From the NCBI GenBank assembly GCA_016192455.1, contig JACPUC010000004.1, positions 1-62,663 of the forward strand: a stretch of 62,663 nt of DNA, in the 5' to 3' direction. The translations under genes were made by a program, and so were the position numbers. Below the pieces are notes generated by a model. That model had not been told where the DNA came from. It saw nothing but the letters and a program-made list of their open reading frames with translations, and did not search any database. How positions within the stretch are numbered: the stretch's first letter is position 1; each line of letters starts with the position of its first letter. This document shows positions 1-62,663 of the stretch, piece by piece. The DNA comes from Candidatus Tectimicrobiota bacterium (GTDB taxonomy: Bacteria > JACPUC01).

Positions 1-94
1 CCCGGCGCTGCTCGGTCGTCGGGGTGCGGCGCCAGCGCTCCAGGGTCTGTCGCTCCTCCTGACTCAACGTAATGGGGACGGATGAGGTGTTCAT
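1..94 (-). CDS. IS630-family transposase, N-terminal fragment
   Basis: The first 31 codons of a transposase start with ATG at 94 and run off the left edge. The residues ITLSQEERQTLERWRRTP followed by TTEQRR match the start of the N-terminal helix-turn-helix of IS630-family transposases, where this segment precedes the RARIVL-type helix. Such proteins bind the element ends and catalyse cut-and-paste transposition with a DDE domain that lies outside this window. The gene reads in the same direction as the interrupted rsmE. The stretch is short, so the family call rests on this one motif. Confidence 0.6.
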   Translation of the reverse strand, partial: MNTSSVPITLSQEERQTLERWRRTPTTEQRR

Positions 95-138
95 GCCCCC
101 ATCATAGCACGTAAAGTGCAATAACGCAACTAAGTACT
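1..138 (-). mobile_element. Left end of an IS630-family element (truncated by window edge)
   Basis: The rsmE remnant loses its natural 3' end at about 138 (GAGC|TA|GTACTTAG on the minus strand). The unrelated sequence beyond leads directly into an IS630-type transposase start. IS630/Tc1 elements insert at TA, and the TA at the junction fits, so I place the left terminus at about 133-138. Only this end is in the window, so the inverted repeat cannot be compared with its partner. Confidence 0.55.
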
Positions 139-520
139 AGCTCGCCACGCAGGAAGCGCACCAGACTCAGCGCCGCAATGACCGCGGTCTCCGAGCGCAG
201 GATCAAGGGACCGAGGCTGAAAGGCCGAAACCCCGCTTCCCGCGCCTGGCGCACCTCGTCGTCCGTGAACCCGCCTTCCGGGCCGACGAGGAGCAGGCAG
301 GGGGGGGCGAGGTTGGGCCCGGCGGCGGCAAGCGCCGCCCGATCCGGCAGGCCCGCCGTGGCGCGCTCGTAGAGCATCAGCTTTGCCGCATCTGGTTGGG
401 TCGAGGCCCGGAGGACCTCGCCGAGAGGTCGAGGGGGGGCAACCGTGGGGAGGTCGTCGCGCTCGCATTGCTTGGCCGCCTCGGCGGCGATGCGTTGCCA
501 GCGCTGCCGCCGCCGCGGCA
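102..520 (-). pseudogene. rsmE: rsmE 3' remnant (16S rRNA m3U1498 methyltransferase, C-terminal half)
   Basis: The frame reads WQRIAAEAAKQCERDDLPTV, then LVGPEGGFTDDEV and LGPLILRSETA. These are the conserved SPOUT-fold blocks of RsmE, which methylates N3 of U1498 in 16S rRNA (GPEGG forms part of the SAM-binding trefoil knot). The N-terminal PUA-like domain and about half the SPOUT domain are missing. At roughly 500-530 the frame meets, out of register, the N-terminus of prmA. The extreme C-terminus is also replaced by IS630 sequence (the last residues VLSCVIALYVL come from the insertion). The gene normally follows prmA, so a single deletion spanning the prmA-rsmE boundary explains the arrangement. 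Confidence 0.75.
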
Positions 521-753
521 GCGTCCGCGGACGCCGGCAACGCCCCCTGCACCAGAACCCATCGCTCGCCGTCGGACTCGGCCGGGGCGGGTTCAGAGGC
601 GGCAGCCCCGGAAGGCTCGGTCAAAACGACGCCGCGGCAGCCAAGCTCGCAGAGCCGCTCGGCAACGAGATCGACAAGGTGCTCGGCTACGGTGACCTCG
701 ACCGAGAACCAGCGCGCCGCAGCGCCGCAGGGGGAGGGGGAATCTTGAGACAT
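500..753 (-). pseudogene. prmA: prmA 5' remnant (ribosomal protein L11 methyltransferase, N-terminal domain)
   Basis: From ATG at 753 the frame encodes about 80 residues, including WFSVEVTVAEHLVDLVAERL, then ELGCRGVVL and GERWVLVQGALPASADA. This is the layout of the small N-terminal substrate-binding domain of PrmA, which trimethylates ribosomal protein L11. The whole SAM-dependent methyltransferase domain is absent. After an alanine-rich run coded by GCG repeats, the DNA switches to rsmE sequence in another frame, so no functional product is expected. It sits directly downstream of grpE, matching the usual heat-shock/methyltransferase order except that dnaK and dnaJ are not here. An assembly collapse at the GC-rich repeat is an alternative to a real deletion. 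Confidence 0.65.
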
Positions 754-811
754 GGCGTGGAGGCGCCGCGATCGGAGAAGCGCGCCTGCCGGGAAGGTCA
801 CAGCGCCGCGC

Positions 812-1459
812 TCACGCCTCGTCGCCCCGCTCCTCCCCTGCCGACGCCGCGGCTGCACGCGCGACGACGACCCGGCTGGGGCGCAGGATGCGATCCTTGT
901 ATCGGTAGCCGGCGGCGACGAGCTCCACGATGGTGTTCTCGGCGTGGTCACTACTTGGCACGGCGGCGACAGCTTCATGGAGGGTGGGGTCGAAAGGGGA
1001 GCCCGGCTCAGCGCTGACGGGTTCCAACCCCGCCGTCCGCAGCGTCTCGTGGAGCTGCTTGGCAAGAAGCTGCATCCCCTCCTGGTAGGCCGTGCCGGCA
1101 ATTTCTCCCTGCGCGGCGCGAAGGGCGCGATCGAAGCCATCAAGGATGGGCAGGAGGTCCCGCAGGAGGCGCTCGTTCGCGTAGCGGCGAAACTCCGCTT
1201 GCTCCCTGGCGGTGCGCTTCTTGAAGTTTTCCAGCTCCGCGTGGGCCCGCAGGTAGAGGTCGCGGCTTTCGGCCAGCTCGGCTTCAAGGGCGAGGAGGCG
1301 CTCCTGAAGCGAAGGGGGCGGCGGCGTCTCGACGCTTCCTTCTCCCTCCGCCTGGTCCTCCGGCAAGGCAGGCTCCATGCTCGGCTGCGGGGCGGGCGCC
1401 TCGACTGATTCCGGGGCCGATTCGGGAACAGAACGGCTGGGTTCGACGGGACTCACCAT
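812..1459 (-). CDS. grpE: GrpE nucleotide exchange factor
   Basis: This is a 215-residue GrpE, the cochaperone that releases ADP from DnaK. A disordered acidic/proline N-terminus (residues 1-50) leads into a long coiled coil (LQERLLALEAELAESRDLY...). Next come the hallmark ELENFKKRTAREQ and the C-terminal beta domain with FDPTLHEAVAAVPS and GYRYKDRILRPSRVVVA. It lies 53 bp downstream of hrcA on the same strand, the usual order, and is probably co-transcribed. The next genes downstream are the prmA/rsmE remnants instead of dnaK, so DnaK must be encoded elsewhere. Confidence 0.95.
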   Translation of the reverse strand: MVSPVEPSRSVPESAPESVEAPAPQPSMEPALPEDQAEGEGSVETPPPPSLQERLLALEAELAESRDLYLRAHAELENFKKRTAREQAEFRRYANERLLRDLLPILDGFDRALRAAQGEIAGTAYQEGMQLLAKQLHETLRTAGLEPVSAEPGSPFDPTLHEAVAAVPSSDHAENTIVELVAAGYRYKDRILRPSRVVVARAAAASAGEERGDEA

Positions 1460-1512
1460 ACACCCGCATCCTACGTGGCGGTGCGAAGCAGGACTGGTGG
1501 GTGGCGTGGTGG

Positions 1513-2580
1513 CTAGCTTGCCAGGTTATGGGGGACGGCGCCCGAAAGCACGTTGCTGACGACCGAGGCCGTGTAATCGACGAGCGAGATCATTCTCGGG
1601 TAGAGGAGGCGTTTGGAACCAAGAATCCCAAGGACACCGCGAACCTGACTGCCATGCGTGTAGGCACGGGTGATGATGGCGCAATCCTGCATCTCGCTCA
1701 GATCATTCTCGCTGCCGATCGTGACGCAGACACCCTCGACCTGCAGGCAGCGTTCAATGAGCTTCAGGACCAGACCGCGCTCCTCGAAGGTGCTCAAAAG
1801 CAGGCGCATCTTCTCGATATTGGCCCTGAACTCCGGCTGCTCCATGAAGTTCAGGATTCCCTCCACGTAGACCTCGGCGCCCGTCTCCTTCTCATCCTCG
1901 GCGAACACCAGCTCGCACAGCTCGATGGCGCGCTGCATCAAGGCGTCGTACTGCGCCTTCTCCAGCCGCATCTTCGCCAGCAGCTCATCGCGCAGCTTGG
2001 AGAGCGTGTAGCCGACGAACTCCTCATTGAGGTAGTTGGCGATGGTGTTCAGCTTCTCCTGGCAGAGGTCGGCATCGAGCTGGAGCTGCCGGCGATAGAC
2101 GGCCCCCGCCTCCGTGACGAAGATGCCGAGGACCGTGCCCGGCCGCAGACGAACGAAGGTGATGTGCCGGTAGACCTCGTCGGGCGGGGTGCTGGCCAGG
2201 ACGATGCCAAGCTGCTGCGAGAGTTGTGACAGAATGCAGGAGGCGGTGTTCAGGACCTCCGTCAACTCCCGGCTCTTCTCCTCGTAGAGCCGGTTGATCT
2301 GCCGCAGGTAGGAACGCGGCAACGACGGGAGCGCCTTGAGATCATCGACGTAGAAGCGGTACGCTTGATCCGTCGGCATCCGCCCGGCCGAGGTGTGCGA
2401 GTGGTGCAGGTAGCCGAGGTCCTCGAGGTTCGCCATGATGTTGCGAATGGACGCGGGGCTCAACCCCAGCGGCAGACGATGCGCCAGACTGCGCGAGCTG
2501 ACCGGCTCGCCGGTCAGCAGGTACATCTGGATCAGCGTTCGCAGAACGTCCTTGGTGCGCTCGCTGATGTTGACGTTCAT
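1513..2580 (-). CDS. hrcA: HrcA heat-inducible transcription repressor
   Basis: This is a 355-residue HrcA. I take ATG 2580 (MNVNISERTKDVLRTLIQMY) because family members begin at this point; an upstream in-frame extension of 35 residues is low-complexity. The N-terminal winged helix shows EPVSSRSLAHRLPLGLSPAS, IRNIMANLEDLGYL and HTSAGRMPTDQAYRFYVD. A GAF-like domain and the C-terminal KRLLYPRMISLVDYTA segment follow. HrcA represses chaperone operons by binding CIRCE inverted repeats. I found no CIRCE (TTAGCACTC-N9-GAGTGCTAA) in the 220 bp upstream, so autoregulation here is not evident. Confidence 0.95.
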   Translation of the reverse strand: MNVNISERTKDVLRTLIQMYLLTGEPVSSRSLAHRLPLGLSPASIRNIMANLEDLGYLHHSHTSAGRMPTDQAYRFYVDDLKALPSLPRSYLRQINRLYEEKSRELTEVLNTASCILSQLSQQLGIVLASTPPDEVYRHITFVRLRPGTVLGIFVTEAGAVYRRQLQLDADLCQEKLNTIANYLNEEFVGYTLSKLRDELLAKMRLEKAQYDALMQRAIELCELVFAEDEKETGAEVYVEGILNFMEQPEFRANIEKMRLLLSTFEERGLVLKLIERCLQVEGVCVTIGSENDLSEMQDCAIITRAYTHGSQVRGVLGILGSKRLLYPRMISLVDYTASVVSNVLSGAVPHNLAS

Positions 2581-2799
2581 GGCTCGACCATCTCTGCCGG
2601 CGGCGAGAGAGCCGGAACCACAGGCATGCCGCCGGCCACCCTTCCCCGGATGCTGAGCGGCGCCCATGCGCGCAACCCTGACCACCGCGTGATCGCCGCC
2701 CGCCCGGCGGCTGCTGCGTGTCCAACATAAGAGCCTGCGGAGGGGCTGTCAAGCGCTTTCCAAGCAGGCCCCGATGGGGGCCGAGGAGACCACGCCGTG

Positions 2800-3309
2800 A
2801 TGGCGGAAGCGCCGTCCACACCCTCCGGCGGCCCGGCAATGCCAGCCTTTATTGCCGATCTCACCGTCGGGCGACTCGCCAAGTGGTTGCGCTGGCTCGG
2901 CTACGACACGCTCTTCCTGCGCCGGCGGGAGATTCCCATCCTGCTGCGCATCCTCGACACCAGCGCGCGCATCCTCCTCACCCGCAGACGCAGGCTGGCG
3001 CAAGGGCTGCCCGCGGCGCGCGTCCTCTTCATTGAACACAACCAGCTCATGGATCAGCTCCGCCAGGTGGTGACCGCGCTCTCCCTCGACTTCTGCACCC
3101 ACCGCGGCACGCGCTGCATGCGCTGCAACGAGCTGCTGGCGCCGCGGCGCCGGGAAGAGGTGCGGGGCCAGGTGCCGGCGTACACCTACCAGACCCACGA
3201 ACGCTTCTCGCAATGCCCCGGGTGCGGGCGCATCTACTGGGAAGGCACTCACCGCGAGCGGATGGAGGCGTGCGTGGAGGCAGAGCTGCGCAGGGCGCCG
3301 CCCGTGTGA
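2800..3309 (+). CDS. Mut7-C RNase domain protein (PIN-like)
   Basis: A 169-residue protein with the pattern of the Mut7-C family, a PIN-fold putative RNase domain joined to a zinc ribbon. The N-terminal part reads FIADLTVGRLAKWLRWLGYD, with the conserved acidic residue after FIA and the LAKWLR..GYD helix. Further on is ARILLTRRRRL, where the family has an ilTrd-type motif. The C-terminal zinc ribbon has CMRCNELL and, about 45 residues later, QCPGCGRIYWEGTH. ATG 2800 has GGAG about 13 bp upstream; an adjacent GTG at 2797 or a later ATG (MPAFIADL) are alternatives. It is divergent from hrcA across 220 bp. The substrate RNA is unknown. Confidence 0.85.
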   Translation: MAEAPSTPSGGPAMPAFIADLTVGRLAKWLRWLGYDTLFLRRREIPILLRILDTSARILLTRRRRLAQGLPAARVLFIEHNQLMDQLRQVVTALSLDFCTHRGTRCMRCNELLAPRRREEVRGQVPAYTYQTHERFSQCPGCGRIYWEGTHRERMEACVEAELRRAPPV

Positions 3310-3568
3310 GGGAACGGAGCGGCCGTCCGCCATCGACGCCGGCGGCGCTTCCCAGACAGTGTTGGGCGCCGCGGGCCTCTCCCGGCGCGCCGGCGATCCG
3401 CGTCATCGTGCTGTGTTTTCAAGAGGATACGCGCCGCTGGGCGCCTGCTTGGCCCCGGGGTGCGCGCCCGTCGTCTTTACCTCTCCCGCCAGCCTCGCGG
3501 CTGCCCTGCCCTAACTCCTTGAACTGCCAAGCCTGAAAAAATTTCGGAAAATAATGTTTGCAAGCCGC
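3310..3568. other. Intergenic, upstream part of gap 3310-3752
   Basis: No coding frame with recognisable content. The downstream part of this gap holds a putative promoter and a tandem repeat listed separately. Confidence 0.5.
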
Positions 3569-3596
3569 TTGACCTCAAGCCGTCTTTTGCTAGGAT
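3569..3596 (+). promoter_or_regulatory. Putative sigma-70 promoter for the Fis-type regulator
   Basis: TTGACC, 16 bp, TAGGAT in a locally AT-richer segment. It would give a leader of about 150 nt before the TTG start at 3753, and that leader contains the 19-bp tandem repeat. Confidence 0.4.
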
Positions 3597-3611
3597 GTAC
3601 GTCGTCTTCCC

Positions 3612-3649
3612 TGCAACGCGATTCTGCACGTGCAACGCGATTCTGCACG
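3612..3649. repeat. Perfect 19-bp tandem duplication
   Basis: TGCAACGCGATTCTGCACG occurs twice head to tail (3612-3630, 3631-3649) with no mismatch, in the leader region just downstream of the putative promoter. It could be a regulator site duplication or a slippage product. Confidence 0.85.
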
Positions 3650-3752
3650 CAGCACAAGGCATATTCATCCCCTTCATGCGCACGGATGAACTCATAGGGC
3701 ACGGGTCGGGTGGCGTTCGTTCGTCATCCCCTTCGCTCAACGGTCTTTTATC

Positions 3753-4499
3753 TTGACCTCCGCACGACTGGCAGGTTCCTGCGACGTCCTCGTTGTCTCC
3801 GCTTGTGACAGTTCGACGGAGACGATCCGGCGGGCGTGCAGCAGCCTTTCCCTGAACGTCTCACAGGCGCACAGCCTGGACGAGATGGCCACCGCCTTCA
3901 AGGCGCACACGCCCTGGCTGGCGATTTACGACATGGAGCCCGTCGGGGCCTCCCCGCTCAACTCCGACGAGTACTTGCACCAGCAGCGCGTCCCCTGCCC
4001 CTGGCTGATCGTCGCACCGTATGAAGAGAAGCCCCGCGCCCTCCAGCTCTTAAGCTGCGGGGGCCAGGTCTGCCTCTATAAACCCCTCTACGTTGAGGAG
4101 ATTCGCCAGACGCTCTTACTCCTGGAACAGGTTCTGCGGGGGGACGCCTCGCAGAAGGCGCCCACCACGCCGGGGCGGCCCCAGCGTGGCAGGGTTGAAG
4201 CAAGGGCCGCGGCCAGCGAGGCGAGGCTGGTCCTCAACCTGGAAGAGTACGTGGCGCAGATGAGCACCCTGGAGTGCGCCAATGCCTACGAGACGATCAT
4301 GCGGCACGTGGAGCGGCAACTGCTCCAGAAGGTTGTGGAGGCGACGGCGGGGAACCAGACGCGAGCCTCCCAAATCCTCGGCATGAACCGCAACACCTTA
4401 AGGAAAAAGCTGCAGGAGCTGCGCATCCCCCCGAAGGTTCCTCCCGGAGGTCGTGAGCGAAGGCGGGCGCCTTCACCCCCGCGGCGCCGCAACCCCTAG
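3753..4499 (+). CDS. Response-regulator-like protein with Fis-type DNA-binding domain
   Basis: A 248-residue two-domain protein. Residues ~8-125 resemble a receiver domain: WLAIYDMEP places an Asp at the phospho-acceptor position, and CLYKPLYVEEI supplies the conserved Lys-Pro before the last helix. The usual acidic pair near the N-terminus is weak (SACDSS). Residues ~175-225 are a Fis-type helix-turn-helix: YETIMRHVERQLLQKVVEAT, then NQTRASQILGMNRNTLRKKL. There is no AAA+ domain, so it resembles PrrA/RegA/ActR-type short regulators rather than NtrC. No histidine kinase is adjacent. The TTG start lacks a good ribosome site, and the frame is open upstream, so the start is uncertain. Confidence 0.8.
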   Translation: MTSARLAGSCDVLVVSACDSSTETIRRACSSLSLNVSQAHSLDEMATAFKAHTPWLAIYDMEPVGASPLNSDEYLHQQRVPCPWLIVAPYEEKPRALQLLSCGGQVCLYKPLYVEEIRQTLLLLEQVLRGDASQKAPTTPGRPQRGRVEARAAASEARLVLNLEEYVAQMSTLECANAYETIMRHVERQLLQKVVEATAGNQTRASQILGMNRNTLRKKLQELRIPPKVPPGGRERRRAPSPPRRRNP

Positions 4500-4623
4500 T
4501 CTCCAGCGTTCGGATCGGCAGTCTTGACGCAGCGCGCCCCGCGGAGTACCCTGGAACCCGGCGCAACGTTCCGCCCCACGCAACCTTCCTGCGCCGACAT
4601 GCGGCGCCGGCGCGAGGCGATCC

Positions 4624-6219
4624 ATGGAACTGCGGCAGTTCCTCCAGCGTCTGCGTGAGACGGGCAATCTGCTTCACCTCAGCAAGGAAATCCCCCTCAA
4701 CCACATTGCGGCCCTGCTGGCAAGCACCGATCGGACGATCTTCTTCGAGCGCGTCCAGCACCACGACATGCCGCTCGTCGGCAACGTGGCCGCCTCGCGC
4801 CGCAACATCGCCCTCGCCTTCGGCTGTGAGCCGCGGGACATCCTCCCGGCGCTGCGGGCGCGTCTCGAACAGCCCCCCGAGCTGAAGAGCGTGACCGATG
4901 CGCCGGTGAAAGCGCAGATCGCCACCGGCGACGAGGTGGACCTTACCCGCCTGCCGCTCCACCTGCAGCACGAGAAGGATGGCGCACCCTACATCTCCGC
5001 CTGCGTCGATGTCACCCACGACCCGGAGCAGGGCCGCTGGAACCTCGGCATGCGGCGCCTGATGTTCCAGGACCGCAACCACGTCGGCATTGACCTGGTG
5101 GCGCCGTCCGACCTCATGGTCCTCTACCAGCGCTCCGCCGCGGCCGGGAAACCCCTGGAGATCGCCTTCCTCCTGGGGGTGCACCCGCTGTGGCAGCTCG
5201 GCGCCCTCATTCGCACCCCCATCCAGAATGAGATCCACTTCCTGGCCAAGCTGGCGGGGCAGCCCCTGGAGCTGATTCCCTGCGAGACCATCGACCTGCA
5301 GGTGCCGGCGGCGGCGGAGATCATCCTGGAGGGGCGCATCGGAGCGGCGGGGTACACGCACATGGAGGGACCGTACGGCGAGTTCCTGGGCGCCTACGGC
5401 ACGGCGCGCCGCAATCCGCTGGTGGAGATCACCGCCGTCACCTGCCGGCACCAGCCGATCTTCCAGAGCACCACGATCAGCGGACCGAAGCTGGCGCGCA
5501 CCGAGACCAGCCAGCTCTCCGCCATCCGCTCCGAGCACGTCATCTGGGAGGCGCTGCGGCACGCCGTGCAGGAGCCGGTGAGCGTCTACTGTCCCCCGGC
5601 GGCCACCCAGGTCTACGCCGTCGCGGCGATCCGCAAGCGTTTCGCGGGCGAAGGGAAGAACGCCCTGCTGGCGATGCTGAGCTGCAAGGCGAACGTGAAG
5701 CAGGCGGTGGTGGTGGATGACGACATCGACATCTTCGATCACGAGCGGGTGGAGTGGGCGCTGGGGACGCGCATGCAGCCAAGCCGCGACGTCTTCATTC
5801 TGGACGACGTGCGGTGCTCCCCCCTTGATCCCTCCATCACCACGGGTCCGCCCTTTACCACGAGCAAGATGGGGATCGACGCCACCCGCCCCTTCGGCGC
5901 CAAAGCCGAGCGCTTCGCCGTGGCTCTCCCTCCGTTCCACTCCGTTCTCGGCGGGCGCCTCACCGAGGAGGCGCTGCTGGACTACCTGGCCGCCGCGCCC
6001 GAGGAGCTGGCGCCGCCGACTCTCACCGATGAGACGCACCTGGCGGAGCGTATCCTCGCGCGCCTGGCGGACGGTTCGGCAACCTACCTCGATCTCCTCG
6101 AGGCGCTGCCGAGCTGCGATCAGCGCCTCCTCCTGCGCAGCCTCGGCGCGCTGACCCAGAGCGGGCGCATCCAGCGGGATGACGCCGGGCGCCTGACCCG
6201 CGCCCCGCAGCGGAGCTGA
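4624..6219 (+). CDS. UbiD-family (prenyl-FMN-dependent) decarboxylase
   Basis: A 531-residue UbiD-family protein. These enzymes use prenylated FMN made by UbiX to (de)carboxylate aromatic or alpha,beta-unsaturated acids. Visible blocks are MELRQFLQRLRETGNLLHL at the start, a central NLGMRRLMFQDRNHVGID region, and the glycine/acidic active-site strip YTHMEGPYGEFLGAYG. The C-terminal half has KQAVVVDDDIDIFDHERVEW and DPSITTGPPFTTSKMGIDAT. GAGG lies 8 bp before the ATG. It is followed after 25 bp by an amidohydrolase on the same strand, suggesting a two-gene catabolic unit. The substrate cannot be read from sequence. It is only distantly similar to the second UbiD at 8537-10057. Confidence 0.9.
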   Translation: MELRQFLQRLRETGNLLHLSKEIPLNHIAALLASTDRTIFFERVQHHDMPLVGNVAASRRNIALAFGCEPRDILPALRARLEQPPELKSVTDAPVKAQIATGDEVDLTRLPLHLQHEKDGAPYISACVDVTHDPEQGRWNLGMRRLMFQDRNHVGIDLVAPSDLMVLYQRSAAAGKPLEIAFLLGVHPLWQLGALIRTPIQNEIHFLAKLAGQPLELIPCETIDLQVPAAAEIILEGRIGAAGYTHMEGPYGEFLGAYGTARRNPLVEITAVTCRHQPIFQSTTISGPKLARTETSQLSAIRSEHVIWEALRHAVQEPVSVYCPPAATQVYAVAAIRKRFAGEGKNALLAMLSCKANVKQAVVVDDDIDIFDHERVEWALGTRMQPSRDVFILDDVRCSPLDPSITTGPPFTTSKMGIDATRPFGAKAERFAVALPPFHSVLGGRLTEEALLDYLAAAPEELAPPTLTDETHLAERILARLADGSATYLDLLEALPSCDQRLLLRSLGALTQSGRIQRDDAGRLTRAPQRS

Positions 6220-6244
6220 CCCCCACGCCTCGAGTCCATCGGCC

Positions 6245-8005
6245 GTGCCCCGTCCCGCCCCTCCTCCTTGCAGCGCCGACCTCATCCTGCATCACGGATG
6301 CCTGCATACGATGCGGCCGCGCCAGCCATTCGCCGAGGCGCTGGCCATGCGGGGGGAACGCCTCCTCGCGGTGGGAACGAACGCCGCCATCAGCGCCTAC
6401 GGCGGCCCCGCGACGCGCACCCTCGACCTGCGCGGGCGCGCGGTCATTCCCGGCCTCATCGACGCGCACGCCCACCTCGACCGCGACGGGCTGAAGACTC
6501 TCTTCCCCTCCCTCGCCGGCATCCGCAGCATGGCGGACCTCCAGACCCGCATCGCCGCCGAGGCGCGGCGTCGCCCGCCGGGAAGCTGGATCGTCACCAT
6601 GCCCCTGGGCGAGCCGCCGCACTACTTCGACCCCCACTTGCAGCTCGCCGAACGCCGCTGGCCGACCCGCCGGGACCTGGATGCCGCCGCGCCCGACCAC
6701 CCCGTGTACATCCGCGCGCCGTTCGGCTTCTGGACCACGCCGCCGCTCGTCTCCATCGCCAACAGCCGGGCCCTCGCCCTCTGCGGCGTCACCGCGCGGA
6801 GCGCGCCGCCGCTCTCGACCATCACCATCGAGCGCGATCCACGCAGCGGCGAACCGACCGGCGTCTTCCGCGAGGCGCAGGTCATCCCGGTGGTGGAGCT
6901 GACCGTGATGGGCGGCGTGCCGCGCTTCAGCCCCGCCGACCGCGTCGAGGGGCTGCGGCGGTCGCTGGCGCACTACGCCGGCGTCGGCATCACCACGGCG
7001 TACGAGGGCCACGGCGTTGCCCCCGAGGTGGTGGAGGCGTACCGGGCGTTGAGGCGGGAGGGGCCCCTCGGCGTGCGCTGCCACCTCGTGCAGGCGCCGC
7101 TCTGGCAGTCCCCGGAGGAGGCCGAACCCCTGCTCCGGGCGCTGGCTCAAAGGCAGGGTGCGCGAGAGGAGGAGATGCAGGGGAACGCCGCGGCGGCGGA
7201 ACCGGACCCTTGGTTGCGGCTGCGGGACGTTTTCATCCCCTACGGCGGCAACGCCGCCCTCAGCAGTCTCCTGCGGCGGGTGCTGCCGTACACCGGCTGG
7301 GCCGGCTACGTCTCGCCGGCGTTGGCTGACGACGAGTACCACCGCTGCGTCGAGCTGGCGATGCGCCTCGGTTTGCGTGTCCACACCATCGACGGGGGGC
7401 ATGCCGACCGCATCCTCGAGCTGTGGGAGCCCCTCATCGAGCGCAGCGCCGCGCAGGGGCTGCGGCACGTCCTCGTGCACCTGCGGCGCGCCTCGGCCCG
7501 CACCCTCCAGCGGCTGCGGGCCCTTGGCGTGGTGGTGACGACGATTCCGGCGACCGTCATCTGGAAGGAGGGGGAGCGCTACCTCGAGCGGCCGCCCGAG
7601 GAGCAGGAGGTGGCGCCGCATCGGTCGCTCCTGGAGGCGGGCATTCCCTTCGCCCTGGCGACGGACAACGTGCCCGCCAACCCCTTCGCGGCGCTCTGCT
7701 CGGCGGTGACCCGAACGGAGCGCCGCGGCGGCCGCTGCGTGGGGCCGGCCCAGTGCCTGACTCCGGTCGAAGCGCTGCGGGCGATGACGGTGGGCGGGGC
7801 GCACCTGTGCGGCATGGAGGAGAGCCTGGGGTCGTTGCGGGAGGGGAGGTTCGCGGACCTCGTGGTGCTCGACCGCGACCCCCTCGGCATTCCGGGCGAG
7901 GAGCTTGGCGAGGTGCGCCCCCTCCTCACGATGGCGGCGGGGCTGGTGACCTACGCGCGACCCGGCGGCGACCTGGAAGCGCTGGCGCCGGGCGGCGGTC
8001 CCTGA
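6245..8005 (+). CDS. Amidohydrolase family protein (YtcJ-like)
   Basis: A 586-residue metal-dependent hydrolase of the amidohydrolase superfamily, cytoplasmic (no signal peptide). The composite beta domain comes first (ADLILHHGCLHTMRP, RGERLLAVGTNAAI). VIPGLIDAHAHLDRDG carries the HxH metal ligands, FALATDNVPANPF a C-terminal Asp, and GSLREGRFADLVVLDRDPL the closing beta-strand module. Length and the long insertion after HAHLD fit the YtcJ/NfdA-like group. The start is GTG at 6245, 25 bp after the UbiD stop. The pairing suggests stepwise breakdown of an amide- or lactam-bearing acid, which is inference only. Confidence 0.85.
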   Translation: MPRPAPPPCSADLILHHGCLHTMRPRQPFAEALAMRGERLLAVGTNAAISAYGGPATRTLDLRGRAVIPGLIDAHAHLDRDGLKTLFPSLAGIRSMADLQTRIAAEARRRPPGSWIVTMPLGEPPHYFDPHLQLAERRWPTRRDLDAAAPDHPVYIRAPFGFWTTPPLVSIANSRALALCGVTARSAPPLSTITIERDPRSGEPTGVFREAQVIPVVELTVMGGVPRFSPADRVEGLRRSLAHYAGVGITTAYEGHGVAPEVVEAYRALRREGPLGVRCHLVQAPLWQSPEEAEPLLRALAQRQGAREEEMQGNAAAAEPDPWLRLRDVFIPYGGNAALSSLLRRVLPYTGWAGYVSPALADDEYHRCVELAMRLGLRVHTIDGGHADRILELWEPLIERSAAQGLRHVLVHLRRASARTLQRLRALGVVVTTIPATVIWKEGERYLERPPEEQEVAPHRSLLEAGIPFALATDNVPANPFAALCSAVTRTERRGGRCVGPAQCLTPVEALRAMTVGGAHLCGMEESLGSLREGRFADLVVLDRDPLGIPGEELGEVRPLLTMAAGLVTYARPGGDLEALAPGGGP

Positions 8006-8067
8006 AGCGCTCCGGAGGGATCGACACCCGGCGCCGTGATCGGCAGGCGGGGAGCGGTGGCGCGAGA

Positions 8068-8091
8068 GGGCGGGGCAAGCCCCGCCCCTAC
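8068..8091 (+). repeat. REP palindrome, GGGGC-type, copy 1
   Basis: An inverted repeat made of halves GGGCGGGGCA and the complementary half ending CCCCGCCCCTAC. It is the same family as the copies at 8417, 8464 and 27607 and related to the TTCG-centred copies at 31371, 49318 and 52598. It supplies the stop codon of the zinc-ribbon gene on the minus strand. Confidence 0.8.
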
Positions 8092-8403
8092 AAAGGGACG
8101 GCAGCGCCATCGGCCCGTTGGTCGCGGGCGCGGAGGCTGTCGAGAGGGACGGTCTCGGCTGAATCGCAGACGGGGCAGGCCAGGGCGGCGATCCGGAGGA
8201 ACAGCAGGGCGAGGCCGAGGAGGGGCCAGAGGAGGAGCGGCGCCGGCCAGAGCGCTGCCGCGCAGACGACGGCGGGGCGAGACCTGGGCGTTGCAGCGCA
8301 GGCAGAGGTAGGTGGCGGGCGCGGTGGGGACGGGATCGAGTGGCTGAGCACGGACGGGACAGGTGCGCGCCCAGGATTCGTGGCACGAGCGGCAGGCAGG
8401 CAC
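8088..8403 (-). pseudogene. Small zinc-ribbon membrane protein, frameshifted
   Basis: From GTG 8403 one frame gives PACRSCHESWARTCPV followed by YLCLRCNAQVSPR, two CxxC pairs like a zinc ribbon. A shift of one base near a CCCC run (about 8280) gives the continuation RPAVVCAAALWPAPLLLW, then PLLGLALLFLRIAALACPVC and DSAETVPLDSLRARDQ. That continuation is one hydrophobic helix followed by another CPVC pair. Together they would form a ~105-residue membrane protein with cysteine pairs on each side, but only if the frame is restored. The gene is bracketed by two REP palindromes in inverted orientation. I do not recognise a named family. Confidence 0.45.
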
Positions 8404-8416
8404 GCTCCGCCAGGTC

Positions 8417-8487
8417 GTAGGGGCGGGGCTTGCCCCGCCCTTGCTCCTTAGGCCCTGACGGATGGGCGGGGCAAGCCCCGCCCCTAC
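8417..8487. repeat. Inverted pair of REP palindromes (BIME-like)
   Basis: Two copies (8417-8440 and 8464-8487) of the GTAGGGGCGGGGC palindrome face each other across a 23-bp spacer, between the zinc-ribbon pseudogene and the convergent end of the UbiD gene. Paired, oppositely oriented REPs of this type form large cruciform/hairpin units. Confidence 0.8.
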
Positions 8488-8536
8488 GAAGGCCGAGCGA
8501 GCAGCCGCGTCATTGCCGGGAGATGCAGGCGGGGCG

Positions 8537-10057
8537 CTACATCTGCTCCACGCCGGAGCTCGCCGCCTTGCTGATGCCGCCTTGCGCGCCGAAGGTCTCG
8601 AAGGAGGTGATGACCGGCGGTTGATCCGGCAGACCGAGCCGGCTCCACTTTTCGGCCACCTGGGCGTACATCTCCTCGCGCAGCCGCGAGCGTCGGGCGA
8701 ACTCCTTCAGGTAGCGGTGCTCGATGCAGGCGTTCACCAGCGCCTTGGAACCGTAGGGGCGCTTCTCCGGCGGGTTCTGCGTCGGGTCGAGGTAGGTGGA
8801 CCAAGTCTGGCGCAGGATGTCGATATCCTGTTCCGGGTTGCAGCGCGTCGTCATGGCCCAGAGCACCTGGTTGATGTCGGTGGGATCGACGTCGTGGTCC
8901 ACCGCCACGATCCACTTCGTGTAGTAGGCGCCGCCGGGGCACTGCGCGGTGAGCGCCAGGGTCTGGGCGACATGGCCGGCGTAGCGCTGCTCCACCGAGA
9001 CCACGCACATGCCGAAGCCGCCGGCCGCCGCGGGCACCATGTAGACGCCGCGGATGCCCGGCACGCCCATGGCGTCGAGATCGTCCCAGACCTTCGCCGA
9101 GCGCGCCACGCTGAAGTAGAGGCTCTGCTCGCAGGCGGGAAAATCGGCCATCAGGGCGCAGGCGATGATGGGATCGTTGCGGTAGTAGATGCGCTCGATG
9201 TCGATCACCGGCGTCGGTCCGCCGGGGCGGCCGTAGTAGCCCTGGAACTCGCCGAAGGGGCCTTCCGGCAGGTACTTCTCGGGGTAGACGAAGCCCTCCA
9301 TGGCGATCTCCGCGTGCGCCGGAATGGGCAGCCCCGTCAGCTCCCCTTCGATCACCTCCACCGGCTTCCCCATGAGGCCGCCGGCGCAGTCGTATTCCGG
9401 CACGTTCTTCGGGAACCCCATGGAGCCGACGACCAGGAGGAGGGGGTCCATGCCGTGCACGACCGCCACCGGCATCGGCTCCCCCTTCGCCCAGTAACGG
9501 TCGCGGTGCAGCAGGGCGTCCTTGCCGGGGGAGATGTAGAGGCCGAGCTGGGTCTTGCTCTGCACCATCTGCCGGTAGGTGCCGACGTTGATGCGCCCGC
9601 TGTCCGGGTCGCGGGTGATGGTCATGTTGCCGGTGCCGAGGTAGCGTCCGCCGTCCAGCGGCCAGAGCTTCGGCGCCGGGAACATCGTCACGTCCACCTC
9701 CTTGCCGCGCAGGACGTGCGAGGTGATCGGGGCCTTCGCCTTGTCGACGGTCAGCGGCGGCAGGCGCTTCTTGTAGAGATCGCGCGCCCGGTTGATCATC
9801 TCGAGGAGGTGCAGGCCCGTCGGCATGCGCAGCGTGAGGGCGATGCGGTCCTGGCTGGCGGCGAGCATGTTGCTGACGACGCGGAATCCCTTCGGCGCCC
9901 CCTTCAGCTTCTCGAAGAGCAGGGCCGGGCTGTTGACGCGGCTGCCGACCATGTAGGTGATGGCCCCCAGCTCCTCCTCCCAGTCGATCTCCTCCTTGAT
10001 GCGCCTGAGTTGCCCTGCTGCTTCCACAACCTGCAGCCAGTCACGTAAATCCTTCAC
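8537..10057 (-). CDS. UbiD-family decarboxylase (second copy)
   Basis: About 506 residues, UbiD family. I choose GTG 10057 (VKDLRDWLQVVEAAGQLRRI) because AGGAGAT sits 6 bp upstream and family members begin with this KDLRDWL motif. The longer frame upstream would translate a tRNA fragment and is rejected. Motifs are NMTITRDPDSGRINVGTYR (prFMN/metal region), LPEGPFGEFQGYYG (active-site Glu/Arg strip) and KWIVAVDHDVDPTDINQVLW. It is convergent with the amidohydrolase and close to the AroY/LigG-like UbiD groups in layout. It ends with SSGVEQM just beyond the REP pair. No ubiX homologue is present in the window. Confidence 0.9.
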   Translation of the reverse strand: MKDLRDWLQVVEAAGQLRRIKEEIDWEEELGAITYMVGSRVNSPALLFEKLKGAPKGFRVVSNMLAASQDRIALTLRMPTGLHLLEMINRARDLYKKRLPPLTVDKAKAPITSHVLRGKEVDVTMFPAPKLWPLDGGRYLGTGNMTITRDPDSGRINVGTYRQMVQSKTQLGLYISPGKDALLHRDRYWAKGEPMPVAVVHGMDPLLLVVGSMGFPKNVPEYDCAGGLMGKPVEVIEGELTGLPIPAHAEIAMEGFVYPEKYLPEGPFGEFQGYYGRPGGPTPVIDIERIYYRNDPIIACALMADFPACEQSLYFSVARSAKVWDDLDAMGVPGIRGVYMVPAAAGGFGMCVVSVEQRYAGHVAQTLALTAQCPGGAYYTKWIVAVDHDVDPTDINQVLWAMTTRCNPEQDIDILRQTWSTYLDPTQNPPEKRPYGSKALVNACIEHRYLKEFARRSRLREEMYAQVAEKWSRLGLPDQPPVITSFETFGAQGGISKAASSGVEQM

Positions 10058-10082
10058 CGTCTCATCTCCTCGCATGCGTGGG

Positions 10083-10107
10083 GGTTCAAGTCCGACCTTC
10101 GGCACCA
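10083..10107 (+). other. tRNA-Leu 3'-end fragment; probable att site
   Basis: 25 nt that match the canonical tRNA-Leu 3' end: T-loop TTCAAGT, 3' T-stem CCGAC, acceptor strand CTTCGGC, discriminator A and CCA. The 5' part of a tRNA is not present upstream (the 5' T-stem strand would be GTCGG but reads GGGGG), so this is a fragment, not a gene. Integrases commonly recombine at exactly this segment. It marks the start of an AT-richer stretch and is followed by TTGTAAGTTATTG, a sequence style common next to such sites. Confidence 0.6.
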
Positions 10108-10456
10108 GATAGTTCTTGTAAGTTATTGTAATTCAATGCGATATAAGAGTAAATGAGCGTGGTAGTTCGTGCCGAAGTGGGTGGGGTTTCGATTGGGCAG
10201 ACCACCCATCCTCCCAACGTTTGCCGCGCGAGCACGACCAATCCTTCCTGGGGTCAACATCAGCAAATCATGCAGTGAACAGGGCTGGTAGGCTACAGCC
10301 CTCCAAGGCCTCACAAGCCGCCGCTGGCCAGCCTCACCGGGACGGGATGCCCACCTGCCTGACCTCACAACTTTGCCCGGTCGCTCCTCAATTTAGGTAG
10401 AACTTAAAAGCGTCCCATCGACAGAATCATCCTCAATCGCAGACTGGCGAGGGATA
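10108..10456. other. Intergenic, AT-richer, no gene seen
   Basis: 349 bp immediately beyond the tRNA fragment. No convincing coding frame. The base composition drops relative to the flanks, consistent with the edge of an acquired segment. Confidence 0.5.
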
Positions 10457-10948
10457 TCAGCTGACTTTGGGATTGGCTACTTCCCCATAAACTCTTACAA
10501 GAGAGTCGATATATTTCGCAAAATCAGGATAATATTCCCTATGATAATTATGAACTTCAAGAAATTCAGGATACCCAAGGAGATCCTTCGCCCAGCGCTC
10601 AGTCCACGTGTACCCCAGTGGATCTGGAAGCCGCAGCTTCTTTAATGAATAAGAGAAGGCGAGATATTCGTACAGCGATAAGAGGCCTAGATATTTACGA
10701 ATAGCTGTTGGATTCTCTCTATATATCTGATATCTCTCTTCACTCATATAATCCTCTGGATAAAGATTGACTTGTTCGACCTCTGCGTCCGAAACCGGCT
10801 CATAAGTCTTCCAGTACATCTGGAAGCGGCTATCGAGTACCTGAGCTTTTAACAATCTGTTCTGAATTACCAATTGCCATGCTAATATCACCAGAGTGCC
10901 AGTCAAAACGACTGCTATCACTATCTGTATGTAGTCGGTTACAGGCAT
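10457..10948 (-). CDS. Hypothetical membrane-anchored protein
   Basis: 163 residues from ATG 10948 (MPVTDYIQIVIAVVLTGTLV), chosen because GAGGGG lies 5 bp upstream; an earlier start 12 codons upstream lacks this. One N-terminal transmembrane helix (residues ~5-27) is followed by a soluble part rich in Tyr/Trp (LYEYLAFSYSLKKLRLPDP, YHREYYPDFAKYIDSL). The topology resembles single-pass proteins of the DUF4760-type phage/defence-associated group, but I cannot confirm the family. Its low GC and position in the 10-14 kb island suggest recent transfer. Confidence 0.6.
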   Translation of the reverse strand: MPVTDYIQIVIAVVLTGTLVILAWQLVIQNRLLKAQVLDSRFQMYWKTYEPVSDAEVEQVNLYPEDYMSEERYQIYRENPTAIRKYLGLLSLYEYLAFSYSLKKLRLPDPLGYTWTERWAKDLLGYPEFLEVHNYHREYYPDFAKYIDSLVRVYGEVANPKVS

Positions 10949-11067
10949 ATTACCCCTCGGCAGAAACGACAAAATTATGGACACCTTATTAAGATAAAAA
11001 CCAACTCTGAGCCATTCTCTCCGGAAAAAGAACCGCCCTTTGCGTTGAGGTGTTGGAGAAAAGAGAG

Positions 11068-11229
11068 TTACAACATCGCGTCGAGATGACCACGCGCAAC
11101 CCGATTGCGGATGGACTGGCCCGACGCCTCGAACTCGCGCGCCAGCTCATCCGGGCTGCGGCCGGCACGCACCAGCTCCACCATCTGACAGCGGAACTCG
11201 GGGGGATATGGTCGTCTGGTGTTGGGCAT
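11068..11229 (-). pseudogene. IS3-family OrfA fragment
   Basis: ATG 11229 with AGGAGGT upstream starts MPNTRRPYPPEFRCQMVELV, then RAGRSPDELAREFEASGQSI, the typical helix-turn-helix of IS3-family OrfA. Homologous reading stops after about 45 residues, where the frame diverges (RNRVARGHLDAML) and terminates. OrfB with the DDE domain is absent. It is a left-end scrap of an insertion sequence between two AT-rich genes, evidence of past transposition into the island. Confidence 0.75.
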
Positions 11230-11327
11230 CGCGAACACCTCCTGCGCAAAGCATCGCGTGTCCACGAAACCGGGTCAACTCCCCAAGCTCCATACAAAGA
11301 AGCCTCTGTGAAACGCAATTTTCTTGA

Positions 11328-12629
11328 TCAGAAGTCACTTTTCTTTGTACTAGGTCCGGATAACCCCCCAGGCGAAACTGAACCCTCTTTACTGGGTTTA
11401 TTATTTTTCTTCATAATGCGATCGGATAACCCTCCTGCTTTTACCCTTGACGTAGGCGACCAGCTTACCACCGTAACTTGCATATCATTCTTTGAAATTG
11501 GATGACGACCTTTCCAACGGTAAATGACCTTTGAACCGACAATATTAAGAGTCCTCGCTGTCGCAGTGATATCAATCACGAGTTGACCATCGTTAAATGC
11601 ACCGGTACTCTTATCAATATAAAAATCAAGCGTTTCCCGGGATTTACTCCGAGATCCAAGCGTTAGAGGTTCAGCCACAAATTGCGCAATCTGTGACCTT
11701 GCGCGAAAAGCGGTTTCCTCTTCTTCTATTAGAGAAGAACCAAGTCGTTCAGTTGCGGCAGAACTTACGACCTCAGCCTCACCTTTTTCATTCGTCCATA
11801 CGCGAACTCCCTGGAAAGCAGCAAGGGAATTGTCATCATTTTCCCGCATATCCTTAAGTTGTTCCGATACAGACTTGTAAGGAGTAGCAGGTGGCACACT
11901 GGATTGTGGATTCGCGAGACTCTCGGCAACAAGGGCCATCCGCGGTGACCATACTATACCAACAACTACGGTATAATGACCGTCAATGTTAGGTCCCTCG
12001 GCATTAAAAATTGGCGCCGCCCCAAGAATTAAGTGCCGTGCTTTTCCAGCAACATTCTCAGCAAATATCCTTCGCATCGCGACCACGCGCTTCTTTTTTT
12101 CTTCAAGCGACTTCCCGCTGCCATCCCAGTTTGGATCGAACTTCTTGATGAGGTCATCCAATTGCTTATGGCCAAGCAGATTGAGTTTGTCCATTAGAGA
12201 AAGGGTTTTAGCGTCCTTCTCAAGCACTGGAGGAACCTCCATTCCTTGTTTAATCAGATTAAGAGTTCGTTCCGAGGTTATTGCAATCCCAAGGTAAGAA
12301 GCTAGCTGACTCTTCGCATGCAGTAAGGCCGATTCAGACGCTACGGTGCGGCTCGGAACCCAGCCGGGTCCGAAAGGTTTCCCAACCCTCGCAATTCCTC
12401 TAGCTATAAAAAAAGGGAAATTGTTATATTCGTTTTCTCCTTCCTTCATGTCCTGACTTTCTAAATATTCCTCCCACCGCTTCTCCGGATCTGATGGAAC
12501 CACAACCGCAAGGTTGCGCGAACCCTTCTGCTGTAATGCAAAACCCGCCCCAGCCTTTTGCGCTAGTAAAGGACTGCTGAAGCCAAGTATTGCGAAAGCA
12601 AGGACCACAGCACTGGTTCGCTTCAACAT
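11328..12629 (-). CDS. Secreted protein of unknown function (LPP20-like segment)
   Basis: 433 residues with strong GGAGG upstream of ATG 12629. A signal peptide (MLKRTSAVVLAFAILGFSSP ending LLAQ) implies export. The middle has SESALLHAKSQLASYLGIAI and, later, RARSQIAQFVAEPLTLGSRS. This 'alternating Ala, self-stacking' pattern is seen in LPP20/FlgT-like outer-membrane-associated domains, here apparently twice. The C-terminus is basic and disordered (DRIMKKNNKPSKEGSVSPG). It is 12 bp downstream of the next secreted protein gene and surely co-transcribed with it. GC is well below neighbours. No enzyme motif is seen. Confidence 0.65.
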   Translation of the reverse strand: MLKRTSAVVLAFAILGFSSPLLAQKAGAGFALQQKGSRNLAVVVPSDPEKRWEEYLESQDMKEGENEYNNFPFFIARGIARVGKPFGPGWVPSRTVASESALLHAKSQLASYLGIAITSERTLNLIKQGMEVPPVLEKDAKTLSLMDKLNLLGHKQLDDLIKKFDPNWDGSGKSLEEKKKRVVAMRRIFAENVAGKARHLILGAAPIFNAEGPNIDGHYTVVVGIVWSPRMALVAESLANPQSSVPPATPYKSVSEQLKDMRENDDNSLAAFQGVRVWTNEKGEAEVVSSAATERLGSSLIEEEETAFRARSQIAQFVAEPLTLGSRSKSRETLDFYIDKSTGAFNDGQLVIDITATARTLNIVGSKVIYRWKGRHPISKNDMQVTVVSWSPTSRVKAGGLSDRIMKKNNKPSKEGSVSPGGLSGPSTKKSDF

Positions 12630-12641
12630 GGTGCTTCCTCC

Positions 12642-13631
12642 TTACCGGTACAGAGGATTGTTCCAGTCACGTGGAAGGTCATCAAGGTTATCCAGCGTTT
12701 GCCCTGGACGGGACAATTTTTCAAAGACTCGCTTTACTCCCTTCTCTGCTGCTTCCCCTGCAAGCATGAACAAGCCAGAATCCACGTTAGCGTTGACAGA
12801 TATGTCATTTTCTTGATCAATTGTCTCGGCAACCAACACGTCTTCTAGCTCTTTCTTTGCCTCTATATACACTTGGACACCTATTTTTCTCTTAGACTGT
12901 GGAACCTTGATGCATATTCGGGTGAGCTGGCATGCGATCGCGGAAGCAGCCTGTTCTCCCGTATTGCTAACAATCTGATTAGTAGAACTGATCCATCTTG
13001 CCATCACAACAATATCGGCAACCGTACCATAAGGTCTTTGCGGACTTAGAACGAACTCCTTGCCTTGGGGGATAGATGTAAGGAGCCTATTTCGGAGGCG
13101 CTCATCTAATTGGCCTTCAGGCCCCCAAAACGCCCCCACACTTACTATACGCGGGATGCTCAATGTTTCAGGGTCAGGGACACAGACGTTCACCAATAGA
13201 GTCAATTGCAAGAAAGTATTACTATCATTTCCCTTAGGACTCGGCGCCTTGATTTCCTTGATTTCTTGATCGGTAATTGAATAAGAATCGATGAATCCAC
13301 GTGATTTCAGAACTAGAATTAGATGATACTTCTCATTTAGTCTCTCATTTTCCCGTGTGGTAGTAATCCCCATCCTCCGTCGAATTTCGACACCGATGAC
13401 TTGATCGACAGCTTCGATGAGAGCTTTTTGACGGATCTTTTCTCTTTTTTCCTGATAATCATCGATGGTGAAGAAATCACCCTCAGTCATTGTAATTGCT
13501 TTTATTTCTTTACACTTCTGGATTTGTTCTGCGTAGCTATTTAAGGAACCTACGAAAAGAGCAAGGTAACTGGAATACGCCGGTAAGAATAAGACTGAGA
13601 AGAATAGTGTGATGGAAAGTCTCCGCGACAT
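12642..13631 (-). CDS. Secreted/membrane-anchored protein of unknown function (FlgT-N-like segment)
   Basis: 329 residues from ATG 13631 (AGGGGAA upstream). The N-terminal hydrophobic stretch SITLFFSVLFLPAYSSYLAL acts as a signal or anchor. The segment EKIRQKALIEAVDQVIGVEI, followed by a predicted strand (YHLILVLKSRGFIDSYSI), recalls the N-terminal domain of FlgT-type proteins that precede LPP20-like domains. A second block, GTVADIVVMARWISSTNQIV, precedes the final third. It is the first gene of a two-gene operon with 11328-12629, served by a strong promoter at 13757-13785. No flagellar genes are nearby, so a flagellar role is not supported. Confidence 0.6.
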   Translation of the reverse strand: MSRRLSITLFFSVLFLPAYSSYLALFVGSLNSYAEQIQKCKEIKAITMTEGDFFTIDDYQEKREKIRQKALIEAVDQVIGVEIRRRMGITTTRENERLNEKYHLILVLKSRGFIDSYSITDQEIKEIKAPSPKGNDSNTFLQLTLLVNVCVPDPETLSIPRIVSVGAFWGPEGQLDERLRNRLLTSIPQGKEFVLSPQRPYGTVADIVVMARWISSTNQIVSNTGEQAASAIACQLTRICIKVPQSKRKIGVQVYIEAKKELEDVLVAETIDQENDISVNANVDSGLFMLAGEAAEKGVKRVFEKLSRPGQTLDNLDDLPRDWNNPLYR

Positions 13632-13756
13632 CACAATTCCCCTGAGCTGCTGAGATCTCTAGCCCTCTGTTTCCTGCTCAACATCAGCAATTTCTACTCT
13701 GGTAGTGTAATGCCTTACGTGACCCTTTCAGTGAAACTGCCTGTTCGTTTGCTTTC

Positions 13757-13785
13757 TACTTATCATGATCGCTCTCGACTGTCAA
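13757..13785 (-). promoter_or_regulatory. Sigma-70 promoter of the two-gene secreted-protein operon
   Basis: On the minus strand, a perfect TTGACA box, 17 bp, then TAAGTA, about 125 bp before the ATG at 13631, in AT-rich DNA. Confidence 0.55.
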
Positions 13786-14212
13786 GCACTTTTTTATATT
13801 GCGTAACATTTTGAAATCTCACGACTTGCCGAATCCGCACCATCCACGTTAGCCTTCGCACCGCTTCATATCGCCGCCTGTTCGACTGACGAATGCCGCC
13901 TATCTCACCTCCCCCAACAGTCGATGAATGGATGCGATACCCTGCACAGCCTCAGCCGCCACAAACATGCCTCCCTCAACTATCCCGGAGAAAGCATCGG
14001 AGAGAATGGTCTAACACTTTGAAAAACAAGGCGCAACTACGCCACCCGAAGCCTCATCTCCGCCACCCAAACCCGTTCAAGTGGGGCACGTGTCATACCG
14101 GCGACGTTGCGGTGGGCGCCCTGAAGCCGGTGGAGGGCAAAGCTGGTCCCCAGGCAAGGGAGCGCGCCTCCGGCGGCGAGCGGCGGAGGCGCGGTGCTCT
14201 GCTTCGTCACGT
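13786..14212. other. Intergenic, no gene seen
   Basis: The right shoulder of the AT-richer island, returning to high GC near 14090. I found no second copy of the tRNA-Leu fragment here. Confidence 0.5.
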
Positions 14213-14701
14213 TCAGGACGTCTGTCGCTCGCCGCCGCCCGCCGCACCGGCGGAGGCATCCTGGGCGGGGGAGCCGTCCCGCGCGGCGTCCTCGAGGTAC
14301 AGCTCGAAGAAGTCGCGCAGCCGCCGCGGGATCGGGATCGACGTCCCCTGCCGGTTGACCAGGCAGAGGAGGGTGGAGCCCTCGGCGGCCAGCACGCCGT
14401 CGGCGTCGCGGTAGCAGCGGTAGGCGAAGCCGACCGACTTCTCGCCGAGACGATAGACGCGCAGCTCCGTGGTGATCTCGTCATCGTACTTGAGCATGGA
14501 CTTGAACTCCGCGTTGGCGGCGATGCGCGGGAAGAACATCTCGTCCTTGTGGTAGAGATCGACCTTCGAGACGCCGTGGGCGCGGAAGAACTCGTTCTCG
14601 CAGTCATCGAAGTAGTGGAAGATGTTCGGGTAGCAGATGACCCCCACCCAATCGGTGTCGCGCCAGGCAACGCGGCGCTGCATGCGGAAAACCTCTGCCA
14701 T
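14213..14701 (-). CDS. Acyl-CoA thioesterase, 4HBT family (YbgC/FadM-like)
   Basis: 162 residues from ATG 14701 (AAGGAA 6 bp upstream). A hot-dog fold thioesterase: RRVAWRDTDWVGVICYPNIF holds the catalytic-type Asp in the R-D-T-D motif of 4-hydroxybenzoyl-CoA-thioesterase relatives. Next comes HYFDDCENEFFRAHGV, and then EFKSMLKYDDEITTELRVYR, the conserved beta strands. The C-terminal 30 residues are an Ala/Gly-rich tail. It hydrolyses an acyl-CoA in the cytoplasm; the acyl group is unknown. It is followed upstream by an MDR dehydrogenase on the same strand. Confidence 0.8.
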   Translation of the reverse strand: MAEVFRMQRRVAWRDTDWVGVICYPNIFHYFDDCENEFFRAHGVSKVDLYHKDEMFFPRIAANAEFKSMLKYDDEITTELRVYRLGEKSVGFAYRCYRDADGVLAAEGSTLLCLVNRQGTSIPIPRRLRDFFELYLEDAARDGSPAQDASAGAAGGGERQTS

Positions 14702-14856
14702 CGTCGTTCCTTCTCTGTTCGTCGTTTGGCGGCCAAAGGAGCCGCGTTCACGTCGAGAGAACCTTGGAGCGCGGGCGTCGCGCCCGCACCCCCTCACCCG
14801 CCGGCGGCGCCGCGCCTGCGCGGGGCGTCCCGCACCGGCCTAGCGCGCCGCCCCCC

Positions 14857-15894
14857 TCACCTTTCCAGCAGCACCTGCGCCGGGTTCGTGGCGCGGTAGC
14901 GGCGTTTGTCGCCGGTGATCTCGAACGCCTTCGGCGCCGCCTCGAGGCCGTGGAGCTGGTGCGTGATCATCGGCCGCAGCTTCAGGCGCCCGGCGGCGAT
15001 GAGGTCCACGGTATGCCGCAGGAGCTTGGCGCCGGGGCGCGCCACCCAGCGCATGGTGAGGTTCTTGCGGCGCGGCACCATGAAGTCCAACTCCACCGGC
15101 CCGCCGGGGAAGGAGATGACCATCACTTGGCCGCCCGGCCGCGCCGCCTGAATGGCCTGCATGTAGGTGGCGTTGCCGGCCAGACCCATGTCCGTGAAGC
15201 CGGCGGCGCACTCGAACACCACATCGGCTCCCTTCCCTCCCGTGAGCTCGCGAATCTGCTCCACCGGGTCGGTCTCGCGGGCGTCGATGATCACGTCCGC
15301 GCCCAGCTCCTCGGCAAGCTGCAGCGATTCGGGGCGCACGTCCACGCCGATGCAGAGGCCGGCGCCGCTCTGCTTGGCGACCTGCAGGGTGGTCAACCCC
15401 ATGACGCCCTGGCCGAAGATCGCCACGGTGTCGCCCAGCCGCGGCCTCACCTCATCCACGGCCGCCACCGCCGTGGTCGCGGGCTGGAACGCCGCCCCCT
15501 CGCCGTTGCTCATGGCGGGGTGCAGCTTCACGAGCGACTCGGTGGAGACCGCGGCGTACTCCGCCAGGCAGCCTGGCGTGTGGATGCCGAGGATATGCCC
15601 CGCCGGGTGCCCGTAGGAGACGCGGTCGCCGACCTGGAACTCCTTGACGCCGTCGCCGCAGGCCGTCACCTCGCCGCAGAACTCATGCCCGAAGAGCTGC
15701 AGCGGCGCCTCGCGGGCGATCTTGTCGCGCAGGTAGAGATGGTTCGACGTGTCGTAGCCCTTGAACTGCAGCACCTCGGTGATGCTCGGCTGCACCGCGA
15801 GGACCTTGACAATCACCTGACCGGGCGCGGCCCGCGGCTCCTCCACCTCGTCCAGGCGCATGTCGTTGAAGGCATACACCCGCCAGGCTTTCAT
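14857..15894 (-). CDS. Zinc-type alcohol/threonine dehydrogenase (MDR superfamily)
   Basis: 345 residues. An N-terminal GroES-like domain carries the GHEFCGEVTACG motif (Zn-ligand His-Glu), followed by VGDRVSYGHPAG. A Rossmann domain has DTVAIFGQGVMGLTTLQVAK and an acidic residue after IGVDVRP that favours NAD. GGKGADVVFECAAG is typical of sorbitol/threonine dehydrogenases. The four-Cys structural zinc lobe is missing: the region after GHPAG has only isolated Cys. It probably acts as an NAD-dependent alcohol or enoyl reductase on a small-molecule substrate; its neighbours (thioesterase, amidohydrolase remnant) suggest a degradation pathway. Confidence 0.85.
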   Translation of the reverse strand: MKAWRVYAFNDMRLDEVEEPRAAPGQVIVKVLAVQPSITEVLQFKGYDTSNHLYLRDKIAREAPLQLFGHEFCGEVTACGDGVKEFQVGDRVSYGHPAGHILGIHTPGCLAEYAAVSTESLVKLHPAMSNGEGAAFQPATTAVAAVDEVRPRLGDTVAIFGQGVMGLTTLQVAKQSGAGLCIGVDVRPESLQLAEELGADVIIDARETDPVEQIRELTGGKGADVVFECAAGFTDMGLAGNATYMQAIQAARPGGQVMVISFPGGPVELDFMVPRRKNLTMRWVARPGAKLLRHTVDLIAAGRLKLRPMITHQLHGLEAAPKAFEITGDKRRYRATNPAQVLLER

Positions 15895-15929
15895 GGCAAA
15901 GCTCCCGCAAGCATTCGTCCACGCAGGGG

Positions 15930-16426
15930 TCAGGCGGAGGCGGCGCGCTCGGCGCGCGGCGCCGCGGCCAGACGCGGGAAGAGGCGCAGCGCCTTGCCGC
16001 CCATGAGCTTGGCGCGGTCGGCGACGCTGAAGCGGGCGCCGTCGACGATGCGGCGCGCCTTCATGAGCCAGTCGGGACGAATCGAGTAGTCGCTGCCGAA
16101 GCAGACTTGGTCGATCCCCAGGTTGGTGACGGCGTACTCGATGTGGCGCGGGTTCCAGACCGGCGGCGCGGTGTCGAAGTAGATGCGATCGAGGTCGCCC
16201 TCGATGTCCGCCAGGGGGAGCAGCCCGAGGCCGCGCACGCAGCGGTCCTTCAGCCCGAAGAACATGCCCCCCAGGTGGCCCATCCGGAACGAAGACCTCC
16301 TCCTCGCCCTTGCAGATGTGCCAGATGCGCCCATCATAAGGTGGCCTGGTAGCCGGCGGGGAGATAGCGCGCGCACTCGTCGAGCATGAGGCGCGGCATC
16401 CAGTGGTGGTGCACGTCGATGATCAT
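15930..16426 (-). pseudogene. Amidohydrolase (ACMSD-like), internally deleted and frameshifted
   Basis: ATG 16426 starts MIIDVHHHWMPRLMLDECAR with the HxH metal motif of amidohydrolase-2 proteins. After YLPAGYQATL the frame stops. One base shift gives the expected continuation YDGRIWHICKGEEEVFVPDG. Then the reading jumps back in frame to RMGHLGGMFFGLKDRC, followed by DRIYFDTAPPVWNPRHIEYA and QVCFGSDYSIRPDWL, the C-terminal third of the family (FGSDY has the catalytic-site Asp). About 150 internal residues are missing, including the central His ligands, so it cannot be active. Either true decay or an assembly join. A complete relative lies at 52726-53688. Confidence 0.75.
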
Positions 16427-16496
16427 CGTCGCGTCCAAGGCGGCTGGGACGGGTAAGCTGGATGGTCGGGAACCGGACATGCCGCCACCCGGGAGC

Positions 16497-17318
16497 TTAT
16501 CTCCAGCCCCCTCGCTTCGCCTCTCTGCGGCGCTCGTCTTCGGTGGGTCCCTCGCGTATCGCCCGTTCCACGTCGTACTTCAGGAGCTGCCAGAGCCTGG
16601 AGATCGTTCTGCCGAACTCCGGGTCGGCCATCATGGCGATGGTGCGCGGCCTCGGCAGGCGCACCGTCAGGACCTCCTTGACGCGCCCTGGACCGACGCT
16701 GAGGACGGCGATGCGGTCGCAGAGCATCACCGCCTCCTCGAGGCTGTGGGTGACGTAGATGACGGTTTTCCTCTGGCGCTCCCAGATTTCCAGCAGCTCC
16801 TCCTGCAGGAGCATGCGCTGCTGCGCGTCAATGTTGGCGAACGGCTCGTCCATGAGGAGAATTTCAGGATCGTGGGCCAGGGCTCGCGCGATGCTGGTCT
16901 TCTTCCGCATCCCTTCGCTGAGCTGGAACGGAAACGCATCATCGAAGTTCTTCATGCGCACGACGCGCAGGAAGTGGTCGGTGATGCGCCGGTAGATCGG
17001 CAGCGGTTTGCCCTTGATCTCGGGAGAGAAGCCGACGTTGCGCTCGACGACGCGCCAGGGCATCAGCGCGTGCTCCTGGAAGACCATGGCGGTGACGGCT
17101 TCACAGCGGCGCTCGCCGGTGAACTGGATGTCGCCGCTCGTCGGCTGATCCAACCCCGCCAGCAGGTGCAGCAGCGTCGTCTTGCCGCAGCCATTCGGGC
17201 CGATGATGCCGAAGAACTCGCCATCCTCGACGGTCAGGGTAACGCCGGCAAGCGCCGTGACATCCCCGCGCTGCCGCGACCAGAAGACCTTCGTGACGTC
17301 GCGCACCTCAGCCCGCAT
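16497..17318 (-). CDS. ABC transporter ATP-binding protein (TauB/SsuB/NrtD-like)
   Basis: 273 residues from ATG 17318. Walker A is GIIGPNGCGKTTLLHLLAGL, the Q-loop MVFQEHALMPW, the signature LSEGMRKKTSIARALA, Walker B ILLMDEPFANID and the H-loop YVTHSLEEAV. MPWRxVxxNV after the Q-loop is diagnostic for the nitrate/sulfonate/taurine importer class. The signature has Glu at the first Gly of LSGG (LSEG); the essential second Gly is kept. No permease or periplasmic binding protein is in the window, so it is an orphan here. A start 21 codons upstream is possible but low-complexity. Confidence 0.85.
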   Translation of the reverse strand: MRAEVRDVTKVFWSRQRGDVTALAGVTLTVEDGEFFGIIGPNGCGKTTLLHLLAGLDQPTSGDIQFTGERRCEAVTAMVFQEHALMPWRVVERNVGFSPEIKGKPLPIYRRITDHFLRVVRMKNFDDAFPFQLSEGMRKKTSIARALAHDPEILLMDEPFANIDAQQRMLLQEELLEIWERQRKTVIYVTHSLEEAVMLCDRIAVLSVGPGRVKEVLTVRLPRPRTIAMMADPEFGRTISRLWQLLKYDVERAIREGPTEDERRREAKRGGWR

Positions 17319-17714
17319 GACTGACCTGTCCGCCCGCGAGCCCGGACGCGGCGCCCCGCCGCTGGAGGGTCCGGCGCCCACCGCTCATGGACATCGCGCG
17401 CCGCGAGGGGCGCGGCACCCGCACGTCATCGCGCCGTCGCGGCTCGGCTCTGATACGTGCGCCCCGTGCGGCCTCTCCCCCCGGCCGGCGGGGTCACAAC
17501 AACCCCAGGGGCCTGGGCGCTGCCGCGTCGCGTCAACGGGCAACCGGCGCGGAACGGCCCCGCTTGTTCCCTTCCACGCCCTCTGCTCCGTTGGATCGAA
17601 TTGGCGGAGAAATGCCGGCAGGAGCATAGCACACGCTCCACGCCGTGCAAAGGTGGAGGGCGCTCCACGTCGAACCCGGCCACCCGGCAACGATTCGCGG
17701 CGACGGCCCGCAGG
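17319..17714. other. Intergenic, no gene seen
   Basis: 396 bp of very GC-rich sequence; the open frames that cross it have no recognisable domain. Confidence 0.5.
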
Positions 17715-18167
17715 TCAGGAAAGGGCGGGATCGAAGAGGACCTGGATGAGATGCCCGTCCGGGTCGGGAACGTAGAAGCTGTAGGCGCCGTCACGGTGGC
17801 GTACCGGATCGCCGCAGTTCGGGATGCCGGCGTTGCGCAGGCGCTCCAAGGCGCGGTCCACCTCCTCGGGGCTGTGGACGCGGAAGCCGAAGTGGTCGAG
17901 GCGGGGCAGGCAGTCCATGGCTGCCGGGGTCGGGACGGCAGCGGCGCCAGCGGCGGGGATCGGCGGAAGCTGCAGCAGGGCCAGATCATCCTGGCCGCAG
18001 GCGAGGAAGGCGATCTCCCCCTCCTCCCGCCAGCGCAGCTCCATCCCGAAAAGGCTCGTGTAGAAGGCGATGGAGCGCTCCAGGTCGCGCACCCGCAGGG
18101 CGAGGTGCCCCATGCGGTGGAAGGGAGAGGGGAGAGGCGTCGAAGACTCACCTTCAGCGTTATCCAT
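17715..18167 (-). CDS. VOC-family (glyoxalase/dioxygenase fold) protein
   Basis: 150 residues with one vicinal-oxygen-chelate domain: MGHLALRVRDLERSIAFYTS carries the first metal His, then RLDHFGFRVHSPEEVDRAL the second His, then SFYVPDPDGHLIQVLF the terminal metal Glu position (here Gln-Val after LI). The replacement of the usual final Glu (normally x-E-L) by Gln is worth noting and may change metal binding. The start is uncertain: ATG 18167 lacks a ribosome site and MGHLALRV at 18113 is an alternative. The substrate is unknown; extradiol dioxygenases, glyoxalases and fosfomycin-resistance proteins all share the fold. Confidence 0.75.
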   Translation of the reverse strand: MDNAEGESSTPLPSPFHRMGHLALRVRDLERSIAFYTSLFGMELRWREEGEIAFLACGQDDLALLQLPPIPAAGAAAVPTPAAMDCLPRLDHFGFRVHSPEEVDRALERLRNAGIPNCGDPVRHRDGAYSFYVPDPDGHLIQVLFDPALS

Positions 18168-18235
18168 AGGCTAGCGAAGGCCCTCTGAATTTACCAAGTC
18201 TCCCTTTCAATGTCTGAAGCGTGCCCCTTTGACAA

Positions 18236-19963
18236 CTAAGTACACGGTCTGGCACGTTCAGCAACCGCCGCTATGCTGTCGAGAACATCCGAAATCTCAT
18301 GATCAATCTCTTCTTCATTCATGTAGTTGACTAAGGTATGATAGTGCGTCTTCTGCATCAGATTAGGCAACTTGAGTTCACCGAAGAAGTTTTCAAACAG
18401 AATATCAAGAAACTCATCGCTGACTTTCAAATCAGACGACCATGGTGATGGTTTCTTGAGGCTCAGTAACGCCTCCTCAAGCTTGGCGATACATTTCTGC
18501 ATGGTTTCCTTCCAAATCTCGCCGATCAAAGGACCACCATATCGATTGCACCCTTCATTGACTGCCCACCTGAGAAGAAGCTCCCGAATGCACACATAAC
18601 ATTCAATCTCATATTTCTTCCACATGTATTCCAAAAGAGGCCGATTTTGTTGTAGTTCTCTGCCTATCCTATCAAATAGAGCAAAGCCAACCAGGTCGGG
18701 TTTTGCTTCTTGCAGCCCGTAGAAATGTTCTCTGGCGCGGTGCGGTTGATTGAGGACATAAGAAAAAAATACTCTTTCCAATACCTTTTCCGCAGGGTGC
18801 CGCAACTTCTTTGCGAATACGCGCAACAACTCGAGACCGGTCGACCCTTCCAGATAAAGAACCCAGCCTGTCAGCTCGGCCTGATAGTACTGATCAAAGC
18901 CGATTGACTTGAAGGATTTCAGCACTTGACTGCCGCGATCGTCGATGCGATGGGGTTTGCCCACAAAGGCAACGACGATGTCGCGATCTGCTGCCTCGTT
19001 GAGCAGAACCTCGGAATGACTTGCAACCAATAATTGACTATTACATTCACTGGCAACTTCTGTCAGCACATTGTAGATCTGTCTTTGCCTCAGTATTTCA
19101 AGGTGAGCATCCGGCTCATCGAGCAACAACACTGCTCCTGGATTCACCTCGAGATGTGAGAGAAGGAGAAGGGTCTGATGCAATCCTCTTCCCGCCGTGG
19201 AGAGGTCCAGGGGAATGCCCTCATGTGTCCGATACGACATTTCAATTTCGCCGCGTTCATCTATGTAGACAGGTTTCCGCAACTGGATGCCGAAAAGGCT
19301 GTGTATCCGGTCAGATAACTTCTTCCATCGATCCTTCGCCTTGGCATCGCTCGCAATCATGTAACAGAGATTTCGCAAGACCTCCGCGGTACGCCCCTCC
19401 CCAAGCCTGACATTGATGGCGCCGACATCAAGTCGGATTTCGTTTGCGGCAAGTCCCGACATAGGGGGAAGAAAAGCTACCCGAACGTGGGACGCCTGCT
19501 CAGGAACGGGCATGCGTGGTGGATTCTTTTCTTCAGACATACGTAGGGGACGACAGTATAACGATTCTTCATTCGCGTAATCAAATTCGAGACCACAACG
19601 CCATTCTTGACCTGCGGCGACGCCTTCAACCATGATGTCGACGCGAATATTCCGCGTTACCTGCTTGCCCTTAGTCTTGTTAACATCTCGAACATGCAAA
19701 TTACGCCACAGGAGGTTGGCATTTGGCACTGGCATTGCCAGCAGGTCGCGGCGGTTAATCGTTACGCCGGGACGCTTTTCTGGAGCAGCTTTACCCTTAC
19801 GTTTCTCATTCCAGCGTTTAAGCCCAATCTCCCAGAGCGCCAGGGCCTGAAGTGCGGTGGTCTTTCCGCAGTTATTCGGGCCGATGAAGACGACAGTTTG
19901 ACCCAGTTCTACATCAATCTCCTCAAAACACTTAAACTGGCGAACGATGAGTCTGGTCAACAT
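18236..19963 (-). CDS. OLD-like AAA ATPase with degenerate TOPRIM-like C-terminus
   Basis: 575 residues. I use ATG 19963 (MLTRLIVRQFKCFEEIDVEL) because a terminator covers the start 14 codons earlier. Walker A is FIGPNNCGKTTALQALALWE. The ABC-type signature is DLSTAGRGLHQTLLLLSHLE and Walker B is AVLLLDEPDAHLE, with the switch QLLVASHSEV. The C-terminal part VLYLEGSTGLELLRVFAKKL and FALFDRIGREL resembles the TOPRIM nuclease of OLD-family proteins. However, the expected Asp of EGSTD is Gly, so nuclease activity is doubtful. AT-richer than its neighbours and solitary, it fits a horizontally acquired defence-type gene, though no partner gene is visible. Confidence 0.8.
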   Translation of the reverse strand: MLTRLIVRQFKCFEEIDVELGQTVVFIGPNNCGKTTALQALALWEIGLKRWNEKRKGKAAPEKRPGVTINRRDLLAMPVPNANLLWRNLHVRDVNKTKGKQVTRNIRVDIMVEGVAAGQEWRCGLEFDYANEESLYCRPLRMSEEKNPPRMPVPEQASHVRVAFLPPMSGLAANEIRLDVGAINVRLGEGRTAEVLRNLCYMIASDAKAKDRWKKLSDRIHSLFGIQLRKPVYIDERGEIEMSYRTHEGIPLDLSTAGRGLHQTLLLLSHLEVNPGAVLLLDEPDAHLEILRQRQIYNVLTEVASECNSQLLVASHSEVLLNEAADRDIVVAFVGKPHRIDDRGSQVLKSFKSIGFDQYYQAELTGWVLYLEGSTGLELLRVFAKKLRHPAEKVLERVFFSYVLNQPHRAREHFYGLQEAKPDLVGFALFDRIGRELQQNRPLLEYMWKKYEIECYVCIRELLLRWAVNEGCNRYGGPLIGEIWKETMQKCIAKLEEALLSLKKPSPWSSDLKVSDEFLDILFENFFGELKLPNLMQKTHYHTLVNYMNEEEIDHEISDVLDSIAAVAERARPCT

Positions 19964-19980
19964 CGCTGAGACGGCATCTC

Positions 19981-20019
19981 TTGTGAAAAGAGGCAGGGAG
20001 GTCAACGACCCTGCCTCTT
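19981..20019 (-). terminator. Rho-independent terminator after the molybdopterin oxidoreductase
   Basis: Perfect 11-bp stem (AAGAGGCAGGG / CCCTGCCTCTT), 10-nt loop and TTTTC tail on the minus strand, 100 bp after the stop of the gene at 20119. Confidence 0.8.
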
Positions 20020-20118
20020 AGAGTAACGACACAGCCTAAAGGAAGGGCCGCATGCGAGGTCCTTCTCCTGCTCCCTCTCCCTCCTCTTCCGCGCGGAGGT
20101 GGGCGCCGCCTGTCGCCG

Positions 20119-22422
20119 CTAGTGCTTGCCGTTGGACTGTGTGCGGCCGTTGGCGCCGGCGTTCTCTGCCTTCCTCTCCACCGCCGGCGGGTCGTAGGCG
20201 TGGTCCTTCTCAACGTTGCAGAGCAACGCCTTGAAGACCGGGAAGCCGGAGATCGGGTCGCGGTTGTCGTGGTCGGTGAGGTGGTTGGTGTTGGCCTCGC
20301 GCCACTCCTTCTTCTGCTGCGGGCCGCCGCCGCCGACGTTGCACTCCACGGCGCCGCGCACGATGTCCTCGGTGACGTTGGCGTAAAAGGGCACCCGTCC
20401 CCGCCGCGTCGTTACGTAGACGCGATCGCCCTGGTTGATGCCGCGCGGCGCGGCGTCCCGCGGGTGCATCCAGACCTGCGGCTTGTCCTGCAGCTTCAGC
20501 AGCCCGAGGATGTTGAGGTGCTGGCTGCGATAGGTGGACTGCAGCCGCAGACCGCTGTTGAGCACGAGGGGGAACTCGCCGAGCAACTCCGGGGTGCTGA
20601 TCGGCCCTTCCTTCGGTTCCGTGTACTTCGGCAGCGGATCGTGGCCGTGACGGGCGAGGCTGGTGGAGGCGATCTCGTACTTGCCGCTCGGCGTCGGGAA
20701 GCCGGGCTTCTTGTCGCCGCGCAGCAGCCCCTTCTCCCACTTCCTGTACTGCATCTCCTTCTTGGGGGTCGGGAAGCCGTCGGGGTTGGAGCGGAACTCC
20801 CGCGGCTCGACGAAGCCATCCTTCAGCACCCAGTCCACAACCTCGCGCTCGTTCTGGGGGTAGAGGTGGCCGTAGCCGAGTCGCTTCGCCAGCTCGATGA
20901 ACGTCACCACGTCACTCCGCGCTTCGCCGAGCGGCTCGATGATCCTCTCGCGGTACTGGACGTGGCCGAAGGGGTACGCCATGTAGCCTTCGTTCTCGTA
21001 GAGCGTGGTGGCGGGGAGGAGGTAGTCGGCATGCGGCGCGTCGATGCTCAGGAAGCGGTCGATCACCACCACCAAGTCGAGCTTCTCGAGACAGCGGCGC
21101 CAGAGCTCCGGCTGCGGGAAGGAGATCATCATCGCGGCGCCGCAGATCACCAAGGCTTTCACCGCGTACGGGTCCCCTTCGAGGATGGCGCGCGGCAGCT
21201 CAAGGGCATGGGCCGTATCGGTCATCTCGCAGAAGAGGGGGTACGTGTCGGCGCCGATCGGGGGCTTGCCCTTCGGCGCCTCGATGACGTTGCGCGTCAC
21301 CGAGGGAGGAGCAGGCATGCGGAAGCACCAGGCGCCGGGTTGATCGAAGTTGCCCGTGATGGCCATGAGGATGAAGGTGGCGCGGATGTTCTGCACGCCG
21401 CTGTTGGTGTACTCGAGGCCGGTGTAGGAGCAGAAGCCCACCCCCTGCGTGGCGGCGATCTCCCGCGCCAGCCGGCGGATGGTCTCGGCGGGCACCCAGG
21501 TGATTTGCGCCGCCTTCTCCGGCGTGAACTCCTTCACGTACTGCCGCAGCTCGTCGAAGCCGACCGTCCAGTTGTCGCAGAACTCCTTGTCGTACAGCCC
21601 CTCCTCGATCACCACGTTGATCATCGCCAGGGCCAGGGCGCCGTCGGTGCCGGGACGGATCGGCACCCATTCGTCGGCGATCTTGCCGGTCTCGGTGCGC
21701 ACGTGGTCAATGACGATCACCTTCGAGCCGCGCCGGCGGGCCGCCAGGAGTTGTTTCCACTTGAACGGCGGCGAGTCGGTCGGCGGGTTGCCGCCCCACA
21801 CCACGATGAGGTTGCTGTGCTCGTAGTCGATCGAGAGCATCTTCTCCGGCTTGCCGAAAGTGGTCATCGGGGCAAGGATTCCGTAGGAGACATAACAGAG
21901 GGAGCCGGCGCCGAAGGTGTTGGGAGAGCCGAGGGGGAAGAAGATATTGCTGCAGGCGTTGTGCATGCGCCGCACGGCGAAGATGTTGTTCAGCGAGATG
22001 TCGAAGGAGCCGCGCCCGAAGTAGTTGGCGATGCTCTCCGGCCCGTGCTCGGCGGCAAGCGCCTTGATCTTCGCGGCGATGCCGTCCAGCGCCTCATCCC
22101 AGGAGATGCGCTCGAACTTGCCGGAGCCGCGCTCGCCGACCCGTTTCATGGGGTACTTCAGGCGATCTTCGGAGTAAATGATCTCATTCGAGTAGGCGCC
22201 CCTGGTGCAGAGAATGCCCATCGGGTGGCCCTTCACCGGCTTGATGCTCTCCAGCTTGCCGTCGACAAGCTTGATCGTCTCATAGCAGCCGGCGGGACAG
22301 ATTCCGCAGATGCCCTTCTTGTATTCCACCCGCGGCGCGGCCTGTGGCGTCGCGGCATCTTTGGCGGTCAGCACGGTATCCATGGGGACCCCTTCTTCCC
22401 TGGGTGACGCAGGCGCGCTCAT
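20119..22422 (-). CDS. Molybdopterin oxidoreductase (DMSO reductase family, formate dehydrogenase/PhsA-like)
   Basis: About 767 residues from ATG 22422 (GAGG 7 bp upstream). The N-terminal 4Fe-4S motif is C-x2-C-x3-C-x27-C (GICGICPAGCYE ... GILCTRGAY). Then come SWDEALDGIAAKIKAL, GSPNTFGAGSLCYVSYG with the likely Mo-ligand Cys, and NLIVVWGGNPPTDSPPFKW. VIVIDHVRTETGKIADEWVP and NSGLRLQSTYRSQHLNIL lead into the C-terminal molybdopterin-binding domain (VYVTTRRGRVPFYANVTED). No twin-Arg signal is visible, so it is probably cytoplasmic. No ferredoxin-like or membrane subunit is adjacent. An MFS carrier of the oxalate/formate class lies upstream on the same strand, so formate or a small acid is a reasonable substrate guess. 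Confidence 0.85.
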   Translation of the reverse strand: MSAPASPREEGVPMDTVLTAKDAATPQAAPRVEYKKGICGICPAGCYETIKLVDGKLESIKPVKGHPMGILCTRGAYSNEIIYSEDRLKYPMKRVGERGSGKFERISWDEALDGIAAKIKALAAEHGPESIANYFGRGSFDISLNNIFAVRRMHNACSNIFFPLGSPNTFGAGSLCYVSYGILAPMTTFGKPEKMLSIDYEHSNLIVVWGGNPPTDSPPFKWKQLLAARRRGSKVIVIDHVRTETGKIADEWVPIRPGTDGALALAMINVVIEEGLYDKEFCDNWTVGFDELRQYVKEFTPEKAAQITWVPAETIRRLAREIAATQGVGFCSYTGLEYTNSGVQNIRATFILMAITGNFDQPGAWCFRMPAPPSVTRNVIEAPKGKPPIGADTYPLFCEMTDTAHALELPRAILEGDPYAVKALVICGAAMMISFPQPELWRRCLEKLDLVVVIDRFLSIDAPHADYLLPATTLYENEGYMAYPFGHVQYRERIIEPLGEARSDVVTFIELAKRLGYGHLYPQNEREVVDWVLKDGFVEPREFRSNPDGFPTPKKEMQYRKWEKGLLRGDKKPGFPTPSGKYEIASTSLARHGHDPLPKYTEPKEGPISTPELLGEFPLVLNSGLRLQSTYRSQHLNILGLLKLQDKPQVWMHPRDAAPRGINQGDRVYVTTRRGRVPFYANVTEDIVRGAVECNVGGGGPQQKKEWREANTNHLTDHDNRDPISGFPVFKALLCNVEKDHAYDPPAVERKAENAGANGRTQSNGKH

Positions 22423-22536
22423 CGTCAATCCTCGTGGTATGGTCACTATAAATCACGCGACACTCTGTTTCAAGCAGAAAGGCGCGGTCGGCTGGGGGGG
22501 CGCAGCCCGCGGCGGCGCCCTGCCGGCAGGCGCCCC

Positions 22537-23877
22537 TCAACGCGCGCGGTGGCGTTGGCGAATGGCGTAGACGCCGACGGCGGTGACCCCAACCGCGACA
22601 CTGTTGAGCCAGAAGGCCGGTCGGTAGCTCTGCCCCAAGTCGAAGATCGCGGCGGCGATGACCGGCCCGGTCATGGCGCCCACCTGGTGGGTGAAACCGA
22701 CGACTGAGAAGAGCACCGCGTGCGAGCGCTTGCCGTAGAGGTCGCCGACGATGGCGGTGGTGAGCGGGATCGTGGTGAGGTAGCCGAGGCCGAAGAGGAA
22801 GACACCGAGGTAGAGCGTGGCGGGGGTGGGCGTCACCAGGATGACGAAGAGGCCGAGGAGGCGGACCGCATACGCGAGCGCCAGCGGGATGCTGCGCCCG
22901 ATGCGGTCCGAGATCGGTCCCGCGATGAAAACCGCTGGAATCCCCACCACGGTCATCAGGCTGAGGGCGAAACCGGCGGTCAGGGGTGAGATGCCCTCGC
23001 CGACGGCGTAGATGGGGAGGTGGTTGATGAGCGTCGATTCGCTGAAGCCGCACACGAAGTAGCTGAGGAGGATGGCGTGGTAGGAGTACGTGCGGAGGAC
23101 CTGTGGCAGGGTGACGCGTTCCTCCCCGACCTGCCGCGGCAACGCCGCGGCCGGCAAGGCGCTGCTCGAGACGGCCTTGGCGGCGCCGCCGGGCGCGTCC
23201 GGCCGCTTTCCTGCCGGCCGCGTTGCCGGCGTCTCCGTCCGCGGCCCCTCCGGGACGCCGTCGACCGGCAGCCCCATCGCTGCCGGGCTGGCGCGCATGA
23301 AGATGAGGTTGAGCGGCAACATCACGATGATGAGCAGGCCGCCGAGCGCCTGGTACGTGTGCCGCCAGCCGATGCTGCCGATGAGGGCGCTGATGACGAC
23401 GAACATCACCGCATTGCCGATGCCGTGGCCGATCGTCATGAGGCTCAGCGCCGTGCCGAGCCGGCGCGTAAACCAGCGCGTGGTGGCGATGGAGTTCGGG
23501 ATGATGCCGCCGAGGCCGATCCCCGCGGCAAGCAGCACGCCGAAGCTGAGGTAGAGGTGCCAGACGGCGCTCGCCAGGCTGTTCAGGATGGCCCCCGCGC
23601 CCATGAACATCAGGCCCAGCGGGATGATGAGCCGCGGGCTGAAGCGATCGAAAAGCTTGCCGATGCTGAGCTGCATGAGGCCGTAGACCATCATGGCCAG
23701 GCTGTAGGCCGCCGCCAGGGAGGCCCGCGGACCGCCGAACTCCTCGAGGATAGGCTGGAAGAAGATGCCGAAGGAGTACACCGTCGCGGTGCCGAAGAAG
23801 AGCGTCAGCGACGTGAGGCCGGCGATGACCCAGCCGTAGTAGAGAGGCGCGGCGCGGCGCGGGGCTGCAGGGGTCAT
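22537..23877 (-). CDS. MFS transporter (oxalate/formate antiporter-like)
   Basis: 446 residues with twelve predicted membrane segments split 6+6 by a Pro/Ala-rich cytoplasmic loop (~residues 205-250). It starts YYGWVIAGLTSLTLFFGTA and has GKLFDRFSPRLIIPLG, the MFS loop 2-3 motif, mirrored by ISDRIGRSIPLALAYAVRLL in the second half. The YYGW start and the GxLxDRxG loops fit the OFA (oxalate:formate antiporter)/monocarboxylate group. The stop lies 115 bp upstream of the molybdopterin oxidoreductase start, same strand, so it probably feeds that enzyme's substrate. Confidence 0.85.
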   Translation of the reverse strand: MTPAAPRRAAPLYYGWVIAGLTSLTLFFGTATVYSFGIFFQPILEEFGGPRASLAAAYSLAMMVYGLMQLSIGKLFDRFSPRLIIPLGLMFMGAGAILNSLASAVWHLYLSFGVLLAAGIGLGGIIPNSIATTRWFTRRLGTALSLMTIGHGIGNAVMFVVISALIGSIGWRHTYQALGGLLIIVMLPLNLIFMRASPAAMGLPVDGVPEGPRTETPATRPAGKRPDAPGGAAKAVSSSALPAAALPRQVGEERVTLPQVLRTYSYHAILLSYFVCGFSESTLINHLPIYAVGEGISPLTAGFALSLMTVVGIPAVFIAGPISDRIGRSIPLALAYAVRLLGLFVILVTPTPATLYLGVFLFGLGYLTTIPLTTAIVGDLYGKRSHAVLFSVVGFTHQVGAMTGPVIAAAIFDLGQSYRPAFWLNSVAVGVTAVGVYAIRQRHRAR

Positions 23878-24155
23878 CCGCGTGGAACCTCGAGAGGGGA
23901 GGAGGAGAAAGGGCGGCGCCCGGCGCCGAGGCGACCCGGCGCTCCCGCCAGGAGGGAGCCGGCAGCCAGGCTGAGGGAAACACCCGGCGGTCTGCCGCCG
24001 CCATTCGTCCGCTGCGGCGTGAGGAGTCCCCGCGCTGAGAGCGGCGGCGGAGCACCCGCGCCGGCGGCTCCGCCCTGCGGCGCCGCGCCTCCTTGCAGGC
24101 CGGCAGCGATGACGCGCCGTCCACGATCGGCGCCCGGAACGCGCGCCGCGCCCGC

Positions 24156-25146
24156 TTAGCCGGCGGCGCCCAGGAAGTACGGGATGATCCGTTCACCGAT
24201 GAGCTGAATCGCCTCGGCGGGGTCCGGTCCCAGCGGCGCCTTCAGGATGAGGTGCCGCACGCCTGCGTCGGCCACTTCGCCGATGCGCCGCACGGCGTCC
24301 TTCTCGGTGCCGCAGATGGTGAACTCGGCGGCGAGCTCGTCGCTCAGGCAGGCGGCGGCGGCCTCGTGGTTGCCGCGCGCCGCCTCTCGCATGGCTGCTT
24401 CACGCCGCCTGGGAGAGCCCGGCCAGGTCCGGCAGATGCCGCAGCAGCTCCTCCTTGGCGCGTCGCAGCGCCAGGCGGCGGTCGCCGCCGAGGGAGGCCC
24501 AGCAGCTTGCCGCCACGTCGAGGAGGGCGGCATCGCGGCCGCTGGCGCGCGCCCCCGCCTCGATGTTCTCCCGCGCCATCGTCACCGCCGCCGGCGCCAG
24601 CAGGGCAGGCGAGTGGGCGCCGTCCGCGATCTCCCCCACCAGGCGAAACCCCACCGGGCCGGTGGTGCCGAGGTAGATCGGCACCTGGGCGCGCCGCGGC
24701 GTGAAGGCCAGCCCGAAGGAGGGCTCCACCTGAAAGACCTCGCCGCGGAATCCCTCCTTGCCGCCGGCAAGCGCCTGGCGGATCAACGCCACCGCCTCGC
24801 GCAGGGCGCGCACGGGCCGCGGCATCGGGGTGTGGAGCGCTTGGTGGTGGAAGGAATCGCCCCGACCCAGACCAAGGAAGGCGCGCCCGCCGCTCAGCTC
24901 GTCGAGGGCCGCGACGTTGGCGGCGGTGAGCAGCGGATGCCGCAGGTACGGGTGGGTGACCGAGGGGCCGAGCTGGACGCGGCGCGTCTGCTGCGCGAGG
25001 AAAAAAAGGATACCCCAGCAGGAAACGAAGTGCGGAACGTCATCAACGATGAGCAGGGAGAAGGCGTAGCGCTCGATGAGGGCGGCCAGCCGACCATACG
25101 CCGCGAAGCTCAGGTTGGGCGGCACACCGATGCTGAAGCGGATCAT
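24156..25146 (-). pseudogene. LLM-class (luciferase-like) oxidoreductase, single frameshift
   Basis: From ATG 25146 (MIRFSIGVPPNLSFAAYGRL) the frame shows FHHQALHTPMPRPVRALREA, VPIYLGTTGPVGFRLVGEIA and DGAHSPALLAPAAV, the pattern of F420-/FMN-dependent luciferase-like monooxygenases (the family has a GGR-FLGLGRG motif, here SGGRAFLGLGRGD). It stops after 249 residues. The rest of the family's C-terminus (REAARGNHEAAAACLSDELA, then FTICGTEKDAVRRIGEVADA) continues in another frame from about 24415 to 24156. Combined length about 330 matches the family. One inserted or lost base near the CCC/GGCGG run explains it. Either a recent pseudogene or a sequencing error. Confidence 0.7.
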
Positions 25147-25506
25147 GCTGGTTTCCTGCGCGCGCGTCCCCGGCGCTCTGCAGGCCACGATACGAACCGG
25201 CGTCCGCCCTGTCAATGAAGGTTGCCGCCAGGGAGCGGGAGAGGCCGCGGCGGGCGCCGGACTCCGCCGCGTGTTGCCACTGCCAGGCGAGGGATGTACA
25301 GTACATGGTGAGGAGAGGAGACGAGGCGCGCCGGCGCCCCGTGGCCCGTCTGCCTCGCGGGCGCCTTCCGCCGGCGGGGGGTCTCCTGGTCCACGCGCCT
25401 GCGGCCCGGGCTGCGGGGTGCGTGGCCGCGGAGCGGCGGGGGATGGCTGCCGCTCTGCCGGGTTACCTCGAGATACCATGAAACCTCTTGCTCGGAGCTT
25501 TGAAGA
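25147..25506. other. Intergenic, no gene seen
   Basis: GC-rich first part; no recognisable frame. The last part carries a dyad element listed separately. Confidence 0.5.
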
Positions 25507-25568
25507 AATCCACAGATTGCGCGGATGACGCAGATTCAATCGGCGTGAATCGGCGCAATCTGCGGATT
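25507..25568. repeat. Dyad element with AATCC-CAGATTGCGC arms
   Basis: Arms AATCCACAGATTGCGC (25507-25522) and GCGCAATCTGCGGATT (25553-25568) are inverted with one mismatch around a 30-nt centre. The style 'rich in GCAATCTGCGGATT' is a well-known class of intergenic repeat in several phyla. It lies upstream of the PAC2 gene. Confidence 0.7.
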
Positions 25569-25638
25569 ATCAAGTTCATGGCGTTGTTCGCTCCACCCCA
25601 CGCCATACCCACCCTGGCGTCTTCCCAGGAGATCGACC

Positions 25639-26532
25639 ATGAACAGGCTTTCCATGGCTGAAATCCCGCAGCTCCAAAATCCCCTCCTCCTCGTCGCTTT
25701 TGCCGGGTGGAATGACGCCGCGGAGTCGGCGACGACGGCGGCCAAGTTCCTCATCGATCGGCTCGGGGCCACGAAGTTCGCCTCCATTGATCCCGAGGAG
25801 TTCATGAATTTTTCCGAGCAGCGGCCCCTGGTGAGCCTGCACGAGGGCGCCACGCGGGTGCTCACCTGGCCCACGACCGACTTCTATTCCGTGCGCGATC
25901 CGCGGCTGCTGCGCGACCTCGTCATCGGTCTGGGGGTCGAGCCGCACCTGAAGTGGAAGACCTACACGCAACTCATCGGCGAGGTCATCAGAGCCTGCAA
26001 CGTCACCATGGTCGTCAGCCTTGGGGCGCTGCTCACGGACGTGGTGCACAGCCAGGCGGTGCGCATCTCCGGCCTCAGCACCGATGTCGAGCTGGCGCGC
26101 CGTCTGAAGCTCGACCTGTCGCGCTACGAGGGTCCCACCGGCATCGTCGGCGTGCTTCACGATCACCTGCGCCGCGAGGGCATGCCGTCGCTCAGCCTGT
26201 GGGCGAACTGCTCGCACTATATCCGCGCCATCCCCAATCCGAAGGCCGCCCTTGCCCTGGTTCGGCAGGTGCTGCGCATCCTGGACTTCACCCTCGACCT
26301 GAGCGTCCTGGAGCGCGCCGCGGCTGCCTTCGACCAGCAGATTTCGGAGCTCATCGCGCGGGACCCAAAGCTCGCCTCCTACGTGAAGCAAATGGAGCTG
26401 CGTGACGAGGCGGGCGGCGCGGCCGAGGAGAGCGCGGCGCGCGAGCACGAACCGAGCCTGCCAAGCGGCGATGCCCTCGCCGAGGAGCTGCAGCGCTTCC
26501 TGCGCGACCAGGGGAAAAGAAAAGAGGGCTGA
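25639..26532 (+). CDS. PAC2-family protein
   Basis: 297 residues with the PAC2 pattern: NPLLLVAFAGWNDAAESATT, then EFMNFSEQRPLVSLHEGATR, VSLGALLTDVVHSQAVRISG and GPTGIVGVLHDHLRREGMPS, and YIRAIPNPKAALALVRQVLR. PAC2 proteins are Rossmann-like and are named after the proteasome assembly chaperone 2; in bacteria their function is mostly unknown. A charged C-terminal tail (RDEAGGAAEESAAREHEP) follows. It stands alone, transcribed toward and convergent with the EamA gene 140 bp away. Start ATG 25639 is supported by GGAG; an internal MAEIPQLQNPLL is the alternative. Confidence 0.85.
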   Translation: MNRLSMAEIPQLQNPLLLVAFAGWNDAAESATTAAKFLIDRLGATKFASIDPEEFMNFSEQRPLVSLHEGATRVLTWPTTDFYSVRDPRLLRDLVIGLGVEPHLKWKTYTQLIGEVIRACNVTMVVSLGALLTDVVHSQAVRISGLSTDVELARRLKLDLSRYEGPTGIVGVLHDHLRREGMPSLSLWANCSHYIRAIPNPKAALALVRQVLRILDFTLDLSVLERAAAAFDQQISELIARDPKLASYVKQMELRDEAGGAAEESAAREHEPSLPSGDALAEELQRFLRDQGKRKEG

Positions 26533-26672
26533 GGGCGCGGCGCACGGCGCGCTCAGCGGCCGCGCTGGGGTTGGCGAGAGGCGCCACGGGGGCGGTGGAG
26601 GCAAGATGTGCCGCGCCGCCGCCTCTCTGGCGGCGACTGCTCGCGGCTCAAACTGCAGCCCTGGATCGTCCG

Positions 26673-27545
26673 TCAAACAAGGATGAGGCCCACCCCCCCA
26701 ACGACCGTCACGGCGCCCAGCACCACCCGCCAGGTCACCTGCTCCACCTGGCGCAGAAAGAGGGCCGAGAAGACCATGGCGAAGAGGGGGGTCGTATTTG
26801 ACAGCGGCGAGACCATGCTCAAATCGCCGCCGCGCAACGCGTGGAAGCTCAGAACCTGCCCAAGAGAGGTGACGGCGGCGCCGGCCAAGAAGTACGGCAG
26901 CGACCGCCGCGGGAAGCGGAGCTTGCTGCGACCCCCGAAGAGCACTGTGCCGCAGAGCGTGGCCAGCCAGGACGTGGAGATGGTGACCATGGCGGCGAGC
27001 ACGGGGTGGGGCACAAAACCGAGCCCGAGCTTGCGGAAGAGCTGCGAGACGCCGGCCAGGCAGGTCGCCGCAATGGGGATGGCGAGGTCGCGGCTGCGCC
27101 AGGTCTTCGGCGTCCGCGGCGGTTCGAGGGAGATGAAGATGATGCCGCCGATCACCGCCAGGGTGCCCAGGAGCGTAAAGACCGTCGGTTCCTCGCCAAG
27201 GAAGAGGATCGCCAGGAACACCGAGATGAGCGGGGTGGAGGAGCGGATCGGCTGCGTGCGGGCGACGCCGAGGCGCCCGTAACTCCAATACGTGATCGTG
27301 CGGACGATGGCGGGTTGCAGCAGGCCGCTGGCGACGAAGAAGAGGTACCCCGCCGAGAAGGGCGGCCACGATGCGCCGGTGGTGAAGAGCAGCGCCGTGA
27401 GGACAACCGCGTTGCCGCTGATCGACAGGAGGGCCGCCGACGTGGCGTTCGACGTCGCCATGCCATGACGCACCAGGACGGCGTTCGCCCCCCAGCAGAC
27501 CGCCGCGGTGAGGGCCATGAGCTCGTAGATGGGGAAGGTCGCCAC
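26673..27545 (-). CDS. EamA/DMT-family transporter
   Basis: 290 residues from GTG 27545. Ten predicted membrane segments in two homologous EamA halves: LMALTAAVCWGANAVLVRHG opens the first (with the family's WG-N motif). RSSTPLISVFLAILFLGEEP ends it, with the conserved P-L and FLGE. The second half includes PYFLAGAAVTSLGQVLSFHA and SPLSNTTPLFAMVFSALFLR. DMT carriers export amino acids or metabolites; the substrate is not deducible. It is followed upstream by a REP palindrome. Confidence 0.85.
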   Translation of the reverse strand: MATFPIYELMALTAAVCWGANAVLVRHGMATSNATSAALLSISGNAVVLTALLFTTGASWPPFSAGYLFFVASGLLQPAIVRTITYWSYGRLGVARTQPIRSSTPLISVFLAILFLGEEPTVFTLLGTLAVIGGIIFISLEPPRTPKTWRSRDLAIPIAATCLAGVSQLFRKLGLGFVPHPVLAAMVTISTSWLATLCGTVLFGGRSKLRFPRRSLPYFLAGAAVTSLGQVLSFHALRGGDLSMVSPLSNTTPLFAMVFSALFLRQVEQVTWRVVLGAVTVVGGVGLILV

Positions 27546-27606
27546 GCAGTGATCTTCGCTTGCCGGTCTGCCGGGCTGCGGCAGCCGTGAGACGCCCCCC
27601 CTGATG

Positions 27607-27630
27607 GTAGGGGCGGGGCTTGCCCCGCCC
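27607..27630 (-). repeat. REP palindrome, GGGGC-type
   Basis: GTAGGGGCGGGGC plus its complement, same family as 8417. A degenerate partial copy in opposite orientation (GGCGCCCCTAC, about 27798-27809) lies 170 bp downstream, making a worn inverted pair. The 301-bp gap 27546-27846 holds these and no gene. Confidence 0.75.
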
Positions 27631-27846
27631 GGAGCGCCGTTCTGCCGCGCCTCAGCAGCCGTGAGTCGCCCGGTCCCGGGGTGGGGGGAGAGGAAGTCCG
27701 CGCAGGCTCCCCGGGTGGATCGGCAGGCAGCGTAGGCGAGGAAGCGGTGCGACGCAAGCCCAGCGCGCAAGGACGCCGGTGATTCGGGCGCGGCAAACGG
27801 CGCCCCTACGACCTGCAACCCCAGCCCGCAAGGAAGCCGCAAGCCG

Positions 27847-28434
27847 TGGACCCCTGTGAAGACCGCTACGCCGCCCTCTGCGCGAAGGTGGACGCCTTTT
27901 GCCGCCGCGGCGCGCCGGCGCTACCCGCAAGGCCTGACGTGTAATGCCGGCTGTGATGGCTGCTGCCAGCGGCAGTTCAGCGTCTGGCGGCTCGAGGCGG
28001 CGGCCATGCGGCGGGCTTACGAGGCCTTGCCCGCGGCGCCCAGCGCGCGGGTGCGGGGCCGGGCCCTGGCCTACGAACGCCGGCCCCCGCCGCTGGCCGC
28101 GCCCTGCCTCTTCCTCGAAGGCGGGCGCTGCTTCATCTACGAGGCCCGTCCGATCATCTGCCGCAGCCAGGGCTTGCCGCTGCGCAGCCGGGAGATTGCC
28201 GCGCCGGACCACCTCACCTGGTGTCCCCTGAACTTCAAGGGCTTTGCCCTTGCGGACTTCGACCCCAGCGCGGTGCTCAACCTCGATACGGTGAACCGTC
28301 TGCTCGCCGGGCTGGTGCGCGAGGAGGAGGCGGAGCGCAGCGGGGCCACGGGCAGTCCCGGGCGACGCCTGACGATGACCGACATCGTGCTGCGGCCGGA
28401 GCGCTGCGAGCCCCTTGCCGTGAAGGAAGGGTGA
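27847..28434 (+). pseudogene. YkgJ-family cysteine cluster protein, frameshift at a T-run
   Basis: GTG 27847 (AAGGAAG upstream) starts VDPCEDRYAALCAKVDAF, the expected YkgJ N-terminus. At TTTT (27897-27900) the frame must skip one T to continue as AAAARRRYPQGLTCNAGCDG, then CFIYEARPIICRSQGLPLRS. The cluster CNAGCDGCC, a later CLF and CRS give the eight-cysteine zinc/iron-binding pattern of the YkgJ (CxxCxxCC) family. If the extra T is real, the product would have to start at GTG 27856 without its N-terminal helix. Function of the family is unsettled. Most economical reading: an intact gene with an indel error or very recent lesion. Confidence 0.7.
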
Positions 28435-28571
28435 TGGGGTTCGAGGAGAGGGAGGGGGATTTGGGCGAGAAGAAGGGCGAGGAGGAGCGACAGCAGCGCT
28501 CCTGATCCCGTCGGCTGGAGGCTCTCCTTTCCTGCCTCGCTCTCGGTCGGCGTAGAGGCAGACTCAGACAC

Positions 28572-28605
28572 GAAACCCCACCGCTACGCTTTGCGGTGGG
28601 GTTTC
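28572..28605. terminator. Bidirectional terminator between ykgJ-like gene and moeB
   Basis: A 13-bp perfect stem (GAAACCCCACCGC / GCGGTGGGGTTTC) with an 8-nt loop, A-run on one side and T-run on the other. It serves the two convergent genes. Confidence 0.85.
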
Positions 28606-28663
28606 TCCTGCGTCGGGCCGCCGGGGAGCCGGCGCGCGCCAGACTCCGCACGGGGCGATCACG

Positions 28664-29845
28664 TCACGCCGCGGTGAGGACCGGCGGCGCCGCCGAGGTC
28701 TGGTAGCTCTCCAGCAGCTCGGTAATGAGCGGGTGCTCGCCGCAGATGGGGCAGTCGCGGTCGCGGCGCAGCTTCACCTCGCGGAAGCTCATGTCGAGCG
28801 AGCTGTAAATGAGCAAGCGGCCGATGAGCGGATCGCCCTTGCCAAGGATGAGCTTCACGGCTTCGGTGGCTTGCAGCGTGCCGATCAAGCCTGGGAGGAC
28901 CCCCAGGACGCCTGCCTCGCTTCAGTTGGGGACCAGCCCCGCCGGCGGCGGCGCCGGGAAGAGGCAGCGATAGCACGGCCCGCGACCGGGCGCGAAGACC
29001 GTTGCCTGGCCTTCGAACTGAAAGATGCTGCCGTGCACCACCGGCGTTCCCGTCAGCACCGAGGCGTCGTTCACCAGGTAGCGGGTGGGGAAGTTGTCGC
29101 AGCCGTCCACGACCAGGTCGTACTGCTTGAAGAGCTCGATGGCGTTCGCCTCGGTGAGGTGCTCGGGGTAGCTGATGACCTGCACGTCCGGGTTGAGGTC
29201 CGTGATGACCTGCCGGGCGATCTCCACCTTCGGCTTGCCGATGACCTTGGTGTTGTACATGATCTGCCGCTGCAGGTTGCTGCTGTCGACCACATCGGCG
29301 TCCATGATCCCCATGGTGCCCACACCGGCGGCCGCCAGGTAGTACGCGGCGGGCGTGCCCAGGCCACCCATCCCCACCAGCAGCACCTTGGCGTCCAAGA
29401 GCCTCTTCTGCCCCGCCTCGCCCACCTCGTTCAGGAGGAGGTGGCGGCTGTAGCGCACCACCTGCTCGTCGGTGAATTTGCGCGGCTTCATCGTGGGGTA
29501 GCCGGCGTTCTTCCAGCGACCAAACCCTCCCTCCATCGAGAGGACGTTGGCGTACCCCATGTCTTTCAACGATTTGGCCGCCAGGGCCGAACGGAAACCA
29601 CCAGCGCAGTAGGTGACGATGGTGGCATCGTGGTCCGCTTGCAGGGAGCCGATCTTCGACTCCAGCACGCCGCGGCCGACGTACTGCGCCCCGTCGATGT
29701 AGCCGTCGCGATACTCATCGGCCTCGCGCACATCGATGAGCGTGAAGCGCTCGCCGGCGTCAAGCATCCGCTTCACTTGATCGACCGTCACCTCACCGAT
29801 CTGCTGCTTGGCTTCCTTCACGAGATCCTGGAAACTCTTGGCCAT
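28664..29845 (-). CDS. Rhodanese-MoeB/ThiF fusion, probable selenoprotein (in-frame TGA at conserved Cys)
   Basis: 393 residues if the TGA at 28924-28922 (codon 308) is read through. Residues ~17-105 form a rhodanese domain with active-site Cys in IVTYCAGGFRSALAAKSLKD. Residues ~130-393 form a MoeB/ThiF E1-like adenylyltransferase: VLLVGMGGLGTPAAYYLAAA (ATP site), SSNLQRQIMYNTKVIGKPK, DLVVDGCDNFPTRYLVND, zinc pairs CYRC and CPIC, and the C-terminus IGTLQATEAVKLILGKG. The TGA takes the place of the conserved Cys before SEAGVLGV, the residue that takes part in sulfur/ubiquitin-like carrier chemistry in ThiF/MOCS3. Read to the TGA only, the protein would lose its second zinc pair. A hairpin follows it. 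The rhodanese is N-terminal, the reverse of MoeZ/MOCS3. Confidence 0.8.
28890..28907 (-). promoter_or_regulatory. Putative bacterial SECIS hairpin
   Basis: 14 nt after the TGA comes CCUGGG-GGUCCU-CCCAGG: a perfect 6-bp stem whose loop begins GGU, like the GGU-type loop of the E. coli fdhF SECIS. The distance from UGA to loop (20 nt) is within the known bacterial range. The hairpin lies inside the coding sequence, as bacterial SECIS elements do. Confidence 0.6.
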
Positions 29846-29924
29846 CCCGCTCTCCCCTGCGTGGTGGAGTGTCTCACCGGCAATTAACGAGAATCAATCT
29901 TGATTGGACTGCTCAGCTTTTTTA

Positions 29925-29953
29925 AGAATAATACTTCCGCACCCTACCGTCAA
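29925..29953 (-). promoter_or_regulatory. Sigma-70 promoter of the moeB-type gene
   Basis: TTGACG, 17 bp, TATTCT, about 80 bp before the ATG. Between them the sequence GATTGATTCTCGTTAATTG is an AT-rich partial dyad that could be an operator; the factor is unknown. Confidence 0.5.
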
Positions 29954-30264
29954 GGGTGAAGCGGAGAGAAAGGTGAGGCGCGGCCGGGCTATTTTCCCGC
30001 GGCGGCGCCAACGCTCGCGGCGACAGGCGGGTCGGCGGGGTGTATCCTATATTTGAAGGATGTGCCTCTCCGCTCCTAAGCAGGAGGCGCGCCAGCGCTT
30101 CCCTGGGTGCTGCCGCGGCGTGGCGGCGCGCCTGGCGCGCGGCGCACAGGTGGCGCGGTGCGATCGCCAGGCCCGCGCCCCCCGGCTGGCGGCCGTGGGC
30201 TAGGAATCCCAGCTCGTCGGCGGGGGCCGGGAATGACTCCTGCCTTGTCTGCGAAGCAGCCGAG
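29954..30264. other. Intergenic between divergent moeB and ABC exporter
   Basis: About 310 bp, mostly GC-rich, no coding frame recognised. A TATATT box near 30050 could belong to a promoter for the ABC genes. Confidence 0.4.
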
Positions 30265-30927
30265 ATGATTGAACTGAAGAATGTGACGAAGACCTACCGC
30301 CAGGGACACCAGGCGGTGGTGGCCCTGAAGGGCGTCAACCTGACCATTCCCGACGACCAGTTCTGGGTGCTGATGGGGACAAGCGGCAGCGGCAAGAGCA
30401 CGCTGCTGAACCTCGTCGGCTGCCTCGATTTCCCCACCAGCGGCGAGGTGCTGCTGGAGGGCAGGAGCACGAGCCGGCTCAGCGATGAGGACCTGTCGCT
30501 CCTGCGCCGGCGGCGCATCGGCTTCGTCTTCCAGTTCTTCAACCTCCTCCCCACGCTGACGGCGCGGGAGAACATCGCCCTGCCGATGCTGCTCGACGGC
30601 CGGACCATGGAGGCGGCGCGCCCGAAGGTGGAGGCCCTGCTCGAGGCGGTGGGCCTGGCGCAGCGCGCCGAGCATCGCCCCGATGAGCTCTCCGGCGGCG
30701 AGATGCAGCGGGTCGCCATCGCCCGCGCCCTGATCAACGATCCCCTCGTGCTCCTCGCCGACGAGCCGACCGGCAACCTCGACTCGCGCACCGGCGGCGA
30801 CATCCTCGAGCTGCTGCGCCGGATCACCAAGGAACGCGGCGGCACCCTCCTCCTGGCCACCCACGACCAGCGCGCCGCCGAACTCGCCGACCGCACCATC
30901 TTCATCCAGGACGGGGAGGTGGTGTAA
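30265..30927 (+). CDS. ABC exporter ATP-binding subunit (LolD/MacB-like)
   Basis: 220 residues from ATG 30265. Walker A GTSGSGKSTLLNLVGCLD, Q-loop FVFQFFNLLPTLTARENI, signature ELSGGEMQRVAIARALINDP, Walker B LLADEPTGNLDS and H-loop LLATHDQRAAE. LPxLTAxEN after the Q-loop and DEPTGNLDS are diagnostic of the LolD/MacB/FtsE type, which drives lipoprotein or peptide extrusion together with FtsX-like permeases. Its permease follows at 31836, separated by a transposase gene of the REP type. Confidence 0.9.
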   Translation: MIELKNVTKTYRQGHQAVVALKGVNLTIPDDQFWVLMGTSGSGKSTLLNLVGCLDFPTSGEVLLEGRSTSRLSDEDLSLLRRRRIGFVFQFFNLLPTLTARENIALPMLLDGRTMEAARPKVEALLEAVGLAQRAEHRPDELSGGEMQRVAIARALINDPLVLLADEPTGNLDSRTGGDILELLRRITKERGGTLLLATHDQRAAELADRTIFIQDGEVV

Positions 30928-31096
30928 GATATTAGAAGTGGTGCATGCAGGACTGTGGAAGGTCCTGACTTTGCTTTCACAACCGAAGATGAAGATAAGC
31001 CGCACAAACATGAGCTAAACCGCGAGCGAGAAATTAGGATTGACGCGCGTAGGTTATACGTGTGAGCAACGAAATGACTGCGAGGACCCGTGCGGT

Positions 31097-31705
31097 ATGA
31101 GCTCCGATTATCCAAAACATCATCGCCGCTCTATACGGCTAGAGAGCTACGATTATTCTCAGCCTGGGGCTTATTTTGTGACCGTTTGTACTCGGAATCG
31201 CGCCTGTGTGTTAGGCCACATTACCGATGGCCAAATGAGGTTGAATTCCCATGGTGCAAGTATTCAGGCCTGTTGGCAGGAATTACCGCAGCGTTATCAT
31301 CACGTAGGATTGGATTCTTTTATCGTGATGCCGAACCACCTGCACGGCATTCTTGTTCTCAGCGCTGATCGTAGGGGCGGTTCGCGAACCGCCCCTACAC
31401 CTTGTGTTGAACAGAAACCCTTGGGTAGGCTAATCGGGGTGTTCAAAACCGTCTCTACGAAACGTATCAATGAAATGCAGGGCGCACCGGGAAGAACGAT
31501 ATGGCAACGCAATTATTTCGAGCGCGTCATTCGGAATGAGGAGGAATTGCGTCACATTCGAGAATATCTCGTGACTAACCCTTCACGCTGGGCAGTGGAT
31601 CGAGAGAATCCAGAGGTTGTTCGCCGTTTCAAGAGTAAGGCCAAGTTTCCAATTCACCCCGACATCTGTGACAACGTTACAGCGATGTTTGAACTGCTAG
31701 GATGA
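31097..31705 (+). CDS. REP-associated tyrosine transposase (RAYT, Y1/HUH family)
   Basis: 202 residues from ATG 31097. RSIRLESYDYSQPGAYFVTV and SFIVMPNHLHGILVL show the HUH-type motif (HLH is the two-His metal site). IWQRNYFERVIRNEEELRHI and REYLVTNPSRWAVDRENP carry the catalytic Tyr and C-terminal region of the family. The enzyme nicks and joins single-stranded DNA at REP palindromes. The gene contains one itself (31371-31398), coding for RRGGSRTAPTP between HGILV and KPLGRLIGV. It sits between the ATPase and permease of an ABC exporter. GC is lower than the flanks. Confidence 0.9.
   Translation: MSSDYPKHHRRSIRLESYDYSQPGAYFVTVCTRNRACVLGHITDGQMRLNSHGASIQACWQELPQRYHHVGLDSFIVMPNHLHGILVLSADRRGGSRTAPTPCVEQKPLGRLIGVFKTVSTKRINEMQGAPGRTIWQRNYFERVIRNEEELRHIREYLVTNPSRWAVDRENPEVVRRFKSKAKFPIHPDICDNVTAMFELLG
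31371..31398. repeat. REP palindrome (TTCG-centred) inside the RAYT coding sequence
   Basis: A 28-bp perfect palindrome, half-site GTAGGGGCGGTTCG. It is in frame with the transposase and encodes the insert RRGGSRTAPTP. Identical copies: 52598-52625 (perfect) and 49318-49345 (one mismatch). Confidence 0.9.
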
Positions 31706-31835
31706 AGGATCGATGAAAACGCTTCAACTGTGTGCAACAATTTCTTAAGTCTCGTCACTGACACTCCGACGCTAGCTAGCTGGTAAGCAGTGAACCCGAG
31801 GAAGAGGGGAAAAGACCCCCTTCAAGGATTCCCCC

Positions 31836-34454
31836 ATGCTCACCCTCCTGCGCGTCGTCAGCCTGCGCTACTACCGCGCCAACCTCTTGCGCACCGCCAT
31901 CACGGTGCTGGGGGTGACGCTGGGGGTGGCGGTGCTGGCGGCGATCCGCATCACCAACGTGAGCACGCTGCGGGCCTTCGAGCGCTCGGTGGAGGCCATC
32001 GCCGGGCGGGCGCGGCTGCAGGTGATGAGCGACGGCGGCAGCTTCGATGAGCGGCTGCTCCCCATCGCGCGGCGGCAACCGGGCGTGGCGGCGGCGGCGC
32101 CGGTGGTCGAGGCGCGCATGCTCGTGGCGGGCACGCCCGGCGAGATGCTCCCGGTGGTCGGCGTCGACCTCCTGGCCGATCGGGCCGTGCGCGACTATGA
32201 CTTCAAGCGGGGGCCGCGCGAGAGGCGCGGGGCGGCGAGCGCAAACGGGGCGGACGCGGCGCCGCAGCCCGCCCCCCTCGACCTCCTCGTCCAGCCCAAC
32301 GCCATCCTCCTCAGCGAGCGTTTCGCCGAGCGCTATGGCCTGCGCGTCGGCTCGCGCCTCGACCTCTTCACCCCCACCGGCAAGAAGCAGTTCGAGATCA
32401 AGGCGCTGCTCGGCTTCCAGGGGCCGGCGCGGGCGCTCAGCGGCAACTTCGCGGTGCTCGACATCGCCGCGGCCCAGGTGCACCTCGAGAAGCTCGGCCG
32501 GCTCGACCGCATCGACGTGGCGCTGCAGCCGGGATTCCCGCTCGATGACGTGCAGGCGCGCCTGCAGCACGCCCTGGGGGAGCGTGTGCGGGTGGAGCGG
32601 CCGGAGAGCCGCACCGCCTCCGTCGAGCAGATGCTGCGCTCCTTTCACGTCAACCTCTTCGCCCTCAGCCTCATCGCCCTCTTCGTGGGCATGTTCCTCA
32701 TCTACAACACCGTCTCCTTCGCCGTGGTGCAGCGCCGCAAGGAGATCGGCATCCTGCGCTCCCTGGGGGTGACGCGGCGCAGGATCGGCTGGCTCTTCCT
32801 CGTCGAGACGCTCGCCCTGGGGTTCGCCGGATCAATCCTCGGCCTCCTCCTCGGCCTTCTCCTCTCGAAGGGAGCGCTGCAGCTCGTCTCGAACACGGTG
32901 ACGACCCTCTTCATCCTGGTGAGCGTGCGGGACCTGACGGTGACGCCAGGGACGGTGCTGCTGGGGCTGGTCCTTGGCACGCTGAGCGCGCCGCTCTCGG
33001 CGCTGCCGCCGATCGTGTCCGCCACCTGCGTGGCGCCCACCGCGGCCCTGCAGCGGACGGGGGCCGAACTGGCGTTCCAGCAGCGGGGGCTGCGCCGGGG
33101 GGTGGCGCGGCTCACCCTCGCGGGGATCCTCGGCTTGCTGCTCGCCTGGGTGTTGGCGGGACTGAAGGCGGTGAACGACGTGCCCCTCTTCGGTTACGCC
33201 GCCTGCTTTGTCACCGTGCTGGGGGCGGCGCTCCTGATGCCGCTCGGCACGCTTCTCGCCACGCGCCTGGCGCGGCCGCCGCTGGAGCGGCTCTTCGGCA
33301 TCGAGGGGCGCCTCGCCGGCGACAACCTGCGCAGCTCGCTCGGCCGCACCTCGATTGCAATCGCCGCCCTCATGGCGGGGTTCGCCATGGTGGTGAGCGT
33401 CGGCACCATGATCCACAGCTTCAAGCAAACGGTGACCGCGTGGGTGGAGCAGACGGTGCGCGCCGACCTGGTGATCAATCAGGCCTCTCCCGTCTCCAGC
33501 TCGGCGAACGTGAAGATGCCGGCCCGCATCGCAACGGAGATCGCCAGCGTGGAGGGCGTGGCGGAGGTGGACCGCTTCAAGGCCGTGAACGTGCGCTACC
33601 GCGGCCGGCCGGTGTTCATGGCGGTTGGCGAGCTGGACATCTTCGGGCGTTACAGCCGCTTCTTCTTCCTGGAAGGGAGGAAGACCGAGGCCCTGCGGCA
33701 GGTCATCGAGAACGGCGCCGTGCTCATCTCCGAGAACTTCAGCGTCAGGACGGGCCTGCATCGCGGCGACACCCTGCGCCTCGCCACGCCGTCCGGACCG
33801 GCTGAGTTCCCGATCGCCGGGGTCCTGCTCGACTACACCTCCGATCGCGGCACGATCACCATCGACCGCCGGACGTTCCTGAAGTACTGGCAAGATGACC
33901 TCGTCGACACCCTCGGCGTCTTCCTGCGGCCGGGCTTCGATCCGCAGGCCGTCGCCCAGGCCATCACGCGGCGTTTCGGCGAGCGCTACAGCCTCTTCGT
34001 GATGACCAACAAGGCCTTCAAGGCGGAGATCGTGAAGATCCTCGATCAGTCGTTCCAGATCACCTATGCCCTGGAGATCATCGCCATGATCGTGGCCCTC
34101 CTCGGCATCCTCAACGCCCTCTTCGCCTCCATCATCGAGCGCACGCGAGAGATCGGCATCCTGCGCTCCGTGGGCGCCGTGGCCCGGCAAATCCGGCGCA
34201 TCGTCATGGTCGAGGCGGCACTCATGGGGCTGGTGGCGGAACTGACCGGGTTCCTCACCGGCGTGGCGCTGGCCTACCTCCTGATCAACGTCATCAACAA
34301 GCAGTCGTTCGGCTGGACCATCCAGACCGCCTATCCGGCGGCGTTCCTGATCGTCTCCACCCTCGTCATCTTCCTCACCGCCTGCCTGGCCGGCTACCTG
34401 CCGGCACGCCGCGCCGCCGCCACCGATCTGAAGGAAGCCCTGCACTACGAGTGA
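31836..34454 (+). CDS. ABC exporter permease, FtsX/LolC-type duplicated
   Basis: 872 residues. The first membrane helix is near the start (LLRTAITVLGVTLGVAVLAA), followed by a periplasmic MacB_PCD domain (~residues 45-260). The FtsX core begins FALSLIALFVGMFLIYNTVS and has VQRRKEIGILRSLGVTRRRI. After a second helix set comes a second periplasmic domain (VEGVAEVDRFKAVNVRYRG...), and then a second FtsX core, TREIGILRSVGAVARQIRRI. The protein ends ARRAAATDLKEALHYE. Two FtsX modules in one chain are typical of the lipoprotein/macrolide-type exporters. With the ATPase at 30265 it would form an inner-membrane exporter, presumably for lipids, lipoproteins or peptides. Confidence 0.9.
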   Translation: MLTLLRVVSLRYYRANLLRTAITVLGVTLGVAVLAAIRITNVSTLRAFERSVEAIAGRARLQVMSDGGSFDERLLPIARRQPGVAAAAPVVEARMLVAGTPGEMLPVVGVDLLADRAVRDYDFKRGPRERRGAASANGADAAPQPAPLDLLVQPNAILLSERFAERYGLRVGSRLDLFTPTGKKQFEIKALLGFQGPARALSGNFAVLDIAAAQVHLEKLGRLDRIDVALQPGFPLDDVQARLQHALGERVRVERPESRTASVEQMLRSFHVNLFALSLIALFVGMFLIYNTVSFAVVQRRKEIGILRSLGVTRRRIGWLFLVETLALGFAGSILGLLLGLLLSKGALQLVSNTVTTLFILVSVRDLTVTPGTVLLGLVLGTLSAPLSALPPIVSATCVAPTAALQRTGAELAFQQRGLRRGVARLTLAGILGLLLAWVLAGLKAVNDVPLFGYAACFVTVLGAALLMPLGTLLATRLARPPLERLFGIEGRLAGDNLRSSLGRTSIAIAALMAGFAMVVSVGTMIHSFKQTVTAWVEQTVRADLVINQASPVSSSANVKMPARIATEIASVEGVAEVDRFKAVNVRYRGRPVFMAVGELDIFGRYSRFFFLEGRKTEALRQVIENGAVLISENFSVRTGLHRGDTLRLATPSGPAEFPIAGVLLDYTSDRGTITIDRRTFLKYWQDDLVDTLGVFLRPGFDPQAVAQAITRRFGERYSLFVMTNKAFKAEIVKILDQSFQITYALEIIAMIVALLGILNALFASIIERTREIGILRSVGAVARQIRRIVMVEAALMGLVAELTGFLTGVALAYLLINVINKQSFGWTIQTAYPAAFLIVSTLVIFLTACLAGYLPARRAAATDLKEALHYE

Positions 34455-34792
34455 CGCTCCCCAGAGGCAGGGTGAACCGCCGCCGGAACGTAGCATGCTC
34501 CCAGGTTTCCTTGCCACAGGGTGGGCTTTGTTAACGGTGGCGGGTTCGGTTGGAGCGCCTATACTGTACGGTACAGTTTGACGCTCATCGAGGCAGCAAC
34601 CTGAAGCAGGCGGGCGCTCCGAGGCGGAAGGACGGTGTGCGCCGCAAGCGCAGGCTGCTGCCGCACGGCGCGGTTTCAGGGCGGGCTCCGACGCGGGGTT
34701 CGCGCGTCAACTCTGACCCACGATGATGGAGGACGACGACGTAGCGCTGCAGGTGCATGCCCGCGGCGCGCCATGGAGGAATGGAGGGAGCC
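34455..34792. other. Intergenic with a perfect palindrome
   Basis: No gene. Contains the 15-bp palindrome listed separately and, around 34555, a TATACT-like box. Confidence 0.5.
34563..34577. promoter_or_regulatory. Perfect palindrome, candidate repressor operator
   Basis: ACTGTACGGTACAGT: two 7-bp arms around a central G/C base, embedded in TATACTGTAC..., so it overlaps a possible -10 box. It lies 216 bp before the GlgC-like start. The form is that of TetR- or GntR-type operators; no regulator gene is adjacent. Confidence 0.45.
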
Positions 34793-36100
34793 ATGTCTTC
34801 ACGTACACTGGTGGTGATCACCGCTGGCGCCCCACAGCCTCACTTCTCCCCTCTCTCAGCCACCCATGATCGGGCTGCCACCTCATTTGCGGGCGCGTAT
34901 CGAATCATCGACTTCGCCCTCAGCAACTGCCTCAATTCCGGTCTGCGACGCATCCTCGTTCTGACGCCATCCCACGCCCGGGACCTCCGCGACCACCTGG
35001 GCGCGAATTGGGGCCAGCTCAACACCTCGGCGTCCGAGTTTCTCCTCACCCTCTCGCCGGAGGAAATCGCCGGCGCCGTGGAGTCCGCGGAGCAAGGTGA
35101 CGGCGCGGCGCTCTGCCACAGCCTCTCGTACATCGCCAGCGTGGCGCCGGACCTCGTGCTCGTCCTCGCCGCAAATCAAATCTATGCCCTGGACTATGGC
35201 GCCCTCGTCGACTTCCACCTCAGCAAGGGCGCCGGCGCAACCGTGGCGGCCTTCCCGGTGGCAGCGGACGAAGTCCAGCGCTACCACATCCTGGAGGTCA
35301 ACGCGCAGGCGCGCGTCATCAGCCTGGAAGAGCGGCCGGCTTCGTTCATGCCGCTCGATGCCTCGATCCCGCCGCTTGCCTGCATGGGCGTCTACCTCTT
35401 CACCCACGATGTGCTGCGCGGCATCCTCCTTGAGGCGAGCGCCGATGCCGGCGGCAGCCGGTCGCTGGCAGGAGACTTCCTGCCCGCCCTGGTGTGGAAC
35501 GAGCAGTTTTACGCCTACCGCGTCCCCCGCGCCGAGCGCCCCTTCTTCTGGCGGGAGATCAGCACCGTCGATGACTACTGGGCGGCCTCCATGGAGCTGC
35601 TGACGAACCCGGCGGCGTTCGACCCCACCGACCCGGCGTGGCCGATGCGCGCGGCGGCGCGGCAAGCCAGCATGCCGCCCGCGCTCGTGCGGCACTTTCG
35701 ACCAACCTCCGCGGCCCCGGCCGGGGTGGAGCAGTCGATCGTGGCCGACGACTGCCGCGGCAGCGGCGCCCAGGTGCTGAAGTCGGTGCTCTCCCCGGGA
35801 GTGCGGCTGGGGGCCAACTCGAGCCTCGTCGAGTCGGTGCTGCTCGAAGAGACCGCGGTAGGAGAGAACTGCCGCCTGAGCCGCGTCATCCTCGACCGTG
35901 GGGTCGCCATTCCAGCGGATACGGAGATCGGCCTCAACCCAGAGGAGGATCGCCGCTGGTTCCACGTGACTCCGAACGGCATCGTCGTGGTCACGGCGGA
36001 GAGCATCGAGCGCTACGAGCGCGGCCGGCTGCGGCCGACCAAAGTCGCGGCACGCGATGGGACGAACCACAACCCCAGCGACGCGCACGCCGTCCCCTGA
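34793..36100 (+). CDS. GlgC/GlgD-like protein, probably catalytically inactive
   Basis: 435 residues from ATG 34793 (GGAGG upstream). Homology to ADP-glucose pyrophosphorylase is clear (AYRIIDFALSNCLNSGLRRI, ACMGVYLFTHDVL, FWREISTVDDYWAASMELL, and a left-handed beta-helix C-terminus with SVLSPGVRLGANSSLVESVL). The catalytic sites are altered. The GGxGxRL nucleotide loop reads AGAPQPHFSPLSATHDRA, losing the glycines, Arg and Lys. The GTADA-type motif is GDGAA, and the catalytic Asp of AGDHIY is Asn (LAANQIYALDYG). It resembles GlgD-type non-catalytic subunits, which support glycogen synthesis as regulatory partners. No partner GlgC is in the window. Confidence 0.8.
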   Translation: MSSRTLVVITAGAPQPHFSPLSATHDRAATSFAGAYRIIDFALSNCLNSGLRRILVLTPSHARDLRDHLGANWGQLNTSASEFLLTLSPEEIAGAVESAEQGDGAALCHSLSYIASVAPDLVLVLAANQIYALDYGALVDFHLSKGAGATVAAFPVAADEVQRYHILEVNAQARVISLEERPASFMPLDASIPPLACMGVYLFTHDVLRGILLEASADAGGSRSLAGDFLPALVWNEQFYAYRVPRAERPFFWREISTVDDYWAASMELLTNPAAFDPTDPAWPMRAAARQASMPPALVRHFRPTSAAPAGVEQSIVADDCRGSGAQVLKSVLSPGVRLGANSSLVESVLLEETAVGENCRLSRVILDRGVAIPADTEIGLNPEEDRRWFHVTPNGIVVVTAESIERYERGRLRPTKVAARDGTNHNPSDAHAVP

Positions 36101-36241
36101 CGTCGGGCCATGGGGGGAACGACATCAATTCGGGCACCTCGCCAGGACGGCACGGTTCCGCGCACTGGCGGCTCCAGTGAAGAAGTTCCAGCACTGCGGG
36201 GCTGGCATCCTGCCCTTCGAGGTACCCCCTTCTCGCCAGCC

Positions 36242-37525
36242 TCACCGCGTGTAGAGCCGTTCCGCCACTGAGAGATCTCCCGCTGTGGTGGCGGCCTGAA
36301 AGCGTAGCGCCAAGGGCACGGGCAATCCAGGAAGGGGGAAGGGGAGGTCGGCGAACTCGAGGCTGGCAAGCTCTCCAGCCACCTCCAGGCTGCCAATCCC
36401 CGCGGAGATCAGCTCGCCGAGCGCCGCTGCTTCAAGGACGAGCGCCTCCCCCACGCTGAGGCGCAGGCTCGCCACATCCAGCGCCGACAGGGGGGAGAGG
36501 GTCAGGCGCAGGGTGAAGGTGGGGGTGGTGATGGCGCCGCTCTCCGGGCTGATGGTCAGCAGCAACCTGTCGCCCGCCGCGACCTGCTGCTCCAACGGCA
36601 GGCGAAGCATGGTGTCCGCCTCGAAGTTCGGCACCCAGAGCGCGCCGTCCAGCGGGTTGATCCCCAGGTCCGCCGCGCTTTCCAGGTTATCGAGAATGAC
36701 CTGCCGCTCGCCGGCGGGCGCGAGGCGCGTCACCCTGCCGCGGCTGAACTCCGAGACGTAGAGGTTTCCCGCCGCATCCAGCGCCAGTCCGTCGAGGCCG
36801 CGAAAGCCGTCCGCCACCACCTCGAAGCTCCCCGGCCCGCGGCGGCGGAGCACCCGGTCGTTCACCGCCAGCAGCAGCGTCCCGCCGGGCTCGCAGAGCA
36901 GGCCGTTCACGCCGGCGAGCCCCTCCGCCTCCAGCGTCACCAGCCCCTCGGGGGTAACACGGAAGACGCGACCCGCGCTTGAGTCGCTCACCCAAATGTT
37001 CCACGTGGAACATATGGCGACATCATTGAGAAATGAAGGGGTTACGGGGAATTCTTGCGGGCCCGCCAGGAGCTGCGCGTCACCGTCGGCGTCCACCCGC
37101 CAGAGGCGATCGACATCGCTCACCACGAGGCGACCGCCGGGGTCGAAGGCCAGCCCCTTCGGATCGTTGAGGCCGGCGGCGAAGGGATCGGCAAGGACGT
37201 TGCCCGCGGCGTCGAGCTGAGTGATGCGGCCATCACCGTCCGCCGCGCCGGGGTTGAAGGCGCCGATGTTGGAGACGTAGACCCGTCCCTGGCGGTCAAA
37301 CGCCACACTCTCCGGCGTGGCGAAGCCGGGGAGGCGCAGCGGCTCCTGGGCCTCGGCCGCGGCGGCGAGGAGGGCGCCGGAGAAGGCGCGCCAGAGAGCA
37401 GGCGGGGAGAGGCTCGGGACGCCGGCAAGGGTGGAGAGGAGGATGAGGAGGCGCGCCAGCTTCGGGGCGAGGCCCAGGGCGAACCCCAGCCTGGCGAGGT
37501 GGCGTCTCTGCCGCGTGCCGCTCAT
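36242..37525 (-). CDS. Secreted NHL/SMP-30-like beta-propeller protein
   Basis: 427 residues. A signal peptide-like start is followed by repeated propeller blades: GFATPESVAFDRQGRVYVSN, LNDPKGLAFDPGGRLVVSDV, FLNDVAICSTWNIWVSDSSA, FRGLDGLALDAAGNLYVSEF and DLGINPLDGALWVPNFEADT. The C-terminal 130 residues are an acidic beta-rich region with no clear family. It probably binds a ligand or hydrolyses a lactone outside the cytoplasm, but no lactonase residues stand out. The third blade departs from the usual D-x-x-G-N pattern exactly where the gene contains a parS site (STWNI). A parS element within a coding frame is unusual but known. Confidence 0.75.
   Translation of the reverse strand: MSGTRQRRHLARLGFALGLAPKLARLLILLSTLAGVPSLSPPALWRAFSGALLAAAAEAQEPLRLPGFATPESVAFDRQGRVYVSNIGAFNPGAADGDGRITQLDAAGNVLADPFAAGLNDPKGLAFDPGGRLVVSDVDRLWRVDADGDAQLLAGPQEFPVTPSFLNDVAICSTWNIWVSDSSAGRVFRVTPEGLVTLEAEGLAGVNGLLCEPGGTLLLAVNDRVLRRRGPGSFEVVADGFRGLDGLALDAAGNLYVSEFSRGRVTRLAPAGERQVILDNLESAADLGINPLDGALWVPNFEADTMLRLPLEQQVAAGDRLLLTISPESGAITTPTFTLRLTLSPLSALDVASLRLSVGEALVLEAAALGELISAGIGSLEVAGELASLEFADLPFPLPGLPVPLALRFQAATTAGDLSVAERLYTR
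36997..37012. promoter_or_regulatory. parS centromere site (ParB-binding)
   Basis: TGTTCCACGTGGAACA, a perfect 16-bp palindrome and one of the recognised consensus forms of chromosomal parS (core TTYCACGTGRAA). ParB spreads from such sites to organise the origin region. It lies inside the propeller gene. Confidence 0.8.
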
Positions 37526-37604
37526 CGGCGGCCTCCCTGCGCCAGCACTGCCTGCCGAGCGCGCCTGCCGCCGCCACAGGTGAAGGAATGGAGGGGAGAC
37601 GCCA

Positions 37605-38867
37605 CTACGAGAAGCTCATGCTGCAGTAGCTCACGGTGGCTCCGCCGTTGGCTTCGAGCTGCTTGATGAAGCTGTACCTCAAGAGGCGGCCTTCGGAGGC
37701 CTCGATGGTGCGCAGAAAGGCGTAGATGGGGGCGAGACCGCAGATGCGTCGGCGCTCCTGGTGGGGGTGCGCGCTGCGGAAGAAGGCTTCGGCATCGAGC
37801 GCCTCGGCATGGCGCAGCAGGTCGCGGTCGGCCGCGGCCATGCCGCGCAGCTCTCCCTCGGTGGGGGGACGCGGGTCGCCATAGCGCTGGCCGATGTGGC
37901 AGAGGTCCACGCTGGCCACGAGGCAGACGCGCTTCCCCGAGGCGGCGATGCCGGCGCGCAGGTGTTCGAGGAAGGCGCGGATTTGCGGCACCTCCCAGGG
38001 GCTCGACGCGCCGTCAGGAAGGAGATCGAAGGTGGCGACCAGGATCGGCAGGATCGAGACCGGCCCCTGCCCCCCAAAGAGGTGCTGCAGGAAGAGCGTT
38101 TGAAACTCGATGGTATGCTCCAGCTTGTGGACCATCTCCTCTGACAACAGGTCCTCGCCACAGCCGGAGAGCAACGTGTCGAGGAATTCCTGATCGGTGC
38201 GCAGCGTCCCCAGGGGGGTTTGGAAGTGCTTGCGGGTGAGGGCGAAGAAGGTGCGCAGGGGGCTATGGCAGGTGCCGAAAATGATGAACAGATCAGGTCG
38301 CTCGGCCTCGGCGAGCTCCTTGTAGGCCCAGGCATAGCAGGGGCCGCCGAAGCGCAGATCGATGTGCGGTGCGATGATGCCGCTGAGGCGGCGGCGCCGG
38401 GACCATGCATCCCCAGGCTGGGGCGGGGCTGCCGGCCCGTCCCGGCCGGTGAAGAAGCCGGTGAGCTGGTAGCGCAGCTTCTCGGCATCGGCGTGGTAGC
38501 TTTGCCCCGCGTGCGCCGCCGGCCGTTCGCTCGCCTCCCGGAAGCTGCGCTCCAGCGCCTGGCGGCGCTCCGCACATCGCTGGCTGTCGAGGAAGTAGTG
38601 CTCGTCGAGCTGGGCGATGAGCTGCTGAATCGTGTCCGAGGCAATAAGGTCGCCGAAGCGCCGCGTGTATGCGGCCTGCACATCGAGAACGGAATTCTGG
38701 CCATTGAACAAGGAGACGAGGAAGGTGGCTTGCTCCGGCAGGAAAAGCAGCTTCTCGGCAATAAGCTCCGGGTCCTGCAGGCAGATGAGCTGCTGTCCCT
38801 GGCGCCGGATCGGAAAGGCGTTGACGCTTGGCCGCAGACGAGGGTACTCCATCATGGTGCTCTTCAT
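37605..38867 (-). CDS. AmmeMemoRadiSam system protein B (Memo family)
   Basis: 420 residues from ATG 38867 (a second ATG at 38855 is possible). The N-terminal 160 residues (LRPSVNAFPIRRQGQQLICL, LLFLPEQATFLVSLFNGQNS) are an extension that precedes the Memo domain. The Memo domain starts GIIAPHIDLRFGGPCYAWAY (the first metal His-Asp) and has FGTCHSPLRTFFALTRKHFQ. Then come HKLEHTIEFQTLFLQHLFG, VCLVASVDLCHIGQRYGDPR and YSFIKQLEANGGATVSYCSM. Memo proteins bind metal, act as dioxygenase-like enzymes in some cases, and here form one member of the AmmeMemoRadiSam set, whose AMMECR1 and radical SAM partners are not in the window. Product unknown. Confidence 0.8.
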   Translation of the reverse strand: MKSTMMEYPRLRPSVNAFPIRRQGQQLICLQDPELIAEKLLFLPEQATFLVSLFNGQNSVLDVQAAYTRRFGDLIASDTIQQLIAQLDEHYFLDSQRCAERRQALERSFREASERPAAHAGQSYHADAEKLRYQLTGFFTGRDGPAAPPQPGDAWSRRRRLSGIIAPHIDLRFGGPCYAWAYKELAEAERPDLFIIFGTCHSPLRTFFALTRKHFQTPLGTLRTDQEFLDTLLSGCGEDLLSEEMVHKLEHTIEFQTLFLQHLFGGQGPVSILPILVATFDLLPDGASSPWEVPQIRAFLEHLRAGIAASGKRVCLVASVDLCHIGQRYGDPRPPTEGELRGMAAADRDLLRHAEALDAEAFFRSAHPHQERRRICGLAPIYAFLRTIEASEGRLLRYSFIKQLEANGGATVSYCSMSFS

Positions 38868-39028
38868 CTCATTGCCGAAGCTGGGCCGCACCCTTGCGGA
38901 GAGTCCACCGGGGCGCCGGTGGCGCCGTCGCCCCGCGTGCAAGGGGGACGGTCCCACGATCCCGCGGGCATTCCTGAGCGGCAACCGCGCGGGCGGGGGT
39001 CGGCTTGCGTTGGGGTTGGGATGCGACG

Positions 39029-39400
39029 CTACGAGCTCGTGAGGAGTTGCGAAGTATGCTGGGCCAGCTCGCCGAAGTTGCCGTTGAAGCGGGTGGCCGT
39101 GACCGAGAGATCGTCGATGTAGTGGTAGTTGCCACCGCGCGGTTTGTTGAAGATGATCTGGTGGTACTTGAAACCGTGCGCCTTCAGCCACGCCTCGGTC
39201 ACCTCGCGGTGCTCATCGGTGCGGGCGGTGATGAAACAGACGTAGCGCCCTTCCTCGTACCAGCGGTTGACCGATTCCACCGCGCCGGGCAGAGGCGGCG
39301 TGGTGACCATCTTCTCCGGCTCTTCATTGTCAACGTGCTCGCAGATGCAGCCGTCGATATCAATCATCATGTTCTTGCGATCAGATCGCTTCACGGCCAT
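39029..39400 (-). CDS. HAD-superfamily hydrolase, small
   Basis: 123 residues from ATG 39400. MMIDIDGCICEHVDNEEPEK contains the DxD phosphoesterase motif I (nucleophile Asp and general-acid Asp). YVCFITARTDEHREVTEAW gives motif II (Thr-Ala-Arg) and FNKPRGGNYHYIDDLSV gives the Lys motif III and the metal-binding DD of motif IV. It is much shorter than most HAD phosphatases and has no cap. The start is marked by GAGAGG. It stands alone between the Memo gene and an empty gap, on the same strand as malic enzyme; substrate unknown. Confidence 0.75.
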   Translation of the reverse strand: MAVKRSDRKNMMIDIDGCICEHVDNEEPEKMVTTPPLPGAVESVNRWYEEGRYVCFITARTDEHREVTEAWLKAHGFKYHQIIFNKPRGGNYHYIDDLSVTATRFNGNFGELAQHTSQLLTSS

Positions 39401-39931
39401 GGGGTGCACCACCTCTCCTGACATTCCCGGACAGGGGCAGTCGACCGGACAGGCATTCCCTCGCTGCAGCCAGTCTACGACGCTCACCCGCGAGAAGCAA
39501 ACCCTTTTTCAAGGTCTCCACGGCGCTCCGGCGCAGTGAACCCCACCCCTCTGAGCAGGACGTGGTCTCCTCCGAGGTCACGGTGCGCGTCATCTCTCCA
39601 TTTCAGCAGCGGGCTTCCGCTGTGATGAGTTCTCCCTCTACATCCCTCAAAAAGAGAGCAATCTGCGTGCCACGCCCTCCCGGTCGGGAGACTGGAGCAT
39701 CGCGCATCCCCCAGCCACGGCGCTGGTTCGCAACCCGCCCCCCTGGCGCCGTTTCCGTCAGCCGACGGGGGAAGCAGCCGCAGACGTTCGCGACGCGCCG
39801 CGCGGCGCGCCGGGGTCAGCCGCGTCGCCGCCGGGAGGCGGCCGCTCTCGCCGCCTCGCTGTATGCCTTCCCGCCTGCTGTTCCGCTGCAACGGCATCCT
39901 GGCATGCTCGAACCGCCGCACGCGGCTCGAT
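39401..39931. other. Intergenic, no gene seen
   Basis: 531 bp of GC-rich sequence downstream of malic enzyme and upstream of the HAD gene. No coding frame with recognisable content, no obvious terminator. Confidence 0.5.
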
Positions 39932-41377
39932 CTACTCGTGCGACTTCGACCCATGGGAGCTGCTGGGCGGCGTGCGCCGCGCCACCCCGGTCTTGGTGGC
40001 CACCCTGATGACCTCCTTGGCGATATTCTTGGCCACGCGCTTATTAAAGACGCTCGGGATGATGTAATCCTCGCACAGTTCGCTCTTCGAGACGATGGAG
40101 GCGATGGCGTGCGCGGCGGAGATCTTCATCTCTTCCGTAATGCTGCGGGCGCGGCAGTCGAGGGCGCCGCGGAACATGCCGGGGAAGCAGAGGACGTTGT
40201 TGATCTGGTTGGGGAAGTCCGAGCGCCCGGTGGCGACGACGCGGGCGTACGGGGCGGCTTCATCCGGCATGATCTCGGGTACCGGGTTCGCCATGGAGAA
40301 GATGATGGGGTCGCGATTCATCTTCTTCAGCATGTCGGGAGTGACCAGGCGCGGCGCGCTCAGCCCCAGGAACAGGTCGGCGCCATCGAAGGCGTCCTTC
40401 AGGCTCCCTTTCAGGTTCTCTGGATTGCCGTTCTCGGCGAACCAGGCCTTCATGGGGTTCATGTTTTCGGTGCGATCCTTGTGGATGATGCCGGAACGAT
40501 CGCAGGCGATGACGTTCTTCACGCCGACGTTCATGAGGATCTTGGCGCAGGCCATGCCGGCGGCGCCCGCCCCGGAGATCACCACCTTCAGCTCGTCGAA
40601 CTCCTTCTTCACCACCCGCAGCGCGTTGATGGCGGCCGCCAGGACCACCACGGCCGTGCCGTGCTGATCGTCATGAAAGACGGGGATTTCGAGCAGCTCT
40701 TTCAGACGCTCCTCGATTTCGAAGCAGCGCGGCGCGGAGATATCTTCGAGGTTGACGCCTCCGAAGGTCGGCGCCAAGAGCTCCACGGTGCGCACGATCT
40801 CATCGGTATCCTTCGTGGCGAGGCAGATGGGGAAGGCATCCACACCGGCAAACTCTTTGAAGAGCATCGCCTTGCCTTCCATCACCGGCATGGCGGCCTC
40901 CGGGCCGATGTCGCCCAGACCAAGCACGGCCGTGCCGTCGGAGACCACCGCCACCGTGTTGGCGCGGATCGTCAGATTGAACGACTTGCTGTGATCTTCC
41001 GCAATCGCCAGGCAGACCCGAGCCACGCCGGGGGTGTAGGCCATGGAGAGGTCGTCGCGGGTCTTCACCGGGGTCTTCGACTTCACTTCAATCTTGCCGC
41101 CAAGGTGGAGCAAGAAGGTGCGATCCGAGACGTTGACAATGGAGACCCCGGAGAGCCCTTTGATCTTGGCGATGAGATCCTGGGAATGCTGCTCGTTGCG
41201 GGTGTCCACGGTGATGTCGCGCGTCACCGTGGTGCGGCTGACCTGAACGATATCAATCGCGCCGATATCGCCACCAGCTTCGCCAATGGCGTTCGTTACC
41301 TTGCCAAGCATGCCGACCTGGTTTGTGAGTTCAAGTCGAAGCGTCAACCCGTACTGCGCGCTCGTCATGCCAGCCAT
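39932..41377 (-). CDS. NAD(P)-dependent malic enzyme with N-terminal ACT domain
   Basis: 481 residues. An ACT-like regulatory domain (residues ~10-80: LRLELTNQVGMLGKVTNAIG) precedes the catalytic core. The core shows DDLSMAYTPGVARVCLAIAE, VVSDGTAVLGLGDIGPEAAM, EIPVFHDDQHGTAVVVLAAA (metal Asp and the conserved DDQHGTA strip) and VVISGAGAAGMACAKILMNV (NAD(P) Rossmann loop). The chain ends ANPVPEIMPDEAAPYARVV and GRSDFPNQINNVLCFPGMFR. It converts malate to pyruvate and CO2. Bacterial NAD-malic enzymes with an N-terminal ACT domain occur in several phyla and may be allosterically controlled by an amino acid or other ligand. Confidence 0.95.
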   Translation of the reverse strand: MAGMTSAQYGLTLRLELTNQVGMLGKVTNAIGEAGGDIGAIDIVQVSRTTVTRDITVDTRNEQHSQDLIAKIKGLSGVSIVNVSDRTFLLHLGGKIEVKSKTPVKTRDDLSMAYTPGVARVCLAIAEDHSKSFNLTIRANTVAVVSDGTAVLGLGDIGPEAAMPVMEGKAMLFKEFAGVDAFPICLATKDTDEIVRTVELLAPTFGGVNLEDISAPRCFEIEERLKELLEIPVFHDDQHGTAVVVLAAAINALRVVKKEFDELKVVISGAGAAGMACAKILMNVGVKNVIACDRSGIIHKDRTENMNPMKAWFAENGNPENLKGSLKDAFDGADLFLGLSAPRLVTPDMLKKMNRDPIIFSMANPVPEIMPDEAAPYARVVATGRSDFPNQINNVLCFPGMFRGALDCRARSITEEMKISAAHAIASIVSKSELCEDYIIPSVFNKRVAKNIAKEVIRVATKTGVARRTPPSSSHGSKSHE

Positions 41378-42204
41378 GAAACAGTACCTCCACGGGAGTC
41401 AAGGTTGCCAAGAGGATGCAACGGGGTTTGCTTGATGGCTCTTGGTGGTTAAGGGTGACGGCACGGGAGAGGAGGCGAGCAACGGTCCAGGTCTGCGCCC
41501 AGCCGCAGTCGAGGCACGCGGGTTGCCACCTGGGAAGCTGCCGTCCTGCGGCGCGGGCAGCTCCATCTCTCACCCCAGGTGACCGCCCGGTCGAACCCAG
41601 CAGGTGCGGCCATTCCTCGCCCCAGCCGCCGGACGGCGGTGGGAGGAACCTCATGTCAGCGCCAACTGAGCGCGTCCCGGCATGCTGCCGCTCTCACGAG
41701 ACCCCGGTAGGAAGTGAAAATTCCAAGAACAACATATATCTAGGCACCTTACCCGTCAATCCCAATTCCGCCGCGCAGCCCGCCTGGGGCCGCCGGAAGT
41801 CCGCGCCGGAGACTCGCGTCGCCCGCGGCTACGCTGCGGACCTGAGGGCTCAGCCCCACGAGCCTGAGGTTCCAGCAGCCCACGCCTCCCACCCTGGGCC
41901 GCCACACTCCCTCACGTTGCTCGTCGGGAGGCGTCCACGGCGAGGGGTGACCGTCAGCGCGCCGCCGGGCATGAGGGCGCCTCACCCGAGCTTCTCCCCT
42001 GGTAGAGATCCCAGCCGGCAAACCTCGAAGGCGTGCAAGAACTGCTCCGCCGTCGCGTCCTTATTTATGTGGAGAAGAGCGCTGGGACACCGCCACGCCG
42101 GCGGAAGGCGAGGATGACCGCGGGGCTGGCGGAGAAGGACGGCGGCAAGCAGGGCTGAGGTGCGCGCAGCGTTGCGCATCGTCCTCTGCAAGGAAGCAAC
42201 TCTC
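41378..42204. other. Intergenic, 0.8 kb without a recognisable gene
   Basis: Between malic enzyme and the divergent large secreted protein. Frames crossing it look like noise. AT-rich patches at about 41725 may carry promoter elements for malic enzyme (minus strand) but nothing clear. Confidence 0.5.
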
Positions 42205-42234
42205 TTGACTTTGCGGCAGTGATTCGCTTACTAA
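42205..42234 (+). promoter_or_regulatory. Sigma-70 promoter for the large secreted protein
   Basis: TTGACT, 18 bp, TACTAA, about 130 bp before the ATG at 42364. Confidence 0.45.
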
Positions 42235-42363
42235 AAGAATTGGGAAGTCATCTCTGCGCCATCCCTCGAAGCTGCTTTACGCCAGTGCCGCAGAGGGGCC
42301 ACGCCTCGCACCAAGGTTCCCGAACCAAGCGCCGAGTGCACTCAGGAGGGAGGACGAGACACC

Positions 42364-45300
42364 ATGGCGTCGCACCGACGGGGAGGCCCATTGCGCTGGG
42401 TGGCTCGCCGCGCGCGGCGGAGTGATCGACCTGGGGCGCTCCTCCCGCGCAGCGTGCGCCGGACGCTCGGCATCACGCTCATCGTCGTGCTCTGCCTCTC
42501 GCTCTCGGCAGCCGCGGAAGCCCAATCATCCCTTTCCGTCACCCCGGCATCGGCGGACGTGCCGATCTTCGGCCGCCGAGAGTTCACCGTCAGCGGCGCG
42601 ACGCAGTCGGTGAGTTGCACTCCCCTGTCATCCGACCAAGGTTCGTGCCGCGCCAGCTCCACCGAGCGCAACGTTATTATCTATACCGCTCCTGCTGTCC
42701 TTCCCTCCAATCGAACGCGCCGCGCTTTCCAGCTCCACATCACGGAGATCGGCACCACCGCCGCCATCGACGTGCCGATTCAACTGCTTGCCGGCATCGA
42801 CCCGATCTCCGCCTCGGTGCTGCCGGGAGGGACGCAGGAGTTCCGGGCCCGGCTCGACTCGCCGCCCTACACCTGGTCGGTGGACCGCGGCGGCTCGTTG
42901 AGCGCCACCAGCGGCGACACCACGGTGTTCACCGCCGGCTCGACCGCCGGCGCCTTTACCCTCACCGTGCGGAACGATCTCGGCGAGAGTGACCGCGCCA
43001 CCATCAATGTGACGGCCACGCGCATCTCGGTCACCAACCGCACGGCGAGCACCGGCGCCCGCAACGTGCGCGTGCAGGTGGTGAGCAACGAGGCCCTGAA
43101 CCTTGGCGCGTACACCTTCCTCCTGCGCTACGACGTGAACGTCCTGCGCGCCACCGGCGGCGAAGGCCCCGCCGGCGGCTTTGTCAACTCCGCGCCCATC
43201 AACCGGCCGGCCGGCACCGTGGTGGCCAACTTCGCCAGCGCCTCCGGCCTGCAGGTGGCCGCCGGGGGGCGTATCTTCGAGGTGACGTTCGATATCTTGC
43301 CGACCGCGTCGCAAGGGGAGTCCCTCCTGACGCTCGAGGCCGAGAACCTGCAGAACCCAAGCGGAGCGGCCATTGCCGCGCTGATCGAGGGGGGCGCGAT
43401 CACCATCGAGCAGGGAGGGAGCATCCAGGGGAGCGTGCGCGATGCCGCCGGCAACCCGATCGTCAACGCCCTGATCACGGCCAGCGGCACGGCGGGTGAG
43501 TTCACCACCAACAGTGGCGCGACCGGCTCCTTCAGCCTCACGGGCGTCTCCCCCGGCGCCTACACCTTGAGCGCCAGCGCCGCAGGCTTCCTGCAACGCG
43601 AGGTGCAGAATCTCCCCGTCACGTCCGGGCAGACCACGACCTCCAACTTCACCCTCGAGGCAGCCGAGGGAACCCTGCAGGGCCAGGTCACGGCACAGGA
43701 TACGAGCCAGCCGATCGCGGGCGCCTTCGTGCGCATCGGCCGCGTCGGCCCCACCACCGCCACCGACGCCGAGGGCCGCTACCGCTTCGAGGCCCTCCGT
43801 CCCGGCGAGGTGACGGTGATCGCGGGAGCGCCCGCCTTTACCGAGGTCTCGCAAGAGGTCACCATCGTCGGGGGCGGCTCGACGACGCACGACATCGCCC
43901 TGGCACGCGCCCTCGGCAACCTGCGCGGCTTCGTGCGCGCCGCCGAAACGGCTGAACCCGTTCCAGGGGCGACGGTGCGCGTGGAGGGGTTTGAGAACCT
44001 CTCGGCGCGGAGCGATCCCGCCGGCAGCTACGTCCTCCAGAATGTGCCCACCATCCCGGTGAACCTCCTGGTTACGGCGCCGGGCTATCTTCCCCTGACG
44101 ACGCGCAATGTGCTGGTGCGCCCGAATACCTTCACGCCCTTGAACCTCCTCCTGACTTCGCAGCGCAATGCCTCGATCAGCGGCATCGTGCGCTCGTCGC
44201 TCACGGGCCGGGAACTCGCCGACATTCCGATCATGGTCACGGCGACCGATGGCGTGCAGCGCAGCTCCGCGACAGACAGCCGCGGCAACTACACCATCGG
44301 CGAGCTCCCCACCGGCAGGTTCCTGGTTGCCCCGGATACGACAGGGTTTCTGCCCACCTGCCGCCTGGCGGTGCGTCCGCGCTTGCCTGCCCTCAGCCCC
44401 ACCTGCGGCGCCGACCTCCTCCTGGAGGCCGGCAGCAGCCGCAACATCGACTTCATCCTCCAGCCCAGCCTGGGAGCCATGCAGGGAGTGGTGCGCAATG
44501 CCGCCACCCTGCAGCCGATCGAGGGCGCCCGCGTGACAACCCAACGGGGCGGCTTGCGGGCCACCACGGATGCGCAGGGGAGGTTCACCCTGAGCGGTCT
44601 GCCGCCGGATACCTGGATCATGGTCGCCACCGCTGCCGGTTTCGGCTTCAGCCGCGAGGCCACGGTCGAGGTGCGGGGCGGGGAGACGGCCGCGGTGGAG
44701 ATGGAGCTGAATCCGCGCCCGACGGTCTCCGAGGTCTCGCCTGCTTCCGGCGCCAGCGGCGGAACGGTTGAGCTCACCATGCAAGGATCGGGATTCCTCG
44801 CCGGCATCAGCGCCTCGCTGCGCCGCCGCGATGCCGAGCCGATCGCCGCAACCTCGACGACCCTCGTCAGCGCCACGCAACTGAGGGCCACGTTCTCCCT
44901 GGCGAACGTGGAGCCAAGCACGTACGCCGCCGTGGTGACGAACACGGATGGTCAGGTCGGCGTCTTGCCGGAAGGGTTTCAAGTGAACGCCGTCGCCTCG
45001 GGCTCCGCCAGCTCGGCAACCCCCTTCGTGACCACTGTTACGAACCCCACCGAGGGCGCCACGATCAGACTGGTGGTGAACATCGGCAGCGCCGCGTCGG
45101 CGCAGGTGGTGGTGACCTTCCCCGACGGCAGCAGCCGCACCTTCCAGGTCACCACCAGCAACCAAGCCATTGAGATTGCCGACGCTCCCGCCGGCACCTT
45201 CACCATCAGCCTCACCCTGGGCAGCGCCAGCGCCGCCAGCCGGTCCGGCAAGGGAACAACCTCTCTCTCCTCCGTCGAGCTGAAGGGTCAGGGGGGATCG

Positions 45301-46206
45301 CAGAGCGTCTCCATCTCCTCCACCGTGATTGAAGGCATCGGCGTCATCACCGGCCGCACCTTCGACGATTTCTCCGGGAACGGCCTGACCGGGGTGGAGC
45401 TGAGGTCGAACACCGGCGGGCTGTCGGTGAGCGCCGATGGCTTCTACCTGCTCACCGTGCCGGCGGGGCTCACCACCATCACGGCCTCGCTGGAGAGCTT
45501 CCAGAGCGCCACCACCCAAGGCGTGGAGGTGCAGGGCGGCAATACGCAACTGCTGGATATCCCCCTCACCCCGGTGAGCTCGCTCGTCATCAACTCCGGC
45601 AATGAGCAGAGCGGCCTGCCGGGCGCCACCCTGCCCCAACCGCTGGTCGTGCAGCTCACCCAGCAGGCGGAGCCGGTGGTCGGCGCCTTGATTCAGTTCT
45701 CCATCGAACGTGGGGGAGGACAGTTCGCCGAGAGCGCTGCGCGGGTGGAGGTGCAGACGGATCGTGAAGGCAAGGCGCAGGCGGAGGTCACCCTCGGCGA
45801 GGCAGGAGCGAATGAGGTCAAGGCGCTCTTCGTCGCCGGCGGCGACGAGGTCACCTTCATCGCCCAGGCCGCGGGCCGAAGCAACACCACCGTGACGATC
45901 AGCCCGGGGAGCGGGCCGCTCGATGAGCCGTTCGATTTCTCCTTCACGGTGCAAGAGAACGGCGGCCTGGAGCAGCTCGATCTCGACTCCTTCACCTTCC
46001 TCATCAACGACATCGATATTGCCCAACCCATTCTGGACCTTATTCTTCTTGGGGTCGTGCCGGTGGAGGTGGTGGGCGCCGATGGCGTCCGCGTCACCTT
46101 CGCCAACATTTCGGGGCTGCCGAGCGGCGAGACGCGGGTGATGATCAGTATTGGCGATCAAGGAGGGGGGCGCGGGAGCGCCAGCGCCACCTACGCCCGC
46201 CCCTAG
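42364..46206 (+). CDS. Secreted multidomain protein (cohesin-like, CarboxypepD_reg repeats, IPT/TIG, Big_1)
   Basis: 1280 residues, a very large exported protein. The signal is RTLGITLIVVLCLSLSAAAE, cut before AQ. Residues ~220-350 form a cohesin-like domain (RNVRVQVVSNEALNLGAYTF). After it come about five carboxypeptidase-regulatory-like beta-sandwiches: VRDAAGNPIVNALITASGTA, GQVTAQDTSQPIAGAFVRIG, GFVRAAETAEPVPGATVRVE, VRSSLTGRELADIPIMVTAT and VRNAATLQPIEGARVTTQRG. RPTVSEVSPASGASGGTVEL begins an IPT/TIG domain. After a Ser-rich linker, a further CarboxypepD-like unit (RTFDDFSGNGLTGVELRSN) leads to a Big_1-like domain (VGALIQFSIERGGGQFAES). The C-terminus has no LPxTG or sorting signal. No dockerin partner is in the window. 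Confidence 0.8.
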   Translation: MASHRRGGPLRWVARRARRSDRPGALLPRSVRRTLGITLIVVLCLSLSAAAEAQSSLSVTPASADVPIFGRREFTVSGATQSVSCTPLSSDQGSCRASSTERNVIIYTAPAVLPSNRTRRAFQLHITEIGTTAAIDVPIQLLAGIDPISASVLPGGTQEFRARLDSPPYTWSVDRGGSLSATSGDTTVFTAGSTAGAFTLTVRNDLGESDRATINVTATRISVTNRTASTGARNVRVQVVSNEALNLGAYTFLLRYDVNVLRATGGEGPAGGFVNSAPINRPAGTVVANFASASGLQVAAGGRIFEVTFDILPTASQGESLLTLEAENLQNPSGAAIAALIEGGAITIEQGGSIQGSVRDAAGNPIVNALITASGTAGEFTTNSGATGSFSLTGVSPGAYTLSASAAGFLQREVQNLPVTSGQTTTSNFTLEAAEGTLQGQVTAQDTSQPIAGAFVRIGRVGPTTATDAEGRYRFEALRPGEVTVIAGAPAFTEVSQEVTIVGGGSTTHDIALARALGNLRGFVRAAETAEPVPGATVRVEGFENLSARSDPAGSYVLQNVPTIPVNLLVTAPGYLPLTTRNVLVRPNTFTPLNLLLTSQRNASISGIVRSSLTGRELADIPIMVTATDGVQRSSATDSRGNYTIGELPTGRFLVAPDTTGFLPTCRLAVRPRLPALSPTCGADLLLEAGSSRNIDFILQPSLGAMQGVVRNAATLQPIEGARVTTQRGGLRATTDAQGRFTLSGLPPDTWIMVATAAGFGFSREATVEVRGGETAAVEMELNPRPTVSEVSPASGASGGTVELTMQGSGFLAGISASLRRRDAEPIAATSTTLVSATQLRATFSLANVEPSTYAAVVTNTDGQVGVLPEGFQVNAVASGSASSATPFVTTVTNPTEGATIRLVVNIGSAASAQVVVTFPDGSSRTFQVTTSNQAIEIADAPAGTFTISLTLGSASAASRSGKGTTSLSSVELKGQGGSQSVSISSTVIEGIGVITGRTFDDFSGNGLTGVELRSNTGGLSVSADGFYLLTVPAGLTTITASLESFQSATTQGVEVQGGNTQLLDIPLTPVSSLVINSGNEQSGLPGATLPQPLVVQLTQQAEPVVGALIQFSIERGGGQFAESAARVEVQTDREGKAQAEVTLGEAGANEVKALFVAGGDEVTFIAQAAGRSNTTVTISPGSGPLDEPFDFSFTVQENGGLEQLDLDSFTFLINDIDIAQPILDLILLGVVPVEVVGADGVRVTFANISGLPSGETRVMISIGDQGGGRGSASATYARP

Positions 46207-46676
46207 GCTGAACGAGCCGGGGAATGGCTCCCCCCTGCCCTACCCCGCGGCCCTGGTTGGGGCGCCGCGGCGCCGGGGCGCACCTCGTCCCGGCGGGACG
46301 CTGCTCCAAAGCGCGGCATCGGCCCGGCTCCACAGGAAGCGGTAGGCTCGCCTCTTTCCTCATCCGCCGGCCGGCGTCAAGAGAGCTGCCGCTCCAGACA
46401 GGGAGCATGGACCACGCTGGCGCATTCCTGCTGCTCGCGTCCGGCGTTGGCAGCCAATCCTACCGCGCCGCGGCGCCCCGCCCGCACCCCCACCTTCCGC
46501 ACCAATCCGTGGCAAGGGCAGACGCTCACCTGCTCCGCGCGGAGGCATGGTCGCGCCGGCGCGCCGTTCGCCCAGCTCGTGTTCAAGCCCCGGTCCGGTG
46601 AGGGACGGAACGCGAGCGGCGGGTTGGGTGCAGAGGCGAGGGTCGGCGCTGCGCGAGGAGCGCGAGGGGCTGCCGC
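46207..46676. other. Intergenic, no gene seen
   Basis: 470 bp of GC-rich sequence between the large secreted protein and the HEAT protein; no recognisable frame or terminator. Confidence 0.5.
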
Positions 46677-47513
46677 ATGGCAGGCGAGCCGATGATCAAT
46701 GCCGCGCCAACGGACGAAGACCTGACGGCGCGGCTTGCGGCAGGGGCGGAACAGGAGCGCCTGGCGGCCCTTGCAGCCGTCGCCAGGCGCGGCGATGCGC
46801 CACGGCTCCCCTCGCCCCTGGCCGCGGCCCTGCTGCGGACGCTGGCGGACCGGAGCACGACGGTGCGCCTCGCGGCAGCGGCGCACCTGACGAAACTCTG
46901 CCGGACCTCGGCGTCCTGGCGTGGCGCGTTGGAAACCGCCCTCGAGGCGCAGGATGAGCGCTTGCGCTGGGGAGCCACTTACGCGCTGTCGGTCGCCGGC
47001 CACGGCGGTCCGCAGCTCTTTGCCGCCGCGTTCGCCGCCCTGGCGAGCGACGACGGCGATGTGCGCTGGGCCGCGAAGAAGCTTGTGGTGCGGCTCCTCG
47101 AGGCGGATGCCGCCCTGGCGTCGCGCCTTCTTCAGCCGGCGGCGGAGCTGCCGCCGCAGCAGCGCAAGATGGTCTGCTACTGCCTGCGGGATGCCGGCGT
47201 CACCTCCGCGGAGGCGCGTGGCTACTTGTTGGAGCGACTGACCGACCCGGCGGCGCTCGTGCGGGCCGCGGCGATCTCCGCCCTGGGCGCCCTGTGGCCG
47301 CAGAGCGAGGAGGTGGCGGCCGCCTTCCTCGAGCGGCTGCGGAGCGAGCCCGATGGCGCCGCGCTGAAGGTGCTCGTGGCGACCTGCGGCGCCATGCGCT
47401 GCAGCGCCGCGCGGCTCGCCGGCGAGCTCGCGGGGTTCCAGCAAGCTGCCGATCAGGGGCTGCGCAAGGCGGCGAGGCTGGCGCTGCGCCGGCTGGCGGC
47501 CGCGCCGAGCTGA
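46677..47513 (+). CDS. HEAT-repeat protein
   Basis: 278 residues, all-alpha. Repeated segments are LAALAAVARRGDAPRLPSPL, STTVRLAAAAHLTKLCRTSA, DERLRWGATYALSVAGHGGP, DDGDVRWAAKKLVVRLLEAD and DPAALVRAAAISALGALWPQ. Each shows the Asp-x-x-V/L-R..Aa..L signature of HEAT repeats (as in PBS lyase-like HEAT). Such proteins act as protein-binding scaffolds; partners are unknown. It is the first of three genes on the same strand (119-residue protein, alpha/beta hydrolase), spaced 114 and 80 bp. Confidence 0.8.
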   Translation: MAGEPMINAAPTDEDLTARLAAGAEQERLAALAAVARRGDAPRLPSPLAAALLRTLADRSTTVRLAAAAHLTKLCRTSASWRGALETALEAQDERLRWGATYALSVAGHGGPQLFAAAFAALASDDGDVRWAAKKLVVRLLEADAALASRLLQPAAELPPQQRKMVCYCLRDAGVTSAEARGYLLERLTDPAALVRAAAISALGALWPQSEEVAAAFLERLRSEPDGAALKVLVATCGAMRCSAARLAGELAGFQQAADQGLRKAARLALRRLAAAPS

Positions 47514-47627
47514 TCGCCCTCCGGCCGCGCGCGGCCGCGCCCCCGGCTCCCCCGAAGCGCCGCGGCGGAGCGCTGGGGCGCTGGGCGCCGCACCGCGGGC
47601 GAATCCTCAGGGGAGGAGCGCCACACC

Positions 47628-47987
47628 ATGGAGTGGATTCGCGACCTCTTCGCGCCCTACCTGCGGAAGCAGCTCACGAAGCGGCAGGGTGACGACCCGA
47701 GCGAGGCGGAGCTGGAGCAGGCATTCCGGGACCTCTTGCCGCGCACCACAGCCACCATCCTCGTGCAAGAGCCTTTCCACGACTCCGTCCGCTTCAAGGG
47801 CCTGGCCCGGCTGCGCGCCGATGAGATGGGTGAACTCCTGCAGGATCCCATGGGCTTCCTGCAACGCACCTTCGGGGGCGGCAAGTTCAAGGTCAACTTC
47901 CATGAGGGCTGGAATTTCGTCGCCACGATCAACTTCAAACCACAGGGCCCGCCGGCCTGGCGGGAGCTGCCGGCGATCGAGTACTGA
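47628..47987 (+). CDS. Hypothetical protein, 119 residues
   Basis: ATG 47628 follows a good GGAGG. Starts MEWIRDLFAPYLRKQLTKRQ, then DPSEAELEQAFRDLLPRTTA, and FKGLARLRADEMGELLQDPM. The N-terminal half is helical and charged, the C-terminal half has a few strands (KFKVNFHEGWNFVATINFKP). I recognise no family. It is compact, soluble and conserved-looking in codon use. Its position between the HEAT protein and a hydrolase suggests an operon. Confidence 0.65.
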   Translation: MEWIRDLFAPYLRKQLTKRQGDDPSEAELEQAFRDLLPRTTATILVQEPFHDSVRFKGLARLRADEMGELLQDPMGFLQRTFGGGKFKVNFHEGWNFVATINFKPQGPPAWRELPAIEY

Positions 47988-48067
47988 CCGGGAGCAACGA
48001 CGAGCCCGCCGCGCGACGCGGTCCGTCCGCCGTGGCTTGCCGCGCTCCGCGGCGAAGGAGGAAGAGC

Positions 48068-48919
48068 ATGGACATTCCAACCGGGGCGCGGGAGGGGACG
48101 GTGGCCGGAGCCGGCGTGGAGCTGCGCTACCTGGAGTGGGGGGAGGCGAAGAATCCCGCCCTGGTGCTCCTGCACGGCTTCATGAGCCACGCCCGCACGT
48201 GGGATACCTTCAGCGGCGCGGCCGCGGCTCGCTTCCACGTCATCGCGCTGGATCAGCGCGGGCATGGGAACAGCGGCTGGCCACAAGAGCCTGACTACGC
48301 GCCGGAGCATTACGCGGCCGACCTCGAGGCCGCGATCGAGGCGCTGCGGCTGGCCCCCGCCGTCCTCGTCGGCCACTCGATGGGGGGCCGGACCGCCGCT
48401 ATCTCCGCCGCCGCGCACCCCGAGCGCGTCAGCAAGCTGGTCATCGTCGATACCCCGCCCGAGCCGTCGCCGCTGCTGCAACAGATGCGCGCCGAGGCGC
48501 TGCGGAACCCGCCGCCGGAGAACCCGCAGCACCCGCGGTTCACGACTGTCGAGGAGGTCGTGACGTCGGCCATGGCGGAGTACCCTCTGACGCCCGAGCC
48601 CCTCCTGCGGCACGCCACCCGCCATAACCTGAAGCGGCTTCCCAACGGCACGTATACCTGGAAGCACGATCCGCGGCTGTTCCACAGCTTCCTGCGCGCC
48701 AAGCAGTTCGACCTCTATGCGGAACTCGCCAAGCTGCGCTGTCCGACTCTCCTTGTGCGCGGCAGTGAAAGCCCCATGCTCTCCGAAGATTGGGCGCGCA
48801 AGATGGTCTCCTGCACCCCCCGCTGCACCTACGTGGTTATTCAGGGAGCGGCGCACGACGTCTGCATGTGCCAACCTGACGCCTTCAACCGCGAGGTCCT
48901 GAAGTTCCTGGCCGGCTAG
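48068..48919 (+). CDS. Alpha/beta hydrolase
   Basis: 283 residues from ATG 48068 (AAGGAGG upstream). PALVLLHGFMSHARTWDTFS has the HG-F oxyanion loop, and HVIALDQRGHGNSGWPQEPD the D-Q-R-G-H-G-S block. VLVGHSMGGRTAAISAAAHP carries the nucleophile Ser in GHSMGG. The acid is probably in LLVRGSESPMLSEDWA and the His in QGAAHDVCMCQ. No membrane or signal sequence. The substrate is not predictable; the family includes carboxylesterases and C-C bond hydrolases. It follows the HEAT gene pair in the same direction. Confidence 0.85.
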   Translation: MDIPTGAREGTVAGAGVELRYLEWGEAKNPALVLLHGFMSHARTWDTFSGAAAARFHVIALDQRGHGNSGWPQEPDYAPEHYAADLEAAIEALRLAPAVLVGHSMGGRTAAISAAAHPERVSKLVIVDTPPEPSPLLQQMRAEALRNPPPENPQHPRFTTVEEVVTSAMAEYPLTPEPLLRHATRHNLKRLPNGTYTWKHDPRLFHSFLRAKQFDLYAELAKLRCPTLLVRGSESPMLSEDWARKMVSCTPRCTYVVIQGAAHDVCMCQPDAFNREVLKFLAG

Positions 48920-49173
48920 CCGCGGCACTGCCACGCTCCCCGCCCTCTTGGCGGCGCCGCAGGAGTCTATGCCGTGAGCTGCGTCCTCGGCGCGCACCGC
49001 CCCTCGTCAGGCGGCGAGGGGCGGTTGTTGGTGTCCCCAGCCGGGCGGCTCCGCCGCGTTGCCGCCGGCAAAGCGCGCCGCAGACCCTGTCTCGAAAATA
49101 AGCGTCTACGTGGTTGATTTGACGTGATGGTGAGGCTGACGGTCGGGGGGCCAGTCTCCTTCACCTCTGCGTT

Positions 49174-49219
49174 CTCTGCGCCTCCGCGGTTCAATGAGGT
49201 GCACCGCGGAGACGCAGAG
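49174..49219. repeat. Dyad element with CTCTGCG...CCGCGGT arms
   Basis: 17-nt arms CTCTGCGCCTCCGCGGT (49174-49190) and ACCGCGGAGACGCAGAG (49203-49219), one mismatch, 12-nt centre. Short repeats of the type 'CTCTGCG..CTCCGCGGT' are a widespread intergenic class. The autonomous source is unknown. Confidence 0.75.
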
Positions 49220-49243
49220 GGCACGGAGAAGGTAGGGGAAGGA

Positions 49244-49301
49244 ACCACAGATGGACACGGGTTCACAAAAATAGCAGCGTCCATCCGTGTTCATCAGTGG
49301 T
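49244..49301. repeat. Dyad element with ACCACAGATG...-type arms
   Basis: Arms beginning ACCACAGATGGACACGGG and ending CCGTGTTCATCAGTGGT are inverted with several mismatches around a short AT-rich centre. Same style as the element just before it, a different family. Confidence 0.6.
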
Positions 49302-49317
49302 TCTTTGCCTTCCGCTG

Positions 49318-49345
49318 GTAGGGGCGGTTCGCGAACCGCCCTTAC
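49318..49345. repeat. REP palindrome (TTCG-centred), one mismatch
   Basis: Same 28-bp palindrome as inside the RAYT gene; the 3' half ends CCCTTAC instead of CCCCTAC. Confidence 0.85.
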
Positions 49346-49578
49346 GGTCGAGGGGATGAGAGCCTGCCGAGAAAGAAGTGTTCGCTTCTTTTCATGACCT
49401 TGCGGGCAGGCAGGAGGCCCATGGGGAACTGCCGGGCGAGGCGGCAGCCTTCGGCTTCTCCGTCTTGGTACATGGAGGGCGCCGCGCAGAGTTGCGTGGT
49501 GCTTCGGGTTGCGGGAGTGACAGGGCCCAGGAGCAGGACGGCCCCGCCGCTGGACTGGCGGAGCGCCGGCGGGCGGGA

Positions 49579-50529
49579 TCACCGTGAGGGATCGTTGGCG
49601 GCGACGCACGCGAGCCTGCCGCCCCCAAGCCGGTAGGAGTGCTGGTCAGCCAGGGTGGCGGCGTTCGCTTCCTCAATCTCCCAGCCGGTGGCCGCGGCGC
49701 GGCGATGCCAATGCACCTCGAATCCGTCCGCCGCGATGCCGACGTGGGTCAAGGCAAGCTCCGCGGCGCCTCGATGCCGGCGCATGAAAGGGGGCTTCGT
49801 GCTGAGGTGGAAGAGTCGGCTCTGGTCGTGATCGCGGAAGAACGTCGAGCGGTGGACGTGGCCATAGAGATAGAGGACGGGGGCGGGGTAGCCGGCGAGG
49901 AGCGCGCGCAAGCGCTGCGCGCCGCGCAGGCGCCGGCCCGGCCGCAGGGAGTAGAGCGGCGTCCGCGTCAACAGCGGGTAATGCCCGGCGGCAATGAGGG
50001 GCCGCCCCTCGCGCGCCAGCTCCTCAAGGAGGCCCGCAGCCGTGCTCAGGTCCCTCTCGGTGACCGCTCCGCGCGCCGAGAAGGGGTTCGGACGCGCTTC
50101 ATCGAGGAGCAGCACGGGGTTGCCCGATCTCGTCCGGAGCAGGTGCGGCCAGCCATCCTTGGGGCAGAACGGCGCCAGCATGCCTTCCAAGAGGCGCCGG
50201 CGGGTGGACCGGAAGGTGTAGCGATCGTGGTTCCCCGGCACGAGCGCCACCTTCACGCCTGCCTGCTCGACCTGGGCCAGGAACTCCGCCGCCTGGGCAA
50301 ACTCCTCGCCCATCGCCGTCGAGGTGAAGTCTCCCGTGATGAGAAGGAGCGGCGCCCCCACTTCCTTGAGGTGGCTGATGAGTTCGGCGCCACCGCTGTG
50401 GTCAAAGTGGCGCCGCCGGTGGAAGAGGACGTTGAGCTGACCGACGGCCCGCTTGCCAAGCAGACGAAAAGGGTTCGCGGTAAGACTCCAGAAGTGCAGG
50501 TCGGTGATATGAATAATGGCGTCCAACAT
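49579..50529 (-). CDS. Calcineurin-like metallophosphoesterase
   Basis: 316 residues. Metal motifs in order: IIHITDLHFWSLT (D-x-H), LLITGDFTSTAMGEE (GD), ALVPGNHDRYTFRSTRRR (GNHD), LIAAGHYPLL and LYLYGHVHRSTFF (GHxH). This is a complete set of ligands for the di-metal site, so it should be active on a phosphoester or cyclic nucleotide. No signal peptide is seen at the ATG, so it acts in the cytoplasm. It differs from the secreted relative at 53981-55144. It is 246 bp beyond the ImmA/IrrE gene end, same strand. Confidence 0.85.
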   Translation of the reverse strand: MLDAIIHITDLHFWSLTANPFRLLGKRAVGQLNVLFHRRRHFDHSGGAELISHLKEVGAPLLLITGDFTSTAMGEEFAQAAEFLAQVEQAGVKVALVPGNHDRYTFRSTRRRLLEGMLAPFCPKDGWPHLLRTRSGNPVLLLDEARPNPFSARGAVTERDLSTAAGLLEELAREGRPLIAAGHYPLLTRTPLYSLRPGRRLRGAQRLRALLAGYPAPVLYLYGHVHRSTFFRDHDQSRLFHLSTKPPFMRRHRGAAELALTHVGIAADGFEVHWHRRAAATGWEIEEANAATLADQHSYRLGGGRLACVAANDPSR

Positions 50530-50775
50530 AACCTTCCCCCGTTCGGGGGTCTCTTCCCATTGCGATCACAGACTTCGCCACCTGGGAACGGCAGCGCGAG
50601 TCACTTCGGAGAGACTTGCAGACGACCGGCGCGCTCCCTGCCCGCCTTCTTCCCCCTGCCCCTGTGGCGCGAGCTACGCGTCAGTATAGGCACAACCTTG
50701 GCCAAAAGAAAGGCTCATCCGGGCCGCGCGGCACGGCGCGGCGGCGGAAGCCCCTCGTCGGCGGACGGGCAGCCC

Positions 50776-51435
50776 TCACTCACCCTCGCCGCGGGTGATG
50801 AGCACCACCCTGGGCCATCCCGGCTCGCAGATCCAGTAGCCGGAGAGGGCGATCTCCGCCTCTTGGCGATGGGCGTCGGCGCGCGTCTCCACGACGAGGT
50901 CGAGCAGCCGCTGCTCGGCGGGGAGAAGATGGCGGCGCGGGTAAGCGAGACCCCGGCTGCCGACGCGCCGGCGCAGCAGGCCGTGATCGAAGATGCTGAC
51001 GACGGCCGGGCAGGCGCGCAGCAGACGATAGGCAAGGGCCTCGTGGGAGACATTGGTGAAGGAGGCCTTCAGGTCGCGCAGGTTGGCGGCGCAGGCGCGC
51101 AGGAGGGGCTCGAACCAGCGGCGCGGCATGAGCAGCTCCGAGGCGCCGAACATGGCGGCCCGGTGACGCTCCTGCACCGGCTCCGCGGGGAAGCACTCGG
51201 CGAGGCAGAGCTCGCAGACCTCATGCGCCAGGGTGAAGTGCTGGCGTTCGGGGCGCTCCGCCGGGTTCAGGAAGATGATGCCGCGCTGCGCGTCGGCCAT
51301 GCCGGTCTCCACCCCGCCGTCCCAGCGCACCTCGTAGTCCAGCGCCGCGGCGACGCGAAAGGCGTCCACCGGCGGTCCGGCGATGCCCGCGATGTCGAGC
51401 AAATCCGAGCTGATGTGCCGCATCTCACTGTACAT
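50776..51435 (-). CDS. ImmA/IrrE-family metallopeptidase-like protein (zinc motif HExxE)
   Basis: 219 residues from ATG 51435, which overlaps the upstream XRE gene end by 11 bp (coupled translation). The middle has RQHFTLAHEVCELCLAECFP, where the usual HExxH is HEVCE, so the second zinc His is Glu. Then RHRAAMFGASELLMPRRWF gives the conserved F-A-x-E-L-L-MP strip with a possible third ligand Glu. IrrE/ImmA proteases cut XRE repressors in phage, ICE and stress-response modules. The variant motif raises doubt about catalysis, or may be a Zn ligand swap. GGAAGGAACC lies before the start. Confidence 0.8.
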   Translation of the reverse strand: MYSEMRHISSDLLDIAGIAGPPVDAFRVAAALDYEVRWDGGVETGMADAQRGIIFLNPAERPERQHFTLAHEVCELCLAECFPAEPVQERHRAAMFGASELLMPRRWFEPLLRACAANLRDLKASFTNVSHEALAYRLLRACPAVVSIFDHGLLRRRVGSRGLAYPRRHLLPAEQRLLDLVVETRADAHRQEAEIALSGYWICEPGWPRVVLITRGEGE

Positions 51436-52021
51436 CGGAGGGTTCCTTCCCGGCCCGCAACTGCGCCACATAGGCGATGACCTGCTCCATGCGGGCCTCG
51501 TCGAGATCGGCCAGGGCGACGAGGAGCTCGCGGAGCTTGCTCGCGCCGCGGCGATACCGTTCGAGCTCCGCCGCGCAGCGCGCCTTCGACGGCGACCCAC
51601 CCTGCCGGGCCAGGCGGCCGGATGCCCAGGCTTTCAGGTGCTCCCACTCATGCGCCAAGAGGTCCGCGCTGACTCTCGGATCATCGGCGAGGGCCTGCAG
51701 GCCGGGTTGCTGCTCGTAGACCTGCAGGTCCAGGGCGAGGTTGGCCACCGCGCTCTCCCACAGGCCGCGCAGGCGCTGGGGAGAGGATGAAGCAGGGCTC
51801 GGCGGCGACTCAGCGCTCTCGGCGATCAGCTCGCCGACCGGCACCTCGAGCACCGCGGCCAGGCGGCGCAAGGTCTTCAGCGTCGGGTTGCAGAGCTTGC
51901 CGTGCTCCAGGCGGCTCAGGAACGTCTCCGGAATGCCGCTCTGCAAGGCGAGCTCCCGTTGCTTCAGGCCGCGGCGCTTGCGCATGCGACGAATCGTGGA
52001 GCCGATCTCTCCGGCAACCAT
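51425..52021 (-). CDS. XRE-family transcriptional regulator
   Basis: 198 residues from ATG 52021 (GGAGGAG upstream). An N-terminal XRE helix-turn-helix, IGSTIRRMRKRRGLKQRELA followed by LQSGIPETFLSRLEHGKLCN, then PTLKTLRRLAAVLEVPVGEL. The rest is a helical dimerisation/sensor region with EWEHLKAWASGRLARQGGSP. Paired with an ImmA/IrrE-like gene, it fits the repressor-protease modules of mobile elements or stress circuits. A perfect inverted repeat at 52086-52103, within the divergent promoter region, is a natural operator. Confidence 0.85.
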   Translation of the reverse strand: MVAGEIGSTIRRMRKRRGLKQRELALQSGIPETFLSRLEHGKLCNPTLKTLRRLAAVLEVPVGELIAESAESPPSPASSSPQRLRGLWESAVANLALDLQVYEQQPGLQALADDPRVSADLLAHEWEHLKAWASGRLARQGGSPSKARCAAELERYRRGASKLRELLVALADLDEARMEQVIAYVAQLRAGKEPSDVQ

Positions 52022-52062
52022 GGGACTCCTCCCGCCCCACAGGGCACGCAAAAGCAAAAAAC

Positions 52063-52092
52063 TTGACATCTATGGCAAATTTCTCCTATATT
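52063..52092 (+). promoter_or_regulatory. Sigma-70 promoter toward the small gene at 52242
   Basis: A perfect TTGACA, 18 bp, TATATT. The -10 overlaps the inverted repeat at 52086-52103, so a bound repressor would block it. Confidence 0.6.
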
Positions 52093-52103
52093 CCAAAATA
52101 TAG
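52086..52103. promoter_or_regulatory. Inverted repeat, likely XRE operator
   Basis: CTATATTCCAAAATATAG: 7-bp perfect arms and a 4-bp centre, 65 bp from the XRE start and on the -10 of the divergent promoter. Confidence 0.55.
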
Positions 52104-52241
52104 ACTTTATGCTTTAACTAATCAACACAATAGTTCGCCGGAGTTGCGGGACGCTGTGCTCCTTTCCCAATCTGCCGGAAACGGCAGCTCGAGCTGATCG
52201 CGACGCAAGGTGGGGTACTCATGGGTGGAGGAGATGGGAGT

Positions 52242-52538
52242 ATGGAACGAAGGGTGCAGGGAAGCAGCAGGGGGAGGATCGATTCCACGATGCACGATCA
52301 GGACGTGCCCGTTCCTTTACTCGCCATGATTCAAGGGTTGCTCTTGGAAAAATTTGACGCCCCGGAGACGGCCTGCGGCATTTGGCCGGGACACGGCCAT
52401 CCCCCCTTGGAAGTGGATGGGATTCGCTGCGAGGGTCTGGTCGAGAAGGGCCGCCTGGTGTGGGCCGCGATCACCTGGCGGAACGGTTTCAAGAACACCT
52501 ACAAGCTGCGGGACGGGGAGTGGGTGCGGGTGAAGTAG
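52242..52538 (+). CDS. Hypothetical protein, 98 residues
   Basis: Runs from ATG 52242 with GGAGGAG 8 bp upstream; an earlier ATG at 52221 also has a fair site. It has VPLLAMIQGLLLEKFDAPET and then WPGHGHPPLEVDGIRCEGLV, ending ITWRNGFKNTYKLRDGEWVR. No family is recognised. The C-terminal half looks like a small beta barrel. It faces the XRE gene across the shared operator/promoter region and could be controlled by it. Confidence 0.5.
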   Translation: MERRVQGSSRGRIDSTMHDQDVPVPLLAMIQGLLLEKFDAPETACGIWPGHGHPPLEVDGIRCEGLVEKGRLVWAAITWRNGFKNTYKLRDGEWVRVK

Positions 52539-52597
52539 GAAGCTGGCGGGCAGGACCGGCAGGGCCGGGGAGGCACACACCCCATGCCCCGCGAGGC

Positions 52598-52625
52598 GTA
52601 GGGGCGGTTCGCGAACCGCCCCTAC
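52598..52625. repeat. REP palindrome (TTCG-centred), perfect copy
   Basis: A 28-bp palindrome with half GTAGGGGCGGTTCG. It lies between the small gene and the convergent amidohydrolase end. Confidence 0.9.
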
Positions 52626-52725
52626 CATTCGGGGTGCGAGAGGGCACAGTGCTCCGGCGCGAAAAAGCTGCCCACGATTTGATCAAGACCTTGCAGAATA
52701 GCTGACGCCAGTGCAACAGACGGCG

Positions 52726-53688
52726 CTACCCCAGCTTCAGGACCTTCGCGGCGTTGCCGCCCAGGATGCCGTCGATCTGGGCCTTCTCGAGGGGCAGGGC
52801 GCGGAGGCGCTCGATGAACGCCTTCAGCTCGCCGCCGGTGCGGATTTCTTGGGGGTAATCGCTGCCGAAGAGGATGTGCTCGGCTGGCAGCTCGAGGAGG
52901 GCGGCCTTCGTGGGGTTGATGGCCCCCGCGAAGCCGGCGGTGTCGAAGCGCAGCAGGGCGAGTTGGTCGGCGAAGCTGGGGCCGGTCTCGGCGCCGCCCG
53001 TGCCCCAGAACGACCTGTCCTCGAAGGAGCGGATGCGCCCCAGAAGCCCGGCGATGGAGCCGCCGAGGTGCGCGAAGACGAAGCGCAGGCCGGGGAAACG
53101 CCGCAGCACGCCCCCCTTGATGAGGCGCATGACGGCCAGGGTGAGGCCGAACTCGCGCCCGACGCTGCGGGCGAGGTCGAAGTCGGCCAGGTGCTCGTGG
53201 CCGAGGGGGAGGAGCGCCGGATGAATGAAGATCGGCACGTCGAGCTCGGCCACCGTGGCGTAGAAGGGGTCGAGCCGGGCGTCCTCGAGCGTCACGTCGC
53301 CGATATGCGCGGTGATGGCGGCGCCGCGCAAGCCGAGATCCTGAACGCCCCGGCGCAGCTCCCCGAGGGCGCTCTCGCCCCCCAGGGGAGGCGTATGGGC
53401 CAGTCCCACGAAGCGCCCGGGATGCTCCTTCGCAAGCCGCCCGAGGGTGTCGTTGACGAGGCGACAATCCTCGAGGGGGGCGTCCCATCCGCCGGCCGAG
53501 GAGAGCACGGAGGTGTCGATGCCCGCCTCGTCCATGGCGCGCAGGCGTTCTTCCACCGCGTAGAGGCGGCTGTGCAGGGAGTAGACCGGGATGCCGTGGC
53601 GGTAGATCACCGTCACCGCCTTGCCCGGCTCCGCCTGGCGCTCAACGATCTGGCGCGGGGTGAAGTGCGTTTGGAAATCGACGATCAT
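52726..53688 (-). CDS. Amidohydrolase family protein (ACMSD-like)
   Basis: 320 residues. It starts MIVDFQTHFTPRQIVERQAE (the Q-T-H at the HxH position; the first metal ligand is a single His with Gln). The core has DVPIFIHPALLPLGHEHLAD and RFVFAHLGGSIAGLLGRIRS, and ends HILFGSDYPQEIRTGGEL. FGSDYP contains the conserved Asp. Family members decarboxylate or hydrolyse aromatic acids (ACMSD, gamma-resorcylate decarboxylase). The replacement of the first HxH residue is worth checking. The decayed relative at 15930 keeps a normal HHH. Expressed alone; downstream is a REP. Confidence 0.85.
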   Translation of the reverse strand: MIVDFQTHFTPRQIVERQAEPGKAVTVIYRHGIPVYSLHSRLYAVEERLRAMDEAGIDTSVLSSAGGWDAPLEDCRLVNDTLGRLAKEHPGRFVGLAHTPPLGGESALGELRRGVQDLGLRGAAITAHIGDVTLEDARLDPFYATVAELDVPIFIHPALLPLGHEHLADFDLARSVGREFGLTLAVMRLIKGGVLRRFPGLRFVFAHLGGSIAGLLGRIRSFEDRSFWGTGGAETGPSFADQLALLRFDTAGFAGAINPTKAALLELPAEHILFGSDYPQEIRTGGELKAFIERLRALPLEKAQIDGILGGNAAKVLKLG

Positions 53689-53980
53689 GGCTGCTCCCTC
53701 TTGGCAGGATCAGGAGGGCAGGGAAGCCCTTGGCCCAGAGACTCCCAGCGTGAGGTGGCGGCGGCAAGGACGGCGCCGGGGGGATGACGCCGGCCCGCGC
53801 GCTCCGCCCCCTGTCGTCGCCGGGCTGAAAGAGCGCCTCCCCCGGCCTGGCGAGGGCTGACTGGGTGGCGATTGTAAGGAGCGCTGCAAGGCTTTGTCAA
53901 CGCAGCCGCGCTCGGCCCCCGGCTGCCTGCCGCGACTCGGCGGCGGGGGGGATCGGCTGTTTCGCGGGTCGCCGCGCGCC
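53689..53980. other. Intergenic, no gene seen
   Basis: 292 bp between two co-directional genes. Rich in GC; no promoter or terminator is obvious. Confidence 0.4.
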
Positions 53981-55144
53981 TCAGCGCGGGAAGCGCAGCG
54001 GCCCCTCGATCGCGGCGCCGCCGAGGCGCGTCGGAGCCAGCGTGAAGTGATCCGGAAAGATGCGCAGGTCGAGGTAGTGATCGTAGCGGTGCTCGGGCGG
54101 ATTGTAGCCCAAGACATACTTCAGCTCCGCCGGGGGGAGGCAGCGGTCGTAGCCGACGACGAAGTCGTTGTGACAGCCGCCGGTTCCCAGGCTGCCGGCA
54201 AGACCGCTGATGACGTGCAGGGTGCCGTCAAGGAGCTTGCGGGCATAGAGGTGCTGGTCGCCCGCGATGACCAGATTCACCCGGTAGCGGCGCAGGAGCG
54301 GCTGGATGAGGTTCCGGCGGTAGGTGGCCGAGTAAAGGGGGCGGTGCGAGAGGAGGATGATGAAGGCGCGGTCGCCGCCTCGATCCGTCTGACGCGCCGC
54401 GCGCAGGGTCTCTTCCAGCCAGCGGTGCTGGGCGTTGCGCTGGCTCAGCGGGTCGCACGCCGCCTCGGCCCCGCACTGGGTGCGGCGTTCCCCGGCGGCG
54501 TACTGATCGGGGTTGTGGAGGACGACCACCACGAGGCGCTGGCCGCGGATGCGCCGTTCCAGGTAGTAGTAGTAGCCGCCGCGGGGGCGGCCGTCGCGAC
54601 CCGCGCAGGCATCGCGCCCATGCGGCAGCGCGCGCAGGTGCTCGGCAAGCTCGAAGAACGCCGCGAAGCGCCCTTCGCAGTACTCCTCATCGCCCCCGCT
54701 GGTCGGGAAAAATTTCTCCCATAACCGACTGGCGTCGTCACGGCGCAAGAGGTCGCGGTAGCTTTCCGGGGGGTCGTAGCGGACGAAATCACCGGCGTGC
54801 AGGATGAGATCAATCTCCTCGGCCTGCTTCCAGAGGTGCTCGATGAGCTTCGGGAGGAAAGGGTTGGGCATCATCCTGCCGATGATCGGAAGAGGCCGTC
54901 CGCCGATCGACTCGTCATCGCCATAGGCGACGAGGCGGATGGGGCGCGGGGCCGCCGTGGGCGCCGCCTGGGTCGCCGCTGTCCCCTGCGCCGCCGCCGC
55001 GGGGAGCGCGAAGAAGGCCGCGCCCCTCCCCGCCAGGACCAAGGCGAGCACCATCACGGCCGCCGGCGCTCCGCCGAGCGCCCGCAGGGGATGCCGCCGC
55101 CGGCAGCCGGTCGCCCGCCGCTCAACTCTCCGCCGCTGCTGCAT
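53981..55144 (-). CDS. Secreted metallophosphoesterase-like protein
   Basis: 387 residues. After a basic N-terminus, a hydrophobic signal (AAVMVLALVLAGRGAAFFAL) and an Ala/Thr/Pro linker, the calcineurin-like pattern follows. LVAYGDDESIGG is the first metal strip, LILHAGDFVRYDP the GD motif. FFPTSGGDEEYCEG takes the place of GNHD, and IILLSHRPLYSATYRRN and LVIAGDQHLYARKLLDGT give the later His ligands. The GNHD motif is altered to GGDEEY, seen in PhoD/purple-acid phosphatase-like groups. It is probably periplasmic. The start was taken at the first ATG; a closer one near the signal is possible. Confidence 0.75.
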   Translation of the reverse strand: MQQRRRVERRATGCRRRHPLRALGGAPAAVMVLALVLAGRGAAFFALPAAAAQGTAATQAAPTAAPRPIRLVAYGDDESIGGRPLPIIGRMMPNPFLPKLIEHLWKQAEEIDLILHAGDFVRYDPPESYRDLLRRDDASRLWEKFFPTSGGDEEYCEGRFAAFFELAEHLRALPHGRDACAGRDGRPRGGYYYYLERRIRGQRLVVVVLHNPDQYAAGERRTQCGAEAACDPLSQRNAQHRWLEETLRAARQTDRGGDRAFIILLSHRPLYSATYRRNLIQPLLRRYRVNLVIAGDQHLYARKLLDGTLHVISGLAGSLGTGGCHNDFVVGYDRCLPPAELKYVLGYNPPEHRYDHYLDLRIFPDHFTLAPTRLGGAAIEGPLRFPR

Positions 55145-55463
55145 GGACAGAATGCTCCCGACCAGCGAAGAGATGTGCCTCGAGATGCGCCTCCCCCCTC
55201 AGCCAAGGGTGCGGCGCTCCCCGCTCTCCGTTTCACTCCCCTCCCCTGTATCATTGCCAGCGGGCGCTCGGAATGCAATCGCCGCGTTGCAGCGCCCTTC
55301 CTCCTGAGCTATACAGGAAGGAGCATCCCTTTGCGAATTGGAACGGCGGGGGCGCGCCGGGGAGAGAAGCTCTTGCGTCCCCTCGGCTTCGCCCAGGTTC
55401 TCGACAGGGCCCTTCGAGGGGTCGTGGGCGCGGCATGGTCCGCGGTCCCGTGAGCAATCCGCC
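55145..55463. other. Intergenic between divergent phosphoesterase and larB operon
   Basis: 319 bp; no gene. Somewhat AT-richer around 55240-55330, where promoters for the larB operon probably lie, but no convincing pair of boxes was found. Confidence 0.45.
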
Positions 55464-56291
55464 ATGAATCGCCACTCCATCGCAGCCTTACTGCGGCGTC
55501 TCTACGAGCGGCAGGTCACCCCCGAATCGGCCCTGGAGGAGCTGCGCCACCTCCCCTATGCCGACCTGGGGTTCGCCGCCATTGACCACCACCGCGTCCT
55601 GCGCAAAGGCTTCCCGGAGGTCGTCTACGGCGAAGGGAAGTCGGTGGAGCAGCTCGAGGCGATCATCCGGCACCTGGCGGAGCGCGGCAGCGATATCCTG
55701 GCGACGCGCCTGCCGCCGGAGGTCGCGGCGCGCCTCACCGCCGTTCTGCCCGCGGCGGAGTACTCCCCCACCGCCCGCACCCTGCGCCTGCGCCAGGGCG
55801 CGCCTCCGCCGGGGGTCGGCAAGGTCCTCGTCGTGGCCGCCGGCACGGCCGACCTGCCGGTGGCGGAGGAGGCGGCCGTCACCGCCGACACCCTCGGCAG
55901 CGCCACCGAACGCCTCTACGATGTGGGGGTGGCCGGCATCCATCGGCTGCTCGACCGCCGCGCCCTCCTGGAGGCCGCCCGCGTCCTGGTGGTCGTGGCG
56001 GGCATGGACGGCGCCCTGCCGAGCGTTATCGGCGGGCTGGTCGAGCGCCCCGTGATCGCCGTGCCGACGAGCGTGGGCTACGGCGCCAGCTTCGGCGGCC
56101 TGGCGGCGCTCCTCGCCATGCTCAATAGCTGCGCCTCGGGCATCGCCGTGGTGAACATCGACAACGGCTTCGGCGCCGGTTTCATGGCGCACAGCATCAA
56201 CACCCTGCCGGCCCTACCCGAACCGCAGCCCGAGGCCAAGGTCGGCCAGCAGGCGGCGGCAACCGGGAATGACGCGCCGCACCTTCCCTGA
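55464..56291 (+). CDS. larB: LarB, nickel-pincer cofactor biosynthesis protein
   Basis: 275 residues. The N-terminal domain has LEELRHLPYADLGFAAIDHH, then KGFPEVVYGEGKSVEQLEAI. The PurE-like C-terminal half starts GKVLVVAAGTADLPVAEEAA and has GIHRLLDRRALLEAARVLVV and VAGMDGALPSVIGGLVERPV, then AVPTSVGYGASFGGLAALLA. LarB carboxylates and hydrolyses nicotinic acid adenine dinucleotide as the first step to the nickel-pincer nucleotide, which is finished by LarE and LarC, neither present here. It is adjacent to and codirectional with a molybdenum hydroxylase operon; whether they share a promoter is unknown. Confidence 0.9.
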   Translation: MNRHSIAALLRRLYERQVTPESALEELRHLPYADLGFAAIDHHRVLRKGFPEVVYGEGKSVEQLEAIIRHLAERGSDILATRLPPEVAARLTAVLPAAEYSPTARTLRLRQGAPPPGVGKVLVVAAGTADLPVAEEAAVTADTLGSATERLYDVGVAGIHRLLDRRALLEAARVLVVVAGMDGALPSVIGGLVERPVIAVPTSVGYGASFGGLAALLAMLNSCASGIAVVNIDNGFGAGFMAHSINTLPALPEPQPEAKVGQQAAATGNDAPHLP

Positions 56292-56415
56292 CGCCGCGGC
56301 GCCTGGCGCAGCCGCTCTTGACCTCCCAGGAGAGAATCAAGTATCCCTGTGCTATGCCGAAGCGCCGGAGGCTCTCCGCACCCTCCCTTCCCCACCGCCT
56401 GCGCGAGGTGACGCC

Positions 56416-57288
56416 GTGATCGCCTTTGACTACCACGCCCCCGAAAGCCTGCAGGAGGCGGTGCGCCTGCTCGATCAGTTTGCGGGAACGGCGCGCGTCG
56501 TCGCCGGCGGCACCGACCTGATGGTGACCTGCCGGCTGCGCGGCCTGGGGCCGCAGCATGTCATCAGCCTGCGGCGGGTGGAGAACCTCGACGTCGTTCG
56601 GAGGGACGAGGCGACCGGCCGGGTGCGGATCGGGGCCTTCGCGACGCTCCGCCAGATTGAACGCTCGCCCCTGCTGCGCGAGCGCTGCGCCGGGCTCGTC
56701 GAGGCGGCGCACAAGGTCGGCTCCATCCCGGTGCGCAACCTGGCGACGATCGGCGGCAACCTCTGCAACGCCTCGCCCTCGGCGGAAACCGCGCCGCCCT
56801 TGCTCGCCGCGGCCGCCACGGTGACGCTGACGGGACCGGGCGGTCAGCGCGCGATCCCCCTCGAGCAGTTCTTCCTCGGCCCAGGCAAGACGGCGCTGCA
56901 GCCGAACGAGGTGCTCACCGAGGTGAGCCTCCTGGCGGACGGCGCCGGCGCGGCGAGCATGTATGAGCGCCAGTGCATCCGGCGCTTTAAGGACATCGCC
57001 CTCGTCGGCGTGGGGGCGCGCCTGGCGCTGGACGGCGCGGGCCGCTGCCAGGCGGTGGGGCTTGCCCTGGGGGCCGTGGCCCCGACGCCCCTGCCGGTGC
57101 CGGCCGCGGCTGACCTCCTGCTCGGCCAACAGCTCAGCGATGCCCGCATCGCCGAGGTGGCGGCAGCGGCCCGCGCCGCCGCCAAACCGATTACCGACAT
57201 TCGCGCCTCGGCAGAGTACCGGAGCGCCATGGTCGAGGTGCTGACGATCCGTGTGCTGCGCGCGCTGCGCGAGGCGCTGCGGAACTAG
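56416..57288 (+). CDS. Molybdenum hydroxylase FAD-binding (CoxM/XdhB-type) subunit
   Basis: 290 residues from GTG 56416 (GAGGTGA 5 bp upstream). FDYHAPESLQEAVRLLDQFA, then RVVAGGTDLMVTCRLRGLGP (FAD pyrophosphate loop AGGTDL), GIPVRNLATIGGNLCNASPS-type sequence (here SIPVRNLATIGGNLCNASPS) and the CO-DH flavoprotein C-terminal domain MYERQCIRRFKDIALVGVGA. It passes electrons from the [2Fe-2S] subunit to an acceptor. The start of a longer frame is at 56269 but has no family sequence. It is the first gene of a three-subunit operon. Confidence 0.9.
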   Translation: MIAFDYHAPESLQEAVRLLDQFAGTARVVAGGTDLMVTCRLRGLGPQHVISLRRVENLDVVRRDEATGRVRIGAFATLRQIERSPLLRERCAGLVEAAHKVGSIPVRNLATIGGNLCNASPSAETAPPLLAAAATVTLTGPGGQRAIPLEQFFLGPGKTALQPNEVLTEVSLLADGAGAASMYERQCIRRFKDIALVGVGARLALDGAGRCQAVGLALGAVAPTPLPVPAAADLLLGQQLSDARIAEVAAAARAAAKPITDIRASAEYRSAMVEVLTIRVLRALREALRN

Positions 57289-57307
57289 CCAAGGAGAGCC
57301 TGCCGCC

Positions 57308-57823
57308 ATGTCTCAGGGTACGAGCCTACGACCAGCGCGACGCCTCGCCCGGCTGACGGTGAACCGCGAGACGCAGGAGGTGCTGGTCGCCCCCTCCGAA
57401 TCGCTGTTGGAGACCCTGCGCGACGGGCTGCGCCTCACCGGCACGAAGCGCGGCTGCGATACCGGCGACTGCGGCGCCTGCACCGTGCTCGTCGACGGGG
57501 CGCCCGTCGTCTCCTGCCTGGCCCTCAGCCTGAACCTGGAGGGACGTTCCATTACCACCGTCGAGGGGCTGGCGCAGAACGGGCGGCTCACACCCTTGCA
57601 GCAGGCGTTCATCGACTCCGGCGCCGTGCAGTGCGGCTTCTGCACCCCCGGCATGCTCATGTCGGCAACGGCGCTGCTGGCGGAGGAGCGCAGCCCGTCC
57701 GAGGCGGCGATCCGCGACGCCATCGCCGGCAACCTCTGCCGCTGCACCGGCTATATCAAGATCGTCGAGGCGATCCAGGCGGCCGCGCACCAGGGGGCGC
57801 CGAACGCGTCGCTGGTTTCTTGA
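57308..57823 (+). CDS. Molybdenum hydroxylase [2Fe-2S] (CoxS-type) subunit
   Basis: 171 residues, ATG 57308, 19 bp after the FAD subunit. The plant-type ferredoxin cysteines are in GCDTGDCGACTVLVDGAPVV plus a final SC (C-x4-C-x2-C-x11-C form), and the second cluster in VQCGFCTPGMLM and NLCRCTGYIKIVEAI. The latter domain carries the Mo-proximal cluster. It takes electrons from the molybdopterin subunit. Tandem order M-S-L fits xanthine/CO dehydrogenase-type operons. Confidence 0.95.
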   Translation: MSQGTSLRPARRLARLTVNRETQEVLVAPSESLLETLRDGLRLTGTKRGCDTGDCGACTVLVDGAPVVSCLALSLNLEGRSITTVEGLAQNGRLTPLQQAFIDSGAVQCGFCTPGMLMSATALLAEERSPSEAAIRDAIAGNLCRCTGYIKIVEAIQAAAHQGAPNASLVS

Positions 57824-57943
57824 AGACCGGCGCCGGGCTGCCCTCGAATCACCAACATCGCCACGTCGGCAGCGCATCGCGCCGCGCCCCCCGGCAGGGG
57901 CCTCCTGGCCGGGGCGCGGATTCCGGGAGAAAGGGGAGCGACC

Positions 57944-60262
57944 GTGGAGAGCGCAATCGAGAGCAGCGCGCAGAAGGGCGTCATAGGGAGCCGTGTGGGT
58001 CGCCTGACGGATGGCTACGAGAAGGTGACCGGCGTGGCCCGCTACGGCGCCGACATCGAGCACGCGAACTGTCTCGCCGGCATGGTCCTGCGCTCCGAGC
58101 ACCCGCACGCGCGTCTGCGCTCCATCGACACGAGGCGCGCCGAGGCGCTGCCGGGGGTGAAGGCGGTGATCACGGCGGCTGACGCTCCCCAGGTGCTGCA
58201 CGGCTTCACCGTCCACGACCAGACGATCATCGCCCGGGAACGGGTGCGCTACGTCGGCGAGCCGGTCGCCGCGGTGGCCGCCGTCGACAAGGCGACCGCG
58301 AGTGAAGCCCTGCGCCTCATCAGGGTGGAGTACGAGCCGCTGCCGGCCGTCTTCACTCCCCACGATGCCCTGCGTTCCGACGCCCCCCTCCTGCACCCGA
58401 ACTTCGCCGCCTACGAGAGCAAGGTGCCCCTGAACCGCTACGGCAACGTCTGCTGCCACGCCAAGATCACCAACGGCGAGGTGGCGCGCGGCTTCGACCG
58501 CAGCGCCGTGATCATCGAGAACACCTTCAAGACGCCGCACGTGCATTTCGGCTACATCGAGCCGCATGCGGTCTCCGCCGCCGTCGATGGCCGGGGCTTC
58601 CTGACGGTCTGGACCAGCACCCAGGCCCCCTTCGTCGCCCGCGCCGCGCTCTCCCACACGCTGAAGCTGCCGATGCACCAGGTGCGGGTGATCGGCACCG
58701 CGATCGGCGGCGGCTTCGGCGGCAAGGTCGAGCTGCTCGACGAGCCGCTCGCGGCGCTGCTGGCCATCAAGGCCCGCCGAGCGGTGCGCATCGAGATGAG
58801 CATGCTGGAGGATTTCCACGTGGCCCAGGCCCGCCACGCCTCGGAGATCACCCTGAAGGCCGGCATCAGCAGCGATGGCATGCTGCAGGCCTTCGAGGGG
58901 ACGGTGATCATGGACACCGGCGCTTACGCCGGCTTCGGGCCGCATACGACCTCCCAGGCCATGGTGCTCCTCGGCAGCCCCTACCGGGTGCCGCACCTCC
59001 GCTTCGAAGGCTTCGCGGTGCTGACGAACAAGCTCAACTGCGGCGCGCTGCGGGCGCCGGGAGGGCCGCAGGCGGCCCTGGCGTGCGAATCCACCATCGA
59101 CATGCTGGCCGAGAAGATCGGCATGGACCCCTTCGAGGTGCGCCTGAAGAACGCCAAGCGCAGCGGCGATACCACGCCCACGGGGTGCGAGCTGCGCGCC
59201 GTGGCGCTCGAGCAGACGCTGCGGGCGGCGGCGGAGCGCTTCGACTGGCGGCGTGCGGTGCAGCGCCCGAGCAACGGCAAGCTGCGCGGCAAGGGGATGG
59301 CGTGCGGCATCTGGGGCGGCAGCGGCTACGGCGCCGGGGCGACGGTGCGCGTCAACGAGGACGGCACCGCCACGGTCTTCACCGGCGCGGTGGAGACCGG
59401 CGCCGGCTCGACCATCGTGGCGACGCAGATCGTGGCGGAGGAGCTTGGGCTGGGGGTCGAGGATGTGCACGTCGTCTGCGGCGATACCGAATCGACGCCG
59501 TTCGACATGGGGGCCATCGGCAGCCGCACCACCGTCTCGACCGGTCAGGCGCTGCGCCAGGCGGCGGTGGACGCGAAGCGGAAGATTCTCCAGGAAGCCG
59601 CCGAGCAGCTCGAGACGCGCCTCGACGACCTGGAGCTGCGCGGCAGGCAGGTCCTGGTCAAAGGGGTGCCGTCGCGGGCCGTGCCGCTGCGCGAGATCAC
59701 CACGACGCTCACCATGAAGCACGGCGGACCGGTCATGGGGCTGGGGGCGTGCGTCATGGAGCTGCCCGGCTTCGACGCCGCCACGTATGAAAGCCACACC
59801 CTGCCCTCGAAGCCGTGGTTCACCTTCGGCACCCAGATGGTCGAGGTGGAGGTTGACCCCGCCTCCGGCGACGTGGAGATCATCCGCTTCGTGGCGGCGC
59901 ACGACGTCGGTCGCGCCATCAACCCCGTGGGCATCGAGGGGCAGATTCACGGCGCCGTCACCCTGGCCCTGGGGCAGGCGTTCTCGGAACAGCTCGTCTT
60001 TCAACAAGGCCGGCTGATGAACCCGAACTTCCTCGATTACCGCATGCCGACGGCACTCGAGACGCCGCACATTGAAACGATCATCATCGAAGCTGCCGAC
60101 GAGGAGTCGGCGTACGGCGTCAAAGGGGTCGGCGAACCGCCGGTGCCGCCGGTGATTCCGGCCATCGCCAACGCCATTTACAACGCCACGGGAGCCCGCA
60201 TCCTCGAGCTTCCCCTGTCGCCCGAGCGCGTCTGGCTGGCGCTGCAAAAGGTGGCGCGCTGA
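57944..60262 (+). CDS. Molybdenum hydroxylase catalytic subunit (xanthine dehydrogenase family)
   Basis: 772 residues from GTG 57944. VGRLTDGYEKVTGVARYGAD, then RYVGEPVAAVAAVDKATASE, IGTAIGGGFGGKVELLDEPL and LNCGALRAPGGPQAALACES, then GATVRVNEDGTATVFTGAVE and GVGEPPVPPVIPAIANAIYN (the catalytic Glu of GVGE-PP). It lacks the AYxCSFR loop of form I CO dehydrogenase, so it is a form II/xanthine- or aldehyde-type hydroxylase. It oxidises a heterocycle, aldehyde or aromatic substrate with water as oxygen source. Encoded 120 bp after the [2Fe-2S] subunit; ends just before a terminator. Confidence 0.95.
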   Translation: MESAIESSAQKGVIGSRVGRLTDGYEKVTGVARYGADIEHANCLAGMVLRSEHPHARLRSIDTRRAEALPGVKAVITAADAPQVLHGFTVHDQTIIARERVRYVGEPVAAVAAVDKATASEALRLIRVEYEPLPAVFTPHDALRSDAPLLHPNFAAYESKVPLNRYGNVCCHAKITNGEVARGFDRSAVIIENTFKTPHVHFGYIEPHAVSAAVDGRGFLTVWTSTQAPFVARAALSHTLKLPMHQVRVIGTAIGGGFGGKVELLDEPLAALLAIKARRAVRIEMSMLEDFHVAQARHASEITLKAGISSDGMLQAFEGTVIMDTGAYAGFGPHTTSQAMVLLGSPYRVPHLRFEGFAVLTNKLNCGALRAPGGPQAALACESTIDMLAEKIGMDPFEVRLKNAKRSGDTTPTGCELRAVALEQTLRAAAERFDWRRAVQRPSNGKLRGKGMACGIWGGSGYGAGATVRVNEDGTATVFTGAVETGAGSTIVATQIVAEELGLGVEDVHVVCGDTESTPFDMGAIGSRTTVSTGQALRQAAVDAKRKILQEAAEQLETRLDDLELRGRQVLVKGVPSRAVPLREITTTLTMKHGGPVMGLGACVMELPGFDAATYESHTLPSKPWFTFGTQMVEVEVDPASGDVEIIRFVAAHDVGRAINPVGIEGQIHGAVTLALGQAFSEQLVFQQGRLMNPNFLDYRMPTALETPHIETIIIEAADEESAYGVKGVGEPPVPPVIPAIANAIYNATGARILELPLSPERVWLALQKVAR

Positions 60263-60319
60263 GCCGCCGCCGCGCCGGCGCCCGACGCTGCGCAACGCGA
60301 CCGCGAGCGCGCCGCCATC

Positions 60320-60357
60320 CCAGGCAGCGGCGCGGCGCCTGGTGCTCTTCTTTTTCT
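60320..60357 (+). terminator. Rho-independent terminator after the hydroxylase operon
   Basis: A 6-bp stem CCAGGC/GCCTGG with an 11-nt loop, followed by a T-rich tract (TGCTCTTCTTTTTC), 60 bp after the catalytic subunit's stop. Confidence 0.55.
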
Positions 60358-60387
60358 TTGGCTGAAGGTCTTCCAGGAGGCTATAAT
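60358..60387 (+). promoter_or_regulatory. Sigma-70 promoter for the sigma/anti-sigma/cyclase unit
   Basis: TTGGCT, 18 bp, TATAAT (perfect -10), 140 bp before the sigma factor. A weaker pair, TTGACT-17-TACGTT, is at 60427-60455. Confidence 0.6.
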
Positions 60388-60527
60388 TCCTTCCACACCC
60401 CCGGCGTTCGTGACGAGGCAACGGAATTGACTGTGAACCGCCGTCATGGTACGTTCCAGCCCAGGGAGCATGGAGTATGAGCCCGTGAGGGCTGCGCGTC
60501 GTCTCTTCACCCTGTTTCACCAGACAG

Positions 60528-61121
60528 ATGGCCGAGGCGAGCTTTTCGGATCAAGAGTTGCTGCGTGAGTGCTTACGCGGTAACCGGATCGCGTGGGATT
60601 ACCTTGTTCGCAAGTACGCCGGCCTGATCTACCGCACCATCGACCAGACGCTCCGCAGCAGCAACTGCTTCCACGCCACGGATGATCTCCCCGACCTCCT
60701 CAACAGCGTGCTCCTGTCGCTCTTCGATAACGACTGCAAGAAGCTGCGTCAATTTCGCGGCAAGAATGGCTGCAGCCTGGCGAGCTGGATCCGCATCGTC
60801 ACGGTTCGCTACACCATCGACCAGATGCGCAAGTTCCGGGAGACGGAGGCCCTCCAGGAGCACGACTCCGTCACGCACCACTCTCCCGAAGACAAGGTGA
60901 ATCAAGCTGAGCAGCGGGAGATGCTCCGCCGTCTCATGGGCAAGTTGACGGTGAAGGAGCAGCTCTTCGTGCACTACTACTACGACCAGGAGCTGCCGCC
61001 CGAGGAGGTGGCGACGGCGATGAACCTGCTGGTCGGGACGGTCTACAGCATGAAGAACCGCGTGCGCGAGAAGCTGAAGCGCATCATCCACGAGCACGAT
61101 TACGTGAAAGAAAAGACTTGA
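60528..61121 (+). CDS. Sigma-70-like (ECF-type) sigma factor
   Basis: 197 residues with sigma2 (LLRECLRGNRIAWDYLVRKY, then LASWIRIVTVRYTIDQMRKF for -10 recognition) and sigma4 (LTVKEQLFVHYYYDQELPPE, then EVATAMNLLVGTVYSMKNRV). ECF layout without sigma1/3. The longer sigma2-sigma4 linker holds HHSPEDKVNQAEQREMLRR. No ribosome site is evident at ATG 60528. It directs RNA polymerase to a private promoter set. The zinc-finger protein after it, 106 bp away, is a likely regulator; a cyclase follows. Confidence 0.85.
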   Translation: MAEASFSDQELLRECLRGNRIAWDYLVRKYAGLIYRTIDQTLRSSNCFHATDDLPDLLNSVLLSLFDNDCKKLRQFRGKNGCSLASWIRIVTVRYTIDQMRKFRETEALQEHDSVTHHSPEDKVNQAEQREMLRRLMGKLTVKEQLFVHYYYDQELPPEEVATAMNLLVGTVYSMKNRVREKLKRIIHEHDYVKEKT

Positions 61122-61227
61122 AGCGCCGTCTATAGGAGTGGGAGCGGAGAGCCCCCTGGTGAGCAAGTGTGGGGTGCGTCACGCGGTGACGTGGAAGGGG
61201 ATTGCTTGAGGGGGAGACGGTAGGGAC

Positions 61228-61953
61228 ATGGAAGGGCTGCCGGATAACGTCGATGAAGCGATCCGGTCCAGCTTGCGGCTCCTAGCGAAGGTCGAGGTCG
61301 CCATTGATCACGGCGCCTGTCTCGACGAGGAGCAGCTTGCAAGCTATGTGGAGGGACGGCTAGGGAGCCGCGGCGCCGAGCAGGTCGAGCGGCATCTCTT
61401 GAAGTGCGCCCGCTGCCGTGACACGGTGATTCTCAGTCACCGCGTCAACGCCCTCCTTGGCGAGGCGGAGTTCACCTCCGTACCCGACGAGGTGCTGCAT
61501 CGCCTGCACAGCCTCGCGCCGAGCCGGCGGCGAGGCCTGAGGAAGCAGCTCGCCGCAACCTGGACAGGCCTGGCGCAGAACCTGCGCGCCTGGGGCGAGG
61601 CCCTTTTCTTTTGGAATCTGCAGCCGGCCACCATGCGCGGCGGCGGCGTGGAACACGCGCCCGGCCTCCTCACGATCACCCGCACCTTCCGCACCTTCAA
61701 AGCCGTCATCCGCATTGAGTGCTTGAATGAAAACCTCTGCGAGGTTAAGGTGCAGGTGCTGGACCGCGCCGATCGCCCCATGAACAGTGGGGTGCGCGTC
61801 AGCCTCATTGCAGGCCAGCGGGAGCTGGCGTCCTACACCGCCGAACACGGTGAAGTCCTCTTTGAGGAAGTGTGGGCCGGCACGTATCTCATCCGCATCA
61901 CCAACCGTAAGCTCGAACGGAGTGAGATCCCGCTCCACATCAAGGGAGAGTAA
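61228..61953 (+). CDS. Anti-sigma-like zinc-finger protein
   Basis: 241 residues. Residues ~35-65 show LASYVEGRLGSRGAEQVERH, then LLKCARCRDTV: the H-x3-C-x2-C zinc motif of zf-HC2/ZAS anti-sigma proteins. No transmembrane segment is apparent, so it would act as a soluble partner. The C-terminal half (RTFRTFKAVIRIECLNENLC, EVKVQVLDRADRPMNSGVRV, VWAGTYLIRITNRKLERSEI) looks like a beta-sandwich, carboxypeptidase-regulatory-like sensor. It probably binds the sigma factor encoded upstream until a signal is sensed. The next gene begins 3 bp after its stop. Confidence 0.8.
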   Translation: MEGLPDNVDEAIRSSLRLLAKVEVAIDHGACLDEEQLASYVEGRLGSRGAEQVERHLLKCARCRDTVILSHRVNALLGEAEFTSVPDEVLHRLHSLAPSRRRGLRKQLAATWTGLAQNLRAWGEALFFWNLQPATMRGGGVEHAPGLLTITRTFRTFKAVIRIECLNENLCEVKVQVLDRADRPMNSGVRVSLIAGQRELASYTAEHGEVLFEEVWAGTYLIRITNRKLERSEIPLHIKGE

Positions 61954-61955
61954 CC

Positions 61956-62663
61956 ATGGTGGAGCCTCGCGACCAGAATGAGCCGGCTGCGCAGGCCGAC
62001 GATCAGGCTGCCGGGAAGGAGCCGGGTCGCGGCGGCGAGCCGGCCATGAGCGGCAGTATCGAAGCGCTCCTGAAGGAACGGATGCGCCTCGACGAGGAGC
62101 TCTCCCGCACCTACAGCCGGCGCATCACCGTGATGTTCACCGACATCAAGGGCTCCACCTCCTTCTTCGAGCGCCGCGGCGACATCGAGGGCCGCATCAT
62201 GGTGGAGCGGCACAACTCCCTCCTCTTTCCCATCATCGAGGCGCACGGCGGCGCCGTCATCAAGACCATCGGCGACGCCATCATGGCGAAGTTCGAGCAG
62301 GCCGAGCAGGCGGTGCTCGCCGCCATGGCCATGCAGCGGCGCCTGGCGGAGGATAACCGGCAGCGCGAGACGCGCGACCAGATCCACATCCGCGTCGGCG
62401 TCAACACCGGCCTCGGCATCGTCGAGAAGAACGACGTCTTCGGCGACGTGGTGAACGTCGCGGCGCGCGTCGAATCCCTCTGCGACCCGGACCAGATCCT
62501 CTTGAGCGCCGCGACCTTTGCCGAGGTGCGCAACTCCGAGGACATCATCTGCCGGGCGCACAAGGAAGCCACCGTGCGCGGCAAGGAGGAGGCGCTGAAG
62601 GTCTACCGGGTGCTCTGGGCGCCGGAGGAGGAGCTCCTGGTCACCAGCGAGCGGACGCGCGGC
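61956..62663 (+). CDS. Class III adenylate/guanylate cyclase, partial (runs off right edge)
   Basis: 236 codons from ATG 61956 are open to the edge. A disordered start leads into ITVMFTDIKGSTSFFERRGD (first metal Asp), GAVIKTIGDAIMAKFEQAEQ (substrate Lys and second metal Asp), then FGDVVNVAARVESLCDPDQI (substrate-specifying Asp and the transition-state Asn-Arg). All catalytic residues are present, so it should be active; D before VVN favours ATP. The 3' part of the protein, which may hold other domains, is outside the window. The gene starts 3 bp after the anti-sigma gene, so the three genes form one operon. Confidence 0.9.
   Translation, partial: MVEPRDQNEPAAQADDQAAGKEPGRGGEPAMSGSIEALLKERMRLDEELSRTYSRRITVMFTDIKGSTSFFERRGDIEGRIMVERHNSLLFPIIEAHGGAVIKTIGDAIMAKFEQAEQAVLAAMAMQRRLAEDNRQRETRDQIHIRVGVNTGLGIVEKNDVFGDVVNVAARVESLCDPDQILLSAATFAEVRNSEDIICRAHKEATVRGKEEALKVYRVLWAPEEELLVTSERTRG

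Follow-up and report, generated by a model that had tools for sequence, protein, structure and literature searches.

Members of the MoeB family that contain selenocysteine (Sec) have been predicted from the Sargasso Sea data in 2005 (11 sequences; PMC1088965) and from the GOS data in 2008 (19 sequences; PMC2398784), and the available text of two reviews carries them as a predicted family (PMC9312934, PMC13188914); the original prediction was therefore right in stating that earlier metagenome studies had predicted Sec proteins similar to MoeB. As far as the available portions of these reports go, the metagenomic proteins resemble the gene analyzed here in belonging to the MoeB/ThiF family, in possessing one predicted Sec that corresponds to a conserved Cys, and in the SECIS-like stem downstream of the UGA. 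They are described at the family level (COG0476 / pfam05237), and the available text, on which this comparison relies rather than on alignment figures, mentions neither an N-terminal rhodanese domain nor a second Sec. The domain order and length of our protein are the same as in the rhodanese-MoeB family NF006444 / PRK08762 (molybdopterin-synthase adenylyltransferase MoeB), whose Cys-containing relatives carry Cys where our protein has Sec. Since NF006444 is an NCBIfam equivalog, the architecture is not in itself unusual, although the original prediction held that the N-terminal rhodanese makes this an unusual enzyme. Uba4 / MOCS3 proteins also combine the adenylation domain and a rhodanese in one chain and their crossover-loop Cys202 (numbering from PMC7527816) aligns with Sec308 of our protein; however, their rhodanese domain is C-terminal rather than N-terminal, they use Cys instead of Sec, and their carrier is Urm1. 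E. coli MoeB and ThiF adenylate MoaD or ThiS in a homologous, ATP-dependent reaction, and their Cys187 and Cys184, respectively (numbering from PMC13139853), align with Sec308, but they lack the rhodanese fusion and have Cys in place of Sec. Thus, the Sec MoeB kind is already known, and the gene described below adds a member in its rhodanese-fused branch.

The window (the whole 62,663-nt stretch of DNA that was analyzed) corresponds to contig C4 of an assembly that is 88% complete and totals 4.46 Mb in 31 contigs. None of the 58 relative genomes used for comparison belongs to the same phylum, all of them sharing only the domain rank with it, and therefore the lineage from which the window derives is poorly sampled.

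The gene occupies positions 28664..29845 on the minus strand, ends with a TGA stop codon (28664-28666, minus strand), and encodes a protein of 393 aa if its only internal stop, the TGA at 28924-28922 in the frame 29845-28664 (-), is read as Sec. The read-through product matches NF006444 at residues 5-380 (score: 528.9 bits; curated cut-off: 449 bits), in agreement with the claim that the MoeB/ThiF frame is open but for one TGA. It consists of an N-terminal rhodanese domain (residues 20-114, 29504..29788, minus strand; PF00581, 70.6 bits) with the catalytic Cys80 (TGC, 29606..29608, minus strand), and a ThiF/MoeB adenylation domain (residues 132-366, 28748..29452, minus strand; PF00899, 279 bits). 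The TGA codon (28922..28924, minus strand; residue 308) is positioned between the two zinc-binding CxxC pairs, C291/C294 and C365/C368, both of which, like C80, are present in the translation. The second pair, C365-x-x-C368 (28742..28753, minus strand), is located beyond the TGA, so it is encoded by read-through only and would be lost otherwise; this is the normal C-terminus that the original prediction had noticed. Alignments with PDB sequences place residue 308 on the Cys of ThiF (ERNC-RTAGV; Cys184), MoeB (LTC-VEAGV; Cys187) and Uba4 (TSC-GEAG; Cys202 in CtUba4), i.e. on the conserved Cys that the TGA had been proposed to replace.

A first scan of genome contigs identified 80 relatives, with TGA at the Sec codon in 21, TGC or TGT in 59, and no other codon. 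An extended set, to which relatives from searches of Planctomycetota (the phylum of L033) and of the phylum of L004 were added, comprises 132 rhodanese-MoeB and MoeB homologues, of which 39 are distinct TGA genes and 93 have TGC or TGT; the pairing of Sec and Cys is exact, and neither TAA nor TAG was seen at this site among the 132. The TGA genes come from records named Nitrospinota, Tectomicrobia/Entotheonella, Methylomirabilota, Poribacteria, Planctomycetota and Deltaproteobacteria, while a search of the phylum of another relative, L011, for further members returned only the genome of L011 itself. Flags of internal stops in two non-fused MoeB matches (TGA in L110, TAG in L117) were examined as candidates and dismissed, as they are not at the Sec site, which is a Cys codon in both. 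The window derives from a draft assembly, in which TGC or TGT could have been misread as TGA; yet the same TGA recurs in 38 other genes from independent assemblies of several phyla, in genomes that possess the Sec machinery, and because of this recurrence a sequencing or assembly error is so unlikely that it may be practically disregarded.

In the tree of 85 sequences, the 24 TGA genes all lie to the same side of one branch, which has a support of 56/83, and in the tree of 132 sequences, built with the Sec column masked, the number of changes between Sec and Cys is at least 6 on the best tree and 3 on well-supported branches. SelA was found in 35 of the 36 genomes with a TGA gene that were checked, the single miss being a 1.3 Mb MAG; its presence nonetheless discriminates only weakly between the two kinds of genomes, because 47 of the 61 checked genomes with a Cys gene have it too. 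Analysis of the neighborhoods of the TGA genes revealed no conserved partner except among close relatives. Some of the TGA genomes contain a second, rhodanese-free MoeB without an internal stop (G032:C357:957-1727 and G039:C102:4210-4980), hence a non-Sec paralogue can coexist with the TGA gene.

Purifying selection on the codons past the TGA is the same as on those that precede it: comparison of 14 TGA gene pairs gave omega values of 0.03-0.34 on the 3' side and 0.04-0.25 on the 5' side. The window protein is likewise 62-69% identical to its TGA relatives past the TGA, compared with 63-70% in the part of the ThiF domain that precedes it, and the 39 TGA genes have no other internal stop upstream of the Sec site, with the exception of a TGA at codon 80 in four of them. 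These data bear on the possibility that the TGA is a true stop and that the gene is a pseudogene, or a natural truncation that ends past the first zinc CxxC. TGA is a stop by default, and elsewhere in the window genome it is used as an ordinary one, including at the end of the rhodanese-MoeB gene itself. Against this, the codon falls exactly on the Cys position in 39 distinct genes and is never replaced there by TAA or TAG, the downstream part shows no drift, the truncated product would be devoid of the second zinc pair, and the gene is the only one of the ThiF family found in its genome, all of which makes a true stop highly improbable.

The window genome contains all four genes for Sec synthesis and insertion that the original prediction had proposed to look for. 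selA and selB adjoin on contig C23 and have reading frames without internal TGA; a tRNA-Sec gene is present on contig C8 (75.5 bits; called by ARAGORN as tRNA-SeC (tca)); and selD is located on contig C3 (190907-191827), where the frame of its own active site, GUAAK, reads through a TGA, so that by its sequence motif SelD is itself classified as a selenoprotein. TGA is known to encode Trp or Gly in some lineages, and a reassignment of this kind would also keep the frame open. However, the window gene terminates with TGA, selA and selB contain none internally, the two internal TGA codons found are both at Sec-type sites (the MoeB Cys position and the GUAAK motif of SelD), the homologues have Cys rather than Trp or Gly at the site, and a tRNA-Sec gene is present, which leaves reassignment a very small probability. 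Truncation, pseudogene formation, base-call error and reassignment were thus all rejected on the recurrence of the TGA, the conservation and the Sec machinery. Given an intact fusion with UGA at the position of the crossover-loop nucleophile, a complete Sec machinery and selection past the UGA, we regard it as very probable, as judged from the sequences, that the window gene encodes a selenoprotein E1-like enzyme, which supports the original prediction.

The SECIS-like stem-loop CCUGGG-GGUCCU-CCCAGG is present where it had been reported (28890..28907, minus strand), starting 14 nt 3' of the TGA, i.e. at a suitable SECIS distance, and has a G near the start of its small apical loop, but taken alone it carries no evidence. 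In the window gene it is no better than chance, whether judged by dinucleotide shuffles (z = 0.20) or by synonymous shuffles (z = 0.15, p = 0.53); sequences that encode the protein motif VLGVLPG are prone to form such a hairpin, which accounts for this result. A search of the window against Rfam gave no match. The fold being average among the shuffles, we rejected the hairpin as a stand-alone proof of Sec. As VLGVLPG favors the hairpin in any gene, the codon choice was compared between the TGA and the Cys genes. A stem of at least 5 pairs occurs in 24/24 TGA genes vs 14.8 expected from the codon usage of each gene (P = 5e-5), whereas the corresponding numbers for the Cys genes are 36/61 and 35.1; in the extended set, a stem of at least 6 pairs at the SECIS distance is found in 39/39 TGA genes vs 36/93 Cys genes. 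In nearly all cases the choice of Leu-Pro codons in the TGA genes keeps a CCC run facing GGG. These statistics rest on few independent events, because the TGA genes for the most part group together in the tree, and only three pairs provide well-supported independent contrasts of Sec and Cys. Hence, the predicted SECIS-like element is convincing as a property of the group only.

In four of the TGA genes the codon of the rhodanese catalytic Cys is also TGA (L004:1454-1456, L033:2738-2740, L051:2738-2740 and L054:443-445), the first being from a groundwater deltaproteobacterial MAG and the other three from Planctomycetota. We propose that these four are putative double selenoproteins, with a Sec rhodanese and a Sec MoeB in one chain, as chance would hardly explain why a second in-frame stop coincides exactly with the remaining catalytic Cys in each of two separate groups. 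The hairpins 3' of the rhodanese TGA are not significantly stable in the four cases (z from -1.4 to +0.7). In five other Sec-MoeB fusions, all from Planctomycetota (L055, L056, L143, L145 and L151), the rhodanese Cys is replaced by Asp (GAC), and therefore the sulfur would come from elsewhere or the domain would have another role. The accessible text of the literature we searched contained no report of a Sec rhodanese and a Sec MoeB in one chain, nor a description of TGA (four relatives) or Asp (five) at the rhodanese site of Sec-MoeB proteins; a 2026 review, in the part available, lists MoeB with one Sec and Sec-containing rhodanese proteins as separate families (PMC13188914).

As to the mechanism, the UGA would be decoded by SelB and Sec-tRNA, assisted by the hairpin that lies shortly 3' of it, and the ThiF/MoeB domain would adenylate the C-terminal Gly-Gly of a sulfur carrier of the MoaD, ThiS or CysO type. 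Sec308 would then act as the crossover-loop nucleophile, which may either keep the carrier bound in an acyl intermediate or resolve acyl-disulfide and oxidized intermediates, as does Cys202 of Uba4, and the sulfur for the thiocarboxylate of the carrier would be delivered by a persulfide on Cys80 of the rhodanese domain. Published data on the homologous Cys differ: Cys184 of ThiF and Cys187 of MoeB are said to form no thioesters (PMC13139853), whereas Cys202 of Uba4 is reported to form a thioester and to resolve oxidized intermediates, its mutants retain adenylation and the binding of Urm1, and it guards against self-conjugation in oxidative stress (PMC7527816). An explanation that accepts the Sec and disputes only its chemistry, assigning it a protective or redox-resolving role instead of that of an acyl-forming nucleophile, would fit the ThiF and MoeB data as well as the behavior of the Uba4 mutants; it is at odds with the thioester reported for Uba4 Cys202 and with the strict retention of Sec or Cys at the site in 132/132 genes, and we consider it possible, if rather doubtful.

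Five candidate carriers of the ThiS/MoaD type, each of which ends or nearly ends in GG, were found in the window genome (L162-L166). One is a neighbor of moaE and one of thiG; one, of the CysO type, is positioned between cysteine-synthase-like and threonine-synthase-like genes; one adjoins genes for a ferredoxin and an aldehyde-oxidoreductase-like protein; and there is one further carrier (the neighbors were named from sequence by eye, not by profile search). The profile search with PF00899 found only one ThiF-family match in this genome, namely the window gene, although a second E1-like gene could be absent from the assembly, since the latter is 88% complete. Because no other ThiF-family protein was found, the window enzyme probably serves several carriers, and the selenoenzyme may feed several sulfur pathways in its host.

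For the Sec MoeB proteins, which have remained a prediction for some twenty years, this locus and its 38 relatives supply full genes, a domain architecture, a tree and hosts. The predicted Sec occupies the position of the crossover-loop nucleophile in an E1-like enzyme of sulfur transfer, which suggests a reason for the use of Sec. The members with two putative Sec residues, and those that combine Sec with the loss of the rhodanese Cys, provide natural variation that could serve to tell acyl transfer from protection against oxidation, a point on which the papers on ThiF/MoeB (PMC13139853) and Uba4 (PMC7527816) differ. More broadly, we tentatively suggest, as a proposition that is quite possible although short of probable, that the rhodanese-MoeB selenoproteins may form a multi-phylum branch with Sec at one or both of the sulfur-relay sites, and that in hosts of the window type, in which no other ThiF-family enzyme was found, the supply of thiamine, of the molybdenum/tungsten cofactor and of sulfur through the CysO route would be dependent on selenium.
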